This document shows, piece by piece, positions 1 to 64,000 of a stretch of 64,000 nucleotides of DNA; position 1 is the stretch's first letter; each line of letters opens with the position of its first letter. The notes under the pieces are model-generated. The model was not told the origin of the DNA. It did not search any database and saw nothing but the letters and a program-made list of their open reading frames with translations. The translations under genes and the position numbers were made by a program. Origin of the DNA: G965261475 sp965261475 [NCBI: bacterium] (GTDB lineage Bacteria > SAR324 > XYD2-FULL-50-16); assembly GCA_965261475.1 (NCBI GenBank), contig OZ253454.1:62001-126000 (forward strand). The letters run 5' to 3'.

Positions 1-2871
1 TGGTCGCAATCTAGTCATAGCAGCAAGTATTACGGCTTCTTGCAGCTCAATACCTCTGTTTCTTAATTGTCTAATATAATCAATCAAGACAATAGAATTA
101 TTGACTACAACTCCTGCTAAAGAAACCGTACCAATGCCTCCTAAAATAATACTAAATGGTCTTTGGTGAATAAGTAATCCTGCAATTACTCCCATCAAAC
201 ATAAAAATACAGAGACAAGTATCAGTATAGGATGAATAAGCGAATTGAATTGACTGACGAGTATTAAGAATATCAAGAAAATAGCAACAATAAAACTTTG
301 TACTAAGTAGCCTTGCGATTCTTTTCTGTCTTCGTTTTCTCCCGTGTAGCTTAGGTGATAACCTGCTGGAAGTACATAGCCTGCGAGTGTATTTTGGACT
401 TCTTTGAGGAGGTTAGTTCCAGAGAGTCCCTCAGCAGCGTCGGCGCTGATGGTAATTACTCTTTTTTTATCCACTCTGCGGATTGAGCCAAATGCTGGAC
501 CTTGCTGAATTTTTGCTATTTCTTGTAAGGTGATGCTTTCTCCGTTAGCGCTAACAAAGTTGAGCTGTTCTAAATCTGTTATTTGTTTTTTGTAGTCGTC
601 TTTGATACGCACAAGTATATCATATTCCTCGTCACCTATTTTGTAGGTTGAAGCATTAGTGCCTGAGATTGCCGTGCGTAAGATACCACCTACTTGAGCG
701 GTAGTTAAGCCTAAACGAGATAGTTTTTCCCTATCCAAAATTACGCGCACTTCTGATCTGCGGAGCTCTAGGTCATCTTCTAGATTTATAATTCCTACTA
801 TTGTTTTTATTTTATTTTGCATATCTAAAGAAATCTCTTTGAGTTTTTGCAAGCTCTTGCCACTGACTTCGATGTTAATAGGTTTGCCCGTCGGGGGTCC
901 GTCGCTACTTCTTGTCATAGTAACTTGAGCACCTGCTATATTGCCTAAAACTTTTCTAACTTTGGAGACCACAACAGATGGAAAATCTTTCCAGTCTTCC
1001 CATCTTGGAAATGTTAACAAAATATTACTCTTAGAAGGACCGCTATTTGATGTTTCTCCTCCTGCACGAGATTGCCCTACACTAGCAACAATAGATTTTG
1101 TTTGCTCTTTAAATTCTAAAATTCTATTTTCAACTTCTAGTACAATATTGTCTGCTGCATCTAGGGAAATACCAAAAGGAGCTTCTATATTTACTACTGC
1201 TTCTTCTGGTTCTCCTTGAGGAAAAAATTCTGTTCCTAAACCAGATCTTGCAAAAAATACCATAATACCCACCCAAATAAATATTACCAAAGCAATGACT
1301 AACCACCGCCAACGAATACAAAATTCTAAAAGTTTTCTATATTTTTGTAGCAAAGTAAATTTTTGAATGAGTTCTATGTCGTCAATATGACGCACTATTT
1401 TTGGCTTTTTAATTAGTTTGGAACAAATTACGGTATTATAAAACAAGGCTACAAACAATGAGGACGACAAGGTAATTATGAGTGTTAATGGCAGGTACTG
1501 CATAAATTCTCCTATAATTCCCGGCATAAATAGCAGTGGTAAAAAAGCTGCTAGAGTTGTAAGTGTGGAGCTAATCACAGGATAGGCGACCTCTCCTATT
1601 CCTATTTTTGCTGCTTCTTGCCGAGTTTTTCCTCTTTGTACATGTCGGTAAATATTTTCTACAACAACTATAGCGTTATCTACTAGCAGTCCTAGTGATA
1701 AAATCAAGCTAAACAACACAATAAAGTTTAATTCAATACCTACTATAGATAAAATAATAAAACTAACTAGCATAGACAAAGGAATAGCTACGCCTACTAA
1801 AATTGAGTTTTGAAGCCCCATAAATAAAAACAAGGCAATTACCACAAAAAACATTCCCGTATAAATGTTATTTTCTAAATCTGCAATGTTTTGTTTAATT
1901 TCTATGCTTCTGTCGCTCAAAACATCAAAATTCATTTTAGCAAATCTAGTTTGAAAATCATCTAGTATGCTTTTTACTTTATTTGCGACTACCACAATGT
2001 TTTTGCCTGCTCTTTTTGTAATACTCAAAGAAACGGATTCTAAACCGTTAGAGCGAGAGCGAGTTTTTTGGTCTTTATAACCAAAATTTATACTAGCTAC
2101 ATCTTTAATATAGACAATAGAGCCGTTAGTATTTTTTAAAATTATATTACCTATGTCTGCAGCAGACTTAACCTCCCCTAAAATTCTCACTGAGTATTGC
2201 AAGGGCTCAATTTTGATAGAGCCGTTAGGAATATTTTTATTTTCTGCTCTAATAGTTTGGATAATTTTATCTAAACTAATGTTGTAGTTTTGGAGTTTGA
2301 AAGGGTCAACATCTATTTGCATTTCTCGCTCTAAACCTCCAGCTATTTTGACCTCTAAAATACCTGCTATACTTTCAATCTCTTCTTTTAATTCTTTTGC
2401 TACATCGCGCAAGTAAACCAAACTTTGACTACCAGAGAGACTAATAGTAATTATAGGGCTCTCTGAGATATTGATTTCTATAATTCTGGTATCTTCTCTA
2501 TCTTCTGGTAGGTCGCTTGCTGCTTCGTCTATTGCTTCTCTTATTTTGTTACGAGCATTGGTTAGATCAAATCCTATATCAAATTCTAGTGTAATAATAG
2601 ACGCTCCTTCTACAGAATTAGATGAGAGTTTTTTGAGTCCCTCAATACCGCTAAACTTTTTCTCTAGTTTTTGTGTGATAGCGGATTCTATATCTTCGGG
2701 CGCAGCGCCTACGTAGGGAGTGCTAACAATCAAAATAGGTATTTGAATGTCGGGCGCCCATTCTCTTGGCAACTGTTTGTAAGAGACAAGCCCTAAAATT
2801 ATGGTCAACGCAATCATTAGAAAAATGACCGCAGCTCTTTTTATAGCAAAATTACTTGGTGCAAAATTCAT
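1..2871 (-). CDS. RND-family efflux pump inner-membrane subunit (3' end beyond window)
   Basis: Inner-membrane proton-driven exporter of the AcrB/hydrophobe-amphiphile efflux family, the pump of a tripartite system with the two genes upstream. The frame is open from ATG at 2871 to base 1 (957 codons), so about 60-100 residues are missing against the usual 1020-1050. Visible: TM1 near residues 10-30 followed by the YVGAAPEDIE-type porter entry, a TM4 motif LLVDNAIVVVEN around position 400 (one Asp of the AcrB Asp407-Asp408 pair is kept, the second is Asn, as in many RND subgroups), and near the cut end the NSIVLIDYIRQLRNRGIE loop with MTRLRP. It starts 2 nt after the stop of the adaptor gene, so it is the last gene of a three-gene operon. 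Substrate cannot be told from sequence. Confidence 0.93.
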   Translation of the reverse strand, partial: MNFAPSNFAIKRAAVIFLMIALTIILGLVSYKQLPREWAPDIQIPILIVSTPYVGAAPEDIESAITQKLEKKFSGIEGLKKLSSNSVEGASIITLEFDIGFDLTNARNKIREAIDEAASDLPEDREDTRIIEINISESPIITISLSGSQSLVYLRDVAKELKEEIESIAGILEVKIAGGLEREMQIDVDPFKLQNYNISLDKIIQTIRAENKNIPNGSIKIEPLQYSVRILGEVKSAADIGNIILKNTNGSIVYIKDVASINFGYKDQKTRSRSNGLESVSLSITKRAGKNIVVVANKVKSILDDFQTRFAKMNFDVLSDRSIEIKQNIADLENNIYTGMFFVVIALFLFMGLQNSILVGVAIPLSMLVSFIILSIVGIELNFIVLFSLILSLGLLVDNAIVVVENIYRHVQRGKTRQEAAKIGIGEVAYPVISSTLTTLAAFLPLLFMPGIIGEFMQYLPLTLIITLSSSLFVALFYNTVICSKLIKKPKIVRHIDDIELIQKFTLLQKYRKLLEFCIRWRWLVIALVIFIWVGIMVFFARSGLGTEFFPQGEPEEAVVNIEAPFGISLDAADNIVLEVENRILEFKEQTKSIVASVGQSRAGGETSNSGPSKSNILLTFPRWEDWKDFPSVVVSKVRKVLGNIAGAQVTMTRSSDGPPTGKPINIEVSGKSLQKLKEISLDMQNKIKTIVGIINLEDDLELRRSEVRVILDREKLSRLGLTTAQVGGILRTAISGTNASTYKIGDEEYDILVRIKDDYKKQITDLEQLNFVSANGESITLQEIAKIQQGPAFGSIRRVDKKRVITISADAAEGLSGTNLLKEVQNTLAGYVLPAGYHLSYTGENEDRKESQGYLVQSFIVAIFLIFLILVSQFNSLIHPILILVSVFLCLMGVIAGLLIHQRPFSIILGGIGTVSLAGVVVNNSIVLIDYIRQLRNRGIELQEAVILAAMTRLRP

Positions 2872-2873
2872 TA

Positions 2874-3932
2874 TTACTCATTAGCTGACTTGGATAAATC
2901 ATTGATTGCCTCGTTGTTATTAAGAAATTGTTGCCCTTGTATTACGAGTTTATCTGCAATGTTTAACCCTGTTTTTACTACTATCTTGTTTCCTATATTT
3001 TCTCCTGTGGTAATTAGCACTTCTTGAGCTTTACCATTTTTATTTAAATATACTATTTTACCTTTTGAGCCCTCTACAATAGCAGCAAGAGGTATGAGAA
3101 TATGCTTGCCCGGCTTGGTAATTTTAAGCTCAACCCTAGAAGTAATACCTGCACGAATTTCATTATTGCTATTGGAGATTTCAATTTCTACTTGAAAGGT
3201 TTTGGTTTGTATATTAGCAGAAGGGCTAATTCTTTTAATTACTCCGCTATATTCTTGGCGTGCCAAAGCGTCAAAGCTAATTTTTGCTTTTTGCCCTAGG
3301 GGGAAGTCTAGTAACTCGCTTTCATTGATTGCAAACTTTATTTTTAATATATCATTTTGGATAACGCGATATATTTGATCTCCTTTTCTTGCAAATTCTC
3401 CTACTTCAAAAAACTTTTGATCTATAATACCAGCAATAGGTGCCTTGATGGTTGCTCTCCCATAATTTATTTTTGCCTTTTGTAATTGTATTGTAGCAAA
3501 ATCTTTAGAGATTTGACTTAGTTGATATTGATTTTTTACTAGCTCAAACTGGGAGAGGTTAATGATTTTTTTTTTATAAAAGTTTGCTTGCCTAGTATAA
3601 TCTTTTTTATTATACGCTAGGTTAGTCCTTTGTTTTTTAAGGTTATTTTGTGCTTCTTGTAGAAGCAGTTTGTTGTCTATCTCTCCTACATGGGCTAGGA
3701 TTTGTCCTTTTTTGACTGTTTGTCCCTCGTCAAAGAATAATTTTTCTACTAAGCCCTCACTAGAAGTAGCGACTAACACTGAGCGAAAAGAAAATGCCGT
3801 GCCAACCTTAGAGATCATTTTTTCTATACTTGTTGCCTTGATTACGATGCTTTTGACATCTACAGCTTTTTGCGCTAGTAAAAAAGGAGCGAATAAAATA
3901 AAAATTAGGGTACTTAGTATATATTTTTTCAT
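2874..3932 (-). CDS. RND efflux periplasmic adaptor (HlyD/AcrA family)
   Basis: Membrane fusion protein linking the RND pump to the outer-membrane channel. 352 aa, within family range. N-terminal signal peptide (MKKYILSTLIFILFAPFLLA). Then a lipoyl-like half (GLVEKLFFDEGQTVKKGQIL), a coiled-coil hairpin of roughly residues 90-155 rich in K/Q/N, the second lipoyl half (IKAPIAGIIDQKFFEVGEFA) and a beta-barrel/membrane-proximal part. ATG at 3932 overlaps the upstream tolC-like stop as ATGA, implying translational coupling. A 10-nt A run on the coding strand (3566-3575) encodes a Lys triplet. Family assignment is secure; the exported substrate is unknown. Confidence 0.93.
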   Translation of the reverse strand: MKKYILSTLIFILFAPFLLAQKAVDVKSIVIKATSIEKMISKVGTAFSFRSVLVATSSEGLVEKLFFDEGQTVKKGQILAHVGEIDNKLLLQEAQNNLKKQRTNLAYNKKDYTRQANFYKKKIINLSQFELVKNQYQLSQISKDFATIQLQKAKINYGRATIKAPIAGIIDQKFFEVGEFARKGDQIYRVIQNDILKIKFAINESELLDFPLGQKAKISFDALARQEYSGVIKRISPSANIQTKTFQVEIEISNSNNEIRAGITSRVELKITKPGKHILIPLAAIVEGSKGKIVYLNKNGKAQEVLITTGENIGNKIVVKTGLNIADKLVIQGQQFLNNNEAINDLSKSANE

Positions 3933-5536
3933 TGTGTAGTTTTTACTTGTGTTATAGGAATATTGTATGCTTCAAAAATTTCTCCAGTATCAATTAGCAT
4001 AGCACTATATGTAATTTCGTAGCTAGCTTGTGCCGCAGAGAGATTGAACTTACTAGTAACTAGCTCTGTTTGTATTTCTTGCAAGGCAAGCGAAGTACTA
4101 CTTCCGTTTTCATACTTAAATTTTTCTCTTCGAAAAATTTCCTCAACAATTACAATATTTTGTTTGAGCAACTCAACCTCTGCTTTTTTGTTTTTGAGGT
4201 CACGAATTCTTTTTTTAATGCTTAAAAGTGCGTCAGATTTAGCAATAGCAAATTCTTTAGCTAGTTTTAACTCTTGATACAGTGTTTCGTTTTTTTTGGA
4301 CTTAGCTCCTTGATTGCCAAAAGTATATACCCAAGTTATTCCAAAAGAATAATTGTCTAATTTTGTTGTAGCCAAAGTATCGACTGCTTGTTGTGGAGTT
4401 AACCCTGCGCCTTGCCAAGTATATTTGAGATTTAAATCAATATCTGCTTTATTGGCATTGTCGTTTTCTTGAGCGGTTATTTTATTTTTTTGCTTATCTA
4501 TCTCTAAAGCTAAAAAAGTAGGGTGATTTTTCATCATTTGTTGTAGGTATTTTTCTGGTGTATTTGCTATTGAATTTAATTGAAAATCATCTGCGGGGTA
4601 CAAAAAAAGAGCTAAATCAGGCAATTCTAGGGCGTCCTTTATTTGCTCGTTCAAGTCAAAAATTACATTCCAGATATTATTTAAGGCTATTTTATCTTTT
4701 TGATAATTGTTTAAATTTAAGACTACTTTGATTGCATCGCCAGCACCGTTTTTGTGTAATAGCTCACTTTCTTGATAGAGTTTCTCAGATAGAATAGTTT
4801 TTTCGTATTGCACTTCGTACATAGCATAAACCCTTTTTAACTCCCAATAGACGCTCGTAAAATTTTGGAAAAAACCCAGCAGTGTTTGCAGTAGCTCTTT
4901 TTCTTTGTCTTTGATTTCAATAAAACTTTTTCTCAAATTTGCTGTGTTGACAGAACCTAAATTTTGGAATAATGGTATATCTATTGTGAGATTTGCGTTT
5001 AGCAAGCTTATTTTTGTTTCTCCTTCGGCTGATACATCTGCGCTATCATTGTCTAGGATATAATTATTGGTGTTTGTATTTATGGCGTTGATTCCGATAG
5101 TATAACTAATACCGGATGTAGTTTTTTTAGCGAAGTTGCTGCTAAAATTACTTGAATTTGGGATAGCAAAGGTTGTTTTAGTCTCGGATATATTTTTAAG
5201 CATCAAAGAGTTTGCGTTTTTTAAACTAGTCGTTAGTTTAGGCTCAAAAGGTGTAAAATTTTGTTGATACTTGCTTTCTGCAATTTTTTTGTTTAGATTT
5301 GCGATTTGAATATTCTTTAAAAACGCAATAGTATATTGTAACAGAGTCTCTAGGGGGACATAGACAATTTTATTCCCGTAAAAATCTTTTTGTTCTAGCT
5401 TTTTGATGATAGCTATAGTGTCTATTTTACCGTCCTTTGTCAGCAGCAAAGAATCTTGAGTATAGACAGGGGCAGGTAGAGCAAAAAGAAAGAAGAAAAA
5501 GAAAAAAAAACAGCGCAGGTAAGCAATTTGAAACAT
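3929..5536 (-). CDS. TolC-family outer-membrane efflux channel
   Basis: Outer-membrane factor of the tripartite pump. I place the start at ATG 5536, giving 535 aa; the longer frame to 5596 opens with TTG and puts 20 polar residues ahead of the signal peptide. The signal peptide is MFQIAYLRC followed by seven Phe, then LFALPAPVYTQ. The body has two long helical repeats rich in Ala, Lys and Gln typical of OEP domains (roughly 210-330 and 400-520) with amphipathic beta segments between. It is the first gene of the efflux operon and overlaps the adaptor gene by 4 nt. The Phe run is encoded by T-rich DNA with nine consecutive A on the + strand (5502-5510), a potential slippage site. Divergent from the HisA gene at 5627. 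Confidence 0.88.
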   Translation of the reverse strand: MFQIAYLRCFFFFFFFLFALPAPVYTQDSLLLTKDGKIDTIAIIKKLEQKDFYGNKIVYVPLETLLQYTIAFLKNIQIANLNKKIAESKYQQNFTPFEPKLTTSLKNANSLMLKNISETKTTFAIPNSSNFSSNFAKKTTSGISYTIGINAINTNTNNYILDNDSADVSAEGETKISLLNANLTIDIPLFQNLGSVNTANLRKSFIEIKDKEKELLQTLLGFFQNFTSVYWELKRVYAMYEVQYEKTILSEKLYQESELLHKNGAGDAIKVVLNLNNYQKDKIALNNIWNVIFDLNEQIKDALELPDLALFLYPADDFQLNSIANTPEKYLQQMMKNHPTFLALEIDKQKNKITAQENDNANKADIDLNLKYTWQGAGLTPQQAVDTLATTKLDNYSFGITWVYTFGNQGAKSKKNETLYQELKLAKEFAIAKSDALLSIKKRIRDLKNKKAEVELLKQNIVIVEEIFRREKFKYENGSSTSLALQEIQTELVTSKFNLSAAQASYEITYSAMLIDTGEIFEAYNIPITQVKTTQ

Positions 5537-5626
5537 TATCTTTGAAAGATAAGAGTACACTGCTGATATAGTAAGTAGTTTAGCTATGGAAGTCAACCGT
5601 TAATAAGATTTATATTTTTAAAGACA

Positions 5627-6400
5627 ATGCAGATGTCCCATTATTTTCGTCCTTGTATAGATTTGCATCAAGGAGAAGTCCGACAAATTGTAGGCTCTAC
5701 TCTAGCGGATAAAAATGGACCGCAAATTAATTTTTCAGCTACACAATCTGTAGAATGGTATGCAGAGCTATACAAGGCTGACAACCTAGTAGATGGACAT
5801 ATTATATTATTAGGTGCAGGCAACGAAAAAATTGCACTTAGAGCTATTACATGTTGGCGAGATGCCTTTCAAATAGGCGGTGGTATGGATTTTAAAAGTG
5901 CGGCTTACTGGCTAGAGCAAGGAGCAAAAAGAATTATTTTTACTTCTTGGGTTATTACCAAAGAAAAAATTCATTGGGATAGACTAGAGAGGTTAGTCAA
6001 AGAATTTGGCAAAGATAGAATTGTAGTAGATATTAGTTGTCAAAAATTCAAGGAAGATTATTTTATAATGACGGAGCAATGGCAAAATAGAAGCCAACAC
6101 AAACTAACAAAAGCAATAGCTCAATTAAGGGAGTATGTCTCTGAGGTTTTGGTACACTCTACCGCTGTAGAGGGTAAAAAACAAGGTATTGATAAAGGTT
6201 TGATTCCTATTTTAAGTTCTTGGGAAGAAACTCCAGTAGTAACCTACGCCGGGGGTATTGCAAAAATCTCTGATATACAATATATTGTTGATAAAGGCAA
6301 ATCTCTCTTATATTTTACGGTAGGTAGTGCGCTAGATATCTTTGGTGGAGCTCTTTCTTACCGCTTGGTAGTAGATAATTTTTACAAACAAAAGGCATAA
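5627..6400 (+). CDS. Eukaryotic-type HisA: phosphoribosylformimino-AICAR-phosphate isomerase
   Basis: TIM-barrel isomerase of histidine biosynthesis (ProFAR to PRFAR). The sequence matches the eukaryotic HIS6-type family rather than ordinary bacterial HisA: CIDLHQGEVRQIVG at the N-terminus, LQVGGG-like QIGGGMDF, an IIFTSWVITKE segment, KDRIVVDISCQKF, and a C-terminal YAGGIAKISDI plus VGSALDIFGG, all characteristic blocks of yeast His6. 257 aa, near that family's 250-270. A second in-frame ATG at 5633 (MSHYFRP) is an equally plausible start; neither has a ribosome-binding site. No other his gene lies in the window; the next gene is malic enzyme 3 nt after the stop, so it seems to head an operon. 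Recognition of the subfamily is by motif memory; histidine biosynthesis is the presumed role. Confidence 0.87.
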   Translation: MQMSHYFRPCIDLHQGEVRQIVGSTLADKNGPQINFSATQSVEWYAELYKADNLVDGHIILLGAGNEKIALRAITCWRDAFQIGGGMDFKSAAYWLEQGAKRIIFTSWVITKEKIHWDRLERLVKEFGKDRIVVDISCQKFKEDYFIMTEQWQNRSQHKLTKAIAQLREYVSEVLVHSTAVEGKKQGIDKGLIPILSSWEETPVVTYAGGIAKISDIQYIVDKGKSLLYFTVGSALDIFGGALSYRLVVDNFYKQKA

Positions 6401-6403
6401 AGT

Positions 6404-7591
6404 ATGGAACAGAAAAATTTTGGGCAATTATCTGTTGAGCTACACCAGAAGCATGTAGGTAAAATCTGTTTAAATTCTAAAGTAGCTCTCAACAATTTAG
6501 ATGACCTTTCTATTGCCTACTCGCCGGGAGTAGCTGAGCCATGCAAAAGAATTGTCCGCAATTTAGACGAGGCTTATTCTATGACTATGAAGGCTAATTC
6601 TGTAGCTATTGTCACAGATGGCTCTGCTGTTTTGGGGCTGGGCAACATAGGAGCAGAAGCAGCCTTGCCCGTGATGGAAGGCAAGGCTATTTTATTCAAA
6701 AAATATGCTAATATAGACGCCATTCCTATTTGTCTGAAAACGCAAGATACGCAAGAAATTATTAACACTGTGATTAACATTTCGCCTACCTTTGGTGGAA
6801 TTAACCTAGAAGATATTGCTGCACCTAGGTGTTTTAAGGTAGAAGAAACACTACAAGAAATTGGTATTCCGGTTTTTCACGACGACCAACATGGCACTGC
6901 TATTGTGGCTGCGGCTGCTTTGATTAACGCTGTGCGTGTTGTAGGTAAAAAATTTATAAATTTAAAAATAGTTATTAACGGAGCAGGAGCAGCAGGCAGG
7001 GCAATTTTGGAGATGTTGCGTTTTTTAGCAAGTTATGACAAAAAATATCAAATTGATAATGTAGTAGTTTGTGATTCGCAAGGTATTATTCATTGCGGTA
7101 GAGAAGATGTCATCATCAATAAATATAAGAATGAGATTGCTCTAACTACTAACACTCAAAATTTGACAGGCTCCCTCAAAGACGCCTTGGTAGGTGCTGA
7201 TTTATTTATTGGTGTCAGTTTGGGTAATTTAGTGAGCGCAGCAATGGTTAAAACTATGAATAAAGACCCCATTATTTTTGCTTTAGCTAACCCCATACCA
7301 GAAATTTTTCCAGACGAAGCAAAAAAAGGAGGAGCTAAGATAGTAGCTACAGGTCGTAGCGATTATCCTAACCAAGTCAATAATGTATTGGCTTTTCCGG
7401 GTATTTTTCGCGGAGCACTAGATGTTAGAGCTACTCACATTACTAACGAGATGAAACTTGCCGCTGTTTTTGCTTTAGCTTCCAATGTTAAAAATCCTAC
7501 TGTAGATTATATTATTGCTTCTCCCCTAGATTTCGGAGTAGCTCGGTGCGTAGCAAAAGCGGTTAGAGAAAATGCAACTAAACATTTATAA
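6404..7591 (+). CDS. NAD(P)-dependent malic enzyme, short bacterial form
   Basis: Oxidatively decarboxylates malate to pyruvate in the cytosol, linking the TCA cycle with pyruvate. 395 aa, the size of the single-domain bacterial enzyme (no C-terminal phosphotransacetylase domain as in MaeB). Visible: the catalytic Tyr in AYSPGVAEPC (about 38-47), the catalytic Lys in the MEGKAILFKK stretch (about 90-99), the metal-binding NLEDIAAPRC and FHDDQHGTA (about 134-165), a Rossmann GAGAAGRAILE, and ALANPIPEI. It follows the HisA gene after 3 nt and its 3' end overlaps the next gene by 20 nt. Whether NAD or NADP is used cannot be decided. Confidence 0.93.
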   Translation: MEQKNFGQLSVELHQKHVGKICLNSKVALNNLDDLSIAYSPGVAEPCKRIVRNLDEAYSMTMKANSVAIVTDGSAVLGLGNIGAEAALPVMEGKAILFKKYANIDAIPICLKTQDTQEIINTVINISPTFGGINLEDIAAPRCFKVEETLQEIGIPVFHDDQHGTAIVAAAALINAVRVVGKKFINLKIVINGAGAAGRAILEMLRFLASYDKKYQIDNVVVCDSQGIIHCGREDVIINKYKNEIALTTNTQNLTGSLKDALVGADLFIGVSLGNLVSAAMVKTMNKDPIIFALANPIPEIFPDEAKKGGAKIVATGRSDYPNQVNNVLAFPGIFRGALDVRATHITNEMKLAAVFALASNVKNPTVDYIIASPLDFGVARCVAKAVRENATKHL

Positions 7592-8366
7592 TTTTGAGCA
7601 ACCAGCTCTAGTTTGTAGTAGAGACGGCAAAATTTTAGCAAAAAATTTTTTAGCTAATAGTGTCGAGTGGATTGCAAAACTAGGGCAAAAATTTACAATT
7701 CCTCACCAAGAAGTCAGCTTTACAAAGCATAGCTTTACCCCTATTTATTTTGTATCTCAACAACTCAAAACCAAGATTTTTTCTCTACCATTCAAAGACA
7801 AAGGCGTTGTTTTTTATTTTTTGTTGCTGAAACAAGAGAAAAATTTTGAGCGGCTTCCTGCAGAGCAAACTCCAGAATTGACTAAGTTATACCAAGAATT
7901 GCGATTAGCAAAAGATTTAGTTTATAAAGATAGCCTAACCGGTTTACTTAACCGTAATTACTGGGAGCGCTTAACTACAGAGCTGACTTGTGAGTCTTTT
8001 TGTTTGTTGTTTTTAGATTTAGATAATTTTAAGCATTACAACGACGAGCACGGACATTTAGCAGGAGATGCCTTGCTACGAGAAATTGCTTTGGTTTTTA
8101 GAGCGAATATTCGCCAAAGTGATTTAGCGCTGAGATATGCAGGAGACGAATTTTTGATAATTGCCAAAAATACACAAACTGGAGAGCCTATTGCTCAAAA
8201 AATAAGAGCAAGCATAGCAAAAAATTTTGCGCTGAGTGGAATTACCGTCAGTATTGGAATTGGTTATTTTCCAAAAAATGGCAAAAACCTTTTAGATATT
8301 TTACAATTTGCAGATAGCAAACTTTATCTAGCAAAGAAATTAGGTAAAAATAAAATTGCTTCATAA
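7572..8366 (+). CDS. Diguanylate cyclase (GGDEF domain) with unrecognised N-terminal sensor
   Basis: 264 aa. The C-terminal ~160 residues form a GGDEF domain: DSLTGLLNRNYWER, LDLDNFKHYNDEHGHLAGD, and the signature in the form AGDEF, which is compatible with activity. Nine residues before it sits RQSD, an RxxD inhibitory I-site with the normal five-residue spacing, so product feedback by c-di-GMP is expected. The N-terminal ~105 residues begin PALVCSRDGKIL, PAS-like in feel, but I cannot assign a domain with confidence. There is no signal peptide or membrane segment, so it should be cytosolic. The ATG at 7572 lies inside the end of the malic enzyme gene (20-nt overlap, different frame), which suggests translational coupling. 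No c-di-GMP effector or EAL/HD-GYP protein is in the window. Confidence 0.9.
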   Translation: MQLNIYNFEQPALVCSRDGKILAKNFLANSVEWIAKLGQKFTIPHQEVSFTKHSFTPIYFVSQQLKTKIFSLPFKDKGVVFYFLLLKQEKNFERLPAEQTPELTKLYQELRLAKDLVYKDSLTGLLNRNYWERLTTELTCESFCLLFLDLDNFKHYNDEHGHLAGDALLREIALVFRANIRQSDLALRYAGDEFLIIAKNTQTGEPIAQKIRASIAKNFALSGITVSIGIGYFPKNGKNLLDILQFADSKLYLAKKLGKNKIAS

Positions 8367-8401
8367 TCAGCAAAGATGAAACCTAGCTTAACTTACAAAC
8401 G

Positions 8402-9589
8402 ATGAAACAATCTTTTTGCATAATTTTTACTTCCTTGTTGTTGCTATCTTGCACCACAACTATAGTAGTTAAGGAGCCCAAGTTAGTTTTAGTGGCGCCG
8501 CCTAGAATTAGCAATGCTCTCCAGCAAGATTTTTCATCTTTTTTGCAATCGTCGCAAAAAAGTTTGCAATATTTTAGAAAAATAAAAGAGGAGCAAGTAT
8601 TTTCTTACGGAGCACAGCAATACTCCAAACAAGAAATGATTGCATCTATTTTGCTACTCCAAGCAATTATTCAAAACTCAAACTCCAATGAAGCAGTTAT
8701 CAAAAATCTTAGAAAAAAATTTTTATGGTTCAAATCTCCCGGCAGAAAAGACGACGGCAAGGTGCTGTTTACGGGCTACTTTGAGCCTTTGTTTTTAGGC
8801 TCGAAAACTTCTAATACAACCTATAATATTCCTATTTATCCTATTCCTAGCGACCTCCAAGTGCTAGACTTGGGTCTTTTTCGTAAAAACTTGCTAGCTC
8901 ATACTATTGTCTATCGCTTAGGCGAGCAACAAGCAATTCTTCCTTATTATGACAGGGAAGAAATTATGAATGGAGTACTCAAAGACAAAACACTACCTAT
9001 TGCTTGGATGAAAGATATTACCGACTTGTTTTTTTTACAAGTACAAGGCTCAGGGCTCTTGCAAACACCAAGCGGGGAGCTACTGAGGATAGGTTATGCT
9101 GGTGCTAATGGTAGGAATTATAGCAGTGTAGGAAAAATCCTCATCAAAGACAAGCTAATTTTAGCCTCTCAAATGTCTATGTCTGCTATTCGCAATTATT
9201 TAGACGAAAACCCCTCAGCCAAGCAAAGCTTGTTAAACAAAAACGAAAGCTATGTGTTTTTTCGTCTATTAGATCTAGCAGAAGGACCTTATGGCTCTCT
9301 AGAGGTAGCTCTTACTCCGCAAAACTCACTAGCAGTGGACTATCGTCTGTTTCCAGACGGTGCTATAGCCTACATAGACACTTCTGCTCCTGATTGTCAA
9401 AGAGATTGTCAAACTCATACGCCTCTGCAAAAATTTGTGATGATTCAAGACACCGGAGGGGCTATTCGTGGCTTCGGTAGAGCTGATTTTTTTTGGGGTA
9501 GAGGAGACCTAGCTAGCAAGAGCGCTGGGTTTATGCAGCATCTAGGTGATTTATTTGTCCTAGTTGCCAAAAAAGAATATTTAAAGTAG
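8402..9589 (+). CDS. mltA: Membrane-bound lytic murein transglycosylase A (MltA family) lipoprotein
   Basis: Cleaves the MurNAc-GlcNAc bond of peptidoglycan to give 1,6-anhydro ends. 395 aa with a lipoprotein signal (LLLLSC, Cys near residue 17). MltA core: FTGYFEPLF, YPIP, then VQGSGLL with RIGYAGANGR, and the C-terminal 3D domain VMIQDTGGAIRGFGRADFFWGRG, which carries the conserved Asp of the DTGGAI motif expected to be catalytic. Ends at a TAG inside a small inverted repeat and is convergent with gpsA. Thirty-five nt separate it from the diguanylate cyclase gene, so it may belong to the same transcript. Confidence 0.92.
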   Translation: MKQSFCIIFTSLLLLSCTTTIVVKEPKLVLVAPPRISNALQQDFSSFLQSSQKSLQYFRKIKEEQVFSYGAQQYSKQEMIASILLLQAIIQNSNSNEAVIKNLRKKFLWFKSPGRKDDGKVLFTGYFEPLFLGSKTSNTTYNIPIYPIPSDLQVLDLGLFRKNLLAHTIVYRLGEQQAILPYYDREEIMNGVLKDKTLPIAWMKDITDLFFLQVQGSGLLQTPSGELLRIGYAGANGRNYSSVGKILIKDKLILASQMSMSAIRNYLDENPSAKQSLLNKNESYVFFRLLDLAEGPYGSLEVALTPQNSLAVDYRLFPDGAIAYIDTSAPDCQRDCQTHTPLQKFVMIQDTGGAIRGFGRADFFWGRGDLASKSAGFMQHLGDLFVLVAKKEYLK

Positions 9590-9606
9590 CAGTCTCAAGG
9601 CTACTT
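9584..9606. terminator. Inverted repeat between convergent mltA and gpsA
   Basis: AAGTAGC (9584-9590) and GCTACTT (9600-9606) form a perfect 7-bp stem with a 9-nt loop, starting within the last codons of mltA and ending 6 nt before the gpsA stop. Position between convergent genes suggests a shared terminator, but neither side has a strong T run, so termination is inferred from location. Confidence 0.4.
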
Positions 9607-9611
9607 GAGTG

Positions 9612-10604
9612 TTAATCTTCAAACTTGAGCGGGCGTGCTAGCAGAGCTTGCAGTGTTTCTTCTATAGATAAATTTTTGTAGAGCACGAGGTAAACAGCCT
9701 CAATCAGCGGTGTATCTATTTGATGTTTTTGTGCTAGTTGAAACAGCGCTTTGGTAGTAAAATATCCCTCACAAATTTTACCGCCCCATTCTTGTCTAAT
9801 TTGTTTAGTGCTTTTGCCCGTGCCTATTTGTATGCCAAAGTTTTTATTTTGACTACTTGCTTGAGCGTAGCAAGTTAGCGCTAAATCACCCAAGCCACTC
9901 AAACCATAGAGCGACGCTTCGGTTATTTGTAGCACCCTACAGAGTTTTTTGATTTCGTAAATTCCTCTAGTAATTAAAATAGCAAGAGCCTCCTCTCCTA
10001 GTTTTTTACTCTCTATCACTCCTGCAATAATTGCAAAAGTGTTTTTGACTGCTCCTAGGAAACAAGTACCTTTTAAATCTGTACTCTGATAGATACGAAA
10101 CCAAAGCGAGCTCAGCTCTAGCTGTAGCATTTTTCCTATTTTTTTGTTTTGACAAGCAAGAGTCTCAGCAGCTGGTTTGCCCGCTAGCAGTAAACCCTCT
10201 GGAAAACAAGGACCTCCCAAGTGTGCTAGTGTATTTTGCGGGAAAAATTCTGCTAAAATATCCGTTGCAAAAAGCAGTGTAGTTTGCTCTATACCCTTGT
10301 TAATACTCATCAAAATTTGCTCTTTTTTGACTTCTTTGATAGTTTGCAGCTGCTCCCTAAAAAAAGGAATTGGCGTAGCAAAAATAATTAGCTCTGTGTC
10401 TGGAGGCAGAGCTGCTTGCGGTGGTAGTAATTGGATTTGAGGCGGTAGTATAAAATTTTTAAGATGACTAGAGTACTGGTGTTTGACGATAAACTGATAG
10501 CTACTTTTTCTAGAGCAAACCAAGCTAGTTTGATGACCTATTTGTGAACAGTAACAAGCCATAGCCGAGCCCCATCTACCAGATCCTGAAACTACGATAT
10601 TCAT
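9612..10604 (-). CDS. gpsA: Glycerol-3-phosphate dehydrogenase [NAD(P)+]
   Basis: Reduces dihydroxyacetone phosphate to sn-glycerol-3-phosphate for phospholipid synthesis; cytosolic. 330 aa, normal length. N-terminal Rossmann motif GSGRWGSAMA (residues 7-16), the SINKGIE strand, HLGGPCFPEG, the catalytic Lys in LGAVKNTFAIIAG (about 186-198) and the C-terminal GLSGLGDLALTCYA with the substrate-binding GIQIGTGKS region. It begins 8 nt after the lepA stop and is probably translated from the same mRNA. The lepA-gpsA pair has no metabolic logic I can see. Confidence 0.95.
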   Translation of the reverse strand: MNIVVSGSGRWGSAMACYCSQIGHQTSLVCSRKSSYQFIVKHQYSSHLKNFILPPQIQLLPPQAALPPDTELIIFATPIPFFREQLQTIKEVKKEQILMSINKGIEQTTLLFATDILAEFFPQNTLAHLGGPCFPEGLLLAGKPAAETLACQNKKIGKMLQLELSSLWFRIYQSTDLKGTCFLGAVKNTFAIIAGVIESKKLGEEALAILITRGIYEIKKLCRVLQITEASLYGLSGLGDLALTCYAQASSQNKNFGIQIGTGKSTKQIRQEWGGKICEGYFTTKALFQLAQKHQIDTPLIEAVYLVLYKNLSIEETLQALLARPLKFED

Positions 10605-10612
10605 TCTAAAAT

Positions 10613-12409
10613 TTAGGTATGTTTAGCAATTGCAATAAATGCTTCTTGTGGTACATCTATCTCACCAAATTTTTTCATTCTTTTCTTACCTTTTTTTTGT
10701 TTTTCCCACAGTTTTCTTTTTCTCGTAATGTCGCCACCGTAACACTTAGCGGTAACATTTTTTTTAAGAGCACTGAGTGTCTCGCGTGCTATAACTCTAT
10801 TACCAATAGCAGCTTGCAAAGCCACCTCGTACATTTGACGAGGAATAATTTCTTTGAGTTTTTGAGTTAAGTACCGCCCCTTGTAGTAGGCTTTGTCTTG
10901 GTGCACTATGGAAGACAGAGCGTCTATCTCTTTGCCGTTTAGTAGTAAATCTAATTTTACCATTTTAGAGCGACGATAGTTCAAAAAATCATAATCTAGT
11001 GAAGCATAGCCCTTGGTGATTGACTTGAGTTGGTCAAAAAACCCTACTACAATCTCGCACAAAGGTAGCTCAAATTGCAAACAAATTCTATTTTTACCAA
11101 TATAGCTAAAGTCTTTTTGGATACCTCTTTTTTCTATACAAAGACCAATGACAGCTCCTGTATAGGTTGTGTGGACGCAAATAGCAGCTAGTACAAATGG
11201 CTCCTCAATATAATTGATGTCGCCAGCAGAGGGCATTTTGCTAGGATTTTCTAGGGTAATCACCTGTTTTTTGTTGGTATGGATGACAATAGAAGTTGTG
11301 GGCGAGGTTACCAATAAATTGAGCTTAAATTCTCTCTCTAGCCTCTCTTGTACGATTTCTAAGTGTAGCAAACCTAAAAAACCACAACGAAAACCTAGCC
11401 CCAGTGCTTGCGAGCTTTCTGGTTCGTACTGAAACGAAGAGTCGTTTAACTGTAATTTTGCAAGAGCATCTTTCAAGTTAGCAAAGTTATCTGAGTCTAT
11501 AGGGTAGAGCCCGCTAAAAACCATAGGTTTTACTGGTTTATAGCCGGGTAGCGGAGCAGCTGCTTGATTTGCAGCTAGGGTTACGGTATCGCCAATTTTG
11601 ATATGCTTAACATTTTTGACAGCAGCTGCGAAAAACCCTACCTCGCCAGCGTGTAGCTCTGCGACTTCTTTTTTTTGTGGGTAAAATTTTCCTAGTTGTG
11701 TGACAGTGTAGGTTTGCTCAGCCTCCATAAAATAAATTTTTTGCTGGGTTTTCAAACTGCCCTCTACAATTCTCACCAAGACAATCACACCCAAGAAGGA
11801 GTCAAACCAAGAATCAAAAATCAAAGCTTGTAGTTTGTTTTGTCTATCTCCTTTTGGTGCGGGAATATATTTGACAATAGCCTCTAGCGTTTCCTCTATA
11901 CCTATATTTTTTTTAGCGCTACAAGCAATCAGGTTTTCAGTAGAGATGCCGACAACTTCCTGAATATCTTTGGTAATTTGCTCTGGGTCTGCTGCTGGTA
12001 AGTCTATTTTATTTAGAATAGGGATAATTTCTAAATTGTTATCAATAGCTATGTAGCTATTAGCTAGAGTTTGGGCTTCTATACCTTGTGAGGCATCTAC
12101 TAGTAGCAAGGCGCCCTCGCAAGCTTGGATAGAGCGGGAGACCTCGTAAGAAAAATCTACATGTCCCGGGGTATCTATAAAATTGATTTGATAAGTCTTG
12201 TTGTCTTTGGCGTGGTAGCTCAAACACACTGTTTGGGCTTTGATAGTAATACCTCTCTCCTTTTCTATATTCATAGAATCTAGGTATTGCTCTGTGATTT
12301 CCCTTTTGCTGATAGCCTTGGTAAACTGCATCAGCTTATCTGCTAGGGTGGACTTCCCGTGGTCTATATGAGCAATAATACAAAGGTTACGAATTAGAGC
12401 AATATCCAT
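10613..12409 (-). CDS. lepA: Elongation factor 4 (LepA), ribosome-associated translational GTPase
   Basis: GTPase that back-translocates or remodels stalled ribosomes. 598 aa, the usual 595-605. G1 AHIDHGKST (residues 13-21), G2 region RGITIKAQTV, G3 DTPGHVDF, G4 NKIDLPAADP; then EF-G-like domains II, III and V and the LepA-specific C-terminal domain ending in KKRMKKFGEIDVPQEAFIA. ATG 12409 has no ribosome-binding site. First gene of a probable lepA-gpsA operon; the MORN-repeat gene lies 246 nt upstream. Confidence 0.97.
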   Translation of the reverse strand: MDIALIRNLCIIAHIDHGKSTLADKLMQFTKAISKREITEQYLDSMNIEKERGITIKAQTVCLSYHAKDNKTYQINFIDTPGHVDFSYEVSRSIQACEGALLLVDASQGIEAQTLANSYIAIDNNLEIIPILNKIDLPAADPEQITKDIQEVVGISTENLIACSAKKNIGIEETLEAIVKYIPAPKGDRQNKLQALIFDSWFDSFLGVIVLVRIVEGSLKTQQKIYFMEAEQTYTVTQLGKFYPQKKEVAELHAGEVGFFAAAVKNVKHIKIGDTVTLAANQAAAPLPGYKPVKPMVFSGLYPIDSDNFANLKDALAKLQLNDSSFQYEPESSQALGLGFRCGFLGLLHLEIVQERLEREFKLNLLVTSPTTSIVIHTNKKQVITLENPSKMPSAGDINYIEEPFVLAAICVHTTYTGAVIGLCIEKRGIQKDFSYIGKNRICLQFELPLCEIVVGFFDQLKSITKGYASLDYDFLNYRRSKMVKLDLLLNGKEIDALSSIVHQDKAYYKGRYLTQKLKEIIPRQMYEVALQAAIGNRVIARETLSALKKNVTAKCYGGDITRKRKLWEKQKKGKKRMKKFGEIDVPQEAFIAIAKHT

Positions 12410-12492
12410 AGCATTTCAGGGAGTGTATCTCCTTTCAAGCTACAACTTATCAGCACTAAAGGCAAGTAAAAAGAAGCTGTTAATTTTTGACG

Positions 12493-12517
12493 CACAGGCT
12501 CCAGAGCCTGTGTTTTT
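12493..12517 (+). repeat. Perfect 9-bp hairpin followed by T5
   Basis: CACAGGCTC (12493-12501) and GAGCCTGTG (12504-12512) are perfectly self-complementary around a 2-nt loop and are followed by five T on the + strand. It looks like a rho-independent terminator read rightward, yet both neighbours (lepA, MORN gene) are transcribed leftward and no rightward gene ends here. On the minus strand no T run follows. It may be a relic, a repeat unit or a structure in the 3' region of the MORN-gene transcript. Confidence 0.5.
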
Positions 12518-12604
12518 GAGCTTTTATCCGCTTTTTGAGTTCTGTCTGTTAGCCTGTGTTTTTTGGGTTTGACTAGCTCTTTGACTTCTGCTTGTTAGCC
12601 CGTG
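12516..12604 (-). repeat. Two degenerate copies of the valS 3'-end sequence
   Basis: Two successive stretches (about 12516-12556 and 12566-12604) resemble the valS coding region at 15492-15533. The second shares an exact 16-mer with valS (12573-12588 equals 15502-15517) and continues with TG..TGTTAGC at the same spacing; the first shares TTGAGCT, TTTTTGA and TGTCTGTTAGC in the same order. The real gene end and these fragments flank the MORN-repeat gene. I read them as debris of a duplication or insertion at the valS 3' end. Confidence 0.5.
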
Positions 12605-12655
12605 CTTTTTGTTATGCTCTAGGTTTGGTAGCTAGCGGTGGTGCAAATATTTTTG

Positions 12656-15298
12656 CTACTCTACTTGTAGTCCGTTTTTCCATTTCTCAGTATGCGAGAA
12701 TTTACCATCTTTATAGATTTTCTGCTCTCCGTGTTTTTTACCATCTTTGTAGTTTCCTACGCTCGCTAGCTTGCCATTATCGTGGTAGTCTCTCCACTCT
12801 CCGTGCGCTTTACCTGCTATGAAGTTTCCTATGCTCCGTAACTTACCATTATTGTAGTATAGTTTCCCCTCTCCGTGTTTTTGACCATCTTTGTAGTTGT
12901 CTATGCTCTCTAGCTTACCATTATCGTGGTAGAATTTCGCCTCTCCATTACCATCTTTGAAGTTTCCTACGCCCCATAGCTTGCCATTATTGTGATACCA
13001 TGTCACTTCTCCGTGCCATTTAGCATCTTTGTTGTTTTCTATGCGCTTTAGCTGACCATTAGGGTGATACCATTTCACCTCCCCGTTTAATTCACCATTT
13101 ATGTAGTTTTTTATGCTCTCTAGCTTACCATTATCGTGGTAGAATTCCGCCTCTCCGTTACCATTCTTAAAGTTTCCTATGCCCCATAGCTGACCATTAT
13201 CGTGATACCATTTCAACTCCCCGTTTAATTCACCATCTTTGTAGTTTTTTATGCGCTCTAGCTTACCATTATCGTGGTAGTCTCTCCACTCTCCGTATCT
13301 TTTACCATCTATGTAGTTTCCTATGCTACTTAATTCACCATTATCGTGATACCATTTCACCTCCCCGTTTAATTCACCATTTATGTAGTTTTTTATGCTC
13401 TCTAGCTTACCATTATCGTGGTAGAATTCTGCCTCTCCGTTACCATTCTTAAAGTTTCCTATGCCCCATAGCTGACCATTATCGTGATACCATTTCAACT
13501 CCCCGTTTAATTCACCATCTTTGTAGTTTCTTATGCGCTCTAGCTTACCATTATCGTGGTAGTCTCTCCACTCTCCGTATCTTTTACCATCTATGTAGTT
13601 TCCTATGCTACTTAATTCACCATTATCGTGATACCATTTCACCTCCCCGTTTAATTCACCATCTTTGTAGTTTCTTATGCGCTCTAGCTTACCATTATCG
13701 TGGTAGTCTCTCCACTCTCCGTGTTTTTCACCATCTATGTAGTTTCCTATGCTACTTAATTCACCATTATCGTGATACCATTTCACCTCCCCGTTTAATT
13801 CACCATTTATGTAGTTTTTTATGCTCTCTAGCTTACCATTATCGTGGTAGGTTTTCCACTCTCCGTGCCATTTACCATCTTTGTAGTTTTCTATGCGCTC
13901 TAGCTTACCATTATCGTGGTAGGTTTGCCACTCTCCGTGTTCTTTACCATCTTTGTAGTTTTCTATGCGCTTTACCTGACCATTATCGTGGTAGGTTTGC
14001 CACTCTCCGTGTTCTTTACCATCTTTGTAGTTTTCTATGCGCTTTACCTGACCATTATCGTGGTAGTATTTCCACTCTCCTTGTTCTTTACCTTCCTTGT
14101 AGTTTTCTATTCGCTCTAGTTTACCACTAGGGTAGTATTCTCTCAACTCTCCGTGCTTTTTACCATCTTTGAGGTTTCCTATGCCCTCTAGCTGACCATT
14201 AGCATAGTAGCCTTTCCACTCTCCGTGCTCTTTGCCTGCTATGTAGTTTCCTATGCCCTTTAGCTTACCATTATCATGGTAGATTTTTGCTTCTCCGTTC
14301 GCTTTGCCATCTTTGAAGTTTCCTATGCTCTCTAGCTTACCATTAGGGTGATACCATTTCACCTCTCCGTGCTTTTTACCTTCCTTGTAGTTTACTATGC
14401 GCTCTAGCTCACCATTATCGTGGTAGTATTTCCACTCTCCGTGTTCTTTACCATCTATGTAGTTTTCTATGCGCTTTACCTTCCCATTATCATGGTAGAT
14501 TTTCTGCTCTCCGTGCTTTTTACCCTCTTTGTAGTTTCCTATGACCTCTAGCTCATCATTATCGTGGTAGCCTTTCCACTCTCCGTGCAATTCACCATCT
14601 TTGTAGTTTCCTATGCTTTTTAGCTGACCATTATCGTGGTAGGTTTTCTGTTCTCCGTGTTTTTTACCTGCTATGTAGTTTGTTATGCTCTCTAGCTCAC
14701 CATTATCGTGGTAGGTTTTTGCCTCTCCATGCAATTCACCTGCTATAGAATTTATTATTTGCTTTAGCTCACCATTGGAGTAGTATATTTTCTGCTCGCC
14801 GTGCGTTTTACCATCTATGTAGTTTTCTATGTTCCGTAACTGACCATTAGTATAGTAGCCTTTCAACTCTCCGTGCAGTTTATCTGCTATGTAGTTTTCT
14901 GTGCCTTTTAACTTACCATTAGGGTGGTAGAGTTTTACCTCTCCGTGCCATTTATCATCTTTGTAGTTTCCTATGCTCTTCAGTTGACCATTAGGGTGAT
15001 AGGTTTTCCACTCTCCGTGCGCTTTACCATCTTTGAAGCTTCCTATGCTCCGTAACTTACCATTATTGTAGTAGAGTTTTACCTCTCCGTGCCATTTATT
15101 ATCTTTGACGTTTCCTATGCTCTCTAGCTGACCATTAGGATGGTAGGTTTTCTGCTCTCCGTGCTTTTTACCATCTATATAGTTTTCTATGCGCTCTAGT
15201 TTACCATTAGGGTAGTAGCTTTTCTTTTGTACTGAACATGCTGTGCTGATTACTCCTGTTAGCAGTAGTGTTAGCAACAGTAGTATAATATTTTTCAT
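12656..15298 (-). CDS. Giant MORN_2 (YwqK-like) repeat lipoprotein
   Basis: 880 aa. Signal peptide with lipobox (STAC, Cys at residue 21), so a lipid-anchored protein of the inner or outer membrane. From residue 28 to the end it is nothing but repeats: 35 complete units plus a 19-residue terminal partial. Thirty-two units are 24 aa with consensus YHDNGKLxxIxNYKDGKxHGExx; three (units 25, 29, 32) are 22 aa, lacking two residues before NGEA. This is the MORN_2/YwqK repeat, often annotated antitoxin-like although function is unproven. Units 17 and 18 are identical; units 23-26 and 27-30 are near-identical. Lysine, glutamate and aromatic residues alternate, as expected for a beta-hairpin solenoid. 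No partner toxin is adjacent: neighbours are valS and lepA. Confidence 0.92.
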   Translation of the reverse strand: MKNIILLLLTLLLTGVISTACSVQKKSYYPNGKLERIENYIDGKKHGEQKTYHPNGQLESIGNVKDNKWHGEVKLYYNNGKLRSIGSFKDGKAHGEWKTYHPNGQLKSIGNYKDDKWHGEVKLYHPNGKLKGTENYIADKLHGELKGYYTNGQLRNIENYIDGKTHGEQKIYYSNGELKQIINSIAGELHGEAKTYHDNGELESITNYIAGKKHGEQKTYHDNGQLKSIGNYKDGELHGEWKGYHDNDELEVIGNYKEGKKHGEQKIYHDNGKVKRIENYIDGKEHGEWKYYHDNGELERIVNYKEGKKHGEVKWYHPNGKLESIGNFKDGKANGEAKIYHDNGKLKGIGNYIAGKEHGEWKGYYANGQLEGIGNLKDGKKHGELREYYPSGKLERIENYKEGKEQGEWKYYHDNGQVKRIENYKDGKEHGEWQTYHDNGQVKRIENYKDGKEHGEWQTYHDNGKLERIENYKDGKWHGEWKTYHDNGKLESIKNYINGELNGEVKWYHDNGELSSIGNYIDGEKHGEWRDYHDNGKLERIRNYKDGELNGEVKWYHDNGELSSIGNYIDGKRYGEWRDYHDNGKLERIRNYKDGELNGELKWYHDNGQLWGIGNFKNGNGEAEFYHDNGKLESIKNYINGELNGEVKWYHDNGELSSIGNYIDGKRYGEWRDYHDNGKLERIKNYKDGELNGELKWYHDNGQLWGIGNFKNGNGEAEFYHDNGKLESIKNYINGELNGEVKWYHPNGQLKRIENNKDAKWHGEVTWYHNNGKLWGVGNFKDGNGEAKFYHDNGKLESIDNYKDGQKHGEGKLYYNNGKLRSIGNFIAGKAHGEWRDYHDNGKLASVGNYKDGKKHGEQKIYKDGKFSHTEKWKNGLQVE
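13070..13633 (-). repeat. 282-bp tandem duplication inside the MORN_2 gene
   Basis: Protein units 23-26 (13633 down to 13352) and 27-30 (13351 down to 13070) are 94 aa each and differ by one residue (Arg/Lys in the second unit). The DNA is correspondingly near-identical by eye, which marks a recent duplication of a four-unit block and a substrate for further size change. Confidence 0.85.
13922..14065 (-). repeat. Two identical 72-bp tandem units inside the MORN_2 gene
   Basis: Bases 13922-13993 and 13994-14065 are identical by eye and encode units 18 and 17 of the MORN_2 array. Perfect DNA identity, including synonymous positions, points to very recent slippage or unequal recombination. Confidence 0.9.
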
Positions 15299-15372
15299 AA
15301 TATTTTTTGAAGTTAGAACTAGGTTGTCTCAGCCTTTAGTCTAGAGCACTAGCCCTGAGATAGCAAATCTAT

Positions 15373-15398
15373 ACTACCAATTTTTACTACCAATTTTT
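15373..15398. repeat. 13-bp direct repeat upstream of the MORN_2 gene
   Basis: ACTACCAATTTTT occurs twice head to tail (15373-15385, 15386-15398) in the 156-nt gap between valS and the MORN_2 lipoprotein gene. It could be a binding site for a regulator or simple slippage; nothing in the sequence decides. Confidence 0.5.
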
Positions 15399-15454
15399 GT
15401 TTATTAAGCAGTTGATTTTGACAATTTCAATAATTTTTTCGCAGTAAAAATTCG

Positions 15455-18088
15455 CTATCCTAGTTTTTGTAGTTGCAATGCTAGCTGCTCTTTGAGCTCT
15501 GCTAGCTCTTTGACTTCCTGTCTGTTAGCTTGCACTAAACTTACGGGGGCGTTGCTGATAAATTGGGGGTTTGCTAGTTTTAGCGCTAACTGCTCTTGTC
15601 TTTTTTGGTGTTTTTGTAATTGGGTTTGCAATCTTTTTTGATCTCCCGCGACATCTAGTTTTTGGCTCAAATCTAGCATAAATTGGATTTTGCCTGTTTG
15701 TGAGAGGGCAAAGCCTGCTTTTTTCTTTATTTGTGCTGTAAAGCTGATGCTGCTAACGCCCGCAAGTGCTTGAAAAATTAACTTGTGATGAGTGATTGCT
15801 TGTCGTAGCTTCGGTGTTTGTGGTGCTACAAAAAGTGCTACTGGCTCCCTAGGTTGCAAGTTGCTAGCTCCTTTGATGGTGCGAATTTGCTCTATGATAG
15901 AGATAATGTGAGTAGCATTGCTACTGTCTTGCTCTAGTAATTCTGGTTTGTGGCTAGGGTATTCTTTGGTGATTAACAAACCGCTTGTAGTAGGCAGTTT
16001 GCCCCATAGTTTTTCTGTCACAAAAGGGCAGATAGGGTGTAGTAGCTTGAGTATGGTTTGGAGTACCAAGTTTAACCCGTAGAGTGCAGATATTTGTTCT
16101 GCTTTTGTTAATTTTCCAAAAAGCATAGGCTTGCTAATTTCAAGATACCAATCGCAAAACTTACCCCAAATAAAATTGTAAAGTGCGTTGGCGTAGGCAA
16201 AAAAGCAGTATTTGTCTAGCTGTTTGTTGGCTATGCAAATAGTGTTTTGTAATTCTTTGATGATCCATACAGTAAAAATATCTAGTTTTTCTGGTCTAGT
16301 GAGCTCTTTGTTGATATTGTTTTGCTCTAGGTGATAAAGCACAAAAGCACTAGCATTCCACAATTTATTCAAAAAGAATTTGCTTTGTAAAATATCTTTT
16401 TCTAGCAATTTTAAATCGTTGCAATCTACTACCAAAGAGCAGAGGGTAAAACGCAGGGCGTCTGCCCCGTGTTTATCTATAATATTGAGAGGGTCAATCA
16501 CATTGCCCTTGGTTTTAGACATTTTATCTCCTTTGGCGTCTCGCACTAGTCCGTGTAAAACGACTTCTGGGAAAGGAAGCTGTTTTGTGAGCTTGAGCCC
16601 TAGCATAATCATTCTAGCTACCCAAAAAAAGAGAATATCATAGCCTGTCATCAGCAAGGAAGTAGGATAAAAATTTTGAAAATCTTTTGTTTCTGTGCTG
16701 GGCCAACCCATAGTAGAAAAAGGGAACAAAGCAGAGCTATACCAAGTATCTAGGACATCTGGGTCTGCTTGGAGCTTGAGACAATGACATTTTTGACAAT
16801 CTAGTGGTTTTTTTTGAGCTACCTGAATTGCTTCGCACTGCTCGCAGTGCCAAGCAGGAATGCTATGCCCCCACCAAAGTTGACGAGAGATGCACCAATC
16901 TTGTATATTTGTGAGCCACTCGTAGAAAACTTTTTTTTGTGCTACGGGATAAAAAGCTATATTTTCTTTTTCTACTTGCTTGATAGCTGCAGCTGCCATT
17001 TCTTTCATTTTGCAAAACCACTGGGTGGAGAGGCGGGGCTCTACTACGACTCTACTTCTTTGAGAGTAACCTATTTTGTGGCAGTGTTTTTTGGTGCTCA
17101 CCCAGAGGTTTTGTTCTTTGAGTAGCTCTATGACTTTTTCCCTAGCTGTAAACCTATCTAAGCCTTGCAGTGGTGGGTAAATTTCATTTATTTTGGCATC
17201 TGCGGTAAAAATATTGATAAACTCTAGGGAGTGTTTTTTGCCTATCAAAAAATCATTGTGATCGTGGGCGGGGGTAATTTTGAGTGCACCTGTACCAAAG
17301 CTCAAATCACACATTTCGTCTGCTATAATAGGTATCTGTCTAGCTACTAGAGGCACGATTGCTTTTTTTCCAATTAAATTTTTGTATCTTTTATCTGTCG
17401 GGTGTACTGCTATAGCTGTGTCTCCTAGTAGAGTCTCAGCTCTAGTGGTAGCTATTTCAATAAATCCTGAGCCATCTACTAGGGGATAGCGTATTTGTGT
17501 GATTGCTCCTGTTACTTCCTGGTGCTCTACTTCTAAATCAGACAAAGCTGTTTGGTCTTGCGGGCACCAATTTACTAGGTATTCTGCCCGATAAATAAAA
17601 CCCTGATTGTATAGCTGGACAAAAGATTGTCTCACTGCTTCAGAGAGCCCTTCGTCTAGTGTAAACCGCTCACGAGACCAATCTAGCGAAGCGCCTAGTC
17701 TTTGGAGTTGCTTAGAAATTTGATTGCCGTGTTTTTTTTTCCACTTCCAGACTGCTTCAATAAATTTTTGCTTGCCTAGAGCTTTTCTTTCAATTCCTTG
17801 AGTGCGTAGGTATTTTTCTACTACCATTTGTGTTGCTATACCCGCGTGGTCTGTACCCGGCAGCCACAAGGTGCGGTATCCTTGCATTCTTTTTCTGCGT
17901 ACAATTAGATCTTGCAAGCTATTGACAAGAGCGTGCCCGATATGCAAATAGCCCGTAACATTAGGAGGCGGAATCACAATACTAAAATTTTTTTGTGTTT
18001 TGACAGCTGTATCTGGGTTAAAGCACTGGTGTTGCTCCCATTTTTGATAAATTTGTTTTTCTATGTCTTGTGGCGAGTATTTTTCCAT
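15455..18088 (-). CDS. valS: Valyl-tRNA synthetase
   Basis: Class I aminoacyl-tRNA synthetase charging tRNA-Val. 877 aa, typical. HIGH motif in PPPNVTGYLHIGHAL (about 38-52), editing domain with TTRAETLLGDTAI, KMSKS motif as DKMSKTKGNV (about 530), anticodon-binding domain, and a C-terminal coiled coil rich in Lys, Gln and Leu typical of ValS. A CxxC/CxxC zinc knuckle is present in the insert around residue 420-445 (CEQCEA and CQKCHC). ATG at 18088, 95 nt from the divergent ftsY. Its terminal coding sequence recurs in degenerate form at 12.5 kb. Confidence 0.97.
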   Translation of the reverse strand: MEKYSPQDIEKQIYQKWEQHQCFNPDTAVKTQKNFSIVIPPPNVTGYLHIGHALVNSLQDLIVRRKRMQGYRTLWLPGTDHAGIATQMVVEKYLRTQGIERKALGKQKFIEAVWKWKKKHGNQISKQLQRLGASLDWSRERFTLDEGLSEAVRQSFVQLYNQGFIYRAEYLVNWCPQDQTALSDLEVEHQEVTGAITQIRYPLVDGSGFIEIATTRAETLLGDTAIAVHPTDKRYKNLIGKKAIVPLVARQIPIIADEMCDLSFGTGALKITPAHDHNDFLIGKKHSLEFINIFTADAKINEIYPPLQGLDRFTAREKVIELLKEQNLWVSTKKHCHKIGYSQRSRVVVEPRLSTQWFCKMKEMAAAAIKQVEKENIAFYPVAQKKVFYEWLTNIQDWCISRQLWWGHSIPAWHCEQCEAIQVAQKKPLDCQKCHCLKLQADPDVLDTWYSSALFPFSTMGWPSTETKDFQNFYPTSLLMTGYDILFFWVARMIMLGLKLTKQLPFPEVVLHGLVRDAKGDKMSKTKGNVIDPLNIIDKHGADALRFTLCSLVVDCNDLKLLEKDILQSKFFLNKLWNASAFVLYHLEQNNINKELTRPEKLDIFTVWIIKELQNTICIANKQLDKYCFFAYANALYNFIWGKFCDWYLEISKPMLFGKLTKAEQISALYGLNLVLQTILKLLHPICPFVTEKLWGKLPTTSGLLITKEYPSHKPELLEQDSSNATHIISIIEQIRTIKGASNLQPREPVALFVAPQTPKLRQAITHHKLIFQALAGVSSISFTAQIKKKAGFALSQTGKIQFMLDLSQKLDVAGDQKRLQTQLQKHQKRQEQLALKLANPQFISNAPVSLVQANRQEVKELAELKEQLALQLQKLG

Positions 18089-18183
18089 ACTTGGTATTTA
18101 TTTGTTGAGCTGGTGATTGTTTTATTTACTTGTTTTACTTAACTATTTGATACACTATATAGGAAAAAGAATAAAGTAATTTT

Positions 18184-19188
18184 ATGTATCAAGAACAACC
18201 AGACAAGCTCTACAAAGAAGAAAATTTGCTCTCCAAAGAGTTAAATTTGACTCACCAGGAGCAAACACTACTAGGGAGGTTTCAACGGGGTCTGAAAAAA
18301 ACCAAAGAGGTTTTTGTAGATGATTTAAAGACAGTTTTGTTTGGTGATGAAGAGCTAGACGAGCAACTTTTTGATGAAATAGAGGAGTTATTGCTCAGCG
18401 CTGATTTGGGGGTGCCAACATCTCGTAGGATTTTAAACCACTTAGAAGAGCTTTATGCTAGGGGTGTTATCAAAAACAAAAAACAAACTTTTGCAACCTT
18501 GCAGCAGGTCATTGTCAATATTTTGAGTAAAAATCAAAAACCACTAGCACTACAAGATGGCAAAACAAATATTCTACTATTTGTGGGGGTTAACGGTGTA
18601 GGTAAAACGACAACTATTGGGAAAGTAGCTTGTTTGTTTGCTAAACAAAACAAAAAAATTTTACTAGCAGCAGGAGACACCTATCGCGCAGCAGCGATTG
18701 AGCAATTGACAATCTGGGCGCAAAGGGTAGCAGTAGAAATTATTGCTAAAGAAACAGGCACAGATGCCGCTGCTACAATTTTTGCGGCAACGAGCAAAGC
18801 ATTGCAAGAAAACTATGATGTTTTGTTGTGTGATACCTCAGGCAGACTACATACCAATAAAAATTTGATGAATGAATTAGTCAAAATTAAAAAAGTAGTG
18901 CAAAAACTCTCCCCGCACAATCATCAAACTATCTTGGTTTTAGACGCTAGTACAGGGCAAAATGCTATTAAACAGGTCAAAGCTTTTCAAGATATGCTAG
19001 CTCTTGATGGTTTGATAATTACCAAGCTAGACGGTAGCGCTAAGGGCGGAGTGATTATTGGGTTAGTCAATGAGTTTGAGCTTCCTATTTATTTTTTAGG
19101 CGTAGGAGAGGGCAAAGACGAGCTACATACTTTTGATGCGCAAATTTTTGCTAGGGCTTTATTTTCTGCAAAAGAGTACTCTAGCTGA
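18184..19188 (+). CDS. ftsY: Signal recognition particle receptor FtsY
   Basis: SRP receptor GTPase delivering ribosome-nascent chains to the Sec translocon at the inner membrane. 334 aa; a short acidic N-terminus, then the N domain, then the G domain: GVNGVGKTTT P-loop (about 137-146), DTYRAAAIEQL (G2), DTSGR (G3), TKLDGSAKGG (G4/G5) and the closing GVGEGKDEL that marks FtsY against Ffh. No methionine-rich M domain, which also excludes Ffh. Monocistronic as far as visible: the next gene is 257 nt downstream, across a gap in which I see no gene or clear structure. Confidence 0.96.
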   Translation: MYQEQPDKLYKEENLLSKELNLTHQEQTLLGRFQRGLKKTKEVFVDDLKTVLFGDEELDEQLFDEIEELLLSADLGVPTSRRILNHLEELYARGVIKNKKQTFATLQQVIVNILSKNQKPLALQDGKTNILLFVGVNGVGKTTTIGKVACLFAKQNKKILLAAGDTYRAAAIEQLTIWAQRVAVEIIAKETGTDAAATIFAATSKALQENYDVLLCDTSGRLHTNKNLMNELVKIKKVVQKLSPHNHQTILVLDASTGQNAIKQVKAFQDMLALDGLIITKLDGSAKGGVIIGLVNEFELPIYFLGVGEGKDELHTFDAQIFARALFSAKEYSS

Positions 19189-19445
19189 CAGATAAAGATT
19201 AGCTCTCTACGAGCTCGCAGACAAGGCTTGTTGTTTGATTTTTGAGCTACAAGGTGGCGCTTGATTGATGATTATAATGAGTTTTGCTAGAGATAAAAAT
19301 AGTTTTGTTTGATAGCTTGTTGTATGATTGTTAGCTTGAGCTAGAGTATTTGTAGTATTTGAGTAGAGTTGCTACTAGCTGTGATGTTGTATTTTTTTTA
19401 CCTCTGTTTGCAAAGATAAATCTAAATCTAAATTAAAATTAAATT

Positions 19446-19907
19446 ATGAAAAAATATATTGTTTTACTGATAATCCTACTTTCACTCTCTAGCATTGGTT
19501 GTTTTCGTAGCGCAAACAAGGAGCATAGGGCAGAAAAGTATCTAATAAAAAAACTAACCTTAAATCAAGCACAACAAACCGCACTTACTACTGCTATCAA
19601 AGAGTACAATTTATTGTTTGTTGATTCTAAAAAAACACTACAAGAAACAAAAGAATTGATTAAGTTAGAGGCTCAAAAAGAGCAGTTTAATTCTGATGCA
19701 GTTGCTAGTGCATTACAAAAGCAGATAGGTAATTTTAGCGCCATGATCCCAGAATATATGGCAATTTTTGGTGAGTTTCACGCGCAGTTAACACCGCAAC
19801 AACGCCAAGAGCTAGGAGAGTTAATAGGCAAAAAACTCTACAAAAAGCACCACAGACGCTATAAAAACCAAGATAGTTATGATAAACAGAATAAAAAAGG
19901 CTACTAA
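19446..19907 (+). CDS. Small lipoprotein of Spy/CpxP type (LTxxQ)
   Basis: 153 aa with a lipoprotein signal (SSIGC, Cys at about residue 19). The mature part is helical and contains two LTxxQ-like elements, LTLNQAQQ (about 37-44) and LTPQQRQEL (about 118-126), the pattern of the Spy/CpxP periplasmic chaperone and metal-sensor family. The C-terminus is strongly basic (KKHHRRYKNQ). It precedes a YceI gene by 154 nt. Family call rests on the LTxxQ pattern and size, so it is moderate. Confidence 0.6.
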   Translation: MKKYIVLLIILLSLSSIGCFRSANKEHRAEKYLIKKLTLNQAQQTALTTAIKEYNLLFVDSKKTLQETKELIKLEAQKEQFNSDAVASALQKQIGNFSAMIPEYMAIFGEFHAQLTPQQRQELGELIGKKLYKKHHRRYKNQDSYDKQNKKGY

Positions 19908-20061
19908 AATACTACTACTCTGCTGGTAATTTTTTAGCATCGCTTATTTATTCTGTGCTATGGTCTTTGCTTTTTTTAGGTTTTACTTGATTGCCAAGCA
20001 GCAGAGGGATAAGATTAGGTATTGTTGTTATTTTATTACCAGTTCAAAATATATAAAAATT

Positions 20062-20604
20062 ATGCTAAAAAGAATTAAACTAATTTTATTAAGCTTTATT
20101 TGTGCGACCTCCTTTGTATTTGCAACGGAATTTAGAGTGCAACCTTCAAAAAGTACGGTTGCTTTTATCGCTTGTTGTCATGCGTTCATCTACGATGTAG
20201 AAGGTATTTTTGAGGAGTTTACTAGCCTTGTTGATTTTGATGAGAAAGAAAATAAAATTCTTAGCATTACAGCAGAAATAGCAGTTGATTCTGTTAACAC
20301 CAAGATTAAAAAGAGGGATCAGCATTTGCGTAGTCCAGATTTCTTTGATGCGCTCTCTTATCCTAAAATTGCTTTTAAAAGTACCTCTATTGAAAAAATA
20401 GGAGATGAGATTGTTGTTATGGGAGTTTTGAGTATGAGGGGCTCTGCTAAAGCAATTACACTCAAAGGTCAAATGATTGCTATCACAGAAAATAGCCTAC
20501 AATTACAAGCTAGTGGAGAAATTAATGCTAAAGATTTTGGTATAGGTGATGATAAAATAAAAGACCTAGTTGTGCTCAAAATTGACGCTTTTTTTAAAAA
20601 ATAG
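20062..20604 (+). CDS. YceI-family periplasmic lipocalin-like protein
   Basis: I choose ATG 20062 (MLKRIKLILLSFICATSFVFA), which gives a clean signal peptide and 180 aa; the longer frame from 19960 puts 34 unlikely residues ahead. Mature protein matches YceI: FRVQPSKSTVAFIA, YDVEGIFEEF, an IAVDSVNTKIKKRDQHLRSPDFFD block and FKSTSIEKI, VMGVLSMRGSAKAI. YceI proteins bind long isoprenoids or amphiphiles in the periplasm. The usual TxHxGxxF element after the signal is replaced by a Cys-Cys-His segment (IACCHAF), an oddity. Followed by a thermonuclease gene after 103 nt. Confidence 0.88.
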   Translation: MLKRIKLILLSFICATSFVFATEFRVQPSKSTVAFIACCHAFIYDVEGIFEEFTSLVDFDEKENKILSITAEIAVDSVNTKIKKRDQHLRSPDFFDALSYPKIAFKSTSIEKIGDEIVVMGVLSMRGSAKAITLKGQMIAITENSLQLQASGEINAKDFGIGDDKIKDLVVLKIDAFFKK

Positions 20605-20707
20605 TATTTTAATACTTTGTGATACTAGGCTCTAGACGCGTTTTTGAGCTAGTGTTGATTGTAACTGCACTACAACAAAGGCGTTAGTTTTATACTAAAT
20701 TTAAGCA

Positions 20708-21199
20708 ATGCTCAAGTTTATTTTTTTGATAATTACAGGTTTTATTTTGACTTTTGCCTTGCAAGGGCAAGTTAGAGTTATAGGGGCAGATGATCTTATG
20801 GTAGATGGAGTAAGAATTCGGCTTTTTGGTATAGATTCTCCAGAGTTTGAGCAGTCTTGCATAGATAAAAACGGCAAAAGCTATGCTTGCTCTGTGTCAG
20901 CGACAAATTATTTAACAAAAATAGTGACGCCACAAACCTATTGTCGTAGCAAAGGAGTAGATAAATATGATAGAGTGCTCGCTGTTTGTTATACAGGAAA
21001 AAAAGATCTTAATGCTGCTATGGTCAAAAAAGGATGGGCGGTAGCTTATGATAGATACTCCAAAGATTATCTCAAAGAGCAAGAGTTTGCAAAAAAAAAT
21101 AAATTAGGAATTTGGCAAGGGCAGTTTATGAAACCAGAGGATTTTCGCATCCAATTTTATAAAAACAAAAACAATCGAGGTAGTTTTTTATCAAAATGA
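20708..21199 (+). CDS. Secreted thermonuclease (SNase-like domain)
   Basis: 163 aa. Signal-like hydrophobic N-terminus (IFLIITGFILTFALQG), then an SNase-like OB fold: VRVIGADDLMVDGVRIRLFGIDSPE carries the first Arg/Asp motif, KYDRVLAVCYTG the Asp-Arg pair, and LNAAMVKKGWAVAYDRY plus KKNKLGIWQG the final helices. This is the exported Ca2+-dependent nuclease family. The stop overlaps the next ATG (ATGA at 21196), so the methyltransferase is probably co-translated. Confidence 0.9.
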   Translation: MLKFIFLIITGFILTFALQGQVRVIGADDLMVDGVRIRLFGIDSPEFEQSCIDKNGKSYACSVSATNYLTKIVTPQTYCRSKGVDKYDRVLAVCYTGKKDLNAAMVKKGWAVAYDRYSKDYLKEQEFAKKNKLGIWQGQFMKPEDFRIQFYKNKNNRGSFLSK

Positions 21200-22086
21200 A
21201 TTCTAAAGAATTAGGGCTAGTGCTGGGAGAAAAATTACTTGGACTAGAATCTTTGCATTATGGTTATTGGAAAACAAAGCCACAAGCTCAACATGATTAC
21301 AATATGTCAGATATACTCAAAGCTCAAAAAGAGTATAGTAAATTTTTACTTTTGCATATTACTAGAGAGCTTAAAAAAACTTCAGGAGTGCGTATTTTAG
21401 ATGTTGGTTGTGGCACGGGTGAAATGTTAGTGGAGTTGTTGCAAAAAAATTATCAAGTAGACGGTTTAATTCCTGCTAAAAGTCTGCAAGCTAGAGTAGA
21501 AAAAAAAATCCAATCTTTAGGTAAACTAGCTTATCAACCTTGTATTTATAATTGCACTTTTGAAGAATTTTTAGCTCAAGCGCAATTACCTAAATACGAT
21601 TTAGTGTTTTTTAGTGAAAGTTTTCAGTATATTCCTATGGCAGATTCTTTTCGCGTTTTGTCTCAAATACTCCACAAAAATGGCGTGGTGCTCCTTTGCG
21701 ATTTTTTTAAGCTCAAAGAGCACCACCCCCAAGACTTGCACTTAGTAGGTGGCGGGCACTTGTTAGGAGATTTTCAGCGTTTACAAACCAAGATTTCGTT
21801 TCAAAAAATAAAAGAGCTAGATATCACTAAAAATGTTTCTCCTACTATAGAAGCAGGCTCTTATATTTTAAACAAACGCTTATTGCCTTCTATCAGAATA
21901 CTAGATCAGTATTTACGCTCAAGGTTAAAAACAAAATATCTCTTATTACGCTCTTTGCTTTGTTTTTTAGGAAAAAAGAAGTTTAGCAAGTTTCAAAAAA
22001 AATATTTGCTAGCTCAAAGAACAGGTGCTAGTTTTGAAGCACACAATAAATATTTATTAGTTATTTTTAAAAAAAAGCGCCAATAA
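21196..22086 (+). CDS. SAM-dependent methyltransferase, substrate unknown
   Basis: 296 aa. Class I Rossmann methyltransferase: motif I ILDVGCGTGEM (about 69-79), motif II after KYDLVFFSESFQYI, and LLCDFFKL as the post-II strand. The N-terminal LGLESLHYGYW resembles small-molecule or lipid/polyketide methyltransferases of the UbiE/cyclopropane-synthase style. The C-terminal ~80 residues are basic (KKKFSKFQKKY). It overlaps the thermonuclease gene by 4 nt, an association without an obvious logic. No neighbouring gene points to a substrate. Confidence 0.82.
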   Translation: MNSKELGLVLGEKLLGLESLHYGYWKTKPQAQHDYNMSDILKAQKEYSKFLLLHITRELKKTSGVRILDVGCGTGEMLVELLQKNYQVDGLIPAKSLQARVEKKIQSLGKLAYQPCIYNCTFEEFLAQAQLPKYDLVFFSESFQYIPMADSFRVLSQILHKNGVVLLCDFFKLKEHHPQDLHLVGGGHLLGDFQRLQTKISFQKIKELDITKNVSPTIEAGSYILNKRLLPSIRILDQYLRSRLKTKYLLLRSLLCFLGKKKFSKFQKKYLLAQRTGASFEAHNKYLLVIFKKKRQ

Positions 22087-22161
22087 TTTGATTTTTGAGA
22101 TGCAATCTAATTGTTTGTCTATTTTGATGCGTGTTGCTAGCTTTCAGCTATTTCGTTTAAA

Positions 22162-23433
22162 ATGTTAACAGACCCGTTATGCCTACCTTTTGTAGGTAAA
22201 CCAGTTTTTGGTAAAATAAAAGTTCCGGGCTCTAAAAGTATTACCAATCGTGCTTTAATAATTGCTGCCCTAGCTCAAAATACTTCTCGAATTCAAAATT
22301 ATTTAGACGCAGAAGACACGCAAATTATGTTAAAATGTCTGCGCTCTTTGGGGGTAGAGATTAAAAAAGAAGATAACACTCTGATTGTCAAAGGCACAGG
22401 CGGTAAATTTTTAGCACAGCAAGAAACTCTTTATATTGGCAATGCCGGGACTGTTGCTCGTTTTTTGTGTCCGGTTTTGAGTTTAGGTCAAGGGACATAT
22501 ACTCTAGATGGCTCGCAAAGAATGAGACAAAGACCTATTGCAGAATTATTACAAGCAATGCACAAAGCAGGTTGTCAAACTAAATCTCTCACAAATCAAA
22601 GTTTTCCTCTACAAGTTACAGCTACTAGGTTTGGTGGAGGTAAAATAACTCTCAAAGGGAATATTAGCTCGCAGTTTATTAGTGCAATTATGCTTGTCGC
22701 ACCGCTTGCTGTAGCAGATACATTTATCGAAGTTAGTACAGAAATTACTTCTCTACCTTACATTGAAATGACGAGAAAAATGATGGAGTCCTTTGGCGTC
22801 AGATGCGATTGGCTAGGTCCTAGACAACTTTTTATTCCCGCTGCTCAAACATACCAAGCAAGAGCTTACACGGTAGAAGGAGATGCCTCTGCGGCGTCTT
22901 ATTTTTTTGCTATGGCAGCTATTAGTGGAGGCAAAATTAGCGTTGCTCCTATTTTTCCAAAAAGTTTGCAAGGAGATTTAGGTTTTTTACAAATTCTAAA
23001 AAATATGGGGTGTCGCGTAGAGTGGAATGTGGGAGAAGTGAGCCTACAAGGAGCAGAGCTAACTGGCGTACAGGTAGATATGTCTCATCAAAACGATGTT
23101 GTTTTAACCCTAGCAGTTGTAGCGCTTTTTGCTAGGGGCACTACCATAATCAATAATATTTACAATCTACGCTTAAAAGAATGTGATCGCTTGAGTGCTC
23201 TAGCTACAGAGCTTACTAAACTAGGTGCTAAAGTCACAGAAACTAGAGATAGCTTGCAAATTGAAGGGTTGTCAAAGTATCACAGTAGCGAGGTTGCAAC
23301 TTACGATGATCATCGTATGGCGATGTCTTTTTCGCTTTGCTCGCTCAAAATTCCTAGCATCAAAATACAAAATCCATTTTGCGTACAAAAAACATACCCT
23401 TTGTATTGGGAAGATTTTTTTTCTTTGCTCTAA
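22162..23433 (+). CDS. aroA: 3-phosphoshikimate 1-carboxyvinyltransferase (EPSP synthase)
   Basis: Joins PEP to shikimate-3-phosphate in aromatic amino-acid synthesis. 423 aa. Two inverse alpha-beta domains are recognisable: KIKVPGSKSITNRALI (shikimate-phosphate and PEP binding Lys, Ser, Arg), IGNAGTVARFL, DGSQRMRQRPI, the middle VEGDASAASYF, the catalytic DMSHQND segment, RLKECDRL and the terminal YDDHRMAMSFSL. No other shikimate-pathway gene is nearby. Convergent with the phosphatase gene at 23468. Confidence 0.96.
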   Translation: MLTDPLCLPFVGKPVFGKIKVPGSKSITNRALIIAALAQNTSRIQNYLDAEDTQIMLKCLRSLGVEIKKEDNTLIVKGTGGKFLAQQETLYIGNAGTVARFLCPVLSLGQGTYTLDGSQRMRQRPIAELLQAMHKAGCQTKSLTNQSFPLQVTATRFGGGKITLKGNISSQFISAIMLVAPLAVADTFIEVSTEITSLPYIEMTRKMMESFGVRCDWLGPRQLFIPAAQTYQARAYTVEGDASAASYFFAMAAISGGKISVAPIFPKSLQGDLGFLQILKNMGCRVEWNVGEVSLQGAELTGVQVDMSHQNDVVLTLAVVALFARGTTIINNIYNLRLKECDRLSALATELTKLGAKVTETRDSLQIEGLSKYHSSEVATYDDHRMAMSFSLCSLKIPSIKIQNPFCVQKTYPLYWEDFFSLL

Positions 23434-23467
23434 AAATTAGATAGATGATCCACGCAGGGGTAGGTGC

Positions 23468-24112
23468 TTATGTGATAGCTAGGTAGATTTTTTTAGATTG
23501 TACTTGCACTAGTGTTTTGGAAGGTAAAATGAGTGCGGTAAGTTTGTGACCGTAAACTGCACCTGTATCAATACCTATGACATTATCCCTGAATACACCT
23601 TGTAGTGCTGCCCAATGTCCGAAAACTATTAGTTTTTTGTCGTGGTAACTCTCAAACCACGCTTGTCTTTGAGATGGTTGTTGTGGGTGGGCGATAGTTC
23701 TAAGTTTTGTTAAATTTTCTAAATCCATTTCATAGGGCTTTTTGTGCGGTAACAGCCCAGCATGTACGGCTAGATAATTTTCTGTTTCTATAAAATGTGG
23801 AAAATTAAAAGCCTCTTCTATAAACTCTTGATAAACTTTGCCCATAGTTTTTTTGGTAGTTTCGATATATTCCTTGAGAAAAGATGGGTTTTGTTGGTTT
23901 TTTAAAAATGCTAACTCTGCGTTGCCCATGATACAAGTAGCACCTGTTTTTTTGTAGATTAAAAATGTTTCTAAGGGGTAGGGTCCTTTGCCTATCAAAT
24001 CTCCAATAAAAAGCAGAAAATCCTTTCCTTTTTGAAATTCTATTTTGTCTAGTAGCTCCTGGAGTTCAACTGCACAGCTATGAACATCACCGATAATAAT
24101 AGTTCTTTGCAC
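23468..24112 (-). CDS. ApaH-like PPP-family metallophosphatase with altered GNH motif
   Basis: 214 aa, shorter than ApaH (about 275). PPP/ApaH motifs: GDVHS (8-12), GDLIGKGP matching the ApaH GDLVARGP, VHAGLLPHK, and VFGHWAALQG near the C-terminus, closest to ApaH, which cleaves Ap4A symmetrically. The third motif, GNHD or GNHE in active enzymes, reads GNAE, so the conserved His expected to act as proton donor is Ala. Start is GTG at 24112, sharing one base with the clpB TAG stop (TAGTG), so expression should depend on clpB translation. Activity is doubtful; a regulatory or different phosphatase role is possible. Confidence 0.75.
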   Translation of the reverse strand: MQRTIIIGDVHSCAVELQELLDKIEFQKGKDFLLFIGDLIGKGPYPLETFLIYKKTGATCIMGNAELAFLKNQQNPSFLKEYIETTKKTMGKVYQEFIEEAFNFPHFIETENYLAVHAGLLPHKKPYEMDLENLTKLRTIAHPQQPSQRQAWFESYHDKKLIVFGHWAALQGVFRDNVIGIDTGAVYGHKLTALILPSKTLVQVQSKKIYLAIT

Positions 24113-26712
24113 TATCTTATGACATGTAGGGTTAGGCTACCGTCTCCACTATAGCGTACTTCAATTTTATTGTTTTTTTGGATAGTTTTATCTATAATTT
24201 TATAAGCTATAATATCTAGTAATTCTTTTTGCACGATTCTTCTCAAAGGTCTAGCACCAAATTCTTTGTCGTAGCTAATATTTACTAGGTATTCTAGTGC
24301 TTCTAGTGTGATTTTTATTTTTATATCGTGTGTTGCTAAATTTTTTTTTACTTTTTGAAAATGTATGTTGATAATTTTTAAAATATTTTCTTTTCTTAGA
24401 GGATAGAAAGGAATAATCTCGTCTAACCTATTGAGGAGCTCTGGTTTAAATCTTTGTAGTAGTACCTCTCTAGTCAAAGCGGTTGTAATTGGTTTGTTTT
24501 GGAAAAATAGTTCACTACCAAAATTACTGGTAAGTACAATAATAGTATTTTTAAAGCTAACTTTTACGCCTTTAGCGTCAGTTAAAATTCCTTCGTCTAA
24601 AATTTGTAAAAGTACGTTAAAAACCTCAGAGTGTCCTTTTTCAATCTCATCAAATAATACAATGGAGTAAGGGTTGCGTTTTACAGATTCTGTTAAAAGT
24701 CCTCCTTCTTCGTAGCCCACATAACCAGGTGGTGCCCCTATTAAGCGTGAAATGGTATGTTTTTCCATATATTCTGACATATCTAGGCGTATGATAACTT
24801 GCTCGTCATTAAATAGAATATCTGCTAATCCTTTGACTAGCTCGGTTTTGCCTACACCAGTAGGTCCAAAAAAGAAAAAAGAGCCTGAGGGTTTCTTTAA
24901 GTCATCTACATATGTTCTAGCCCGTCTGACAGAATTTGCGACTGCGTTGATAGCGCTTTCTTGTCCTACTACTTTTTTTTCTAAGTGTTGCTCTAGTTTG
25001 AGTAATTTTTCTCTTTCTGAGAGCATCATTTTTTCTAGTGGAATTCCTGTCCACTTGGCAATAACATTGCAGATTTCCTCTTTTCCTACTTCTTCTCTAA
25101 TAAACCTTCTCTCACCGTAACTATCCATTTTTTGATTGTTTGTTGCTAGCTGATTTGCTAGGTTAGCAAGCTCTCCATAACGAAGTTTGGCTGCTAGTTC
25201 TAAGTTTCCTGTTTTTTGGGCGTCTAGCTCTTCTTTTTTCTTTTTTTCAATTTCCTCTTTGAGTTTTCTGCCCTGCTGTAGAGTTTCTTTTTCTTCTTCC
25301 CATTGTTTTTTTAATTTTTCAATTTGCTCGCTAGAGTCTAAAATTTTTTGCTCTATCTCGGAGAGTTTTAGTTTTGAGAATCTGTCAACTTCCTTTGAGA
25401 GGGCAGTTTTTTCAATTTTTAGTTGTAGAATTGTTCTTGCTAGTACATCTATTGCTACAGGCATAGTTTCGATTTCCATACGAATCTTGGAAGCCGCTTC
25501 GTCAATCAAATCAATTGCTTTATCTGGTAGAAACCTATTGTTTATATATCTATCAGAAAGCTCGCTAGCAGCTTGAATAGCAAGGTCTTGTATTCTAACT
25601 CCATGGTGCACTTCATATTTTTCTTTTAGTCCTCTTAAAATCCCAATACAAGATTGAACGTCTGGCTCGTTAATCAAAATGGTTTGAAACCTGCGCGCTA
25701 ACGCGGCATTGCTTTCTATATATTTTTTATATTCTTTGAAAGTAGTAGCTCCAATACAGTGGAGCTCTCCGCGTGCTAGAGCTGGTTTAAACATATTAGA
25801 AGCGTCTAGGCTTCCTTGCGTCGCTCCTGCTCCAACTAACATATGTACTTCGTCAATAAATAAAATTACACCCTCTTTGATGCCGATGATTTCTTGTATA
25901 ACGCCTTTAATTCTTTTTTCAAAATCTCCACGGTAGCGTGTACCTGCTAATGTTTTGCCTAAATCTAATTCTAACAGCCGAATATTTTGTAGTTTTTCTG
26001 GTACATCACCATCTGCAATTCTATGTGCTAAAGCTTCTACAATGGCTGTTTTTCCTACTCCCGGCTCACCAATCAACAAAGGATTATTTTTTCTCCTCCT
26101 CAAAATTACTTGAATTACTCCTCTTAACTCCTCGTTTCTACCAATGATAGGGTCTATTTTATCTTTACTTGCTTTTTCTACTAAATTTATGCAAAATTCC
26201 TTGATAAAACTTCCTTCTTGTTGCGTTGTTGTTATTTGTGAGGTAGCGGTGGTTTTTGTTTTTACAAAAGAAGTTTTTTTACCTTCTAGCGCAGCTAACA
26301 CTGTAGAGAGCTCGATTTTCCCTTTTTCTAGTAGGTTAATTAACAATATATCTTCTACTTGGCAGAGTGAAACTAAGAGGTCTGTAGGTAATACAAAATC
26401 TTTTTGCATAAAATTTTTTCTTTTTACGGCTTTTTGTAGGATTTGCTCTGCGGCGTAGGAATAAAAAATTTTTTTGATAATATTTTTTTTAGGGAGTTGC
26501 TCTAGGTGTCTATGGCAATTTATCTCTAATTCCTTGAGTGTTACTGATAATTCTTGGAATAATTTTGTTAACTCTGCGTCTTTGGATTGCAAAAGAGCCA
26601 GTGTTAAATGTAATGGTTGTAATTGCTCGTTGTTTTTTGCGATAGCTATTCTTTTGGCTTGAACAAGGATATTTTGGCTAGATTGGTTAAAATATTGTTT
26701 GATTGTTGACAT
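24112..26712 (-). CDS. clpB: ATP-dependent disaggregase ClpB
   Basis: Hexameric AAA+ chaperone rescuing aggregated proteins with DnaK. ATG 26712 gives 866 aa, the normal size; a TTG two codons earlier is less likely. N-terminal repeat domain, NBD1 with GEPGVGKTAIVEALA and FIDEVHMLVGAG, a middle coiled coil of about 120 residues (roughly 400-520, the hallmark separating ClpB from ClpA/ClpC), NBD2 with GPTGVGKTELVKGLA and LFDEIEKGH, and the C-terminal GARPLRRIVQ. No IGF-type ClpP loop is seen. It is followed with 1-nt overlap by the ApaH-like gene. Confidence 0.96.
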   Translation of the reverse strand: MSTIKQYFNQSSQNILVQAKRIAIAKNNEQLQPLHLTLALLQSKDAELTKLFQELSVTLKELEINCHRHLEQLPKKNIIKKIFYSYAAEQILQKAVKRKNFMQKDFVLPTDLLVSLCQVEDILLINLLEKGKIELSTVLAALEGKKTSFVKTKTTATSQITTTQQEGSFIKEFCINLVEKASKDKIDPIIGRNEELRGVIQVILRRRKNNPLLIGEPGVGKTAIVEALAHRIADGDVPEKLQNIRLLELDLGKTLAGTRYRGDFEKRIKGVIQEIIGIKEGVILFIDEVHMLVGAGATQGSLDASNMFKPALARGELHCIGATTFKEYKKYIESNAALARRFQTILINEPDVQSCIGILRGLKEKYEVHHGVRIQDLAIQAASELSDRYINNRFLPDKAIDLIDEAASKIRMEIETMPVAIDVLARTILQLKIEKTALSKEVDRFSKLKLSEIEQKILDSSEQIEKLKKQWEEEKETLQQGRKLKEEIEKKKKEELDAQKTGNLELAAKLRYGELANLANQLATNNQKMDSYGERRFIREEVGKEEICNVIAKWTGIPLEKMMLSEREKLLKLEQHLEKKVVGQESAINAVANSVRRARTYVDDLKKPSGSFFFFGPTGVGKTELVKGLADILFNDEQVIIRLDMSEYMEKHTISRLIGAPPGYVGYEEGGLLTESVKRNPYSIVLFDEIEKGHSEVFNVLLQILDEGILTDAKGVKVSFKNTIIVLTSNFGSELFFQNKPITTALTREVLLQRFKPELLNRLDEIIPFYPLRKENILKIINIHFQKVKKNLATHDIKIKITLEALEYLVNISYDKEFGARPLRRIVQKELLDIIAYKIIDKTIQKNNKIEVRYSGDGSLTLHVIR

Positions 26713-26828
26713 TATCAATGATAAAAATGATTACTCGCTTTAGTGTAGTAGCTGATAAATTACAGCAAATATGTACTTAAACTATAGGAATACAAAAATT
26801 TTTTTTTCTTTGCAATAGAATTTTACTA

Positions 26829-26857
26829 TTGATTTATTTGATAAAAAATACAATTAT
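26829..26857 (+). promoter_or_regulatory. Possible sigma-70-like promoter for the Thr/Tyr tRNA pair
   Basis: TTGATT (26829-26834), 17 nt, AATTAT (26852-26857), 13 nt before tRNA-Thr. The same -10 sequence and spacing are seen ahead of the tRNA-Pro cluster, which supports both. Weak consensus match. Confidence 0.35.
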
Positions 26858-26870
26858 GTAAGAGTTTGTC

Positions 26871-26943
26871 GCTGGTGTAGCTCAATTGGTAGAGCAACTG
26901 ATTTGTAATCAGTAGGTTGCGGGTTCAAGTCCCATCACCAGCT
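26871..26943 (+). tRNA. tRNA-Thr (UGU)
   Basis: Complete cloverleaf of 73 nt: acceptor GCTGGTG/CACCAGC, D arm GCTC..GAGC, anticodon stem ACTGA/TCAGT with loop TTTGTAA giving anticodon TGT, T arm GTTCAAG type. CCA is not encoded. Four nt before tRNA-Tyr. Confidence 0.95.
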
Positions 26944-26947
26944 TGAA

Positions 26948-27029
26948 GGGGAGATGCCCGAGCGGCCAAAGGGAACAGACTGTAAATCTGTCGGCATTGC
27001 CTTCGAAGGTTCGAATCCTTCTCTCCCCA
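26948..27029 (+). tRNA. tRNA-Tyr (GUA)
   Basis: 82 nt with a long variable arm as expected for bacterial tRNA-Tyr. Acceptor GGGGAGA/TCTCCCC, anticodon loop CTGTAAA giving GTA, T arm with GGTTCGAATCC. CCA is not encoded. Co-transcribed with tRNA-Thr. Confidence 0.95.
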
Positions 27030-27129
27030 TAACAGTTAGTTTGATGCACTTAGTGAGTATACTATTTGCTTGTAGCTTGACAAAAATAAGAAAACAATTT
27101 ATGTTTCCGCTACTATTGTTTATAAAATA

Positions 27130-28230
27130 ATGTTGAATTTAATACGCAGGGCTTCTAGCCACTTTTTGATACTGACTTACTTAAACTTTTTTATTTTCTT
27201 TTATTTTCCTTACTATTCTTTTTATTCCCTGATCCTTTTGTTTGGATGGCTTTGCTATGGAAACTGGCAGGGGTTGTTTAGTGTCAAAAGTACAGTTTAT
27301 TTTTATGGTGTCTTTTTTTTTCTCGTATCTATAGCTGTTTCTATATTTTTAACTAAAAATTGGGATTCTTTCGGATTTGTTTTGCCTTTTATGATCCCTC
27401 TAGTCTTTTTATTTTTTATCAATTTATTGCAAATTAAGAATTATTCTAAGGGATTGATATTTCTTTGTTTGCTTTTTTTATTGGGACACGGACAAGAGTT
27501 TTTTTTTCACACCACCTACTACCCTATTTTACAAATAAGTTTTACCCAAGTTTTTTCTGTATGTTTGATTTTTCTACCAATTTTTTTGTGTGGTATTTTT
27601 GAGGGACAGATATTTTGGAAAATATTGCATGCATTGTTTGCACTAATTTTAATGTTTATTCTAGTTTCTAGTTTACAAATTTTATTTTATCTTACACTAG
27701 CCTATGCTTTACTGCTTTTTTTTGCTAGTAGGTACCGTAAATGGATTTATTTTTTATTAGCACTCTACTGGGTTGCTGTGATTGTTGTTTTAAATCTTGT
27801 TGATTGGGGTAACATTGCTAATGCTAGAGAAGATCTGATTTTACAAGTTCACAGTTTAGCAAATGCTTTACAAATAGGGTTTGTAGCAAATTTTTCTTTT
27901 TTTGGAACGGGGTACTGGGATATAAATGGTAACAATACCTATCAGCAAATTTATATTAGTTTTGGAGCTGTAGGGCTGATAAGCTATCTTTTTTTGATTG
28001 TAACTTTTACACTAGCCGTTTTCTTTAGCATGAAACGAAGAATTACTCAGCATAACGCTGAGACAAAAGTTTTGTGGTATTATGCTTCTTCGGTATTTTT
28101 ATTCTTTATTCTTACTATGTTTCAACCTAATTTTATTCATCCTTCTATATTTTATTTTACTATGGCAATTTGGGGAATTGCCTTGAGTTATATGGATTTT
28201 ATTAGATGTTACAAAAAGCAAAGAATTTAA
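27130..28230 (+). CDS. Polytopic membrane protein, O-antigen ligase/polymerase-like
   Basis: 366 aa, extremely hydrophobic and Phe-rich, about 10 membrane segments. Around residues 255-290 it has FFGTGYWDINGNNTYQQIYISFGAVGLISYL, here cited in parts as GTGYWD and NNTYQQ before a Gly-rich TM, which matches the periplasmic loop of Wzy_C/O-antigen ligase family proteins (GxG..., then a polar residue, then a long TM). That suggests a role in glycan polymerisation or ligation on the periplasmic face. No glycan-locus genes surround it; a glycosyltransferase lies at 40.9 kb. Alternative: an unrelated membrane protein. Confidence 0.5.
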   Translation: MLNLIRRASSHFLILTYLNFFIFFYFPYYSFYSLILLFGWLCYGNWQGLFSVKSTVYFYGVFFFLVSIAVSIFLTKNWDSFGFVLPFMIPLVFLFFINLLQIKNYSKGLIFLCLLFLLGHGQEFFFHTTYYPILQISFTQVFSVCLIFLPIFLCGIFEGQIFWKILHALFALILMFILVSSLQILFYLTLAYALLLFFASRYRKWIYFLLALYWVAVIVVLNLVDWGNIANAREDLILQVHSLANALQIGFVANFSFFGTGYWDINGNNTYQQIYISFGAVGLISYLFLIVTFTLAVFFSMKRRITQHNAETKVLWYYASSVFLFFILTMFQPNFIHPSIFYFTMAIWGIALSYMDFIRCYKKQRI

Positions 28231-28234
28231 GCTA

Positions 28235-29155
28235 ATGCAGCACCTATTACATTGGAAGGATTGGGATAGCCAGAGCGTCCACTATTTGCTAGAAAAAGCA
28301 CTAGATATTAAGCAGAAACCAGAAAATTATACACAATCTCTACAAGGAAAAAATGTTTTGCTACTTTTTGAAAAAACTTCTACAAGAACAAGAATTTCTT
28401 TTGAAGTAGGTATTCATCAGCTCGGGGGCAATGCTATTTTTATGGACTCTAATCATTCGCAAATACAAAAAACAAAATTATCCTATGAGATAGGCTCGTT
28501 GTGCGGTTATTGTGATTTTATTTTAGCACGACTCAACCGCCATGACGACCTAGTAACAGCTAGCAAGGCTAGCACGGTGCCTATTATTAACGGTTGTTGT
28601 AATCTTTATCATCCTTGTCAAGCACTAGCCGATCTATTAACTATGAAAGAGCAAAAAAAAGATTTAAAAAAAGTTAAATTGGTTTATGTAGGGGTACACA
28701 ATAATGTAGTTAATTCTTTAGTATCTATGGCAAATCATTTTCAATTCCAACTTTGTCTTGTTTGTCCTCTTAGCCCATCAGGCTCAGTAGATCAAGCAGA
28801 AAAACAAAAAGCACACAGAGCAAACTTGCTAGTAGAAACATTAAAATTTTCTCTAGCGTTAGAAAATGCTGATTTTATTTACACTGATACCTGGGTAGAT
28901 ATGGAATTTTTTTTAGATACTAGCAAAAGATCTATGCTAGCAGAAAGAAAAAGAATAATGATGCCATATCAACTGAATAGGGAAAATCTAGGAGATTCTA
29001 AGGCAAAGATTATGCACGATATGCCTATTCACGATGGCTACGAGATTACAAACGAACTTGTCTATGCAGAAAATTCTATTATTTTTGAGCAAAGTAAAAA
29101 TAGGCTTTACGCTCAAAAGGCGATTCTAGATTATTTAAACAACTATAAAAATTAA
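28235..29155 (+). CDS. Ornithine carbamoyltransferase-family protein with altered substrate motifs
   Basis: 306 aa. The carbamoyl-phosphate site is intact: EKTSTRTRISFE (about 47-58) and NLYHPCQALADLL (about 128-140). The ornithine side differs from classical OTCase: the DxxxSMG element reads DTWVDMEFF and the HCLP element reads HDMP (followed by IHDGYEIT). Without the SMG loop and the HCLP Cys, L-ornithine binding in the standard way is doubtful; it may be a divergent OTCase clade or act on another amine. No other arginine-pathway gene is in the window, so context does not help. It sits 5 nt after the preceding membrane protein gene. Confidence 0.75.
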   Translation: MQHLLHWKDWDSQSVHYLLEKALDIKQKPENYTQSLQGKNVLLLFEKTSTRTRISFEVGIHQLGGNAIFMDSNHSQIQKTKLSYEIGSLCGYCDFILARLNRHDDLVTASKASTVPIINGCCNLYHPCQALADLLTMKEQKKDLKKVKLVYVGVHNNVVNSLVSMANHFQFQLCLVCPLSPSGSVDQAEKQKAHRANLLVETLKFSLALENADFIYTDTWVDMEFFLDTSKRSMLAERKRIMMPYQLNRENLGDSKAKIMHDMPIHDGYEITNELVYAENSIIFEQSKNRLYAQKAILDYLNNYKN

Positions 29156-29157
29156 TT

Positions 29158-29520
29158 ATGACTTATCAAGTTTATACTATCATACATTTGATTGGAGCTT
29201 TTTGTGTGATTTTTGCGTTAGGTGGTAGTTTGGTGCAAGCTATAAATGGTGGAGTTAAAAAACATAGTTTTTGCAGAGCTCTAGGCATTACTCATGGTGT
29301 TGGGTTGTTACTACTATTTATTGCGGGGTTTGGGTTAATTGTAAAACTAGGCTATGTACCTATTCCTATTTGGGTTTGGATTAAAATACTTATTTGGGGG
29401 TTTTACGCCATTGTAAGCTCTTTGGCTTTTAGCAGGCAAAAAATAAGCGTCTTGTTGTGGGTCATTACTTTAGTGCTTTTTATATGCGTTATTATTTTAG
29501 CAAAAACTAAACCTTTTTAA
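29158..29520 (+). CDS. Small four-TM membrane protein of unknown function
   Basis: 120 aa with four hydrophobic segments (about 5-27, 44-64, 69-90, 96-116). A conserved-looking His at residue 10 and another at 46 could bind heme or metal, but I do not recognise the family. Tightly packed: 2 nt after the carbamoyltransferase stop and 3 nt before gatC. Confidence 0.75.
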   Translation: MTYQVYTIIHLIGAFCVIFALGGSLVQAINGGVKKHSFCRALGITHGVGLLLLFIAGFGLIVKLGYVPIPIWVWIKILIWGFYAIVSSLAFSRQKISVLLWVITLVLFICVIILAKTKPF

Positions 29521-29523
29521 AAG

Positions 29524-29811
29524 ATGTCTAATTCCTTTGATTTAGCCAAAATTACTCATCTTGCTCATTTAAATATGAGCAAGGAAGAGGTAGCAAAACT
29601 ATTACCTAAGGTACAACAAGTTATTGACTTTGTAGGAAAGATCCAGAAGCTAGAATTGACTAGTACAAAGGAGCAAGAAGTCTTTTTGCCAAGACAAACC
29701 TTTCGCAAAGACGAAGTTCAAAAACAAGCGATAGATATTGCTAAACTTAGTGCTTTTACAGCAGAAAATTATTTTGTAGTACCCAAAGTAATTAAGGATT
29801 TTGAGCAATAA
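29524..29811 (+). CDS. gatC: Asp-tRNA(Asn)/Glu-tRNA(Gln) amidotransferase subunit C
   Basis: Small subunit stabilising the GatCAB amidotransferase, which makes Gln-tRNA or Asn-tRNA from mischarged precursors. 95 aa. The start ITHLAHLNMSKEEV and KVQQVIDFVGKIQKL match GatC, and the C-terminal AENYFVVPKVI matches the family's PRV(I/V) tail. gatA and gatB are not in the window, so the complex is encoded at separate loci. It overlaps ribF by 11 nt. Confidence 0.88.
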   Translation: MSNSFDLAKITHLAHLNMSKEEVAKLLPKVQQVIDFVGKIQKLELTSTKEQEVFLPRQTFRKDEVQKQAIDIAKLSAFTAENYFVVPKVIKDFEQ

Positions 29812-30748
29812 ATTAATTTTTCCTCCCAATCATTGGTCGGAATTTGTTATTTGCCCTCCTATTTATAAAGAGTGGGCGATTACTTTAGGTAACTTTGATG
29901 GTTTGCATTTAGGTCATTCTTTTTTGATAGGTAAACTGAAAGAAAAAGCATTTTTAGCAAAAGTAAATAGTGGAATTATTACTTTTTTGCCTCATCCAAA
30001 AAAAGTCCTGCAAAAAAAAGAAGTTTATGAAGTTTATGATTCGTCAAAAAAAAAAGAATTATTATTGCAACAGCAAGTAAATTCTGTATTTTTTTTAAAA
30101 TTTGATGCAGTCCTAGCACAGATGTCAGCTACTGATTTTGTCTCTGCTCTCTGCGCTAAAATACCAATTCGCTATTTTTATGTTGGCTACGATTTTTCTT
30201 TTGGTAAGAATAGGCAAGGCAATATAGATTTACTAAAAACAATTGCTAGAGAAAAAAATTTTGAAGTTATTCAACTTCCTTCTTTAAAAAAAGAGCTCGT
30301 TATCTCTAGTTCTTATATTAGAAAGTTATTGTTAGCAGGTAATTTTTTACAAGCTAGTAATTATTTGGGTTCTCCTTGGTCTTTAGAGTCTAAAGTGTTA
30401 GAAGGACAGCAAGTAGGTAGGAAACTTGGTTTTCCTACATTAAACTTAGAGTTCGAATTTTATCCTCCTTTGAAAAAAGGAGTTTATATTGTAGAGGCAA
30501 TCATTCAAGGCAAAAGGTACAAAGGAGTAGCTAATTATGGCATTGCTCCTAGTGTGCAAAAAATAAAGAAACCTCGTTTTGAATGCCATCTATTAGACTT
30601 TCAAAAAAATATTTATGGAGTAAGGGTCAAAATCATTCCGCTTAAACTACTAAGACCAGAGAATCAATTTGCTAGTTTGAGGGCTTTAAAAGCACAAATA
30701 ACACTAGACATTCGCGCTGCAAAATGCTACTTTCAAGGTAGAGATTAG
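29801..30748 (+). CDS. ribF: Bifunctional riboflavin kinase/FAD synthetase
   Basis: Makes FMN and FAD from riboflavin. 315 aa. N-terminal FAD synthetase nucleotidyltransferase domain with LGNFDGLHLGH (about 28-38) and the SSSYIRKLL motif; C-terminal riboflavin kinase domain with GRKLGFPTLNL (about 209-219) and GVYIVEAIIQG. The start is TTG at 29801, inside the end of gatC, which implies coupled translation. Nothing unusual in the catalytic motifs. Confidence 0.94.
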   Translation: MSNKLIFPPNHWSEFVICPPIYKEWAITLGNFDGLHLGHSFLIGKLKEKAFLAKVNSGIITFLPHPKKVLQKKEVYEVYDSSKKKELLLQQQVNSVFFLKFDAVLAQMSATDFVSALCAKIPIRYFYVGYDFSFGKNRQGNIDLLKTIAREKNFEVIQLPSLKKELVISSSYIRKLLLAGNFLQASNYLGSPWSLESKVLEGQQVGRKLGFPTLNLEFEFYPPLKKGVYIVEAIIQGKRYKGVANYGIAPSVQKIKKPRFECHLLDFQKNIYGVRVKIIPLKLLRPENQFASLRALKAQITLDIRAAKCYFQGRD

Positions 30749-30896
30749 GGCTTATGAAGTGTTTTTTAAAAAAAACTATCTAGCTAATACTGTTAATAAT
30801 TTTAGAACATAAAAGCAAAAAGTTGTATTTTGTTGTTGTAATTCTTAGTGGTTGAGTATAGAAGTTAAGATCGTAAAAGTTATTTATTTTATAAAA

Positions 30897-31616
30897 ATGC
30901 CTATACATCTTAGAGCCAAAAAGGGACAGGTCGCTCCTTTGGTTATTGTCCCTGGAGAAGCTGGAAGAGCAAAGTTTATCGCTGAGAATTTTTTGACAAA
31001 TACTCAGTGCTATACGGAATATCGTCATCTTTTAGGTTATAGTGGTACCTACAAGGGTTTGTCTGTTTCCGTACAGACCACAGGTATGGGTATTCCAAGT
31101 AGCATGATTGTCTTCGAAGAGCTAGTGATGCTAGGAGCTAAAACTATTATTCGTATAGGCACCTGTGGAGGGCTACAAGCATATCTCAAAACGGGAGATA
31201 GTATAGTAGGAATCTCTGCGTGGGGAAGTAGTTCTACTATTGCTAGAATTGTAGATAATAGAGATTATGCTCCTCTTGCTGACGTTGGTCTTTCTAATCA
31301 CTTGTTCCAAAATATTTCAAAAAAACAACAATCCTACATAGGTCCTATTATCTCTAATGATTTATTTTATTTAGATTTGAAGCAACATTTACACCCCCTC
31401 ACAAAATTAGGCTGTTTAGCTGTGGAGATGGAGGCTGCTGGACTTTTTGCTCTGGGTGCTAAACATCAAATTACTACCGGTTGTATTTTAACTGTGTCTG
31501 ACCTAGTGTATTCTGATGATCTAGTAAGAGCAGATGATAGTGTAATTTTAGAGGGAGTAGTAAAAAATACAGAGGCAATCTTAGAGACTTTTTATGAAAC
31601 AAGAAACAAATCTTAA
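30897..31616 (+). CDS. deoD: Purine nucleoside phosphorylase, copy 1
   Basis: Phosphorolysis of purine (deoxy)nucleosides in salvage. 239 aa from ATG 30897 (a TTG at 30852 in frame is less likely; the shared duplication begins at 30879). Hexameric PNP/UDP family, resembling Thermus PNP: MPIHLRAKKGQ, phosphate loop PGEAGRAK (19-26, with Glu for the usual Asp and Arg24 kept), Arg43 in TEYRH, RIGTCGGL, the ribose motif VEMEAAG (176-182) and the catalytic Asp in TVSDL (202). All key residues are present, so I expect activity. A nearly identical paralogue follows 125 nt downstream. Confidence 0.9.
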   Translation: MPIHLRAKKGQVAPLVIVPGEAGRAKFIAENFLTNTQCYTEYRHLLGYSGTYKGLSVSVQTTGMGIPSSMIVFEELVMLGAKTIIRIGTCGGLQAYLKTGDSIVGISAWGSSSTIARIVDNRDYAPLADVGLSNHLFQNISKKQQSYIGPIISNDLFYLDLKQHLHPLTKLGCLAVEMEAAGLFALGAKHQITTGCILTVSDLVYSDDLVRADDSVILEGVVKNTEAILETFYETRNKS

Positions 31617-31741
31617 AATATAAGAATTAAAGATGATAATCTTTGAAAATAATTTACTTTTTTTACTGGTCTGACATATGTTGACTTTGGGTATCTACGG
31701 TTGTTGCACCCCACAAATTACAGGTTATTTATTTTATAAAA

Positions 31742-32461
31742 ATGCCTATACATCTTAGAGCTAAAAAGGGACAGGTCGCTCCTTTTGTTATTGTTTGTGG
31801 GGAAGGAGCAAGGGTAAAATTTATCGCTGAGAATTTTTTGACAAATACTCAGTGCTATACGGAATATCGTCATCTTTTAGGTTATAGCGGTACCTACAAG
31901 GGTTTGTCTGTTTCCGTACAGACCACAGGTATGGGTATTCCAAGTAGCATGATTGTCTTCGAAGAGTTAGTAATGCTAGGAGCTAAAACTATTATTCGTA
32001 TAGGCACCTGTGGAGGGCTACAAGCATATCTCAAAACGGGAGATAGTATAGTAGGAATCTCTGCGTGGGGAAGTAGTTCTACTATTGCTAGAATTGTAGA
32101 CAATAGAGATTATGCTCCTCTTGCTGACGTTGGTCTTTCTAATCAATTGTTCCAAAATATTTCAAAAAAACAACAATCTTACATAGGTCCTATTATCTCT
32201 AATGATTTATTTTATTTAGATTTGAAGCAACATTTACACCCCCTCACAAAATTAGGCTGCCTAGCTGTAGACAATGAGGCTGCTGGGCTTTTTGCTCTGG
32301 GCGCTAAACATCAAATTACTACTGGTTGTATTTTAACTGTTTCTGATTTAGTGTATCTTGATGATCCTGTGAGGGCAGATGATAGTGTAATTTTAGAGGG
32401 AGTCAAGGAGAATGTAGAAGTTACTTTGGAAACTTTTTGTCATACAGCAAATATATCTTAA
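31742..32461 (+). CDS. Purine nucleoside phosphorylase paralogue, copy 2 (diverged active site)
   Basis: 239 aa, tandem duplicate of the preceding gene. The fold-determining core is unchanged, Arg24, Arg43 and Asp202 are kept, but the phosphate loop changes from PGEAGRAK to CGEGARVK and the ribose/base motif from VEMEAAG to VDNEAAG (Glu177Asp, Met178Asn). The C-terminal 30 residues also differ at about ten positions. The reading frame is intact, so it is not a plain pseudogene. It may have altered base or sugar preference, or be losing function. The stop lies 2 nt before the PEP carboxykinase ATG. Confidence 0.85.
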   Translation: MPIHLRAKKGQVAPFVIVCGEGARVKFIAENFLTNTQCYTEYRHLLGYSGTYKGLSVSVQTTGMGIPSSMIVFEELVMLGAKTIIRIGTCGGLQAYLKTGDSIVGISAWGSSSTIARIVDNRDYAPLADVGLSNQLFQNISKKQQSYIGPIISNDLFYLDLKQHLHPLTKLGCLAVDNEAAGLFALGAKHQITTGCILTVSDLVYLDDPVRADDSVILEGVKENVEVTLETFCHTANIS

Positions 32462-32463
32462 TT

Positions 32464-34026
32464 ATGAAACATTTGAATCAAGCATCTTTTGCGGGGCGTC
32501 AAAACTTATCACAAGCGAGCATTATAGAAGCGTCTATTTTGCGTAAAGAAGGAGCGCTAGGTCCTCACGGCTCTTTGATAGTCAATACTGGTGAGTATAC
32601 AGGTAGATGTCCAAAAGATAGGTTTTTAGTACTAGAAGAAACTTCTAAGGAGCATATTGCCTGGGGAAAAATCAATCAAAAGATTTCTCGTACAAATTTT
32701 GATAAAATTTATAATTTAGCTATGGACTATGCGAAGGAGCGTAAGTTTTATAGTACAGAATGTTTTTGTGGGGCAAAAAAAGCTTATCAGTTAAAAGTTC
32801 ATTTTATCACAGAGATGGCTTGGCATAATGTATTTATTTACAACATGTTTATTCAAGCTAGTAGGCAAGAATTAGCAGCTGTACCTACAGATTTTACAGT
32901 GATAAATGTGGGTAAAATGCAGCTTAAGGATTACCAACAATATGGATTAAGAAGCGAGGTTTTTATTCTTTTTGATTTTGAAAGAAAGATAGGAGTTATT
33001 GGAGGTACGGAGTATAGCGGGGAAATAAAAAAAGGAATTTTTTCTTATATGAATTATCTTTTACCAGGTGCTGGAGTCTTACCTATGCACTGTGCTGCCA
33101 ATAAATCCAAAGATGATGGGGATGTAGCTTTATTTTTTGGTCTTTCTGGAACCGGCAAAACTACTCTTTCTGCTGATAGCCAAAGAATTTTGATTGGAGA
33201 CGATGAGCACGGCTGGGCAGACGATGGGGTATTTAATTTTGAAGGTGGTTGCTATGCTAAAGCGATTAATCTTTCAAAAAAGAATGAGCCTACTATTTGG
33301 CAGACCATTAGATATGGAGCCATTTTAGAAAATGTAGTTTACGATGAAGTAAGCAGGAGAGTAGATTTTAGTGACGATAGTATTACAGAAAATACTAGAA
33401 TTTCTTATTCTATGTCTTTAGTAAAAAATGCAGATTTATCGGGAATAGGAAAACACCCTAGCAATATTATTTTTCTTACAGCTGATGCTTTTGGTGTTTT
33501 ACCACCTGTAGCTCGGCTAACACCGAAGCAAGCTAGCTACTATTTTTTGAGTGGTTATACTTCGAAAGCACCGGGCACAGAGAGTGGCATCAAAACACAT
33601 CAAGAGACTTTCTCTACTTGCTTTGGTGAGCCTTTTATGGTTTTACGCCCTGAGGTTTATAGTAAACTATTAGAACAGAAGATTAAAAAACATAATTGTA
33701 ATGTTTTTTTAGTTAATACAGGCTGGTTTGGTGGTGGGCTTGGTAGAGGTACTCGTATTAGTCTCAAAGTTACAAGAGGTATTATCACTAGTATTTTACA
33801 AGGCAATATCCTACAAGCTACTTACGAGAAAGACAATATTTTTGGTTTTCAGGTAGTTAAAAATATTTCTGGAGTATTAGAAAATTTTGACAATCAAGTA
33901 GGGTGGCAGGATAAAGAGCAATACAACCAAGCGAGGAAAGAGCTAGCAAAAAAATTTATTGCTAATTTTCGACGGTTTCAAGGTAAATTGCCTGAAATAG
34001 AGCAAGCAGGTCCTCAAATATCATAA
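32464..34026 (+). CDS. pckA: Phosphoenolpyruvate carboxykinase (ATP)
   Basis: Converts oxaloacetate and ATP to PEP and CO2, the gluconeogenic entry from C4 acids. ATG 32464 gives 520 aa. ATP-type PEPCK motifs: GEYTGRCPKDRF near the N-terminus, GGTEYSGEIKKGIF (about 180-193), the kinase loop FGLSGTGKTTLS (about 223-234), GDDEHGW and the C-terminal VNTGWFGGGLGRGTRI. It starts 2 nt after PNP copy 2. With malic enzyme in the same window it gives the cell two exits from the TCA cycle to C3. Confidence 0.96.
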   Translation: MKHLNQASFAGRQNLSQASIIEASILRKEGALGPHGSLIVNTGEYTGRCPKDRFLVLEETSKEHIAWGKINQKISRTNFDKIYNLAMDYAKERKFYSTECFCGAKKAYQLKVHFITEMAWHNVFIYNMFIQASRQELAAVPTDFTVINVGKMQLKDYQQYGLRSEVFILFDFERKIGVIGGTEYSGEIKKGIFSYMNYLLPGAGVLPMHCAANKSKDDGDVALFFGLSGTGKTTLSADSQRILIGDDEHGWADDGVFNFEGGCYAKAINLSKKNEPTIWQTIRYGAILENVVYDEVSRRVDFSDDSITENTRISYSMSLVKNADLSGIGKHPSNIIFLTADAFGVLPPVARLTPKQASYYFLSGYTSKAPGTESGIKTHQETFSTCFGEPFMVLRPEVYSKLLEQKIKKHNCNVFLVNTGWFGGGLGRGTRISLKVTRGIITSILQGNILQATYEKDNIFGFQVVKNISGVLENFDNQVGWQDKEQYNQARKELAKKFIANFRRFQGKLPEIEQAGPQIS

Positions 34027-34041
34027 TTTAATTCTAGTAGT

Positions 34042-35445
34042 ATGCAAATCAAATTGTCACAAAATGAATTACAAGATATTTTTGCTAAAATAGATAAAGC
34101 AAATTTAGAGTTTAGTCAAACCTATGTTGGTGCTCCAAAAATCAGACAACCTGTGCATACAGTTTATGGTGGAGCTCATTTGTTTCATGCTACAGTAGTA
34201 CGAGAACTAGGAGCTGCTGCAAAAAAGGTATTTTTAGATTACGCTCCTAACCCTGTGTTTTTTGCTCAAAACATGCAACTCAAAGGCTATGAAAAACTCC
34301 CTACAGACCCTAAAGAGATTAATGATTTGTTGGTAAATATTCCACATAATTATCCTGCTGCTTGGTTTGCAAACAAAGTTTGGAGTAGGGTTTTAAAAAA
34401 ATTAGAAGAAGAAGCTATTGAAGATTTTCGTATAGACTTTGAAGATGGGTTTGGTGTTAGAAGTGATGAAGAAGAAGATAGAGTAGCTACGAGAGTAGCC
34501 GAAGAAGTTGGTCAAGGCATGCTAGAGCAAATACTACCTTCTTTTATCGGTATTAGAATTAAGGCATTTGATAACTTTGCGAGTCGTTCTATTCGTACTC
34601 TAGAGCTTTTTATTGCTAAACTTTTAGAAAAATCTACCTTACCAAAAAATTTTGTAATTACTTTACCTAAAGTTGCTGTAGTAGAGCATGTCACATCTTT
34701 GGTAATTGTGTTAGAAAAACTAGAAAAATATCACAATTTAGCTCCTAATTCTTTAAAAATAGAATTGATGGTAGAGCTCACACAAACTATTTTGAATAAA
34801 CAAGGCACAATACATATTTGGAAGCTAATTGATGCTGCTAGAGGTAGATGTAGGGGGTTACATTTTGGTACATACGATTATACTGCATCTTGCAATATTA
34901 TAGCTCATATTCAAGCAATGGATAACCCGGTTTGTGAGTTTGCAAAACATATTATGCAAACTACTGCTATGGGTACAGGTTTAACATTATCTGATGGAGC
35001 GACTAATATTTTACCTGTTCCTGCTTATCCAAATAGCACTAATCCTGTAGAAATCGCACAAAATGTTCACGCTTATTATAGAGCTTGGAGAATACAGTTT
35101 GCTAATATTCAATGCTCTTTGAGAACTGGTTTTTATCAAGGATGGGATTTACATCCTGCTCAGTTACCTATTCGTTATGCTGCTTGCTACGATTTTTATT
35201 TAGCAGATTTTACACAAATTGCAACACGTATGCATAACTTTCTTGCTGTTAGCGGTCGCGCACTTCTTAGTGATGAAGTTGCTGACGATGCAGCTACAGG
35301 TCATGGTTTGGTAAACTATTACCTCAAAGCATATAGTTGTGGAGCTATTACTAAAGCAGATATTGAGAATTTAGGTATTACACTTGAGGTATTACAAACT
35401 GGCTGCCTAGCTAAAATTATTGACGAATATAAACAAAATAAATAG
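34042..35445 (+). CDS. DUF6986-type aldolase/citrate-lyase superfamily protein
   Basis: 467 aa TIM-barrel protein of the HpcH/HpaI aldolase/citrate lyase superfamily, DUF6986 group (sometimes annotated phosphoenolpyruvate kinase without proof). Visible: DFRIDFEDGFGVRSDEEED (about 132-150) with acidic metal-ligand residues, IRIKAF, a mid-protein IELMVELTQTIL strand, and GLHFGTYDYTAS, equivalent to the substrate-binding end of citrate-lyase-like barrels. Reaction is unknown; members of the superfamily cleave or form C-C bonds on pyruvate- or acyl-CoA-like substrates. It lies 15 nt after pckA in the same direction, which favours a role near PEP or oxaloacetate. Confidence 0.78.
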   Translation: MQIKLSQNELQDIFAKIDKANLEFSQTYVGAPKIRQPVHTVYGGAHLFHATVVRELGAAAKKVFLDYAPNPVFFAQNMQLKGYEKLPTDPKEINDLLVNIPHNYPAAWFANKVWSRVLKKLEEEAIEDFRIDFEDGFGVRSDEEEDRVATRVAEEVGQGMLEQILPSFIGIRIKAFDNFASRSIRTLELFIAKLLEKSTLPKNFVITLPKVAVVEHVTSLVIVLEKLEKYHNLAPNSLKIELMVELTQTILNKQGTIHIWKLIDAARGRCRGLHFGTYDYTASCNIIAHIQAMDNPVCEFAKHIMQTTAMGTGLTLSDGATNILPVPAYPNSTNPVEIAQNVHAYYRAWRIQFANIQCSLRTGFYQGWDLHPAQLPIRYAACYDFYLADFTQIATRMHNFLAVSGRALLSDEVADDAATGHGLVNYYLKAYSCGAITKADIENLGITLEVLQTGCLAKIIDEYKQNK

Positions 35446-35451
35446 TAAGAA

Positions 35452-36504
35452 ATGCGAATAGACAACGATATTAAACTAGATTTTAAAGATGTTTTGATTA
35501 GCCCTAAAAGATCTATTGTAGCTTCTAGAAAGCAAGTATTTTTACAAAGGGAATTTGTTTTTAAAAATTCCAATAAATCTTGGACAGGTATTCCGATTAT
35601 TGCAGCTAATATGTTACACACAGGGACTTTTGAAGTGGCAGCAAAACTCCATGAATTTTCTATGCTAACTGCTCTACACCGTTTCTTTTCTGCTGATTTA
35701 TTTCAAGAAAAAATAATGAATCTCAAAAAACAAGACCAAGAGGGAAAATTTTTTCGCAATATTATGGTTACCACGGGCTCCAATGAGAATTCCTATCAGC
35801 TAGCTTGTAGTATTTTAAATAACAACCCAGAGCTTCAGTGGATTTGCATTGATATTGCCAATGGTTACTCGGAAACATTTGTTCGTTTTGTAGCAAGAGT
35901 AAGAAAAGACTATCCAGAAAAAATTATTCTTGCTGGTAATGTTTGCACCCCAGAGATGACAGAGCAGTTGATTATTGCAGGAGCAGATGTAGTCAAAATT
36001 GGTATAGGACCTGGCTCTGTATGCACTACTCGTGCTTTAACTGGTGTAGGTTATCCCCAACTTTCTGCTGTTATTGAATGTGCGGATGCCGCTCACGGAT
36101 TAGGCGGACAAATTGTTTCTGATGGAGGTTGCGTAGTTCCCGGCGATGTAGGCAAAGCATTTGCAGCTGGCGCTGATTTTGTGATGCTAGGAGGCATGTT
36201 GTCTGGACACGATGAGTGCGAAGGGGAAGTAATAGGTGGAAAAATGAAATTTTATGGAATGTCATCTTCTGAAGCTATGGATAGGTTTTTTGGAGGCATG
36301 GCAGATTATAGAGCAGCTGAGGGCAAAGCAGTTTTTGTACCCTATAAAGGAGCTATTATAAACACTTTGAGGAATGTTTTAGGTGGGTTGCGCTCTACTT
36401 GCTCTTATTCGGGGGCAGAAAAATTAAAGAATCTCCCTAAGTGTACTACTTTTATTCGTGTTACTCAACAGCTTAACGAATCTTTGTCTGCAACTCCTAG
36501 ATAA
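35452..36504 (+). CDS. guaC: GMP reductase
   Basis: NADPH-dependent reductive deamination of GMP to IMP, interconverting purines. 350 aa, the size of the animal/enterobacterial GuaC1 group without a CBS domain. [12 protein letters not shown] at the N-terminus, [11 protein letters not shown], the catalytic Cys in [11 protein letters not shown] (Cys about 186), [26 protein letters not shown], and KFYGMSS. It is 6 nt after the DUF6986 gene, and purine salvage ties it to the PNP pair two genes upstream. Convergent with the GT22-like gene. Confidence 0.95.
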
Positions 36505-36518
36505 TAGTTAAAATTATT

Positions 36519-37994
36519 TTAAATTTTTTTGTAAATACTTGCTGTTTTTAGCATCACATTACCTTTGCTTCTACCCCATAAAAATGCTTCTAGTTTATTA
36601 TAAGTAAATAGTTTTTCTTCTTTTAAACTGATTTTTTGCAGTTTTTCTATTTCCCTTATTCTTGTTTGTGAAGGTTTTTCGCCTAAAAATATAAAATAAT
36701 TTACTTCTTTTTTTAGTGGCATTATTTTTTTTATCTTAGAAGTTTTGTTTGTGATTTTAAAAATTGGAACCTTATGTTGTAGGTAAAAAAGTGGTAGATG
36801 CAATCTATTAGCAGGTGTATCAATCAAAATTGCTGTGACATCATTTTTTTTAGAAAGATAGTAAAGGCTTTCTATTAAATTTTTTTTAGGATAACTAGGT
36901 GTGATTAAAAATAATAAAAGTATGTTCCAAAACCAAAACCATACCCAGAGGGTCTTTACAATGATTTTTTTGTACCTAGCAAAATTAGTTGTGGCGACAA
37001 ACCGATTCCAACCTATCATTCCTAAGATAACCAATAATATAATGGCGGGGATTATAAACCTCTCTTGTTTATTGGTAAAAAAGGAGTGCAAAGCTACAAA
37101 GCAAGTAAGACTGATGAGATAAATCCAATATTTTCTTGCTAATTTGCTCAATCCAAAGACAAAAATTAGACTTGTAGGGAAGAATAATACGAACAGCAAT
37201 AATACTATATAAAAATACCAAGGTTGAGCAACAGCAGGAGATATTTGTAGGTTGTATAAACTGTACTGAATAAAAGACGCAAAAGGGTAACCGAAAGCAA
37301 TAGTATCTACAATACCCATCAAGATCAAAAGAAAGAAGCTAGTCGCAAGTAGTAAGAATATTGCGTCTATAAATTGCTTTTTAGCAATCAAAAATATACC
37401 AATTGCTAGACCTAAGACAAATGTTTGAAAACGAATGCTAAAGGCAAAAGCAAAACACAAACCAGCTAGTAGCCAGTAGAGTTTATTTTTTTTTTGAGTG
37501 GCTAAGTGGGTGTAATAAAAACCCATAATAATAGGTGGGACACAGACAGTTTCTACTAAAGAATGCACTGAAACATAAGGAAGAAACCAAAGGAAAGCAA
37601 GTAGATTAGCTACAAATATAGCTGTTTTTTTGTCGCTGAGTAGTTTGGTAAAAAGGTAGCCATAAATAATAGTTAGTAGAGAGTAAATAGCGTGCAAAAA
37701 TCGCACTCCAAGCATTTGTAATTTTGGATCTACTATATTTATTTTTTGTAAGCCAGCAAAAATTAGGTAATGCCAGAGTGTGTATAGTTGATTTCTCCAA
37801 GCTCCCTGTTTATCAGAAAAAAAATCTGCTTGCCCTGACAGCCAGAGGTAAGCGGTTTCTACAGGAATAAAATGGTCGTCGTGTGCTACATAACCTTTTG
37901 AGAATAAGACAGCTACTAGCCTCACAGCAAAGGCTATTAAAACAATGGTATAAATAGATGATAAGCAAGAAAATGGTAGTTTTGCTTTGATCAA
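36519..37994 (-). CDS. GT22/Alg9-like membrane mannosyltransferase
   Basis: 491 aa, about 10 membrane segments. N-terminal HDDHFIPVE (about 38-46) is the acidic catalytic loop of GT-C enzymes, and the TNKQERFIIPAI segment (about 310-321) matches the HKExRFxxP signature of GT22 (PIG-B/Alg9-type) mannosyltransferases, with Gln in place of Lys-Glu spacing. A soluble C-terminal domain of about 110 residues follows. Such enzymes use a polyprenyl-phosphate sugar on the periplasmic side; sugar and acceptor are unknown. Start is TTG 2 nt after the fusA stop; no ATG is available nearby. Probably carried on the fusA transcript. Confidence 0.72.
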   Translation of the reverse strand: MIKAKLPFSCLSSIYTIVLIAFAVRLVAVLFSKGYVAHDDHFIPVETAYLWLSGQADFFSDKQGAWRNQLYTLWHYLIFAGLQKINIVDPKLQMLGVRFLHAIYSLLTIIYGYLFTKLLSDKKTAIFVANLLAFLWFLPYVSVHSLVETVCVPPIIMGFYYTHLATQKKNKLYWLLAGLCFAFAFSIRFQTFVLGLAIGIFLIAKKQFIDAIFLLLATSFFLLILMGIVDTIAFGYPFASFIQYSLYNLQISPAVAQPWYFYIVLLLFVLFFPTSLIFVFGLSKLARKYWIYLISLTCFVALHSFFTNKQERFIIPAIILLVILGMIGWNRFVATTNFARYKKIIVKTLWVWFWFWNILLLFLITPSYPKKNLIESLYYLSKKNDVTAILIDTPANRLHLPLFYLQHKVPIFKITNKTSKIKKIMPLKKEVNYFIFLGEKPSQTRIREIEKLQKISLKEEKLFTYNKLEAFLWGRSKGNVMLKTASIYKKI

Positions 37995-37996
37995 AA

Positions 37997-40105
37997 TTAC
38001 TCCTCCTCTTCCGATAGGAATTCTTTTCTTTTCTCTATAATATCTTGTTGCAGATCTCTAGGAACTGCGGAGTATTTTTCAAATTCCATAGAATAAGATG
38101 CTTTACCAGCAGTAGCAGAGCGTAGGTTGGTAGCATAACCAAACATTTGAGACAAAGGTGCACTTGCTTCAATAACCGTTAAATTATCTCTAGTTTCTGT
38201 GCTTTTAATTACACCTCTACGAGAACTTAAATCACCAATAACTGCTCCTTGGTACTCAGTAGGTGTTTCTACTTCTACGCACATAATAGGTTCTAATAAA
38301 ACTGCATCTGCTTTAGCAATTGCCTGTTTCATAGCATGTCTAGAGCAAATACGAAATGCCATATCACTAGAATCTACATCATGGTATTTGCCATCTACTA
38401 AATTGACACTAATACCAACCATAGGAAAAGCCGCCAAAGGTCCTTTTTGCATTATATCTTGAAATCCTTTTTCACAGGCTCCAATATATTCTCCGGGAAT
38501 ATTACCGCCTTTGACTAGGTTATTGAATTCGAATTCTTTCATTTTATCACTTTCGAACTTCAAAGGTTGAATATTACCTATAACTACAGCGAATTGTCCG
38601 GCGCCACCTGTTTGCTTTTTGTGAATATAATTGTATTGAGACATTTTTTTGATAGTTTCTCTGTAATTAACTTGTGGAGCTCCCGCTGCTATAGGTACAT
38701 TGAACTCTCTACGCATTCTTTCAATGTAAATCTCTAGATGCAATTCTCCCATTCCAGAAATAATAGTTTCTTTAGATTCTACATCTGATGTAACACGAAA
38801 GGTAGGGTCTTCTTTCATAAACTTTGAGAGAGCTTTACCCATTCTATTTGTAGCATTATTATCCGTACATTTGATAGCTAAAGAAATCACAGAATCAGGG
38901 ACAAAAATGTTTTCTAAAAATAATTTTTCGCTTCCTTCAGCGCAAAAAGTATCTCCAGAGGCACAGTCTATGCCAATCATAGCAATAATATCTCCCGCAT
39001 AAGCAGAGTCTATATTTTCTTTATTGTTAGAGTGCATTCTTACCATTCTACCTACTCTAATTTTTTTTCCTGTTCTAGAGTTTTGTATATTTTCCCCTTT
39101 TTTGAGGGTACCTTGGTAAATTCTAGTATAAGTAAGTTGCCCGAACTGTTCTTCTGTAATTTTGAAAGCCATACAAACTAGTGGCTCCTTAGTAGAAGTA
39201 GAGAGCTCTACTTTTTGCAACTCGTCTTTTACTAATCTATTCACACTCATAGGTTGAGCAGTAATTGGAGATGGTAAATAATGACAAACAGCGTCTAACA
39301 AAGGTTGCACGCCCTTGTTTTTAAAAGCAGAGCCCATATACACGGGCACCAATTCTAAGCTGCGGACACCTTTGATAATAGCTTGATGGATGCTTGTTTC
39401 ACTAATATCTTTTTCTTCTAAAATATCTTCCATCATTTGATCGTCAAACATAGAAATTGCTTCTAGCATTGCTGCTCTTTTTTCTTTTATTTGAGACTCT
39501 AATTCTTTGGGGACTTCTCGTACTAATACTTTATACCCTTTTTCACCATCAAAAAAATATGCTTTTTGGGTGATTAAATCTACTACTCCTTGATGGTTGT
39601 CCTCTAGTCCAATAGGCACTTGCATCGCAATAGCATTCAAACGAAGTTTTTTACTTAAATCATCTATAACTTTATCAGGATTGGCGCCGACACGATCTAG
39701 TTTATTGATAAAAGCTAGTCTTGGAATTTTGTATCTTTTCATCTGTCTATCTACGGTAATAGATTGAGACTGCACGCCAGCTACACCACATAACACCATA
39801 ATTCCGCCATCTAATACTCGTAGACTTCTTTCAACTTCTACAGTAAAGTCAACATGACCTGGGGTATCAATAATATTGATTTTTTTATCTTTCCAAAAAA
39901 CAGTTGTAGCCGCAGAAGTGATAGTAATGCCTTTTTCTCTTTCTAGCTCCATAAAATCCATAGTTGCTCCGTCTCCACTACCGCGCACTTCTTCAATTTT
40001 GTGAATTCTACCTGTGTAATACAGAATTCTTTCTGTCAAAGTTGTTTTACCACTGTCTATGTGTGCTGAAATACCAATGTTTCTTGTAATTGCTTGCTCT
40101 CTCAT
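37997..40105 (-). CDS. fusA: Elongation factor G
   Basis: Translocation GTPase. 702 aa, typical. G1 AHIDSGKTT (14-22), switch I region EREKGITITSAATT, G3 DTPGHVDF, G4 NKLDRVGA, then domains II-V ending with the SATAGKASYSMEF segment. ATG at 40105. Unusually it is not next to rpsL, rpsG or tuf; the neighbour is rpsU, 155 nt upstream, and a glycosyltransferase gene follows. No adjacent second EF-G is visible. Confidence 0.97.
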   Translation of the reverse strand: MREQAITRNIGISAHIDSGKTTLTERILYYTGRIHKIEEVRGSGDGATMDFMELEREKGITITSAATTVFWKDKKINIIDTPGHVDFTVEVERSLRVLDGGIMVLCGVAGVQSQSITVDRQMKRYKIPRLAFINKLDRVGANPDKVIDDLSKKLRLNAIAMQVPIGLEDNHQGVVDLITQKAYFFDGEKGYKVLVREVPKELESQIKEKRAAMLEAISMFDDQMMEDILEEKDISETSIHQAIIKGVRSLELVPVYMGSAFKNKGVQPLLDAVCHYLPSPITAQPMSVNRLVKDELQKVELSTSTKEPLVCMAFKITEEQFGQLTYTRIYQGTLKKGENIQNSRTGKKIRVGRMVRMHSNNKENIDSAYAGDIIAMIGIDCASGDTFCAEGSEKLFLENIFVPDSVISLAIKCTDNNATNRMGKALSKFMKEDPTFRVTSDVESKETIISGMGELHLEIYIERMRREFNVPIAAGAPQVNYRETIKKMSQYNYIHKKQTGGAGQFAVVIGNIQPLKFESDKMKEFEFNNLVKGGNIPGEYIGACEKGFQDIMQKGPLAAFPMVGISVNLVDGKYHDVDSSDMAFRICSRHAMKQAIAKADAVLLEPIMCVEVETPTEYQGAVIGDLSSRRGVIKSTETRDNLTVIEASAPLSQMFGYATNLRSATAGKASYSMEFEKYSAVPRDLQQDIIEKRKEFLSEEEE

Positions 40106-40260
40106 ATTTTTAATATCTTAAAAGGGTTTTGTAGTTTTACGGTAATTATGTTAATTTTTTAGAAAATACAGCAAAGTTTACTCGGGTCTAAACTCTCCTA
40201 ATTTGTTTCACAAGTGTAAAAAGTTTGGAAAATTGGCGTCAATACCAAAATGGAGGGGAT

Positions 40261-40464
40261 TTAGCTAAAAAGGTTTTTTTGTTTTCTTCTTCTATCTTTT
40301 GCCCTTTTTTGTGCTGATGCTTCTCTTTTCATTTTTGCTTTTACAGAAGGTTTGTAGTAAAATTTTCTTTTACTAATTTCTCTAAAAACTCCTTCTAGAA
40401 TCAATTTTTTCTTTAATTCTCTTAGCGCTCTATCTACTTGGTTTTTTTGAACATTAACTTGCAT
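40261..40464 (-). CDS. rpsU: 30S ribosomal protein S21
   Basis: 67 aa, basic. VDRALRELKKKLILEGVFREISKRKFYYKPS is the S21 fold (cited by its start VDRALRELKKK and its KFYYKPS end), followed by a Lys/Arg-rich tail. S21 sits at the 30S platform near the anti-SD. ATG 40464 has an AT-rich leader and no ribosome-binding site. Alone upstream of fusA. Confidence 0.95.
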   Translation of the reverse strand: MQVNVQKNQVDRALRELKKKLILEGVFREISKRKFYYKPSVKAKMKREASAQKRAKDRRRKQKNLFS

Positions 40465-40849
40465 AAATTCTTAAAAAAGCTAAAAACTTATTATATTGTC
40501 TAATAATTACCTTGCTCTGTCAACTAGAAAATTGGAAAAACACTATAAAACATAAAAATAAACAATAGAAGTATTGTAGCATTGTATTTTTGCTGGGTTA
40601 GTCTTTTTGTATGATTTGAGGAAGGCTTTGTTGTGAGCTACAAAATTTTAAAATATCAAAATACTTCTATTTAAGGTATTTTGAGGCAAAAGAATTTGCT
40701 AAGAAGTCATTGATTTTGTTAGAATTAAGATTGTTATTTTTTTCTAAAATTTTAAAAAATGTACTTTATTATTTTTTTTAAGCCTCACTTTAGCAATCGT
40801 AGTTATCAACAAGCTAATTCTAGCTACTATTGCAATCTCCTGAATTGAT
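40465..40849. other. 385-nt divergent intergenic region, no gene seen
   Basis: AT-rich spacer between rpsU (-) and the glycosyltransferase gene (+). It must hold two outward promoters; on the minus strand TTGACA is complementary to 40516-40521 and TATAAT-like sequence lies nearer rpsU, but the spacing (about 22) is poor. An 11-bp perfect inverted repeat, ATAGAAGTATT (40565-40575) and AATACTTCTAT (40660-40670), is separated by 84 nt. Confidence 0.5.
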
Positions 40850-41761
40850 ATGGTAAAAAAAATTCTAGTTGTGTTGCTTAGTAGAGAGCAAGTGTTTTTG
40901 CTACATAGACTAAAAACCTATTTACTTTTTATTTTTACAACAAAATTTATTTGGCTATCCCTTGCCTTTTTTTTTGTAAAGAAAATTACTCCTAGCAAGA
41001 GAAAAACAAAAATCATTGTTTCTTTGACTTCTATACCGCCTAGATTGAACTTCACACATTTTGCTATAAAAAGTATTTTGAGACAAACAGTCTTGCCAGA
41101 TAGAATTATTTTATGGTTATCTAGGGAGCATAAAAACAAAGAGTTTAAAAAATGCTCTTTGATGAGTTTGCCAAAAAATTTAATTAAATTGCAAAAAAAA
41201 GGTTTAGAAATATTTTTTGTCAAAGATCTAGGCTCCTATAGGAAGCTACTACCAGCTTTAAATAAATTTTCTGATAGCATTGTGATTACTATAGATGATG
41301 ATATTTTGTACCCTAAAAATATGATAGCAAGCCTATATAGTGCTTATCTAAGGAATGGTAACGGTTTTGTTTATTGTAGAAGGAGTAGAATTATAGAAAA
41401 AACCAAAGACTCAAAATATGTAGCCGATAAATTGAATTTTTCTTCAAAGAATAACCATCAAAATTTATTTATCACTGGAGGTGCAGGAGCTTTATATCCC
41501 CCCAAGGTATTAAATGACGAAGTTTTTAATGAGTCTATTTTTGCTAGGTTAGCACCTGATGAAGACGATAGCTGGTTTAATGCTATGCGTTTACTCAATA
41601 AAAATAAAGTTTTCCAAGTAGAAGCCAAAGAGATTGAGGTTTTACCTAGTGCTTATGCTTATGCTTTGTATTATACCAACACTGCAGACAATAGAAAAAA
41701 ATTTAATAGGCAATTTAACGACATATTTAACTATTACCAACTTTTTAGCAAAGATACTTAA
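40850..41761 (+). CDS. GT-A fold glycosyltransferase
   Basis: 303 aa. After a basic, partly hydrophobic N-terminus (about residues 20-45, possible membrane anchor) comes the nucleotide-sugar domain: IIVSLTSIPPRLN, TVLPDRIILWLS, and SIVITIDDDILYP with the metal-binding Asp triplet (about 148). Later ITGGAGALYPP and LAPDEDDSWF resemble acceptor-side motifs of bacterial polysaccharide transferases of this type. Sugar and acceptor are unknown. It stands alone between divergent rpsU and convergent batA-like genes. Confidence 0.75.
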   Translation: MVKKILVVLLSREQVFLLHRLKTYLLFIFTTKFIWLSLAFFFVKKITPSKRKTKIIVSLTSIPPRLNFTHFAIKSILRQTVLPDRIILWLSREHKNKEFKKCSLMSLPKNLIKLQKKGLEIFFVKDLGSYRKLLPALNKFSDSIVITIDDDILYPKNMIASLYSAYLRNGNGFVYCRRSRIIEKTKDSKYVADKLNFSSKNNHQNLFITGGAGALYPPKVLNDEVFNESIFARLAPDEDDSWFNAMRLLNKNKVFQVEAKEIEVLPSAYAYALYYTNTADNRKKFNRQFNDIFNYYQLFSKDT

Positions 41762-41781
41762 TTACAACAGTTAATTTTTAT

Positions 41782-42816
41782 CTAGGGAATTTTTCTAATT
41801 ACAAAGTATTTTAAAAATAAGTGTAGCAAAAATAGCAAAACACCAATTTTTAAAAATAAGGGAAACCATTCTTTACGCATCAATGTTGCATCAGCAATTT
41901 TTGATTTTTCTAGTTTATCAATTTTTTCATAAATCGCTTTTAGAGATTCGCCAGAGCTTGCCCTAGAAAAAAAACCACCTGTAATTTTTGCCATCTCTTC
42001 TAAAATACTTGTGTCTAACACAGGAAATACTAGCGAAGCAGAGCTTTTGATATTTTCTTGCCCTGTAATTGCTATGGTATAAATTTTAATATTATTTTCT
42101 TTGGCGAATTCTGCGGATTCTAGGGGAGGAAAACTTCCTTTGGTATGTTGTCCGTCGGTAAGTAAAACAATAATTTTAGATTTAATTTTATGTCCTTGTT
42201 TAATTCCTGCTAGAAACTGATCTACCGAGAGCAATCTGAGTACAGATTGGTAAACGGCATCACCAATAAAAGTACCGTCTTCGTATCTTTGGGCGAGTTT
42301 TACATCTTTTAAAAAATCTATTAGAGTAAAATGGTCTAAGGTTAAGGGCACATTTTCTTCCAAGAAGCCCGCAAAGGTCCCCAAGCCCACAAGATCATTT
42401 TGTCTGCCTTGTAGATTATCGCCGTCTCCCAACAAAAAATCTTGAAACACCGCTTTGACTGTATCTAGTCTATTTAAGTTTTTGCCTTTGTAATTCATAA
42501 CTTGTTTCATACTAGAGGAGCGATCTACTAGAATTTGAATAGCAATTCCCTCTCGTTGTAATTGGACTAAGCTAGAGTTAGTCTGGATACGGATAAAGCC
42601 CAGCAATAGAAAAATAACAGCTAATAATTTTATATAAGGTGATAGTGTAAAGAGTAAACTTCTGAAATTCTTTTGTTGTTTTTGTACTCCGTATAAGCTT
42701 GGGAAGGGAAAAAAAATTCTTGCTCGGCTCCCAAAAAAAAAAATCATTTTTAAAATACAAATAAGCAAAACAAAAATTAATGCTATAACTAGTGGAGTAG
42801 TATGCCAAAAAAACAT
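41782..42816 (-). CDS. BatA-like von Willebrand A domain membrane protein
   Basis: 344 aa. Two N-terminal TM segments (about 8-30 and 58-80), a VWA domain with a complete MIDAS (DRSSSM near 103, Thr in EDGTFIGD, Asp in LLTDGQ) and a C-terminal TM (about 320-338). This is the Bat/aerotolerance-type VWA protein usually found with MoxR, DUF58 and BatD. Here only a BatD-like partner precedes it (TAATG overlap). It ends the alternative complex III gene string, which suggests a role in assembling or protecting the respiratory complex. Confidence 0.85.
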   Translation of the reverse strand: MFFWHTTPLVIALIFVLLICILKMIFFFGSRARIFFPFPSLYGVQKQQKNFRSLLFTLSPYIKLLAVIFLLLGFIRIQTNSSLVQLQREGIAIQILVDRSSSMKQVMNYKGKNLNRLDTVKAVFQDFLLGDGDNLQGRQNDLVGLGTFAGFLEENVPLTLDHFTLIDFLKDVKLAQRYEDGTFIGDAVYQSVLRLLSVDQFLAGIKQGHKIKSKIIVLLTDGQHTKGSFPPLESAEFAKENNIKIYTIAITGQENIKSSASLVFPVLDTSILEEMAKITGGFFSRASSGESLKAIYEKIDKLEKSKIADATLMRKEWFPLFLKIGVLLFLLHLFLKYFVIRKIP

Positions 42817-43754
42817 TATTTTTGATGCTGTTTGTGGTAAAAAGTAATTATTTTTTTTACTAGTGCAAAAATTTCTGAGTTATTTTTTGCGCTAGGTCTA
42901 TAGTTTGCAAATTTTGCTAAATCATTTAATTCTAAGTACTGCTCTAGTAGGTGTTTGTATTTTTTTTGCAATTTCTTATTTTGCGATATTTCTTGTAAAA
43001 ATTCTTCTTTGGTTTGTGCGGTAGCTTGAATAGCAAACTGTTGTTCAAAAAATTTTCTTAAAATGCTACTTAATGCTAAATGGTAGTGCTTGATTTCCTT
43101 CGTAGTTACTAAATTATTTTTTTGTAGCTGTTTTAACTCTTGTAGTGCCCATTTAGTAATAGTTATTTTTTCTGTTTTTACTTCTTTCTTTTTCCACAAA
43201 TAGTAACTCACTAGCAGTAAAAAAGCGATAACTAGTATCCAATAATATCTTGTGCTAGTATCTTTGCTGATTGCTCCTTTGATTTTGAGCAAACTACTTC
43301 CTCCAGAGATTGTCGTAGAAACTTGAAGCGGGATTGACGGTGCTTTTAAAAGTATTTTTTCTAATGTTATTAAGTTTTTGAATACAAATTCTCTTTCTTG
43401 TAGCGCAAAAGCTCCTGCTTTAGGAGCCTCTAAGAGATAGGTCAAAGATTTTTCCCAAGAATTTTGTTTATGCTTAAAATTATTTTTTTCTATGGGAGTT
43501 GTGAATAAAAATAATGGTTGGTAGTCGTTAAAATTTAAGTATTTTCCTTGTATTTGATAGGTAGTAGGATAGGTAAATACAAATTTTATTTGCCAAATAT
43601 CCCAAAGAGATAAATCTGTTTTATTGTAAAAAAGTTGTAGCTGTATTTTTGGGTTGTCTTTGGATATTATTGTTTTTTGCAGTAGCAATGTTTTTTGTGC
43701 TCCAGTACACGAAAAAAGCAAAATTATAAAACAAAAAAAAAGTCTAGTCCACAA
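42816..43754 (-). CDS. BatD/DUF4381-like membrane protein
   Basis: 312 aa. Signal-like N-terminus (LFFCFIILLFSC; possible lipobox at Cys 16), an extracytoplasmic beta-rich domain (about 25-160), one TM (about 173-192, YYWILVIAFLLLVSYYLW) and a cytosolic helical tail of 115 residues. That layout fits BatD or DUF4381 partners of VWA proteins, and the TAATG overlap with the BatA-like gene supports it. Start is TTG at 43754; no ATG in frame is available after the actF stop 14 nt upstream. Confidence 0.62.
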   Translation of the reverse strand: MWTRLFFCFIILLFSCTGAQKTLLLQKTIISKDNPKIQLQLFYNKTDLSLWDIWQIKFVFTYPTTYQIQGKYLNFNDYQPLFLFTTPIEKNNFKHKQNSWEKSLTYLLEAPKAGAFALQEREFVFKNLITLEKILLKAPSIPLQVSTTISGGSSLLKIKGAISKDTSTRYYWILVIAFLLLVSYYLWKKKEVKTEKITITKWALQELKQLQKNNLVTTKEIKHYHLALSSILRKFFEQQFAIQATAQTKEEFLQEISQNKKLQKKYKHLLEQYLELNDLAKFANYRPSAKNNSEIFALVKKIITFYHKQHQK

Positions 43755-43768
43755 AATAAAATGTTGGT

Positions 43769-45079
43769 TTAGTGGTGATGATCACTAAAAAAACGGTAAT
43801 CAGAAATAGGTACTACAGGAATTCTTTGGATAAAAAAGAAGATGCCAAAAAGAAAAATACCTAAAAACCCTAAGGTCACTAGTATATCTATGAGAAAAGG
43901 CAGCAATTCAAAACCAGCAATTTTTTCGGTAATAGCACTGTTTCTTTTTGCTAACTCGTTTTCTTGGAGGGAAGGGGTAATAATAAAATATTTTTCTAGC
44001 CACAGCCCTGCTAAAACGATTATCGCAATAATTCTTGAAAAATAGATAGAACGACAAGCAGTTCTACTCATTAAACCAAAGAAAACAGTAATAAAAATCA
44101 TCGTAAAAATCACCCAAAATAACCAACCCCATTCTGTAGATTTCATTCGTAAAACCAAGTAGGGAGTTTCTTCTGGCAAGTTAGCGTACCAGATTACCAA
44201 CACTTGCGCAAATATCATATAAGACCAACCTATAGCAAAGGCAAAGGTTAATTTAGCAAGATCATGGTATCTGTTGATGGAGATATAATCTTGTAATTGA
44301 AATTTTTCTCTTAAAAATCCAATTAGTATCATCAAAAAAGCTCCCGCACCTATCATGCTAGATGCAAAAAACTGTACGCCAAACATAGTGCTAAACCATT
44401 CTTGATCAATAGACATCATCCAATCAAATGCAATTATAGAAGTTAGCAGAGTGATTATAATTACTAATATAGGGGTTAATTTTCTATTTTTGCGGTAGTT
44501 TGTAGCTATTTCTGTTTCACTATCTTTAGCGTTTTTACTCAAAAATTGCGTCCATTTGTTAGTGAAAGAGCCATTTATTTTTTGTGCTAAAATTAAATCA
44601 GGTCGAATGGAATTTCTTAAATAAAAATAGGCAAATACTAGTGTTAGTAGAAAGAAAAAAATATTTCTCATCACAAAGAAAGGGATATTTAACCACCATT
44701 CTTTAGAATGAATTACTCTATCGTGGTCGTACCACTCAAAAAAAATACTACCAACAAAAAATAAAAGAAAAAAAAGGATGGTACCTATAGGCAAGAAGCT
44801 CGCCAATGATTCTGCTAGTCTTTTAATAGGTCTGCCCCAAAAGGCATCAGTTATCGTAAAAATACTAGACAAAGTTAGTCCAGCTAGGCTAATTCCTGTC
44901 CAAAAAACACAATTGATTAAAATAGCATGAGCTATGCTAGTTAAGTTTCCTGAGAACAATCCTACAATAATTCCTAGTGCTCCTAAGGCAAAAAGTACAA
45001 ACAAACCTTTTTTCTCTCGACTAGAAATTGTAAAACTAATATTTTTTAGTATGTTTTTTGTTTGTTGCTGCCTATTCAT
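43769..45079 (-). CDS. actF: Alternative complex III subunit ActF (NrfD-like quinol membrane protein)
   Basis: 436 aa, about 10 membrane helices, homologue of the second large membrane subunit of alternative complex III. Recognisable by the DYISINRYHDLAKLTFAF stretch (about 265-282) and SYMIFAQVLVIWYANLPEET just after, typical of ActF. A short His tail (DHHH) ends the protein. ATGA overlap with actE. With ActC it forms the membrane part facing the quinone pool. It is the last act gene; no cytochrome oxidase genes follow. Confidence 0.88.
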   Translation of the reverse strand: MNRQQQTKNILKNISFTISSREKKGLFVLFALGALGIIVGLFSGNLTSIAHAILINCVFWTGISLAGLTLSSIFTITDAFWGRPIKRLAESLASFLPIGTILFFLLFFVGSIFFEWYDHDRVIHSKEWWLNIPFFVMRNIFFFLLTLVFAYFYLRNSIRPDLILAQKINGSFTNKWTQFLSKNAKDSETEIATNYRKNRKLTPILVIIITLLTSIIAFDWMMSIDQEWFSTMFGVQFFASSMIGAGAFLMILIGFLREKFQLQDYISINRYHDLAKLTFAFAIGWSYMIFAQVLVIWYANLPEETPYLVLRMKSTEWGWLFWVIFTMIFITVFFGLMSRTACRSIYFSRIIAIIVLAGLWLEKYFIITPSLQENELAKRNSAITEKIAGFELLPFLIDILVTLGFLGIFLFGIFFFIQRIPVVPISDYRFFSDHHH

Positions 45080-45648
45080 TTAGTTCTCCATTTGGAATTT
45101 AAGTAGTTGACTACATGCCATCTTTCTTGCTGAGACAAAGAATAGCCAAAAGGCGGCATACCTATATCTCCAATACCTCCATAAGTAATTTTGTAAAATA
45201 AGTAACCATCTGTAATAGTATTGTCTTTTAAAATAGTAGCAATTGGTAAAACTCCGCCTCTAAAAATAGCTACCGTAGTTTTAGCTAAACCATCTGCTCC
45301 GTGACAGGTACTACAGTATGCTCTATAAAGATATTTTCCTTTTGCTATAGATTGCTTTGTTTTTTTTTGCGGGTTTTTGGGCGCTAGTTCGGCATTGTTT
45401 CTACTAGCGAGCCAGCTAAAGTCTGCTTGTTTTTGATGTTTTTCTCCGTCTGTGGAGATTTCAATTCCATCTATAGTTACAGAACCTATAGGGAATTTTT
45501 TAATAGAGCCTACTTCTTGTGGTTTAATACTAGGTTGGTTATACATATCTTGCATCCAAGACCACACAGTAGAAGTAGCTAGAGCTACTGTACTCAACAA
45601 AAATATCAGCAAAAAGGATAACAATATTTTTTTGATGCTAGCATTCAT
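45076..45648 (-). CDS. actE: Alternative complex III subunit ActE (monoheme cytochrome c)
   Basis: I place the start at ATG 45648 (MNASIKKILLSF), giving 190 aa with a signal/anchor peptide; the longer frame would put 28 charged residues ahead. One heme motif, YCSTCHGADG, with a downstream axial Met candidate in GDIGMPPFGY. Accepts electrons from the ActA/ActB side and passes them on to a c-type carrier or oxidase. Its start overlaps the actD stop by 11 nt and its TGA overlaps the actF ATG. Confidence 0.9.
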   Translation of the reverse strand: MNASIKKILLSFLLIFLLSTVALATSTVWSWMQDMYNQPSIKPQEVGSIKKFPIGSVTIDGIEISTDGEKHQKQADFSWLASRNNAELAPKNPQKKTKQSIAKGKYLYRAYCSTCHGADGLAKTTVAIFRGGVLPIATILKDNTITDGYLFYKITYGGIGDIGMPPFGYSLSQQERWHVVNYLNSKWRTK

Positions 45649-46168
45649 TATGTATCTCCTCTGGCTGATGTTTTTTGAGTATGTTTTGGATTTTGGTAAA
45701 ATCTTTTTTATCGCAACGCACCACCAAACCAAATCTATCTCCTGAAAATCTACTATAGTTTTTAAATTCTTGAGAGCTCGGAAAAGTATATTGTCTTGTT
45801 TCTCTAATTGCTAGAATTACGATTCCTATCATAGTACCGTACACTCCTAAAAGCACCATTAGCTCAAAAGCGATAATGGTAAAAGGAGGAATAGAAATAA
45901 TAGGTTTGTTAGAAACAGGTAATACCCAATCCAAAGACATCCAACTAGTTAGCAGATATGCAATACATACCCCTACAGCGCCAAAGCAGAGAGTGAAGAA
46001 AGGCACTCTGCTCTGAGGGTTACCTAAAGCATCTATAATCTCGTGTCTTGGACAAGGCGAGTAGCTAGTAATTTTTTTGTAATTCTTATCACGCAATTCT
46101 TTGATGCTATGACAAAAATCATCTAAGTATTCGAAACTAGCCCAAAAACCACAAAATTTATCTTTCAT
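45638..46168 (-). CDS. actD: Alternative complex III subunit ActD (DUF3341)
   Basis: 176 aa. The N-terminal part (FWASFEYLDDFCHSIKELRD) and KITSYSPCPRHEIIDALG are typical of DUF3341, followed by two TM helices (about 58-80 and 98-120). A structural subunit of the complex with no cofactor. Twenty-seven nt after actC. Confidence 0.9.
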   Translation of the reverse strand: MKDKFCGFWASFEYLDDFCHSIKELRDKNYKKITSYSPCPRHEIIDALGNPQSRVPFFTLCFGAVGVCIAYLLTSWMSLDWVLPVSNKPIISIPPFTIIAFELMVLLGVYGTMIGIVILAIRETRQYTFPSSQEFKNYSRFSGDRFGLVVRCDKKDFTKIQNILKKHQPEEIHNEC

Positions 46169-46195
46169 TTTTACAATGATCTATATGTTTCATAA

Positions 46196-47542
46196 TTATT
46201 TATAGTTACCAGAAACAGGGAGTTTAGGAAGTGTTGTTTTTCTCAAAGGAGGAGCTAGTCCTTCTTTTAATTCCATTATTGCCATTGACGGCATAATTTT
46301 TATAAACACAAAAAACCAAGTAAAAAACCATCCAAAGCTACCGATTGTAATCCAAATCTCTCCCCACTCAAATTGATAGTTACTCCAAGCGAAAGGTACA
46401 AAATCATGAGCTAAAGAAGTGACTATAATGTTAAATCTTTCTAGCCACATACCTATATTTATAAGAATAGAAATTACAAATAAAGCTGGTAGGTTGGTAC
46501 GAATTTTCTTTCTCCATAAAGGAATAGGACTGATACAATTACAAAGCACCATCAGCCAAAAAAAATATTTAAGCTCTCCAAAAGGACGAAACCAAAATAA
46601 AGCTCTTTCGTACTGTGAGCCACTATAAAAGGCAATAAAAAATTCTATAGCGTAAGAATAGGTTACAATAATACCAGTAAATAAAATGAGTTTTGCTAGT
46701 GCTTCTAAATGCTCTATAGCAATAATTTTATCAAATCCGCGATAAATTTTTCTCATAGGAATAATGATAGTTAGCACCATTGCACACCCCGAGAAAATAG
46801 CACCTGCTACAAAATAAGGAGCAAAAATAGTGGTATGCCATCCGGGTATGCTGGTCATAGCAAAATCCCAAGAGACAATAGAGTGTACGGAAAACACCAA
46901 GGGAGTAGCAAGTGCTGCAAAAAGCAGATAACCTCGCAAGTAATGAATCCATTGATGATTGGTACCTCTAAAACCTAAAGCTAGAAAGCCATAGAAGAAT
47001 TTTTGCAATCCTTTAGCTTTGTCTCTTACTATTGCAAAATCTGGTACTAAACCAACGAGAAAAAAAGCTATAGAAACAGACATATAGGTAGATACTGCAA
47101 ATACATCCCATAATAAAGGAGATTTAAAATTAACCCACAGCTGTCTTTGATTAGGGTAGGGCACGAGCCAGTAAGCATTCCAAATTCTACCCACATGAAT
47201 CACAGGGAATAAACCAGCTGTCATTACAGCAAAAACCGTCATAGCTTCTGCTGTCCTATATACAGAAGTTCTGTAAGGTGCTCTTGTTAAAAATAGCACC
47301 GCAGAAATTAAGGTTCCTGCGTGACCTATACCAATCCAAAAGACAAAGTCTGTGATATACACTCCCCAGCCAATAGGATGACTAATTCCGCTAATTTCTA
47401 AGCCACCAGTAATTTGTTGGTAGAGTGCATAAACTCCCATAGCCAAGGCTAATGAGGAGATAGTAATACATAAAAACCAACCTTTTTTTGGTGGCTTCAT
47501 AGAGCTTAGTACGCTCTCATCAATTTTGGCATAAGATAACAT
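46196..47542 (-). CDS. actC: Alternative complex III subunit ActC (NrfD-like)
   Basis: 448 aa, about 10 TM helices, NrfD/PsrC family quinol-interacting subunit. ISHPIGWGVYITDFVFWIG (about 54-72), a TRAPYRTSVYRTAEAMT loop and HSIVSWDFAMTSIPGWH (about 223-239) are family hallmarks including the conserved His and Asp near the proposed quinol site. It starts 1 nt after the actB stop. Confidence 0.93.
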   Translation of the reverse strand: MLSYAKIDESVLSSMKPPKKGWFLCITISSLALAMGVYALYQQITGGLEISGISHPIGWGVYITDFVFWIGIGHAGTLISAVLFLTRAPYRTSVYRTAEAMTVFAVMTAGLFPVIHVGRIWNAYWLVPYPNQRQLWVNFKSPLLWDVFAVSTYMSVSIAFFLVGLVPDFAIVRDKAKGLQKFFYGFLALGFRGTNHQWIHYLRGYLLFAALATPLVFSVHSIVSWDFAMTSIPGWHTTIFAPYFVAGAIFSGCAMVLTIIIPMRKIYRGFDKIIAIEHLEALAKLILFTGIIVTYSYAIEFFIAFYSGSQYERALFWFRPFGELKYFFWLMVLCNCISPIPLWRKKIRTNLPALFVISILINIGMWLERFNIIVTSLAHDFVPFAWSNYQFEWGEIWITIGSFGWFFTWFFVFIKIMPSMAIMELKEGLAPPLRKTTLPKLPVSGNYK

Positions 47543-47543
47543 T

Positions 47544-50500
47544 TTAACTTTGTGTTATTTTTTTTAAATAAGTGATATTTGGTTTAAAATTTAGCTCTTC
47601 TAATTGGTGGTATCCTCTAATATTTGTCTTTAGTTTAGCAACTTGGGAATTTTTATCTGTGGCGTTGCCAAAAACAATTGCATTGGTAGGGCAAGTTTGT
47701 TGACAAGCGGTTTTAATTTCTCCATCAAAAACTACTCTATTTTCGTCTTTTGCCCGAGCCTTCGCTTCTATAATTCTTTGTAAACAGAAAGTGCATTTTT
47801 CCATTACACCTTTATCTCTCACAGAAACATCAGGGTTGAGCTGCAAGTGCAAAGGAGATGGAAAGCTGTATGTACGCCAATTAAATCTTCTTTGTTTGTA
47901 GGCGCAGTTATTGGCACAATAACGAGTACCTACACAACGATTGTAAATTTGTGCATTCAATCCATCTGGATTATGGTAAGTTGCATATACAGGGCAAACT
48001 GTTTCGCACCCAGCGTTACCACATTGTTGACACATTTGTGGGGACAGTAGAGTCTTAAGTTTGTTTGTTTTTTTGTCTTTATCTATGTATCTTTCTATTC
48101 TCAGCCAAGACATTTCTCTGCCAATTGCTTGTCTTTCTTTTCCAACTATTGCAATATTATTTTCAGCATAACAAGCAACTACGCAAGCAGAACAACCAGT
48201 GCATTTATCTAGGTCAATAGTCATTTCAAATTTATAAGGATCGTAATATTTTGGAGTATTATTGCCTTGTACTCCAAAAATATGCTCGTTGAGCCCTTTT
48301 CGTCTTTCTTTATAAAAATCGGAAGCTGTTTGTGTATTTGTAGTATAATGTCTCTCTTTTAAATGATGACCTACTGGTTTAATTTTACCAGAGTTTAATT
48401 CTTTGAGACTAACGCTTTGAATTAAGTGTCTGTCTTTTTGACTCCTATCTCCGTATGCAGCTAGGGAGTTTTTTTTGAGGGCTTTCAAATCGTCTTTGTA
48501 TTGTCCATCAGCACTCACTAAAAAAAATTTTTTCCCTGTTTTTTTGATTTTTATATCTTCTGCAAAGAAGTTGCATTCGCCAGAAAGATCATAACTAAAA
48601 GGTAAAATTTCGAAAGGACTAATTCCAATTTTTTTTCCTATCAATTTTTTTCTATCGCCTTTTTCAAAAGGAAGTAGCATACTCTTACGAGAAGAGTAGT
48701 TTGGGAATTTTAATTTTCTGCCCAATCCTGTTGGCATAGACACTGTATTTTTATCAATAAAATCATAGATATAAGCTGGTAATTTGATACTGCCTTGTTT
48801 AGTTGTAATTTCTAATTCGTCTGCGTGTTTGATTTTTAGTTTTTCTGCTGTTTCAGGATGAATTTCCAACCAAGAATCCCAAACTACTTGTGTTATAGGG
48901 TGCGGAATTTCTAATAGCCAATATTTATCACCTGTGTTTCCGTTGCTGAGCTGAATGTTAGAATTGAGCGCTAACAAAGATATGCCTTGTGTTTTGTTGG
49001 CGATAGTATTTGGTTTGAGATTAGCGGCTCGTAATTTTGTTTTTGTTATTTGATAGTTTCTAAATAGACCACCTTTTTGCAAAGATTGCTTCCAAAAATT
49101 ATCAAAGCTACCAGCAATTTGCAGTTTTGTTTGTAAATTTTGCCAGCTTTTTTTCAAATAATCTAAAAAAGAGTGAGCGCTAGTAAATTCTGTTCCCAAA
49201 GATAATATTTTGCCTAACCCTAAAAATAAATCTCCTAAAGATTCTGTTTCGTAACCTGGCAATTTAGCCATCACTGGTTGTTGCATAGCATAAATTCCTT
49301 TGCGTACAAAAGAATCACCCCAGTCCTCAAAACTAGAGGCAATGGGAAGCACAAGTTCTGCTTTTTCGGTGGTTTCGTTGTGTGCTACAGATAAACTAAC
49401 AACAGATTTTTGAGAGTATATTTGTTGCCAATTAGGAAAATTTGCTAACATATAGTCTGCATTTAGATCTACTAGGACAATTAGGCTATATCGTCCTTCT
49501 TGAGATTGTTTGAGAGCACTTTGTATATCTGATAAGCTACTAGTAGCTAGTTGATAATCTGCTCCAAACTGCAAAGTACCATTTTTTTCTGCTTCAATTA
49601 AATAATTCAACAAAGCAATAGCAATTTGTAATTTTGTTTGATTACCGTGAGCATTGACATTGCCTCCACCTAGAACAAGACTTGTTTTGCTTTGGAGTTT
49701 TTTTGCAATTTGTTTTAGTGTTTTGGTTTCTATATCGTAGAGCTCAGCTACCTTGTCTATAGCAAAATTTTGAGTGTAGGCTAAGATTTTGTTTTTTTCG
49801 CTCGCAGACAAAAAATTATTTTTTTCTGCTAAAACACGCACTAACGATAAAGCAATAGCTTCTTCTGCTTTCACGGGGCAACTTATCCATTCATCTGCTC
49901 CAACTCCTGTGATTGAAAGATGTGGAGAGATGTAGATATACTCGTTTCTTCTTCTTTGTTTGTATGCACGAAACTCTGTAAATTCCCGAGTATGTTTCAA
50001 AGGAGTAGTCCAACTCTCTAGAAAATCTGCTCCAAAATTAAGTAAAAACTTTGCCTTATTGATTTTGTAATCAGGAATTTCGTTTTTTCCAAAAACAACA
50101 TTATTTGCTTGCTTGATAGAATTGATAGTATTTAAACCTAACGATAACTCAGTAGCACCAATCTTTGAAGCAATACTGGTAATCATTCTTTGCAAAGAGC
50201 TATCTCCTCCAGAGTGTAAAATTAAAATTTCTTTTGCTTGGTTTGTGGAAACTAAATCTACAAATTTTTTATAAAAAATATCTTTTGCTTCTGTAAGAGG
50301 TATTTGTTTTTTTTTAAAGAGTGCTTGTTTTATTCTATTTGGGTTATACAAAGTTTGCAGAGAGCTTTGTCCAATAGCACAAAGTTTGCCTAGATTTAGA
50401 GGATGGTTAGGATTGCCTTCTACTTTGATGGCGCGAGCCTCTCTTGTTTTGACTACTATGCCACATTGTGCAGGGCATTCGCGACAAACAGAGGCAAAAT

Positions 50501-50666
50501 ACATAGGAACACCTATTTTATAATTGTCGGGAGGAAAGACAGCAGGCAATATTTTTTCTACTGGATCTTTATTGCAACTAGCTATAGCAACAGCAGCTCC
50601 ACTAGCAGCAGCTATTTTAAAAAAATCTCTTCTTTTTAAGTTATATTTCTTTTTATCTTGTTTCAT
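47544..50666 (-). CDS. actB: Alternative complex III subunit ActB (molybdopterin-like plus iron-sulfur domains)
   Basis: 1040 aa. Twin-arginine signal LKRRDFFKIAAASG with a lipobox-like Cys (IASC). N-terminal molybdopterin-oxidoreductase-like domain (about 45-750), which in this complex carries no molybdenum; it has a CxxCxxxC-type cluster near residue 61 (CRECPAQCG) and a further Cys near 91. C-terminal ferredoxin-type domain with CTGCSACVVAC, CQQCGNAGCETVC, CVGTRYCANNC and CTFC...CQQTC, enough for the [3Fe-4S] and [4Fe-4S] clusters. Faces the periplasm. Follows actA after 7 nt. Confidence 0.95.
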   Translation of the reverse strand: MKQDKKKYNLKRRDFFKIAAASGAAVAIASCNKDPVEKILPAVFPPDNYKIGVPMYFASVCRECPAQCGIVVKTREARAIKVEGNPNHPLNLGKLCAIGQSSLQTLYNPNRIKQALFKKKQIPLTEAKDIFYKKFVDLVSTNQAKEILILHSGGDSSLQRMITSIASKIGATELSLGLNTINSIKQANNVVFGKNEIPDYKINKAKFLLNFGADFLESWTTPLKHTREFTEFRAYKQRRRNEYIYISPHLSITGVGADEWISCPVKAEEAIALSLVRVLAEKNNFLSASEKNKILAYTQNFAIDKVAELYDIETKTLKQIAKKLQSKTSLVLGGGNVNAHGNQTKLQIAIALLNYLIEAEKNGTLQFGADYQLATSSLSDIQSALKQSQEGRYSLIVLVDLNADYMLANFPNWQQIYSQKSVVSLSVAHNETTEKAELVLPIASSFEDWGDSFVRKGIYAMQQPVMAKLPGYETESLGDLFLGLGKILSLGTEFTSAHSFLDYLKKSWQNLQTKLQIAGSFDNFWKQSLQKGGLFRNYQITKTKLRAANLKPNTIANKTQGISLLALNSNIQLSNGNTGDKYWLLEIPHPITQVVWDSWLEIHPETAEKLKIKHADELEITTKQGSIKLPAYIYDFIDKNTVSMPTGLGRKLKFPNYSSRKSMLLPFEKGDRKKLIGKKIGISPFEILPFSYDLSGECNFFAEDIKIKKTGKKFFLVSADGQYKDDLKALKKNSLAAYGDRSQKDRHLIQSVSLKELNSGKIKPVGHHLKERHYTTNTQTASDFYKERRKGLNEHIFGVQGNNTPKYYDPYKFEMTIDLDKCTGCSACVVACYAENNIAIVGKERQAIGREMSWLRIERYIDKDKKTNKLKTLLSPQMCQQCGNAGCETVCPVYATYHNPDGLNAQIYNRCVGTRYCANNCAYKQRRFNWRTYSFPSPLHLQLNPDVSVRDKGVMEKCTFCLQRIIEAKARAKDENRVVFDGEIKTACQQTCPTNAIVFGNATDKNSQVAKLKTNIRGYHQLEELNFKPNITYLKKITQS

Positions 50667-50673
50667 AAGCTAA

Positions 50674-51300
50674 CTATTTATGACATACCACACAATCTAC
50701 ACTTCCGTTTTTTATTCCCACCGCTTTTGGAGTTTTGGTTTTTGTTCTTTTCCCACCCAGAGTAACTCTAGCCGCTACTATAACTTTGCCGTTTTTATCT
50801 GTGGCGTGGTCGTCTCTATGACAAGATACACACCAACCCATGCTCAAAGGAACCTCGCCGTAGAGAGGTTTGGGGACGGGATGTTTGGTCTTAGTGACAT
50901 CTCCATGACAACTAGTGCAATCAAAGCCAATTTTTATATGTGTTTTGTGAGAAAAACTGACAAAATCTGGTAGATCGTGAATTTTATTCCAAGGAATAGG
51001 TTCTTTTTTCTCCCAATAATCTAAAATCTTTTGAATTTCTGTTTGTTGCTCAGGGACTCTTCCTTTTACCAAAGAATGACAACCTATACAAGTTCTAACC
51101 GGAGGTACACTCGCCACAGCAGAGCTACGCACGCCACTATGACAGTATTCGCAGCTGATAGAGTTGTTAACTACATGTAGTTTATGAGGAAAAGCAATAG
51201 GTTGTTCGATTGTTTCAAAAAATTTTTTGTTCCATGCCGAAACACTTGTAGAGCACAAAAAACTAAAAATACCAATAATACATAAACTCTTCAACTTCAT
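50674..51300 (-). CDS. actA: Alternative complex III subunit ActA (pentaheme cytochrome c)
   Basis: 208 aa with a signal peptide (cleavage after about VSA, residue 22). Five heme motifs CEYCH, CIGCH, CTSCH, CVSCH and CVVCH (the last at the extreme C-terminus) plus His ligands such as FPHKLH and FSHKTH. This is the multiheme subunit that opens actABCDEF operons. ATG 51300. A 310-nt spacer separates it from greA, so the operon promoter should lie there. Confidence 0.94.
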   Translation of the reverse strand: MKLKSLCIIGIFSFLCSTSVSAWNKKFFETIEQPIAFPHKLHVVNNSISCEYCHSGVRSSAVASVPPVRTCIGCHSLVKGRVPEQQTEIQKILDYWEKKEPIPWNKIHDLPDFVSFSHKTHIKIGFDCTSCHGDVTKTKHPVPKPLYGEVPLSMGWCVSCHRDDHATDKNGKVIVAARVTLGGKRTKTKTPKAVGIKNGSVDCVVCHK

Positions 51301-51610
51301 GAAACCTATTTTTATTCAAAAATTATCTTAACTATTTTGGTTATTACTAAATTTATAAACCTACTCAACTGCTATTTCTTGTAAAAATTATCTAACTTCT
51401 ATTACTTCTTTGCTAATAATATTGGCAGCTAGGGGTTTGATTACTAAAAATATGTTTTTAGACAATACTTTCGCGATTTTAATTAGGTATTAGCTATGTA
51501 CTAATAGTCAATTAGCTCCCAATTCGTAAAAAATTTACACCAATACTGGTTAGTATAAAAAAACTTTTTCTTTTTGACAATATTTTATTCTACTGCGTAG
51601 CTACTTTAGT
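51301..51610. other. 310-nt spacer upstream of the act operon, no gene seen
   Basis: AT-rich, no open frame of note on either strand and no strong inverted repeat. It should contain the greA terminator and the act promoter; on the minus strand TTGAGT about 70 nt before actA followed by TAATAA is a weak candidate. Nothing firmer can be said. Confidence 0.5.
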
Positions 51611-52081
51611 CTAATTGTATTCAACAGAAAGAATATTTAAATTTAATATACCTTTTAATGTTTTGATTTTTACAGAATCTCCTTCCTTTTTACCAACTAA
51701 TCCTTTTGCAATAGGCGAAAAAATAGACATTTTTTGATTTTCAATATCTACCTCGTCTTTACCTACCAAATACCATTTATAAATTTTTTTTGTAGTTAAA
51801 TCTTCATATTCTACAGTTGCACCAAATTGAATTTTTTCCGATTTGATCTGAGTAGTATCTATAATTTGAGCATCTGCTATGGTGCTACTTAGTTGTGCAA
51901 TTTGAGCCTCAATCATTCCTTGTTTTTCTTTTGCAGCGTGGTACTCTGCGTTTTCTTTTAAATCACCGTGACTTCTTGCTTGTGCGATGTCTTTGATGAT
52001 TGCGTGTCTATCGTTTGAGATCAATTTTCGCAAACGATTCTTAAGTATTTTGTAGCCTTCTTTAGTGCAAGGGTTAGACAT
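51611..52081 (-). CDS. greA: Transcription elongation factor GreA
   Basis: Rescues backtracked RNA polymerase by stimulating transcript cleavage. 156 aa. N-terminal antiparallel coiled coil with RSHGDLKENAEYHAAKEKQG at the tip (the acidic pair DLKENAE, about 36-42) and the C-terminal FKBP-like domain with ISPIAKGLVGKKEGD. ATG 52081, leader without ribosome-binding site. Downstream of the SNF2 gene by 89 nt. Confidence 0.95.
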   Translation of the reverse strand: MSNPCTKEGYKILKNRLRKLISNDRHAIIKDIAQARSHGDLKENAEYHAAKEKQGMIEAQIAQLSSTIADAQIIDTTQIKSEKIQFGATVEYEDLTTKKIYKWYLVGKDEVDIENQKMSIFSPIAKGLVGKKEGDSVKIKTLKGILNLNILSVEYN

Positions 52082-52170
52082 AAGTTCTGTGTTCTGAATT
52101 TAATTGATTAAGCAATAGCGTAAGAAAAAAAACGGTAAAAAGCAAATCAAAAATGAATATTTATTGTTTT

Positions 52171-55100
52171 TTAAGAGAATAATTTTTCAATCCAACCTGT
52201 TTGCGAGATATTGCTGGAGTTATTAAATGCGTTAATAACATTATTAAATAAGGATTGTTTTTTGTCTTGTAGAGTAAGAATTTTTTCCTCAATACTATCT
52301 TTGGTGATAAGTTTATAAATAAACACATGTTTGTTTTGTCCAATACGATAAACTCTATCACTAGCTTGGGCGACTACTGCAGGATTCCACCAAGGATCGT
52401 AGTGTATGACATAATCTGCTGCTGTGAGATTTAACCCGACTCCTCCAGCTTTGAGACTAATTAAAAAGACGGGGTAATTACCATCTTGTTGAAATTTTTT
52501 AATTACTTGATGTCGATTTTTGGTTGAGCCATCTAGTTGTAAAAAGTGTATGTCTCTTTTTTGAAGAGGACTATGCATTAATTTTAGCATTTTTACAAAC
52601 TGACTAAATACGAGTATTCTGTGACCCTCAGAAACGATTGCTTCTACATGATTTAGAAAAAGCTCTAATTTAGAACTAGGAGGAGGGTTGATTTTGAGCG
52701 TGTTACTTAGCCTAGGGTCGCAACAAATTTGACGTAGTTTGAGTAGCGCAGCAAAGACAGATATTTTGATTTGGTTAGCAAAGATTTTATTTTCTATTTT
52801 GTTTAGTAGTAAATTTTTTTCATTCACTAGTACTTTATCATAGAGTCTTCTTTGCCCTTGAGTCATTTCACAATAAAGAATCTGTTCTGTTTTGGGAGGC
52901 AGATATTTAGCGACATTTTGTTTTATTCTTCTTAAAATAAAAGGTTTAATTTGTTTGCGTAGTAGAGAAAAGTCATACTCTTTGTTAGCATTCACTCTGC
53001 AAGGTTTGACATAAATTTGCTGAAAATTTTTATAACTGCCCAAAAACTTTGGCATTAAAAAATGGAACTGTGCCCATAACTCTGTAATATTATTTTCGAT
53101 AGGTGTGCCTGTTAGAGAAATTCTTTGACGACCTTCTAAAACACAAACTCCTTTACTGGTTTTAGAGTTTGCATTTTTAATATTTTGAGCTTCGTCTAAA
53201 AGTATGACATTGTATTTTATTTTTTTAAAAAACAGCGTATCTTTTTGTAAAAGAGAATATGTAGTAATAATTAAATCTGTTTTCTTTAATTGATTGTTGT
53301 ATTTTTTCCTACTAGTACCGTGATAAATTATGATTTTCATGCTTGGAACAAATTTGTTTACTTCTTCTTCCCAATTTGCAATTACCGATGTTGGACAAAT
53401 AACCAAATGAGGTTTATGTTGTTTATGCTCTATAGGTTTACGGATAATTTGAAAAAAAGTTAGAGCTTGTAAGGTTTTACCTAACCCCATGTCATCAGCT
53501 AGAATGCCTCCAAAATTATGTTTTCTTAAAAAACACAGCCAATCTACTCCTTCTTTTTGATAGGTACGCAATTTTGCCTTGACTTCAGGAGGAATATTTT
53601 GTGAGATAATTTTTAGTGGTCGAAAAACAGATTTTTTCTCGTTGTTAATATTTTCTAACTCCCGTAATAATCCTAAATTATGTTTTGCAACAAGGAGCTT
53701 GTTCCTTAAATTTTTATCTTTATTATCTTTTATGTCGCTACTATAAAGGTGGCATAGTATAGGAATATAGCGCTCCATCCAATTTTTATCTATCCTAATC
53801 AATCCTTTATCTTCGCCTAAATCTATATGATTGCTGCCTTCCTGCCAAGCAGTAATAATTTTTTTGAGATCAATGTCACAATTTTTGACATCAAAATTTA
53901 ACTCAAACCAATTAGTTTTGGTTTGAATGTTAGCTGAGATTTGAGTTACCGCATTGGTAATTTTCCATCTTTTTAAATCTTTGTTAATGTAATATTTTAT
54001 TTTTTCGTTTGTTGTTTGTTGTGGTAAAATATGCATCAAAAAGTTTAGTGTATTATTTTCCTGCATATAAAAAATACCTTTGTCGTTTTCAACAATATTT
54101 TTGTATATCCAGCCACAGTCTCCTAAAATATCAAATAATTCTTTTTCCATTTCTTTATTACGAGGAATAGAAAAGCTTTTCTCATGAAGTGTTTTTTGAA
54201 AGCTATGGTGTTTGCTATAAATGGGATAATCAAAGTCACCAACTTCTGTTTGCATAATAGCACTGAGTTTTCCTACTAAAATCTTATCTGTTTCTACTAT
54301 TTCCATTTTCCCTTGTATTTTATAACTGAAGATCGCAAATGCGTCTAAAAGTTTTTCGGGGTCAAAAAGTTGTAAGTTTTGAGTTTTTAAAAGCGGATAA
54401 ATATTGGAGTAAAAATCTCCAATATCTTCTTTTTTTGCTAAAATCGTAGTTATATAATCACTCATAAACTTACCACTTACCATATTTTCTATGGAGAAAA
54501 TTTTGTTTTTGTAGATTAAGTAACTAGGAACTACACCTAGTATTTGTTGTGCTTGATGTGTTTTTGTTAAAAATGGAATATATGTTTCTTGTTTGGCTGA
54601 GATTGTTTTTTCATAAAACATGCCCTTAAAAATGTACTGAGATTTAACAACAGGGTCTTTTTGAATAGTAATAGCGAAGTGCAATTTAGTGTTGTGATCA
54701 AAAAGAGGTTGGTTTTTATGGTTGTAAGTATAGGGGTAATTCTTTGCCAAAGACAAGAATTGAGCTATCATTACTTTATCTAAGATATAAAAACCATTCT
54801 TTTTTTTTTGTGTTAAAATATATTTTAAATAATTAAACAGTTTAGCTACCTGTAAGCATTCGCTAGCATTTTCTAGGTAGTGCTCTTGGGGGTTAAAATC
54901 TTCTATTTTTAATGCTACATAATTTTTATTGTATTTTTTTAGCTCTGTAGAAAGGTAAAATTTAGGTAAGCTAACCCCTTTTTTAAAAATAGGTTTGATA
55001 CTTTTTGTATCTAGTTTTAGCCAAAAATTCCATTCTTTTAGCTCTCTTACTACAAAATTGTTAGTGAGTTCTACGTTTTGTTGTGCTTGATGCAAGGGTA

Positions 55101-56091
55101 GATCATAGTTACTTTTCCATTTTTCTAAAAATAGCTCCCATTCTTGATCAGCTACTAGTATTCCTTTTAGAGCTTCTTGCATCATGCTAGTGTTGAGACG
55201 ATTGTTTTGAATTTGCCAATAGTTATGTTCAATAATCATAGCTTGAGTAACTCCGCACAGAAAATATATTTTATTCTTGTGCGCTTGAAAATCAAAAGGA
55301 TACTCAGCATCTAAGGAGTGGAATATTATATAAATTATTTTATACCCATCAATATTATTGTATTGTAGCTGCCAACCTACACAGTGACTATTACGGACTA
55401 TGGTTTGTTTTGAGCCTTGAAAATAAAGTAAAGGATAACCAAATAAGAGACACAATAGATAATGTGTTTCTTCTCCATCAAGAATTAGCGAAGAGGGTAT
55501 CTCCTCAGAGTGAGGGTAATTTTTCTCTTTAATGATAGAATTGTTTTCTAGATAATTTTTTACAATCCAACTGGCGAGATATTTATTATTTAATAAATCT
55601 GTTTTTAAATTTTTTAACGGTTTTTCTAGTCCCCAACCTTTTGTTTGTAATTTTGATTGTAAAAACTTCCAGCAAAAGCTTTGCTTTAGATCTTTATCCA
55701 AGAAAGGCTCGATTCTGACAATGGTATATGTATTTTTAAGCTCCAAAGGAGCGTTGTTTAGACCGTGTTCTTCTTTGCAGTCTTGGAATAATTTTCTTTT
55801 TTGTATACCAAATTTGTCAGAATTTTGTAGGCTGATTACGAAGTTTTCGATTTTTTTTGAACTTTCTTCTACTACATTCTTATTGCTCCAGTTGGCTTGG
55901 TCTCCAATAGGAATTCCATAAAGATCGTGTATTATCTCGCTGATTTTTTTGTGTTTTTCTTTGAGCAAGTAAAGTGCTTGCTCTTTCCAATGAGAGTGTT
56001 GTTCTAAGAAATTTGTAAATTCTATTATTAATTCTTGAGAAGCTTTAGCTTTGTTTAGAACTTGGGAAAGAGAATTTGGCAAATTTGTCAT
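52171..56091 (-). CDS. Large SNF2/Swi2-family DNA-dependent ATPase
   Basis: 1306 aa. The last ~480 residues are a standard SNF2 motor: LADDMGLGKTLQALTF (motif I), LLDEAQNIKN (II), LTGTPIENN (III), then HELICc with LVFSQF, LISLKAGGVGLNLTAAD and ASDRVYRIGQ (VI). The ~800 N-terminal residues are mixed alpha/beta; a SWIM-type CxC...CxH motif is not evident. Bacterial HepA/RapA-like SNF2 proteins of this length remodel protein-nucleic acid complexes; the exact partner is unknown. Flanked by greA, so a transcription link is possible. No phage-defence gene adjoins it. Confidence 0.88.
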   Translation of the reverse strand: MTNLPNSLSQVLNKAKASQELIIEFTNFLEQHSHWKEQALYLLKEKHKKISEIIHDLYGIPIGDQANWSNKNVVEESSKKIENFVISLQNSDKFGIQKRKLFQDCKEEHGLNNAPLELKNTYTIVRIEPFLDKDLKQSFCWKFLQSKLQTKGWGLEKPLKNLKTDLLNNKYLASWIVKNYLENNSIIKEKNYPHSEEIPSSLILDGEETHYLLCLLFGYPLLYFQGSKQTIVRNSHCVGWQLQYNNIDGYKIIYIIFHSLDAEYPFDFQAHKNKIYFLCGVTQAMIIEHNYWQIQNNRLNTSMMQEALKGILVADQEWELFLEKWKSNYDLPLHQAQQNVELTNNFVVRELKEWNFWLKLDTKSIKPIFKKGVSLPKFYLSTELKKYNKNYVALKIEDFNPQEHYLENASECLQVAKLFNYLKYILTQKKKNGFYILDKVMIAQFLSLAKNYPYTYNHKNQPLFDHNTKLHFAITIQKDPVVKSQYIFKGMFYEKTISAKQETYIPFLTKTHQAQQILGVVPSYLIYKNKIFSIENMVSGKFMSDYITTILAKKEDIGDFYSNIYPLLKTQNLQLFDPEKLLDAFAIFSYKIQGKMEIVETDKILVGKLSAIMQTEVGDFDYPIYSKHHSFQKTLHEKSFSIPRNKEMEKELFDILGDCGWIYKNIVENDKGIFYMQENNTLNFLMHILPQQTTNEKIKYYINKDLKRWKITNAVTQISANIQTKTNWFELNFDVKNCDIDLKKIITAWQEGSNHIDLGEDKGLIRIDKNWMERYIPILCHLYSSDIKDNKDKNLRNKLLVAKHNLGLLRELENINNEKKSVFRPLKIISQNIPPEVKAKLRTYQKEGVDWLCFLRKHNFGGILADDMGLGKTLQALTFFQIIRKPIEHKQHKPHLVICPTSVIANWEEEVNKFVPSMKIIIYHGTSRKKYNNQLKKTDLIITTYSLLQKDTLFFKKIKYNVILLDEAQNIKNANSKTSKGVCVLEGRQRISLTGTPIENNITELWAQFHFLMPKFLGSYKNFQQIYVKPCRVNANKEYDFSLLRKQIKPFILRRIKQNVAKYLPPKTEQILYCEMTQGQRRLYDKVLVNEKNLLLNKIENKIFANQIKISVFAALLKLRQICCDPRLSNTLKINPPPSSKLELFLNHVEAIVSEGHRILVFSQFVKMLKLMHSPLQKRDIHFLQLDGSTKNRHQVIKKFQQDGNYPVFLISLKAGGVGLNLTAADYVIHYDPWWNPAVVAQASDRVYRIGQNKHVFIYKLITKDSIEEKILTLQDKKQSLFNNVINAFNNSSNISQTGWIEKLFS

Positions 56092-56547
56092 TAAAAATTA
56101 CAACGCTAAATATTGATAATAAAAATTGCTTATAAAAACAACAACGATAAGTATAGTTAATTTTGTCTAAAAAAGAAAGTGATTTTTTGTAGACACAAGC
56201 GACACAAAATAAATTTTCGTAAAAAATAATAATAAAATTACTAAAAAATTTTGGTTGATACGACCGTGTATAATTATAGTAGTTGCTAACTCAAGCAAAC
56301 TAAATTATGGCAGATTTTTGACTAGATTTATAGACTACAAGTAGCATAGTCCTTAAAAAGAGGTAAAAGATTCAGTTTACAAAAATTAATAAGTTACGAG
56401 TGCTAAAGTACAAATTTATTTACATTTATTTTGCTTTAGAGCATTATAAACAATCTGTGTAACTTTGTTATGGTCTAATAAGGTTGTATTTTGTGTGCCC
56501 TGGTTGGTTAATTTATAGGATGATTTTATCAAAGAAATATATCTATT
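56092..56547. other. 456-nt divergent intergenic region, no gene seen
   Basis: AT-rich spacer between the SNF2 gene (-) and sucD (+). I find no tRNA, no reading frame of interest and no convincing hairpin. A TATAAT hexamer occurs at about 56270-56275 on the + strand but no -35 box lies at 16-18 nt. It probably holds both promoters. Confidence 0.5.
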
Positions 56548-57420
56548 ATGAGTATATTAGTTAATAAAGACACTAAAATTATAGTGCAAGGAATTACTGG
56601 CTCTCAAGGAAGCTTGCATGCTAGCATGTGCAGAGAATATTTTGCTACCCAGATTGTAGGCGGGGTTACTCCCGGCAAGGGAGGTAGCAAGCATCAAGGT
56701 CTGCCAGTGTTTCATTCGCTCAGAGAAGCTAAGCAAAAAACTAGAGTAGATTGCTCTTTAATTTTTGTACCACCTTTGTTTGCTGCAGACGCTATCTTAG
56801 AAGCTATAGAAGCAGAAATTCCTTTGATAGTTACTATTACAGAGGGTATTCCAATTTTGGATATGCTCAAAGTTCATCAAGTGTTAAAAACTAGCAATAG
56901 TAGAATGATTGGTCCAAACTGCCCTGGAATTATTACTCCGGGAGAATGTAAAATAGGCATTATGCCAGGGGGCATTCATAAAAAAGGTTTGGTAGGTTTG
57001 GTGTCTCGTTCTGGTACCTTAACCTATGAAGCCGTACACCAGTTAACTAATTTAGGTATAGGGCAGTCTACTTGCATTGGCATAGGAGGCGATCCTATCC
57101 ATGGCATTGGTTTTGTGGAAGCACTAGAGCTTTTTGAGTCAGATTTGCAAACCGAAGCAATAGTTATGATTGGAGAAATTGGAGGTAGCGCTGAAGAAGA
57201 AGCGGCGGAGTTTGCTCAGCATCACGTTAGCAAACCAATTAGTGCTTTTATAGCAGGTCTAAGTGCGCCTGAGGGTAGGAGAATGGGGCATGCAGGTGCT
57301 ATTATCGCTGGGAGTAGTGAGACTGCTAAGGCAAAAAATAAATTTTTATCAAAATGTGGTATTGCTGTAGCTAAGACACCTAATAGCATTGGTCAAACTC
57401 TCCAAGAATGTCTGGCGTAA
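56548..57420 (+). CDS. sucD: Succinyl-CoA synthetase alpha subunit
   Basis: TCA-cycle enzyme making succinate, CoA and ATP or GTP from succinyl-CoA. 290 aa. CoA-binding [10 protein letters not shown] (15-24), [18 protein letters not shown], and the active-site His in [12 protein letters not shown] (about 247). The beta subunit gene sucC, normally adjacent, is not within the window; the next gene is folA 36 nt downstream. Confidence 0.95.
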
Positions 57421-57456
57421 TTGTATATCTAAACTTGTGTATTTTGTAAAAGCATT

Positions 57457-57936
57457 ATGTTTATTGGTATAGCTGCTATGAGTAAAAATAGGGTTTTAGG
57501 CAAGGCTGGTAAATTACCTTGGAAAATTTCAGAAGATTTAGCATTGTTTAAAGCTAAAACTGTAGGTCATAGAGTAATTATGGGAAGAAAAACCTATGAT
57601 TCTCTTCATAACTCTGCGCTTAAGCAAAGAGAAAATATCATTCTTTCTAAGAATCATCTTTTTACAAAAAACGTAAGTACCTATAGCGATTTTGATTTAC
57701 TCCTACACGAACTAAAACAAAAAAAAGACAGTAAAGAAAATTTTGTTATTGGTGGTGCTAGAATTTTTTCTTTATTCTTGCCTTATATACAAAAGATTTA
57801 TCTCTCGGTAATTCAAAATAATTTTGAGGGAGATGTTTTTTTTCCTTTATTTGAGGATAATTTTATCAAAAACTCGTCAGAGAAAATATCAGCAACTATT
57901 CCTTTTGATTTTCAAACTTGGATTAGAAAAACATAA
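57457..57936 (+). CDS. folA: Dihydrofolate reductase
   Basis: Reduces dihydrofolate with NADPH. 159 aa. IAAMSKNRVLGKAGKLPW (cited by IAAMSKNRVLG), the catalytic acid in SEDLALFK (Asp27 equivalent), VIMGRKTYDSL, and the NADPH-binding FVIGGARIFSLFLP. thyA is not adjacent. Ends 5 nt from the convergent clpX stop. Confidence 0.94.
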   Translation: MFIGIAAMSKNRVLGKAGKLPWKISEDLALFKAKTVGHRVIMGRKTYDSLHNSALKQRENIILSKNHLFTKNVSTYSDFDLLLHELKQKKDSKENFVIGGARIFSLFLPYIQKIYLSVIQNNFEGDVFFPLFEDNFIKNSSEKISATIPFDFQTWIRKT

Positions 57937-57941
57937 ATTTA

Positions 57942-59192
57942 CTACAAGGCTTTCTTTGGTTTGATGATTTTTGTTGGCGTTTTTTGAGCTTTGTAGATAA
58001 TGACAGGGGTAGATTTTTCTAATACAGAATTTTTGTTAATAATAATTTTAACAATTTTTTTATCAGAAGGAACTTCAAACATTAAGTCTAGCATTAGCTT
58101 TTCTACTACGGCTTTTAAACCCCTTGCACCAATTTTCTTTTTACTAGCGATATTTGCTATTTCTTGTAGAGCATCTTTTTGGAAAGTTAATTCTACATTA
58201 TTAAGCTCAAAAAGTTTTTGATATTGTTTAGTGAGTGCATTTTTTGGTTTTTCTAAAATATAACAAAGATCCTGAATCGTTAGTTCGTTTAAAACACTAA
58301 TATTAGCTAATCGTCCTACAAATTCTGGGATTAAACCGTAGCGGATTAGATCGCTATATTGCACTTGTTGTAGTAGTGCTGTAGTTTTTGGTTTTTTGTT
58401 TTTTAGTTTGTTATCAAACCCTATTTTTCTTTCTCCGATTCTTTGCGCGATAATGTTTTCTAATCCTATAAACGCACCGCCTAAAATAAAAAGGATATTT
58501 TTTGTATCAATCTCAACAAAACTTTGTTGTGGATGTTTTCTACCACCTTGAGGCGGAATATTAGCTACCGTACCTTCAATGATTTTTAAAAGTGCTTGCT
58601 GTACGCCTTCTCCGCTGACATCTCTAGTGATAGAAAGATTTTCACTTTTTCTAGCTATTTTATCTATTTCGTCTATGTAGATAATTCCTTGACAAGTTTT
58701 TTCTACATTATGGTTAGCGGAACGGTAAAGCTTCACGAGTATATTTTCTACATCTTCACCTACATATCCTGCTTCTGTGAGAGTTGTAGCGTCAGCAATA
58801 GCAAAGGGAATATGCAAAATTTTTGCGAGGGTTTGTACTAACAAAGTTTTACCACTACCAGTTGCCCCCACCAATAATATATTAGATTTTTGAATTTCTA
58901 TATTATCTAGTTTTGCAGCATTTAAAATTTTTTTATAATGATTGTATACAGCAACAGCTAAAGTTTTTTTTGTGTTGTGTTGTCCTATAACATAAGCATC
59001 TAAAAGCTTATAGATGGTTTTAGGCTCTAGTAGTACTTTACTAGCTTTTTTAGTACTTGTTTTTTTAGCCGTAAGAATTTTTGTGCAAAAATAAACACAT
59101 TCGTCACAAATATAAGTTTTATTGTTTCCTGAGATCAATTTTTTGACCTCAGGTTCGGTTTTTTTACAAAAGGAGCATAGTATTTTTTCCAT
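57942..59192 (-). CDS. clpX: ATP-dependent unfoldase ClpX
   Basis: AAA+ hexamer that unfolds substrates for ClpP. 416 aa. N-terminal zinc-binding domain with CSFCKK and CDECVYFC, Walker [12 protein letters not shown] (about 110), pore-1 loop GYVGEDVE, Walker [14 protein letters not shown] loop GGRKHPQQ, and an IGF loop within [11 protein letters not shown] (about 268-278), the element that docks in ClpP pockets. Thus it should still bind a ClpP ring although the ClpP encoded 7 nt upstream lacks its catalytic serine. Confidence 0.95.
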
Positions 59193-59199
59193 AGTATTT

Positions 59200-59781
59200 T
59201 TAGTTTCTTTTTTCTACTACTTTATCAACAATACCGTAAGCTAAAGCTTCGTTGCTATTTAAGTAAAACTCTCTTTCTATATCTTGATTGATAGCGTGAG
59301 CAGTTTTTTTTGTATGTTTTGCTAGTATAGAAGATAAATTTTGTTTTATATTTAAAATTTCTTTAGTTTGAATTTGAATATCAGATGCTTGTCCGTCTAA
59401 ACCTCCTACAGGTTGGTGTAAAAGTATTTTGGTGTTTTTTAAAGCAATTCTTTTTCCTTGAGCACCGCTTGCGAGTAAAATGGCAGCTAAGTGGAAAGCT
59501 TTACCTACACAAATTGTTTGCACGGGACTTTGAATATATTGCATAGTATCGTAAATAGCTAGTCCATCAGAAACTTGTCCTCCGTGAGAATTTATATAAA
59601 AATTAATATCTGCTTCTGGATTGTCTGCCTCTAAATAAAGCATTTGAGCTATGATCAGGCTAGCGCTATAGTTATTAATTTCTGTACCTAAAAATAGAAT
59701 TCTATCTTTTAATAATCTAGAATAGATGTCATAAGCTCGCTCACCTCTGTTACTTTGTTCGATGACGTAGGGAATATTCAT
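59200..59781 (-). CDS. clpP: ClpP-family protein with two of three catalytic residues replaced
   Basis: 193 aa from ATG 59781, which overlaps the tig TGA as ATGA (upstream Met at 59802 is unneeded). The start [18 protein letters not shown] and the LFLG, DTMQYI, GKR and HQP segments make it unmistakably ClpP, colinear without gaps with the E. coli enzyme in mature numbering. The triad Ser97-His122-Asp171 reads His97-His122-Glu171: the nucleophile segment ASMGA is FHLAA and the RD pair is RE. INSPGGS is INSHGGQ. It should be proteolytically inactive or reworked (compare ClpR of cyanobacteria and plastids). The codons, CAC at 59491-59493 and GAG at 59269-59271, were read from the DNA. Confidence 0.9.
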
Positions 59782-61013
59782 ATTCTTTGAGCGCTTTTGC
59801 AAATAAAATTTAATACCTTCTCTTCTTCCATTTGGTTACGTATAGAATCAATAATATTTTGACTGTGATCACTAGCTAGTAATTGATCAGGTTTAATATT
59901 ATATGAGTTTGCAACGCTAGCGATAGCTTCGCTTAATTCTTGCTGAGGAACAGAAATTTTATGTTCTGCAATCATTTGAGCTAGCACAAACTGGTAGCGT
60001 AAGCTATCAATAGTATTTTTTTCTAGTTCTTTTTGATTTTTTTTGTCTATATTTTGTTTGTCTTGTTGCAATATTTGTTGGATTTTGGAATTAAATAATT
60101 CTTCTGGAACATCAAAATTGACATTTTTAATAATAGCTTCTTGCACTAATTTCTGCTCGTCATGGTCATTTTGTTTTTTTTTCATATTTGCTAAGGATTT
60201 TCTACTAAAATCTAGAAGACTTTTTTCATCAACTACTTCGAGTGCAATTTTTTGATAAAATTCTTTATTTTTTGGGGCATCTACTTTGCGAGTTATGGAT
60301 AACACTTCTATTTTTAATTTAATTTGTTTACCAGCAATATCACGAGAAAGACTATAGGGCGAAACTACCAATTCTAGCTCTTTTTTTTCTTTTACTTTCA
60401 TTTGCAGCAGGGCTTTGTCTAGCTCGGGAGAGAGCTCATTGGAGCCAACATAGTAAAAAATAGTTGTTTCTCTTTGTTCTCGTTTTTGAGCTATCTCTTG
60501 AAATTCTAGTTTGAGTTGGACTCTATTGCTTTTTTCTACTAGTTCACTTTGCTCTTTGTAATCGTAGTTTTGGAGACTAGTTAAAAGAGCGTAATTAGCA
60601 ATTTCTTTTTCTTGGAGATTTAATTCAAATTTTTTTATTTGTATTACTTCTTCCCAATTTGGCATTTTAAATTCTGGAAAAACTTCAAAACTTGCTCTAA
60701 ACAGGAAGGGATTGTTTTTTTCAATTTTTTTTGAATCTATTTGTGGTTTTGTAACTACTTTTAATAGGTGTTTTTGTATAGCTTTATTGAGATACTCTGG
60801 AATAATTGTATTTTTAACTTCTATTGCTATATCCTCAAAAAATCTTTTTTCCATAAGGTTTTTAGGAAACTTGCCCTTACGAAATCCTTTAATAGATATT
60901 TTATTTTTTAAATCTTGATAAACTTTATTGGCAGTTGTTTGCATAACTTCTATAGGCACTGTGATGGCAAGCTCCCTTTTTAGTTTACCTAAATTTTTTA
61001 CTTCTGTTTGCAT
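59778..61013 (-). CDS. tig: Trigger factor
   Basis: Ribosome-bound folding chaperone. 411 aa. Ribosome-docking signature GFRKGKFPKN (about 42-51), a PPIase-like middle domain (about 145-245) with weak FKBP signature, and a long helical C-terminal arm rich in Lys, Gln and Asn. Placed before clpP and clpX in the common tig-clpP-clpX order, and after a cluster of tRNAs. ATG 61013 lacks a ribosome-binding site. Confidence 0.92.
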   Translation of the reverse strand: MQTEVKNLGKLKRELAITVPIEVMQTTANKVYQDLKNKISIKGFRKGKFPKNLMEKRFFEDIAIEVKNTIIPEYLNKAIQKHLLKVVTKPQIDSKKIEKNNPFLFRASFEVFPEFKMPNWEEVIQIKKFELNLQEKEIANYALLTSLQNYDYKEQSELVEKSNRVQLKLEFQEIAQKREQRETTIFYYVGSNELSPELDKALLQMKVKEKKELELVVSPYSLSRDIAGKQIKLKIEVLSITRKVDAPKNKEFYQKIALEVVDEKSLLDFSRKSLANMKKKQNDHDEQKLVQEAIIKNVNFDVPEELFNSKIQQILQQDKQNIDKKNQKELEKNTIDSLRYQFVLAQMIAEHKISVPQQELSEAIASVANSYNIKPDQLLASDHSQNIIDSIRNQMEEEKVLNFICKSAQRI

Positions 61014-61030
61014 AACTAATTTGGTTTTCC

Positions 61031-61112
61031 TACGAGAGGAGGGAATCGAACCCCCATATCCGAAGATACTAGATCCTAAATCTAGCGCGTCTACCTATTT
61101 CGCCACTCTCGC
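61031..61112 (-). tRNA. tRNA-Leu (UAG)
   Basis: 82 nt with a long variable arm (GTATCTTCGGATAT). Acceptor GCGAGAG/CTCTCGT with a terminal G-U pair, anticodon stem CTAGA/TCTAG and loop TTTAGGA giving TAG. CCA is not encoded. It lies 17 nt before tig. Confidence 0.93.
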
Positions 61113-61153
61113 CTTTGTTTATATAATATAAACTATTTTCTGGGTGTTATCAA

Positions 61154-61227
61154 TACGCCTGACAGGATTCGAACCTGTGACCTTTGGATTCGAAGTCCAC
61201 TGCTCTATCCAGCTGAGCTACAGGCGC
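61154..61227 (-). tRNA. tRNA-Arg (UCG)
   Basis: 74 nt. Acceptor GCGCCTG/CAGGCGT, D arm GCTC..GAGC, anticodon loop CTTCGAA giving TCG, T arm ACAGG/CCTGT. The outermost anticodon-stem pair is a mismatch. CCA not encoded. Confidence 0.92.
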
Positions 61228-61232
61228 AGATT

Positions 61233-61306
61233 GGCGAATGACGAGATTTGAACTCGCGACCACTGGAATCACAATCCAGCGCTCTACCAACTGAGCTACA
61301 TCCGCC
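61233..61306 (-). tRNA. tRNA-His (GUG)
   Basis: Acceptor GCGGATG/CATTCGC preceded by an encoded G at -1 opposite C73, the normal histidine identity pair. Anticodon stem CTGGA/TCCAG, loop TTGTGAT giving GTG. Confidence 0.94.
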
Positions 61307-61312
61307 AGTTAT

Positions 61313-61386
61313 TACACCCGAGAGGATTCGAACCTCCGACCAATTGATTAGAAATCAATTGCTCTATCCTGCTGAGCTACGGGTGC
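61313..61386 (-). tRNA. tRNA-Arg (UCU)
   Basis: 74 nt. Acceptor GCACCCG/CGGGTGT, anticodon stem ATTGA/TCAAT, loop TTTCTAA giving TCT, T arm GGAGG/CCTCT. Second arginine tRNA of the cluster. Confidence 0.93.
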
Positions 61387-61394
61387 AAAAATTA

Positions 61395-61469
61395 TCGGGG
61401 TGAGAGGATTCGAACCTCCGGCCCCCTGCTCCCAAAGCAGGTGCGCTAGCCAGACTGCGCCACACCCCG
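61395..61469 (-). tRNA. tRNA-Pro (UGG)
   Basis: 75 nt. Acceptor CGGGGTG/CACCCCG, anticodon stem CCTGC/GCAGG, loop TTTGGGA giving TGG, T arm GGAGG/CCTCT. First of five tRNAs in the cluster. Confidence 0.94.
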
Positions 61470-61476
61470 CGTTTCA

Positions 61477-61505
61477 ATAATTGCTGTTTTTTATTCGTTC
61501 GTCAA
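61477..61505 (-). promoter_or_regulatory. Probable sigma-70-like promoter of the tRNA cluster
   Basis: On the minus strand TTGACG (61505-61500), 17 nt, AATTAT (61482-61477), 7 nt before tRNA-Pro. Good -35 match and ideal spacing. The transcript could run through the tRNAs into tig-clpP-clpX, since only 17 nt separate tRNA-Leu from tig. Confidence 0.5.
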
Positions 61506-61635
61506 CGCCTAAAATCATTAATAATCAATCTTTAGCCAATTTAAACATTATATTGATAGCATATATGATTAGCAAAGATGAGTATTTTATAAAATTATTT
61601 TAGCTAGTTCTTTTACTTTTTGATAACCAAAATTT

Positions 61636-62346
61636 TTAAAAATTCCAACCTATAACCGAGCCAATGCTTGTCCCTCCAGAATTGATTTTTATAGACTCTT
61701 GGTTGGCAGTGTGATCTTGGTTATCTAACATGTGAGTAGCACTAGAGTGCTTGAGACGAGCCCCTATAGTAATTTTTGCTTTGATGGAATATTGAATTCC
61801 TAAATCTATGTAAAACCCAGTGCCGTTGCCCGTAGCACAATAAATAGCATTTTGGCATAGTATATTTTGTAGATTGGAGAATCCATGTTGAAAACTACCA
61901 GAGTAGTGATAAGTATTAGTTAACATTAGTCCTAATCCGTAGTAGTAATCTATCGCATTATACTTTCTGTGTCTTATTAGATGATGTCTGCGAATTCCTG
62001 TAGCAATCTCTAATGTTTCTAATACAAGCTCTTCTGATGATAATGTTTCTATTTTATGATTGTTACTTTTAGCATTAAAAAAATTAATAGGAATACTCCA
62101 ATAAGGATTTGCTAAAAATATATCAATTCCCATATCTATAAAAAAATTGTTTTGTATTTTACTATTTTTTTGACAAGCTGCCCAGTGCCCACAAGCAAGC
62201 TTCTGCATTCCTATAGCTGTGTTTACATTGAGATGAGGATAAACAAAATTAGTTTTTCTTCTTTTTACAGAATCTAAATTTTGTGCTTGTAAATATGCTG
62301 TCAAACCTAAACAAAACATTAAACAAACAGTCAGTAATTTTTTCAT
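61636..62346 (-). CDS. Secreted beta-barrel-like outer-membrane protein
   Basis: 236 aa. Signal peptide (cleavage near LQAQ, residue 22). Alternating polar/hydrophobic strands, YYYGLGLMLTNTYHY and FYIDLGIQYSIKAKITIGARL, and a C-terminal Phe, the usual BAM recognition end, suggest a small outer-membrane barrel. Four internal Cys (two close pairs, ACGHWAAC and CQNAIYC) are unusual. No named family recognised. The start region is tandemly duplicated upstream (20 bp). Confidence 0.65.
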   Translation of the reverse strand: MKKLLTVCLMFCLGLTAYLQAQNLDSVKRRKTNFVYPHLNVNTAIGMQKLACGHWAACQKNSKIQNNFFIDMGIDIFLANPYWSIPINFFNAKSNNHKIETLSSEELVLETLEIATGIRRHHLIRHRKYNAIDYYYGLGLMLTNTYHYSGSFQHGFSNLQNILCQNAIYCATGNGTGFYIDLGIQYSIKAKITIGARLKHSSATHMLDNQDHTANQESIKINSGGTSIGSVIGWNF

Positions 62347-62367
62347 TCAGTCAGTAATTTTTTCATT
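62328..62367 (-). repeat. 20-bp tandem duplication over a start codon, creating an overlapping 7-codon ORF
   Basis: CAGTCAGTAATTTTTTCATT occurs twice head to tail (62328-62347, 62348-62367). The inner copy carries the ATG of the barrel-like gene (62346); the outer copy carries a second ATG (62366) that is out of frame and reads M-K-K-L-L-T-E then TGA, which overlaps the true ATG as ATGA. It could act as a leader cistron for translational coupling. Confidence 0.85.
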
Positions 62368-62608
62368 GTATTTATCATGATTCTTTGTTTATAGTTTTTA
62401 CAAAGTATGTAATAAAAATTTTGTAGTGGTTTTTTGTCTTTAAAAATGGTCAATATGGTTCATTGTAAGTAAAATACGCCTAGCTTTTCTAATTTTATCA
62501 GCAGTGGTGTAAGTTTTATAACTAGATTAAATTAGGATTTGAGTTGTTGATAACCTAATAATCATTATTTTATTATACAAAATTTATACAAATAATTAAG
62601 TATAAAAT

Positions 62609-63820
62609 ATGTTTAGCAAAATTATTTTTCTTTTTCTTTTGTTTCTTGTTTCTTGTTTCTCTCAAGACACTAGGAGGAATCAAGCAAAAGAATTATTTTT
62701 TGTACCCCTAACCTATCCGCAAGCAGAATGGAGTAAAGATGATTTTGGTGAGCCTCCCAAAAAAGAGGCACAAAAATTACTCAAAAAATTTTTACCTCGT
62801 GTTTTTATCTCAAAGGGAGCGCTTTTGCCTTTAGATTTTTATAAAGATTATCTACCGCAAACAGTTTTAAAGAATAATAAAGGTCAAGTTGTGCGCCAAT
62901 CTGTTACTAGGCGCTATCTAAAAGCAATAGAAAGGAATTTTGATTTTTACTTAGATTATCAAGGAGCGCTAGCAAGATGTTTTTTACCTGATTGCGCAAA
63001 TATAACAAGAAAAATATATGGAAGAGTTTTTTTTCAAGTTATGCACCCTCCAAGAAAATACGCTCAAGACAAACCTATAGAGTTTCAAGTCTTAAAATAC
63101 AATTTGGTTTTTGCAACTAGTGGATTGCCAAAAGAGTTAAGTTGGTATAAAAATATTGCAATTTATTTACTCGGAGACCGAGAAAATTGGCACGAATTAG
63201 ATATACATGGTGCTATTCAATTGTTAGTAGACGCAAAAACAAAGAAACCACTGGTATTGCTTTTAGCACAGCACAATCACTTTCGTAGTTATGTCATAGG
63301 ACAGGATCTTGTTTTACCAGAAGATAATAGAATCAATATCTGTATTGCTCAACGCTCTAATGAACCATACCCTTGTAGGTCAGAACAAACAAAATTACGC
63401 ACAGTCGGCAACCATACGAATTTTGATTTTGTTTTAGGCGGTAGGCAACCTTTATTTGATGGTGGATATGATATAGTGCTTGGCAAAACAGACTCGGTAG
63501 AGCAAAATTTAGTTTTGGAATTTTTACCGACTAGAGACCCTCTCTATACTAGTTGGATTGCCCTAGGAGATAAGCAAAAAATTTTGGGTATTATTCCTAG
63601 TTTTGCTCGTAGAGGACCTCCTGGTATCAACATGAATAATATGTTTAGTCTCAGGGAATACACAGATATAGCGAAAGTTTGGTATTTTTCTAAAAATGAC
63701 CCAGTGCAAAGAAAACTGTTTTCAAACATGGGAAGTGTTTTTGATCCTCGTATTGAAGATTTGCTAGAATACAATGGTAGTAGGCTGTGGAGAGACATTA
63801 AAAAGTATAAAGATTTTTGA
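62609..63820 (+). CDS. Lipoprotein of unknown function
   Basis: 403 aa with a lipoprotein signal (FLVSC, Cys near residue 16). Mature domain is rich in aromatic and basic residues, with segments such as PRVFISKGALLPLDFY, DLDYQGAL-like LDYQGALARCF, LLAQHNHFRSYV, and FVLGGRQPLFDGGYDI. I recognise no family or catalytic motif. Two Cys near residue 250 (NICIAQ and PYPCRS) could pair. It is separated by 241 nt from the divergent barrel-like gene and by 141 nt from a probable htpG. Confidence 0.8.
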   Translation: MFSKIIFLFLLFLVSCFSQDTRRNQAKELFFVPLTYPQAEWSKDDFGEPPKKEAQKLLKKFLPRVFISKGALLPLDFYKDYLPQTVLKNNKGQVVRQSVTRRYLKAIERNFDFYLDYQGALARCFLPDCANITRKIYGRVFFQVMHPPRKYAQDKPIEFQVLKYNLVFATSGLPKELSWYKNIAIYLLGDRENWHELDIHGAIQLLVDAKTKKPLVLLLAQHNHFRSYVIGQDLVLPEDNRINICIAQRSNEPYPCRSEQTKLRTVGNHTNFDFVLGGRQPLFDGGYDIVLGKTDSVEQNLVLEFLPTRDPLYTSWIALGDKQKILGIIPSFARRGPPGINMNNMFSLREYTDIAKVWYFSKNDPVQRKLFSNMGSVFDPRIEDLLEYNGSRLWRDIKKYKDF

Positions 63821-63961
63821 TTGTTGAGTTATACCTTTTGCGAATAAAAATATTTTTATCTGTGTATTTTAAGTTTTCTAGCTAAAATTTTTCTTGCCAA
63901 AACTAGCTAAATTAAGTTATTTTATTGAGCTAGATGACTTTTATAAAAACAAAATTACGTT

Positions 63962-64000
63962 ATGACAATAAAGACTTATCAATTCCAAGCAGAGATGGGG
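63962..64000 (+). CDS. htpG: Probable HtpG (Hsp90) start, cut by window end
   Basis: Thirteen codons from ATG 63962 read M-T-I-K-T-Y-Q-F-Q-A-E-M-G, which fits the (T)YxFQAE start that precedes the ATP-binding domain of bacterial Hsp90. Too short for certainty. Confidence 0.5.
   Translation, partial: MTIKTYQFQAEMG

What the first reader, a model, noticed from the sequence alone, without database searches (positions are those of the whole stretch)
59200..59781. Operon-encoded ClpP lacks catalytic Ser97 and Asp171
In the tig-clpP-clpX operon the ClpP frame aligns without gaps to E. coli ClpP, yet position 97 is His (CAC at 59491-59493) and position 171 is Glu (GAG at 59269-59271); His122 stays, and the INSPGG loop is INSHGG. 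ClpX next door keeps its IGF docking loop. Established: ClpR subunits of cyanobacteria and plastids are inactive members of mixed rings. Inference: either an active ClpP is encoded elsewhere and forms a hetero-oligomer with this one, or the ClpX-ClpP pair has been rebuilt for a non-proteolytic task. An inactive ClpP as the sole copy in the canonical operon would be new to me.
Basis: partly seen in the sequence, partly recalled or inferred. Interest (0 to 1): 0.85.

Follow-up and report, generated by a model that had tools for sequence, protein, structure and literature searches.

The report
Inactive ClpP beside ClpX in SAR324
In one branch of the uncultured SAR324 bacteria the ClpP gene that sits next to ClpX has lost its protein-cutting residues but is otherwise tightly preserved, and most related genomes carry a second, intact ClpP elsewhere, so it probably serves as a docking and structural subunit that works with an active partner.

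Summary
The tig-clpP-clpX ClpP (59200-59781, -) aligns end to end with E. coli ClpP but has His66, His97, His122 and Glu171. It is neither a sequencing error nor a decaying gene. The window's genome is not held; LepA and ClpP trees place the window in one clade of the phylum of SAR324 bacterium W9. All 11 other genomes of that clade have the operon with the nucleophile lost (Asn97; ten also Arg122, one Glu171), while the other 36 of 47 operon-type copies in 52 genomes are S-H-D. Of 54 positions nearly invariant in 110 ordinary ClpPs, only 66, 97 and 122 changed in three or more of the 12 rows; dN/dS was 0.03 and 0.09 in the two computable pairs. Eight of the 11 genomes also encode a second S-H-D ClpP; three show none, for one of them because the contig ends there. 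The second copy lacks docking Tyr62, which the inactive copy keeps. Best reading: an independently arisen ClpR-like docking subunit of a ClpX-ClpR-ClpP2 machine, like the asymmetry of M. tuberculosis ClpP1P2. Inactive ClpP paralogs are known: a new variant of a known kind.

The parts
59200..59781 (-). clpR-like gene: ClpP homologue of 193 aa without the catalytic triad (H97-H122-E171)
59584..59586 (-). codon 66 CAC, His in place of Pro (INSHGG)
   Evidence: Pro in 9, Tyr in 2, His in 1 of 12 clade rows
59491..59493 (-). codon 97 CAC, His in place of the nucleophile Ser; Asn (AAT/AAC) in the 11 relatives
59416..59418 (-). codon 122 CAC, catalytic His kept (Arg in 10 of 11 relatives)
59269..59271 (-). 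codon 171 GAG, Glu in place of Asp (also Glu in W9; Asp in the other 10 relatives)
57942..59192 (-). clpX, with zinc finger and ATPase motifs
   Evidence: NF003745 597 bits; PF06689; motifs
58416..58424 (-). IGF ClpP-docking loop of ClpX (aa 257-259)
59778..61013 (-). tig, trigger factor; stop overlaps the clpP start (ATGA)
   Evidence: TIGR00115 201 bits, cut-off 180

Best explanation
The gene encodes a ClpR-like subunit: a ClpP that lost its catalytic Ser in the ancestor of one SAR324 clade and is kept as a structural and ClpX-docking part of the protease. It most likely forms a heptameric ring (or mixed rings) that stacks with an active ring made of a second ClpP encoded elsewhere. ClpX docks on the ClpR face through its IGF loop and threads substrates into a chamber where only the second ClpP cuts. 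Shown: loss of the triad, clade-wide conservation, low dN/dS, operon partners in place, an S-H-D second ClpP in 8 of 11 relatives, docking Tyr62 kept in ClpR but not in ClpP2. Inferred: a ClpP2 in the window's own genome, hetero-assembly, and which ring docks ClpX.
For: LepA tree (quick, SH-aLRT): window plus the 11 genomes with inactive operon ClpP form one set (97*), apart from 19 other genomes of the phylum (99*) and 14 outgroups. EF-G: the ten best-scoring matches in the phylum are ten of those 11 genomes. ClpP tree without active-site columns: same 12 rows, 100/96; with the 31 active operon copies of the phylum, 99/95. Triads: 11 of 47 operon-type copies lack it, all 11 in this clade and beside tig and clpX. 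Second ClpP, S-H-D, in 8 of 11 clade genomes and 35 of 52 genomes in all, plus 2 fragments. Of 54 positions at least 95% conserved in 110 ordinary ClpPs, 43 are unchanged in all 12 rows and only 66, 97 and 122 changed in three or more. dN/dS 0.026 and 0.085 for two of six pairs tried. Tyr62 in 12 of 12 ClpR and 31 of 31 active operon ClpPs, 0 of 35 second ClpPs. Precedent: in M. tuberculosis ClpP2 docks the chaperones and its Ser is dispensable while ClpP1 cuts (PMC9067928).
Against: No expression, assembly or activity data. The window's genome is not held. G044, G045 and G046 show no second S-H-D ClpP; ugd, its neighbour in four relatives, is absent from all three while found in the positive controls G047, G049, G053, but is also absent from W9, which has ClpP2. 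Shared shifts in the two subunits are not significant (2 positions, p 0.29); only ClpP2 shifts are enriched in the handle helix (7 of 13, p 0.005; ClpR 4 of 14, p 0.29). The ClpX tree does not group the inactive-clade rows. Other precedents differ: C. difficile ClpP1 and ClpP2 are active as homo- but not hetero-tetradecamers, and in M. xanthus the operon ClpP1 is the active, essential one and ClpP2 is deletable (PMC11423568 passages).
Confidence: 0.7

Rival explanations
1. The inactive ClpP forms its own catalytically dead tetradecamer on ClpX (a holding chamber, decoy or regulator), while ClpP2 works separately, for instance with ClpA.
For: The two subunits are very divergent (second copies 31-38% identical to the window protein). 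A ClpA over its cut-off is found in 10 of 11 genomes tested, including all 8 tested of the inactive clade. C. difficile ClpPs are reported active as homo- but not hetero-tetradecamers (PMC11423568 passage).
Against: All 35 second ClpPs lack Tyr62, so on their own they may dock an ATPase poorly. In the Chlamydia and M. tuberculosis pairs the two subunits work as one complex (PMC6773864 passages; PMC9067928).
Confidence: 0.15
2. The window's species has no active ClpP: ClpX with this dead chamber is a non-proteolytic unfoldase or storage machine.
For: No other ClpP was noticed among the ORFs of the 64-kb window (read by eye). G044-G046 show no second S-H-D ClpP in their assemblies, and for G044 and G045 a true loss is not excluded.
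Against: The window is a small part of a genome. In G046 the neighbouring VWA gene starts 254 bases from a contig end, on the side where clpP2 lies in G048, so its absence there is uninformative. The other 8 of 11 relatives have ClpP2.
Confidence: 0.06
3. Sequencing or assembly error, or a decaying pseudogene.
For: None found beyond the bare change at catalytic codons.
Against: Eleven other genomes in the clade lack Ser97 in the same operon. Window His97 CAC is one base from AAC, one of the relatives' Asn codons, and Glu171 GAG is shared with W9. The frame is open over 193 codons and dN/dS is low in two pairs of relatives.
Confidence: 0.01
4. An acquired cyanobacterial or plastid-type ClpR.
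For: In a 54-row tree with 9 cyanobacterial ClpR, ClpP alone does not reject a joint clade (p-AU 0.50).
Against: The 9 cyanobacterial sequences have Gly97, Thr66 and Met or Leu171, and the four printed have an insertion after INSTG, all absent here. PRK12552 score 186 against cut-off 263. The tig-clpP-clpX order is kept in all 12. The tree with 79 other ClpPs joins it to the active copies of its own phylum, 99/95 (cyanobacterial ClpR not included).
Confidence: 0.02

Closest known systems
ClpR of cyanobacteria (Synechococcus ClpP3/R) and plastids
   Same: Catalytically dead ClpP paralog kept together with an active ClpP (PMC4673316 and PMC7966870 passages).
   Different: Different replacements and no insertion; the neighbouring ATPase gene here is clpX, whereas ClpP3/R works with ClpC. 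Common descent is not settled by tree.
Mycobacterium tuberculosis ClpP1P2
   Same: Two ClpPs; one docks the chaperones and its catalysis is dispensable, the other cuts (PMC9067928).
   Different: In M. tuberculosis the docking subunit ClpP2 still has its Ser (Ser110); in this SAR324 clade it is lost in nature.
Chlamydia trachomatis ClpP1/ClpP2 with ClpX
   Same: Two clpP genes in distinct operons forming a hetero-tetradecamer that works with ClpX (PMC6773864 passages).
   Different: Both chlamydial subunits contribute to peptidase activity.
[quoted passage not shown]
   Same: Multi-clpP non-photosynthetic bacteria with one allele lacking predicted critical residues (PMC9067928).
   Different: Which residues and which locus are not given in the text read (the figure is in a supplement, not seen); SAR324 is not among the three named.

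Membership tests
ClpP (peptidase family S14) | ClpP fold and sequence profile | tested here: met
   PF00574 246 bits, NF001368 284.5 against cut-off 249; equivalog TIGR00493 269 is under its cut-off 308.6. AlphaFold2 mean pLDDT 89.9; the 50 Foldseek matches shown are ClpPs, best E 8e-22, TM 0.62, rmsd 12.0
ClpP (peptidase family S14) | Ser97-His122-Asp171 triad | tested here: not met
   His97, His122, Glu171
ClpR (functional kind: inactive ClpP paralog in a mixed core) | Triad lost, other conserved residues kept | tested here: met
ClpR (functional kind: inactive ClpP paralog in a mixed core) | An active ClpP paralog in the same genome | tested here: inconclusive
   Seen in 8 of 11 relatives; the window's own genome is not held
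ClpR (functional kind: inactive ClpP paralog in a mixed core) | Physical mixed-ring or stacked-ring complex | not testable with these tools
   Needs biochemistry
Cyanobacterial/plastid ClpR lineage | Match to the cyanobacterial ClpR profile (taken to be PRK12552; that it models ClpR is recalled, and fits the missing Ser97 in the 9 cyanobacterial members read) | tested here: not met
   186 bits against cut-off 263; the 20 of 59 genomes with a match over the cut-off score 340-437
Cyanobacterial/plastid ClpR lineage | Insertion after the INSTG loop, and Gly97 | tested here: not met
   Both in the cyanobacterial sequences (9 of 14 loci usable; Gly97 in 9 of 9, insertion seen in the 4 printed), neither in the window protein
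Cyanobacterial/plastid ClpR lineage | Common descent in a tree | tested here: inconclusive
   p-AU 0.50 for a joint clade, 0.515 for a clade with the active copies of its own phylum, 54 rows
SAR324 | Marker-gene placement with W9, titled SAR324, and its phylum | tested here: met
   LepA (TIGR01393 937 bits): window inside a 12-row set (97*) within the 31 rows on the SAR324 side (99*), 14 outgroups. The phylum is that of W9 by the tool's grouping; the tool does not name it

The most novel reading that the evidence does not exclude
In the window's own lineage the old active site has gained a new job: His66, His97, His122 and Glu171, three of them changed from the ancestral residues, may form a metal or ligand site, turning the ClpX-docking ring into a sensor or regulator of the protease (or, if no second ClpP exists, a non-proteolytic ClpX chamber).
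Probability: 0.05. Interest if true: 0.85.

Novelty: new variant of a known kind. Interest (0 to 1): 0.52.

Why it matters
Why some Clp cores keep dead subunits is poorly understood (so stated for ClpR in PMC9067928). Here a dead subunit arose within the standard tig-clpP-clpX operon, in a phylum whose other members mostly carry two S-H-D ClpPs. That gives before-and-after pairs for testing whether the ClpX-docking ring needs catalysis at all, which is the asymmetry proposed for M. tuberculosis.

Tried and rejected
Sequencing error or pseudogene: rejected. ClpP2 in G044-G046: sought with the W9 ClpP2 protein and with two neighbour genes. ugd (TIGR03026 448 bits) gave no match in the three (without a control; repeated with controls G047, G049 and G053, which matched). 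The VWA gene (PF13519) was found only in G046, near a contig end (without a control genome). W9 lacks ugd yet has ClpP2, so absence of ugd does not by itself prove a gap. Coevolution of the two subunits: not significant at shared positions. Cyanobacterial descent by tree: not decidable. ClpX tree: window joins W9 (96*), but the 11 inactive rows need two changes (20 active and 25 outgroup rows used, short ClpXs dropped). Distances in the AlphaFold model: no coordinate file was found, so the His/Glu site was not measured. Papers: none of the library holds both SAR324 and ClpP; none holds five of six terms on ClpR, ClpX, trigger factor and inactive subunit; further searches.

Rows left out: five operon ClpPs of equal or nearly equal score (L127-L131) from the ClpP trees, the conservation count. 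One search used 18 of 35 second ClpPs and 18 outgroups. The LepA tree used 30 of 51 genomes with a match. L181 and L182 (fragments) are out, as are L183 and L184. 5 of 14 cyanobacterial loci were dropped by the script. Rows in the scripts were trimmed to the part locally similar to the window protein, and X was scored as A (5 of the loci L099-L184 hold N).

Full report
Observation. The ClpP frame is 59200-59781 on the minus strand, 193 aa from the ATG that overlaps the tig stop. It scores 284.5 bits against NF001368 (cut-off 249) and 246 bits against PF00574, and 269 against the equivalog TIGR00493 (cut-off 308.6). phmmer pairs residues 3-193 with 3-193 of 1tyf, so numbering is shared with no net gap. 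Residue 97 is His (59491-59493), 122 His (59416-59418), 171 Glu (59269-59271) and 66 His (59584-59586). ClpX next door (57942-59192) keeps its zinc finger, Walker A and B, GYVG, RKH, IGF (58416-58424), the IPEFVGR box and GARGLK (motif names recalled).

Who carries it. The window's own genome is not held. Among these 92, 85 are S-H-D with Pro66, 5 have Asn171, one has Ser66, and only L001 (SAR324 cluster bacterium W9, one of two at 61%) lacks Ser97: it reads Asn97-His122-Glu171, in the same tig-clpP-clpX order. The other 61% hit, L002, is S-H-D.

The phylum of W9. The search covered 52 genomes that the tool puts in W9's phylum (150 asked for); the group is called SAR324 here after W9's title. 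The ClpP loci were read. 47 genomes have an operon-type copy beside tig: 36 are S-H-D and 11 are not. clpX was also found in the fetched stretch in 39 of the 47, including all 11 inactive ones; in 8 active ones it was not. The 11 are G001 (W9, N-H-E) and G044-G053 (N-R-D). One genome (G018) shows only a second copy and four show no ClpP at E 1e-20. A second, divergent ClpP (31-38% identical to the window's) is present in 35 genomes, all 35 S-H-D, and as a fragment in 2 more. It falls in one group in the tree (18 of the 35), so it looks like an old paralog of the phylum, not a response to the loss.

One loss, in one clade. A LepA tree of the window, 30 of the 51 genomes with a hit and 14 outgroups puts the window with exactly the 11 genomes whose operon ClpP is dead (97*), next to 19 others of the phylum (99*). 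The ten best EF-G matches in the phylum are ten of the same 11. A ClpP tree of 122 rows, built without the active-site columns, gives the same 12 rows (100/96) and joins them to the active operon copies of the phylum (99/95); the program warns that window and W9 are both long branches. From the residues one may infer Ser97 to Asn once in the ancestor; then His122 to Arg in the ten; Asp171 to Glu in W9 and the window; then Asn97 to His and Pro66 to His in the window (codons; the order is inference). The ClpX tree is weaker: window with W9 (96*), the inactive rows not in one clade.

Kept under selection. Of 54 positions at least 95% conserved in 110 ordinary ClpPs (31 of the phylum, 79 others; a 55th, the gapped end position, was set aside), 43 are unchanged in all 12 clade rows. 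Only 66, 97 and 122 changed in three or more rows; 157 and 171 changed in two, the other six in one. dN/dS is 0.026 (G045/G046, dS 1.07) and 0.085 (G052/G053, dS 1.36); the other four pairs tried were saturated at silent sites. The gene is a preserved protein without its catalytic machinery, not debris.

The active partner. Eight of the 11 clade genomes (G001, G047-G053) have a second S-H-D ClpP. In G047, G048, G049 and G053 it lies beside ugd, and in the first three also beside a VWA gene (family searches on the G048 proteins only); in W9 it lies beside gpsA. G044, G045 and G046 show none. ugd is not found in these three, while controls G047, G049 and G053 match; but W9 also lacks ugd and has ClpP2. 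The VWA gene is found only in G046, starting 254 bases from a contig end on the side where clpP2 would lie. So for G046 absence is uninformative, and for G044 and G045 a gap or a true loss are both open. In the window gpsA (9612-10604) has lepA, not clpP, upstream, so the W9 arrangement is not shared.

Division of labour. The inactive copy keeps Tyr62, Ile90, Leu114 and the N-terminal P4, V6, E8 in 12 of 12 rows. The second ClpPs have Tyr62 in 0 of 35 and Leu114 in 11 of 35, while keeping Ser97, His122, Asp171 and Arg170 in 35 of 35. P4 and V6 are not seen in any of the 35 rows, but these were trimmed to the similar part (E at column 8 in 16). The five full N-termini read are charged and do not show the canonical motif. 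The docking role of these positions is recalled; PMC9067928 used tyrosine and hydrophobic-patch mutations for it. In M. tuberculosis, patch mutations block growth only in ClpP2, the catalytic Ser is needed only in ClpP1, and a forced-asymmetry strain grew like controls. The SAR324 clade looks like that forced asymmetry fixed in nature. Against this, C. difficile ClpPs are reported active as homo- but not hetero-tetradecamers, and in M. xanthus the operon ClpP1 is the active and essential one (PMC11423568 passages). ClpA is also present over its cut-off in 10 of 11 genomes tested, so ClpX may not be the only partner.

Structure. AlphaFold2 on the window protein with 39 relatives gave mean pLDDT 89.9, lowest in block 121-130 (62). 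Foldseek's best match is a chain of the Pseudomonas aeruginosa ClpP1/ClpP2-ClpX structure (9ndj, E 8e-22, TM 0.62, rmsd 12.0). The high rmsd is probably a hinge of the handle helix in a monomer model (inference).

What is known. ClpR subunits are described for cyanobacteria, plastids and apicoplasts (PMC7966870 passages). In 9 usable cyanobacterial sequences residue 97 is Gly, 122 Asn or His, 171 Met or Leu; the four printed have an insertion after INSTG, which the window protein lacks. A tree with those sequences does not settle common descent either way (p-AU 0.50 and 0.515). Non-photosynthetic bacteria with one clpP allele lacking critical residues have been noted (Nocardia asteroides, Streptomyces coelicolor, Leptospira interrogans; PMC9067928). 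No paper in the library holds both SAR324 and ClpP. So the kind is known; the lineage, the place in the canonical clpX operon and the before-and-after comparison within one phylum are what seems new, as far as these searches reach.

Limits. Everything functional is inference. The window's own second ClpP has not been seen.

Noticed in passing
window 30852-31616 and 31742-32461 (+): Two tandem DeoD-type purine-nucleoside phosphorylase ORFs (200 and 187 bits against NF004489, both under its cut-off 230), alike at 221 of 240 aligned positions, end included: a recent duplication.
   Followed up: partly
window 12656-15298 (-): 880-aa probable lipoprotein made largely of MORN_2 repeats (PF07661, 18 stretches, 580 bits).
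   Followed up: partly
L173 4794-5561 (-), W9 second ClpP: The second ClpP of W9 carries a charged C-terminal tail of about 60 residues with DRRxHxxDRR-type repeats, absent from the second ClpPs of G047, G048, G049 and G053 that were read.
   Followed up: no
L183 and L184 (G049:C55, G046:C424): ORFs of 563-566 aa holding a distant ClpP-like domain (27% identity) with Ser kept, possibly a phage head-maturation protease (guess; a family search on L183 failed on coordinates).
   Followed up: no
L014, L040, L058, L064, L077: Five otherwise ordinary ClpPs have Asn in place of catalytic Asp171, as recalled for Listeria ClpP1.
   Followed up: no
window 57942-59192 (-): The window's ClpX is on a long branch (1.36 changes per column) although the motifs tested are intact; its ClpP branch is also long.
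   Followed up: partly
L099, L100, L103, L108, L116, L119, L124, L132: Eight active operon-type ClpPs of the phylum lie beside tig with no clpX found in the fetched stretch; they belong to genomes whose best EF-G match is only about 51% or less.
   Followed up: no
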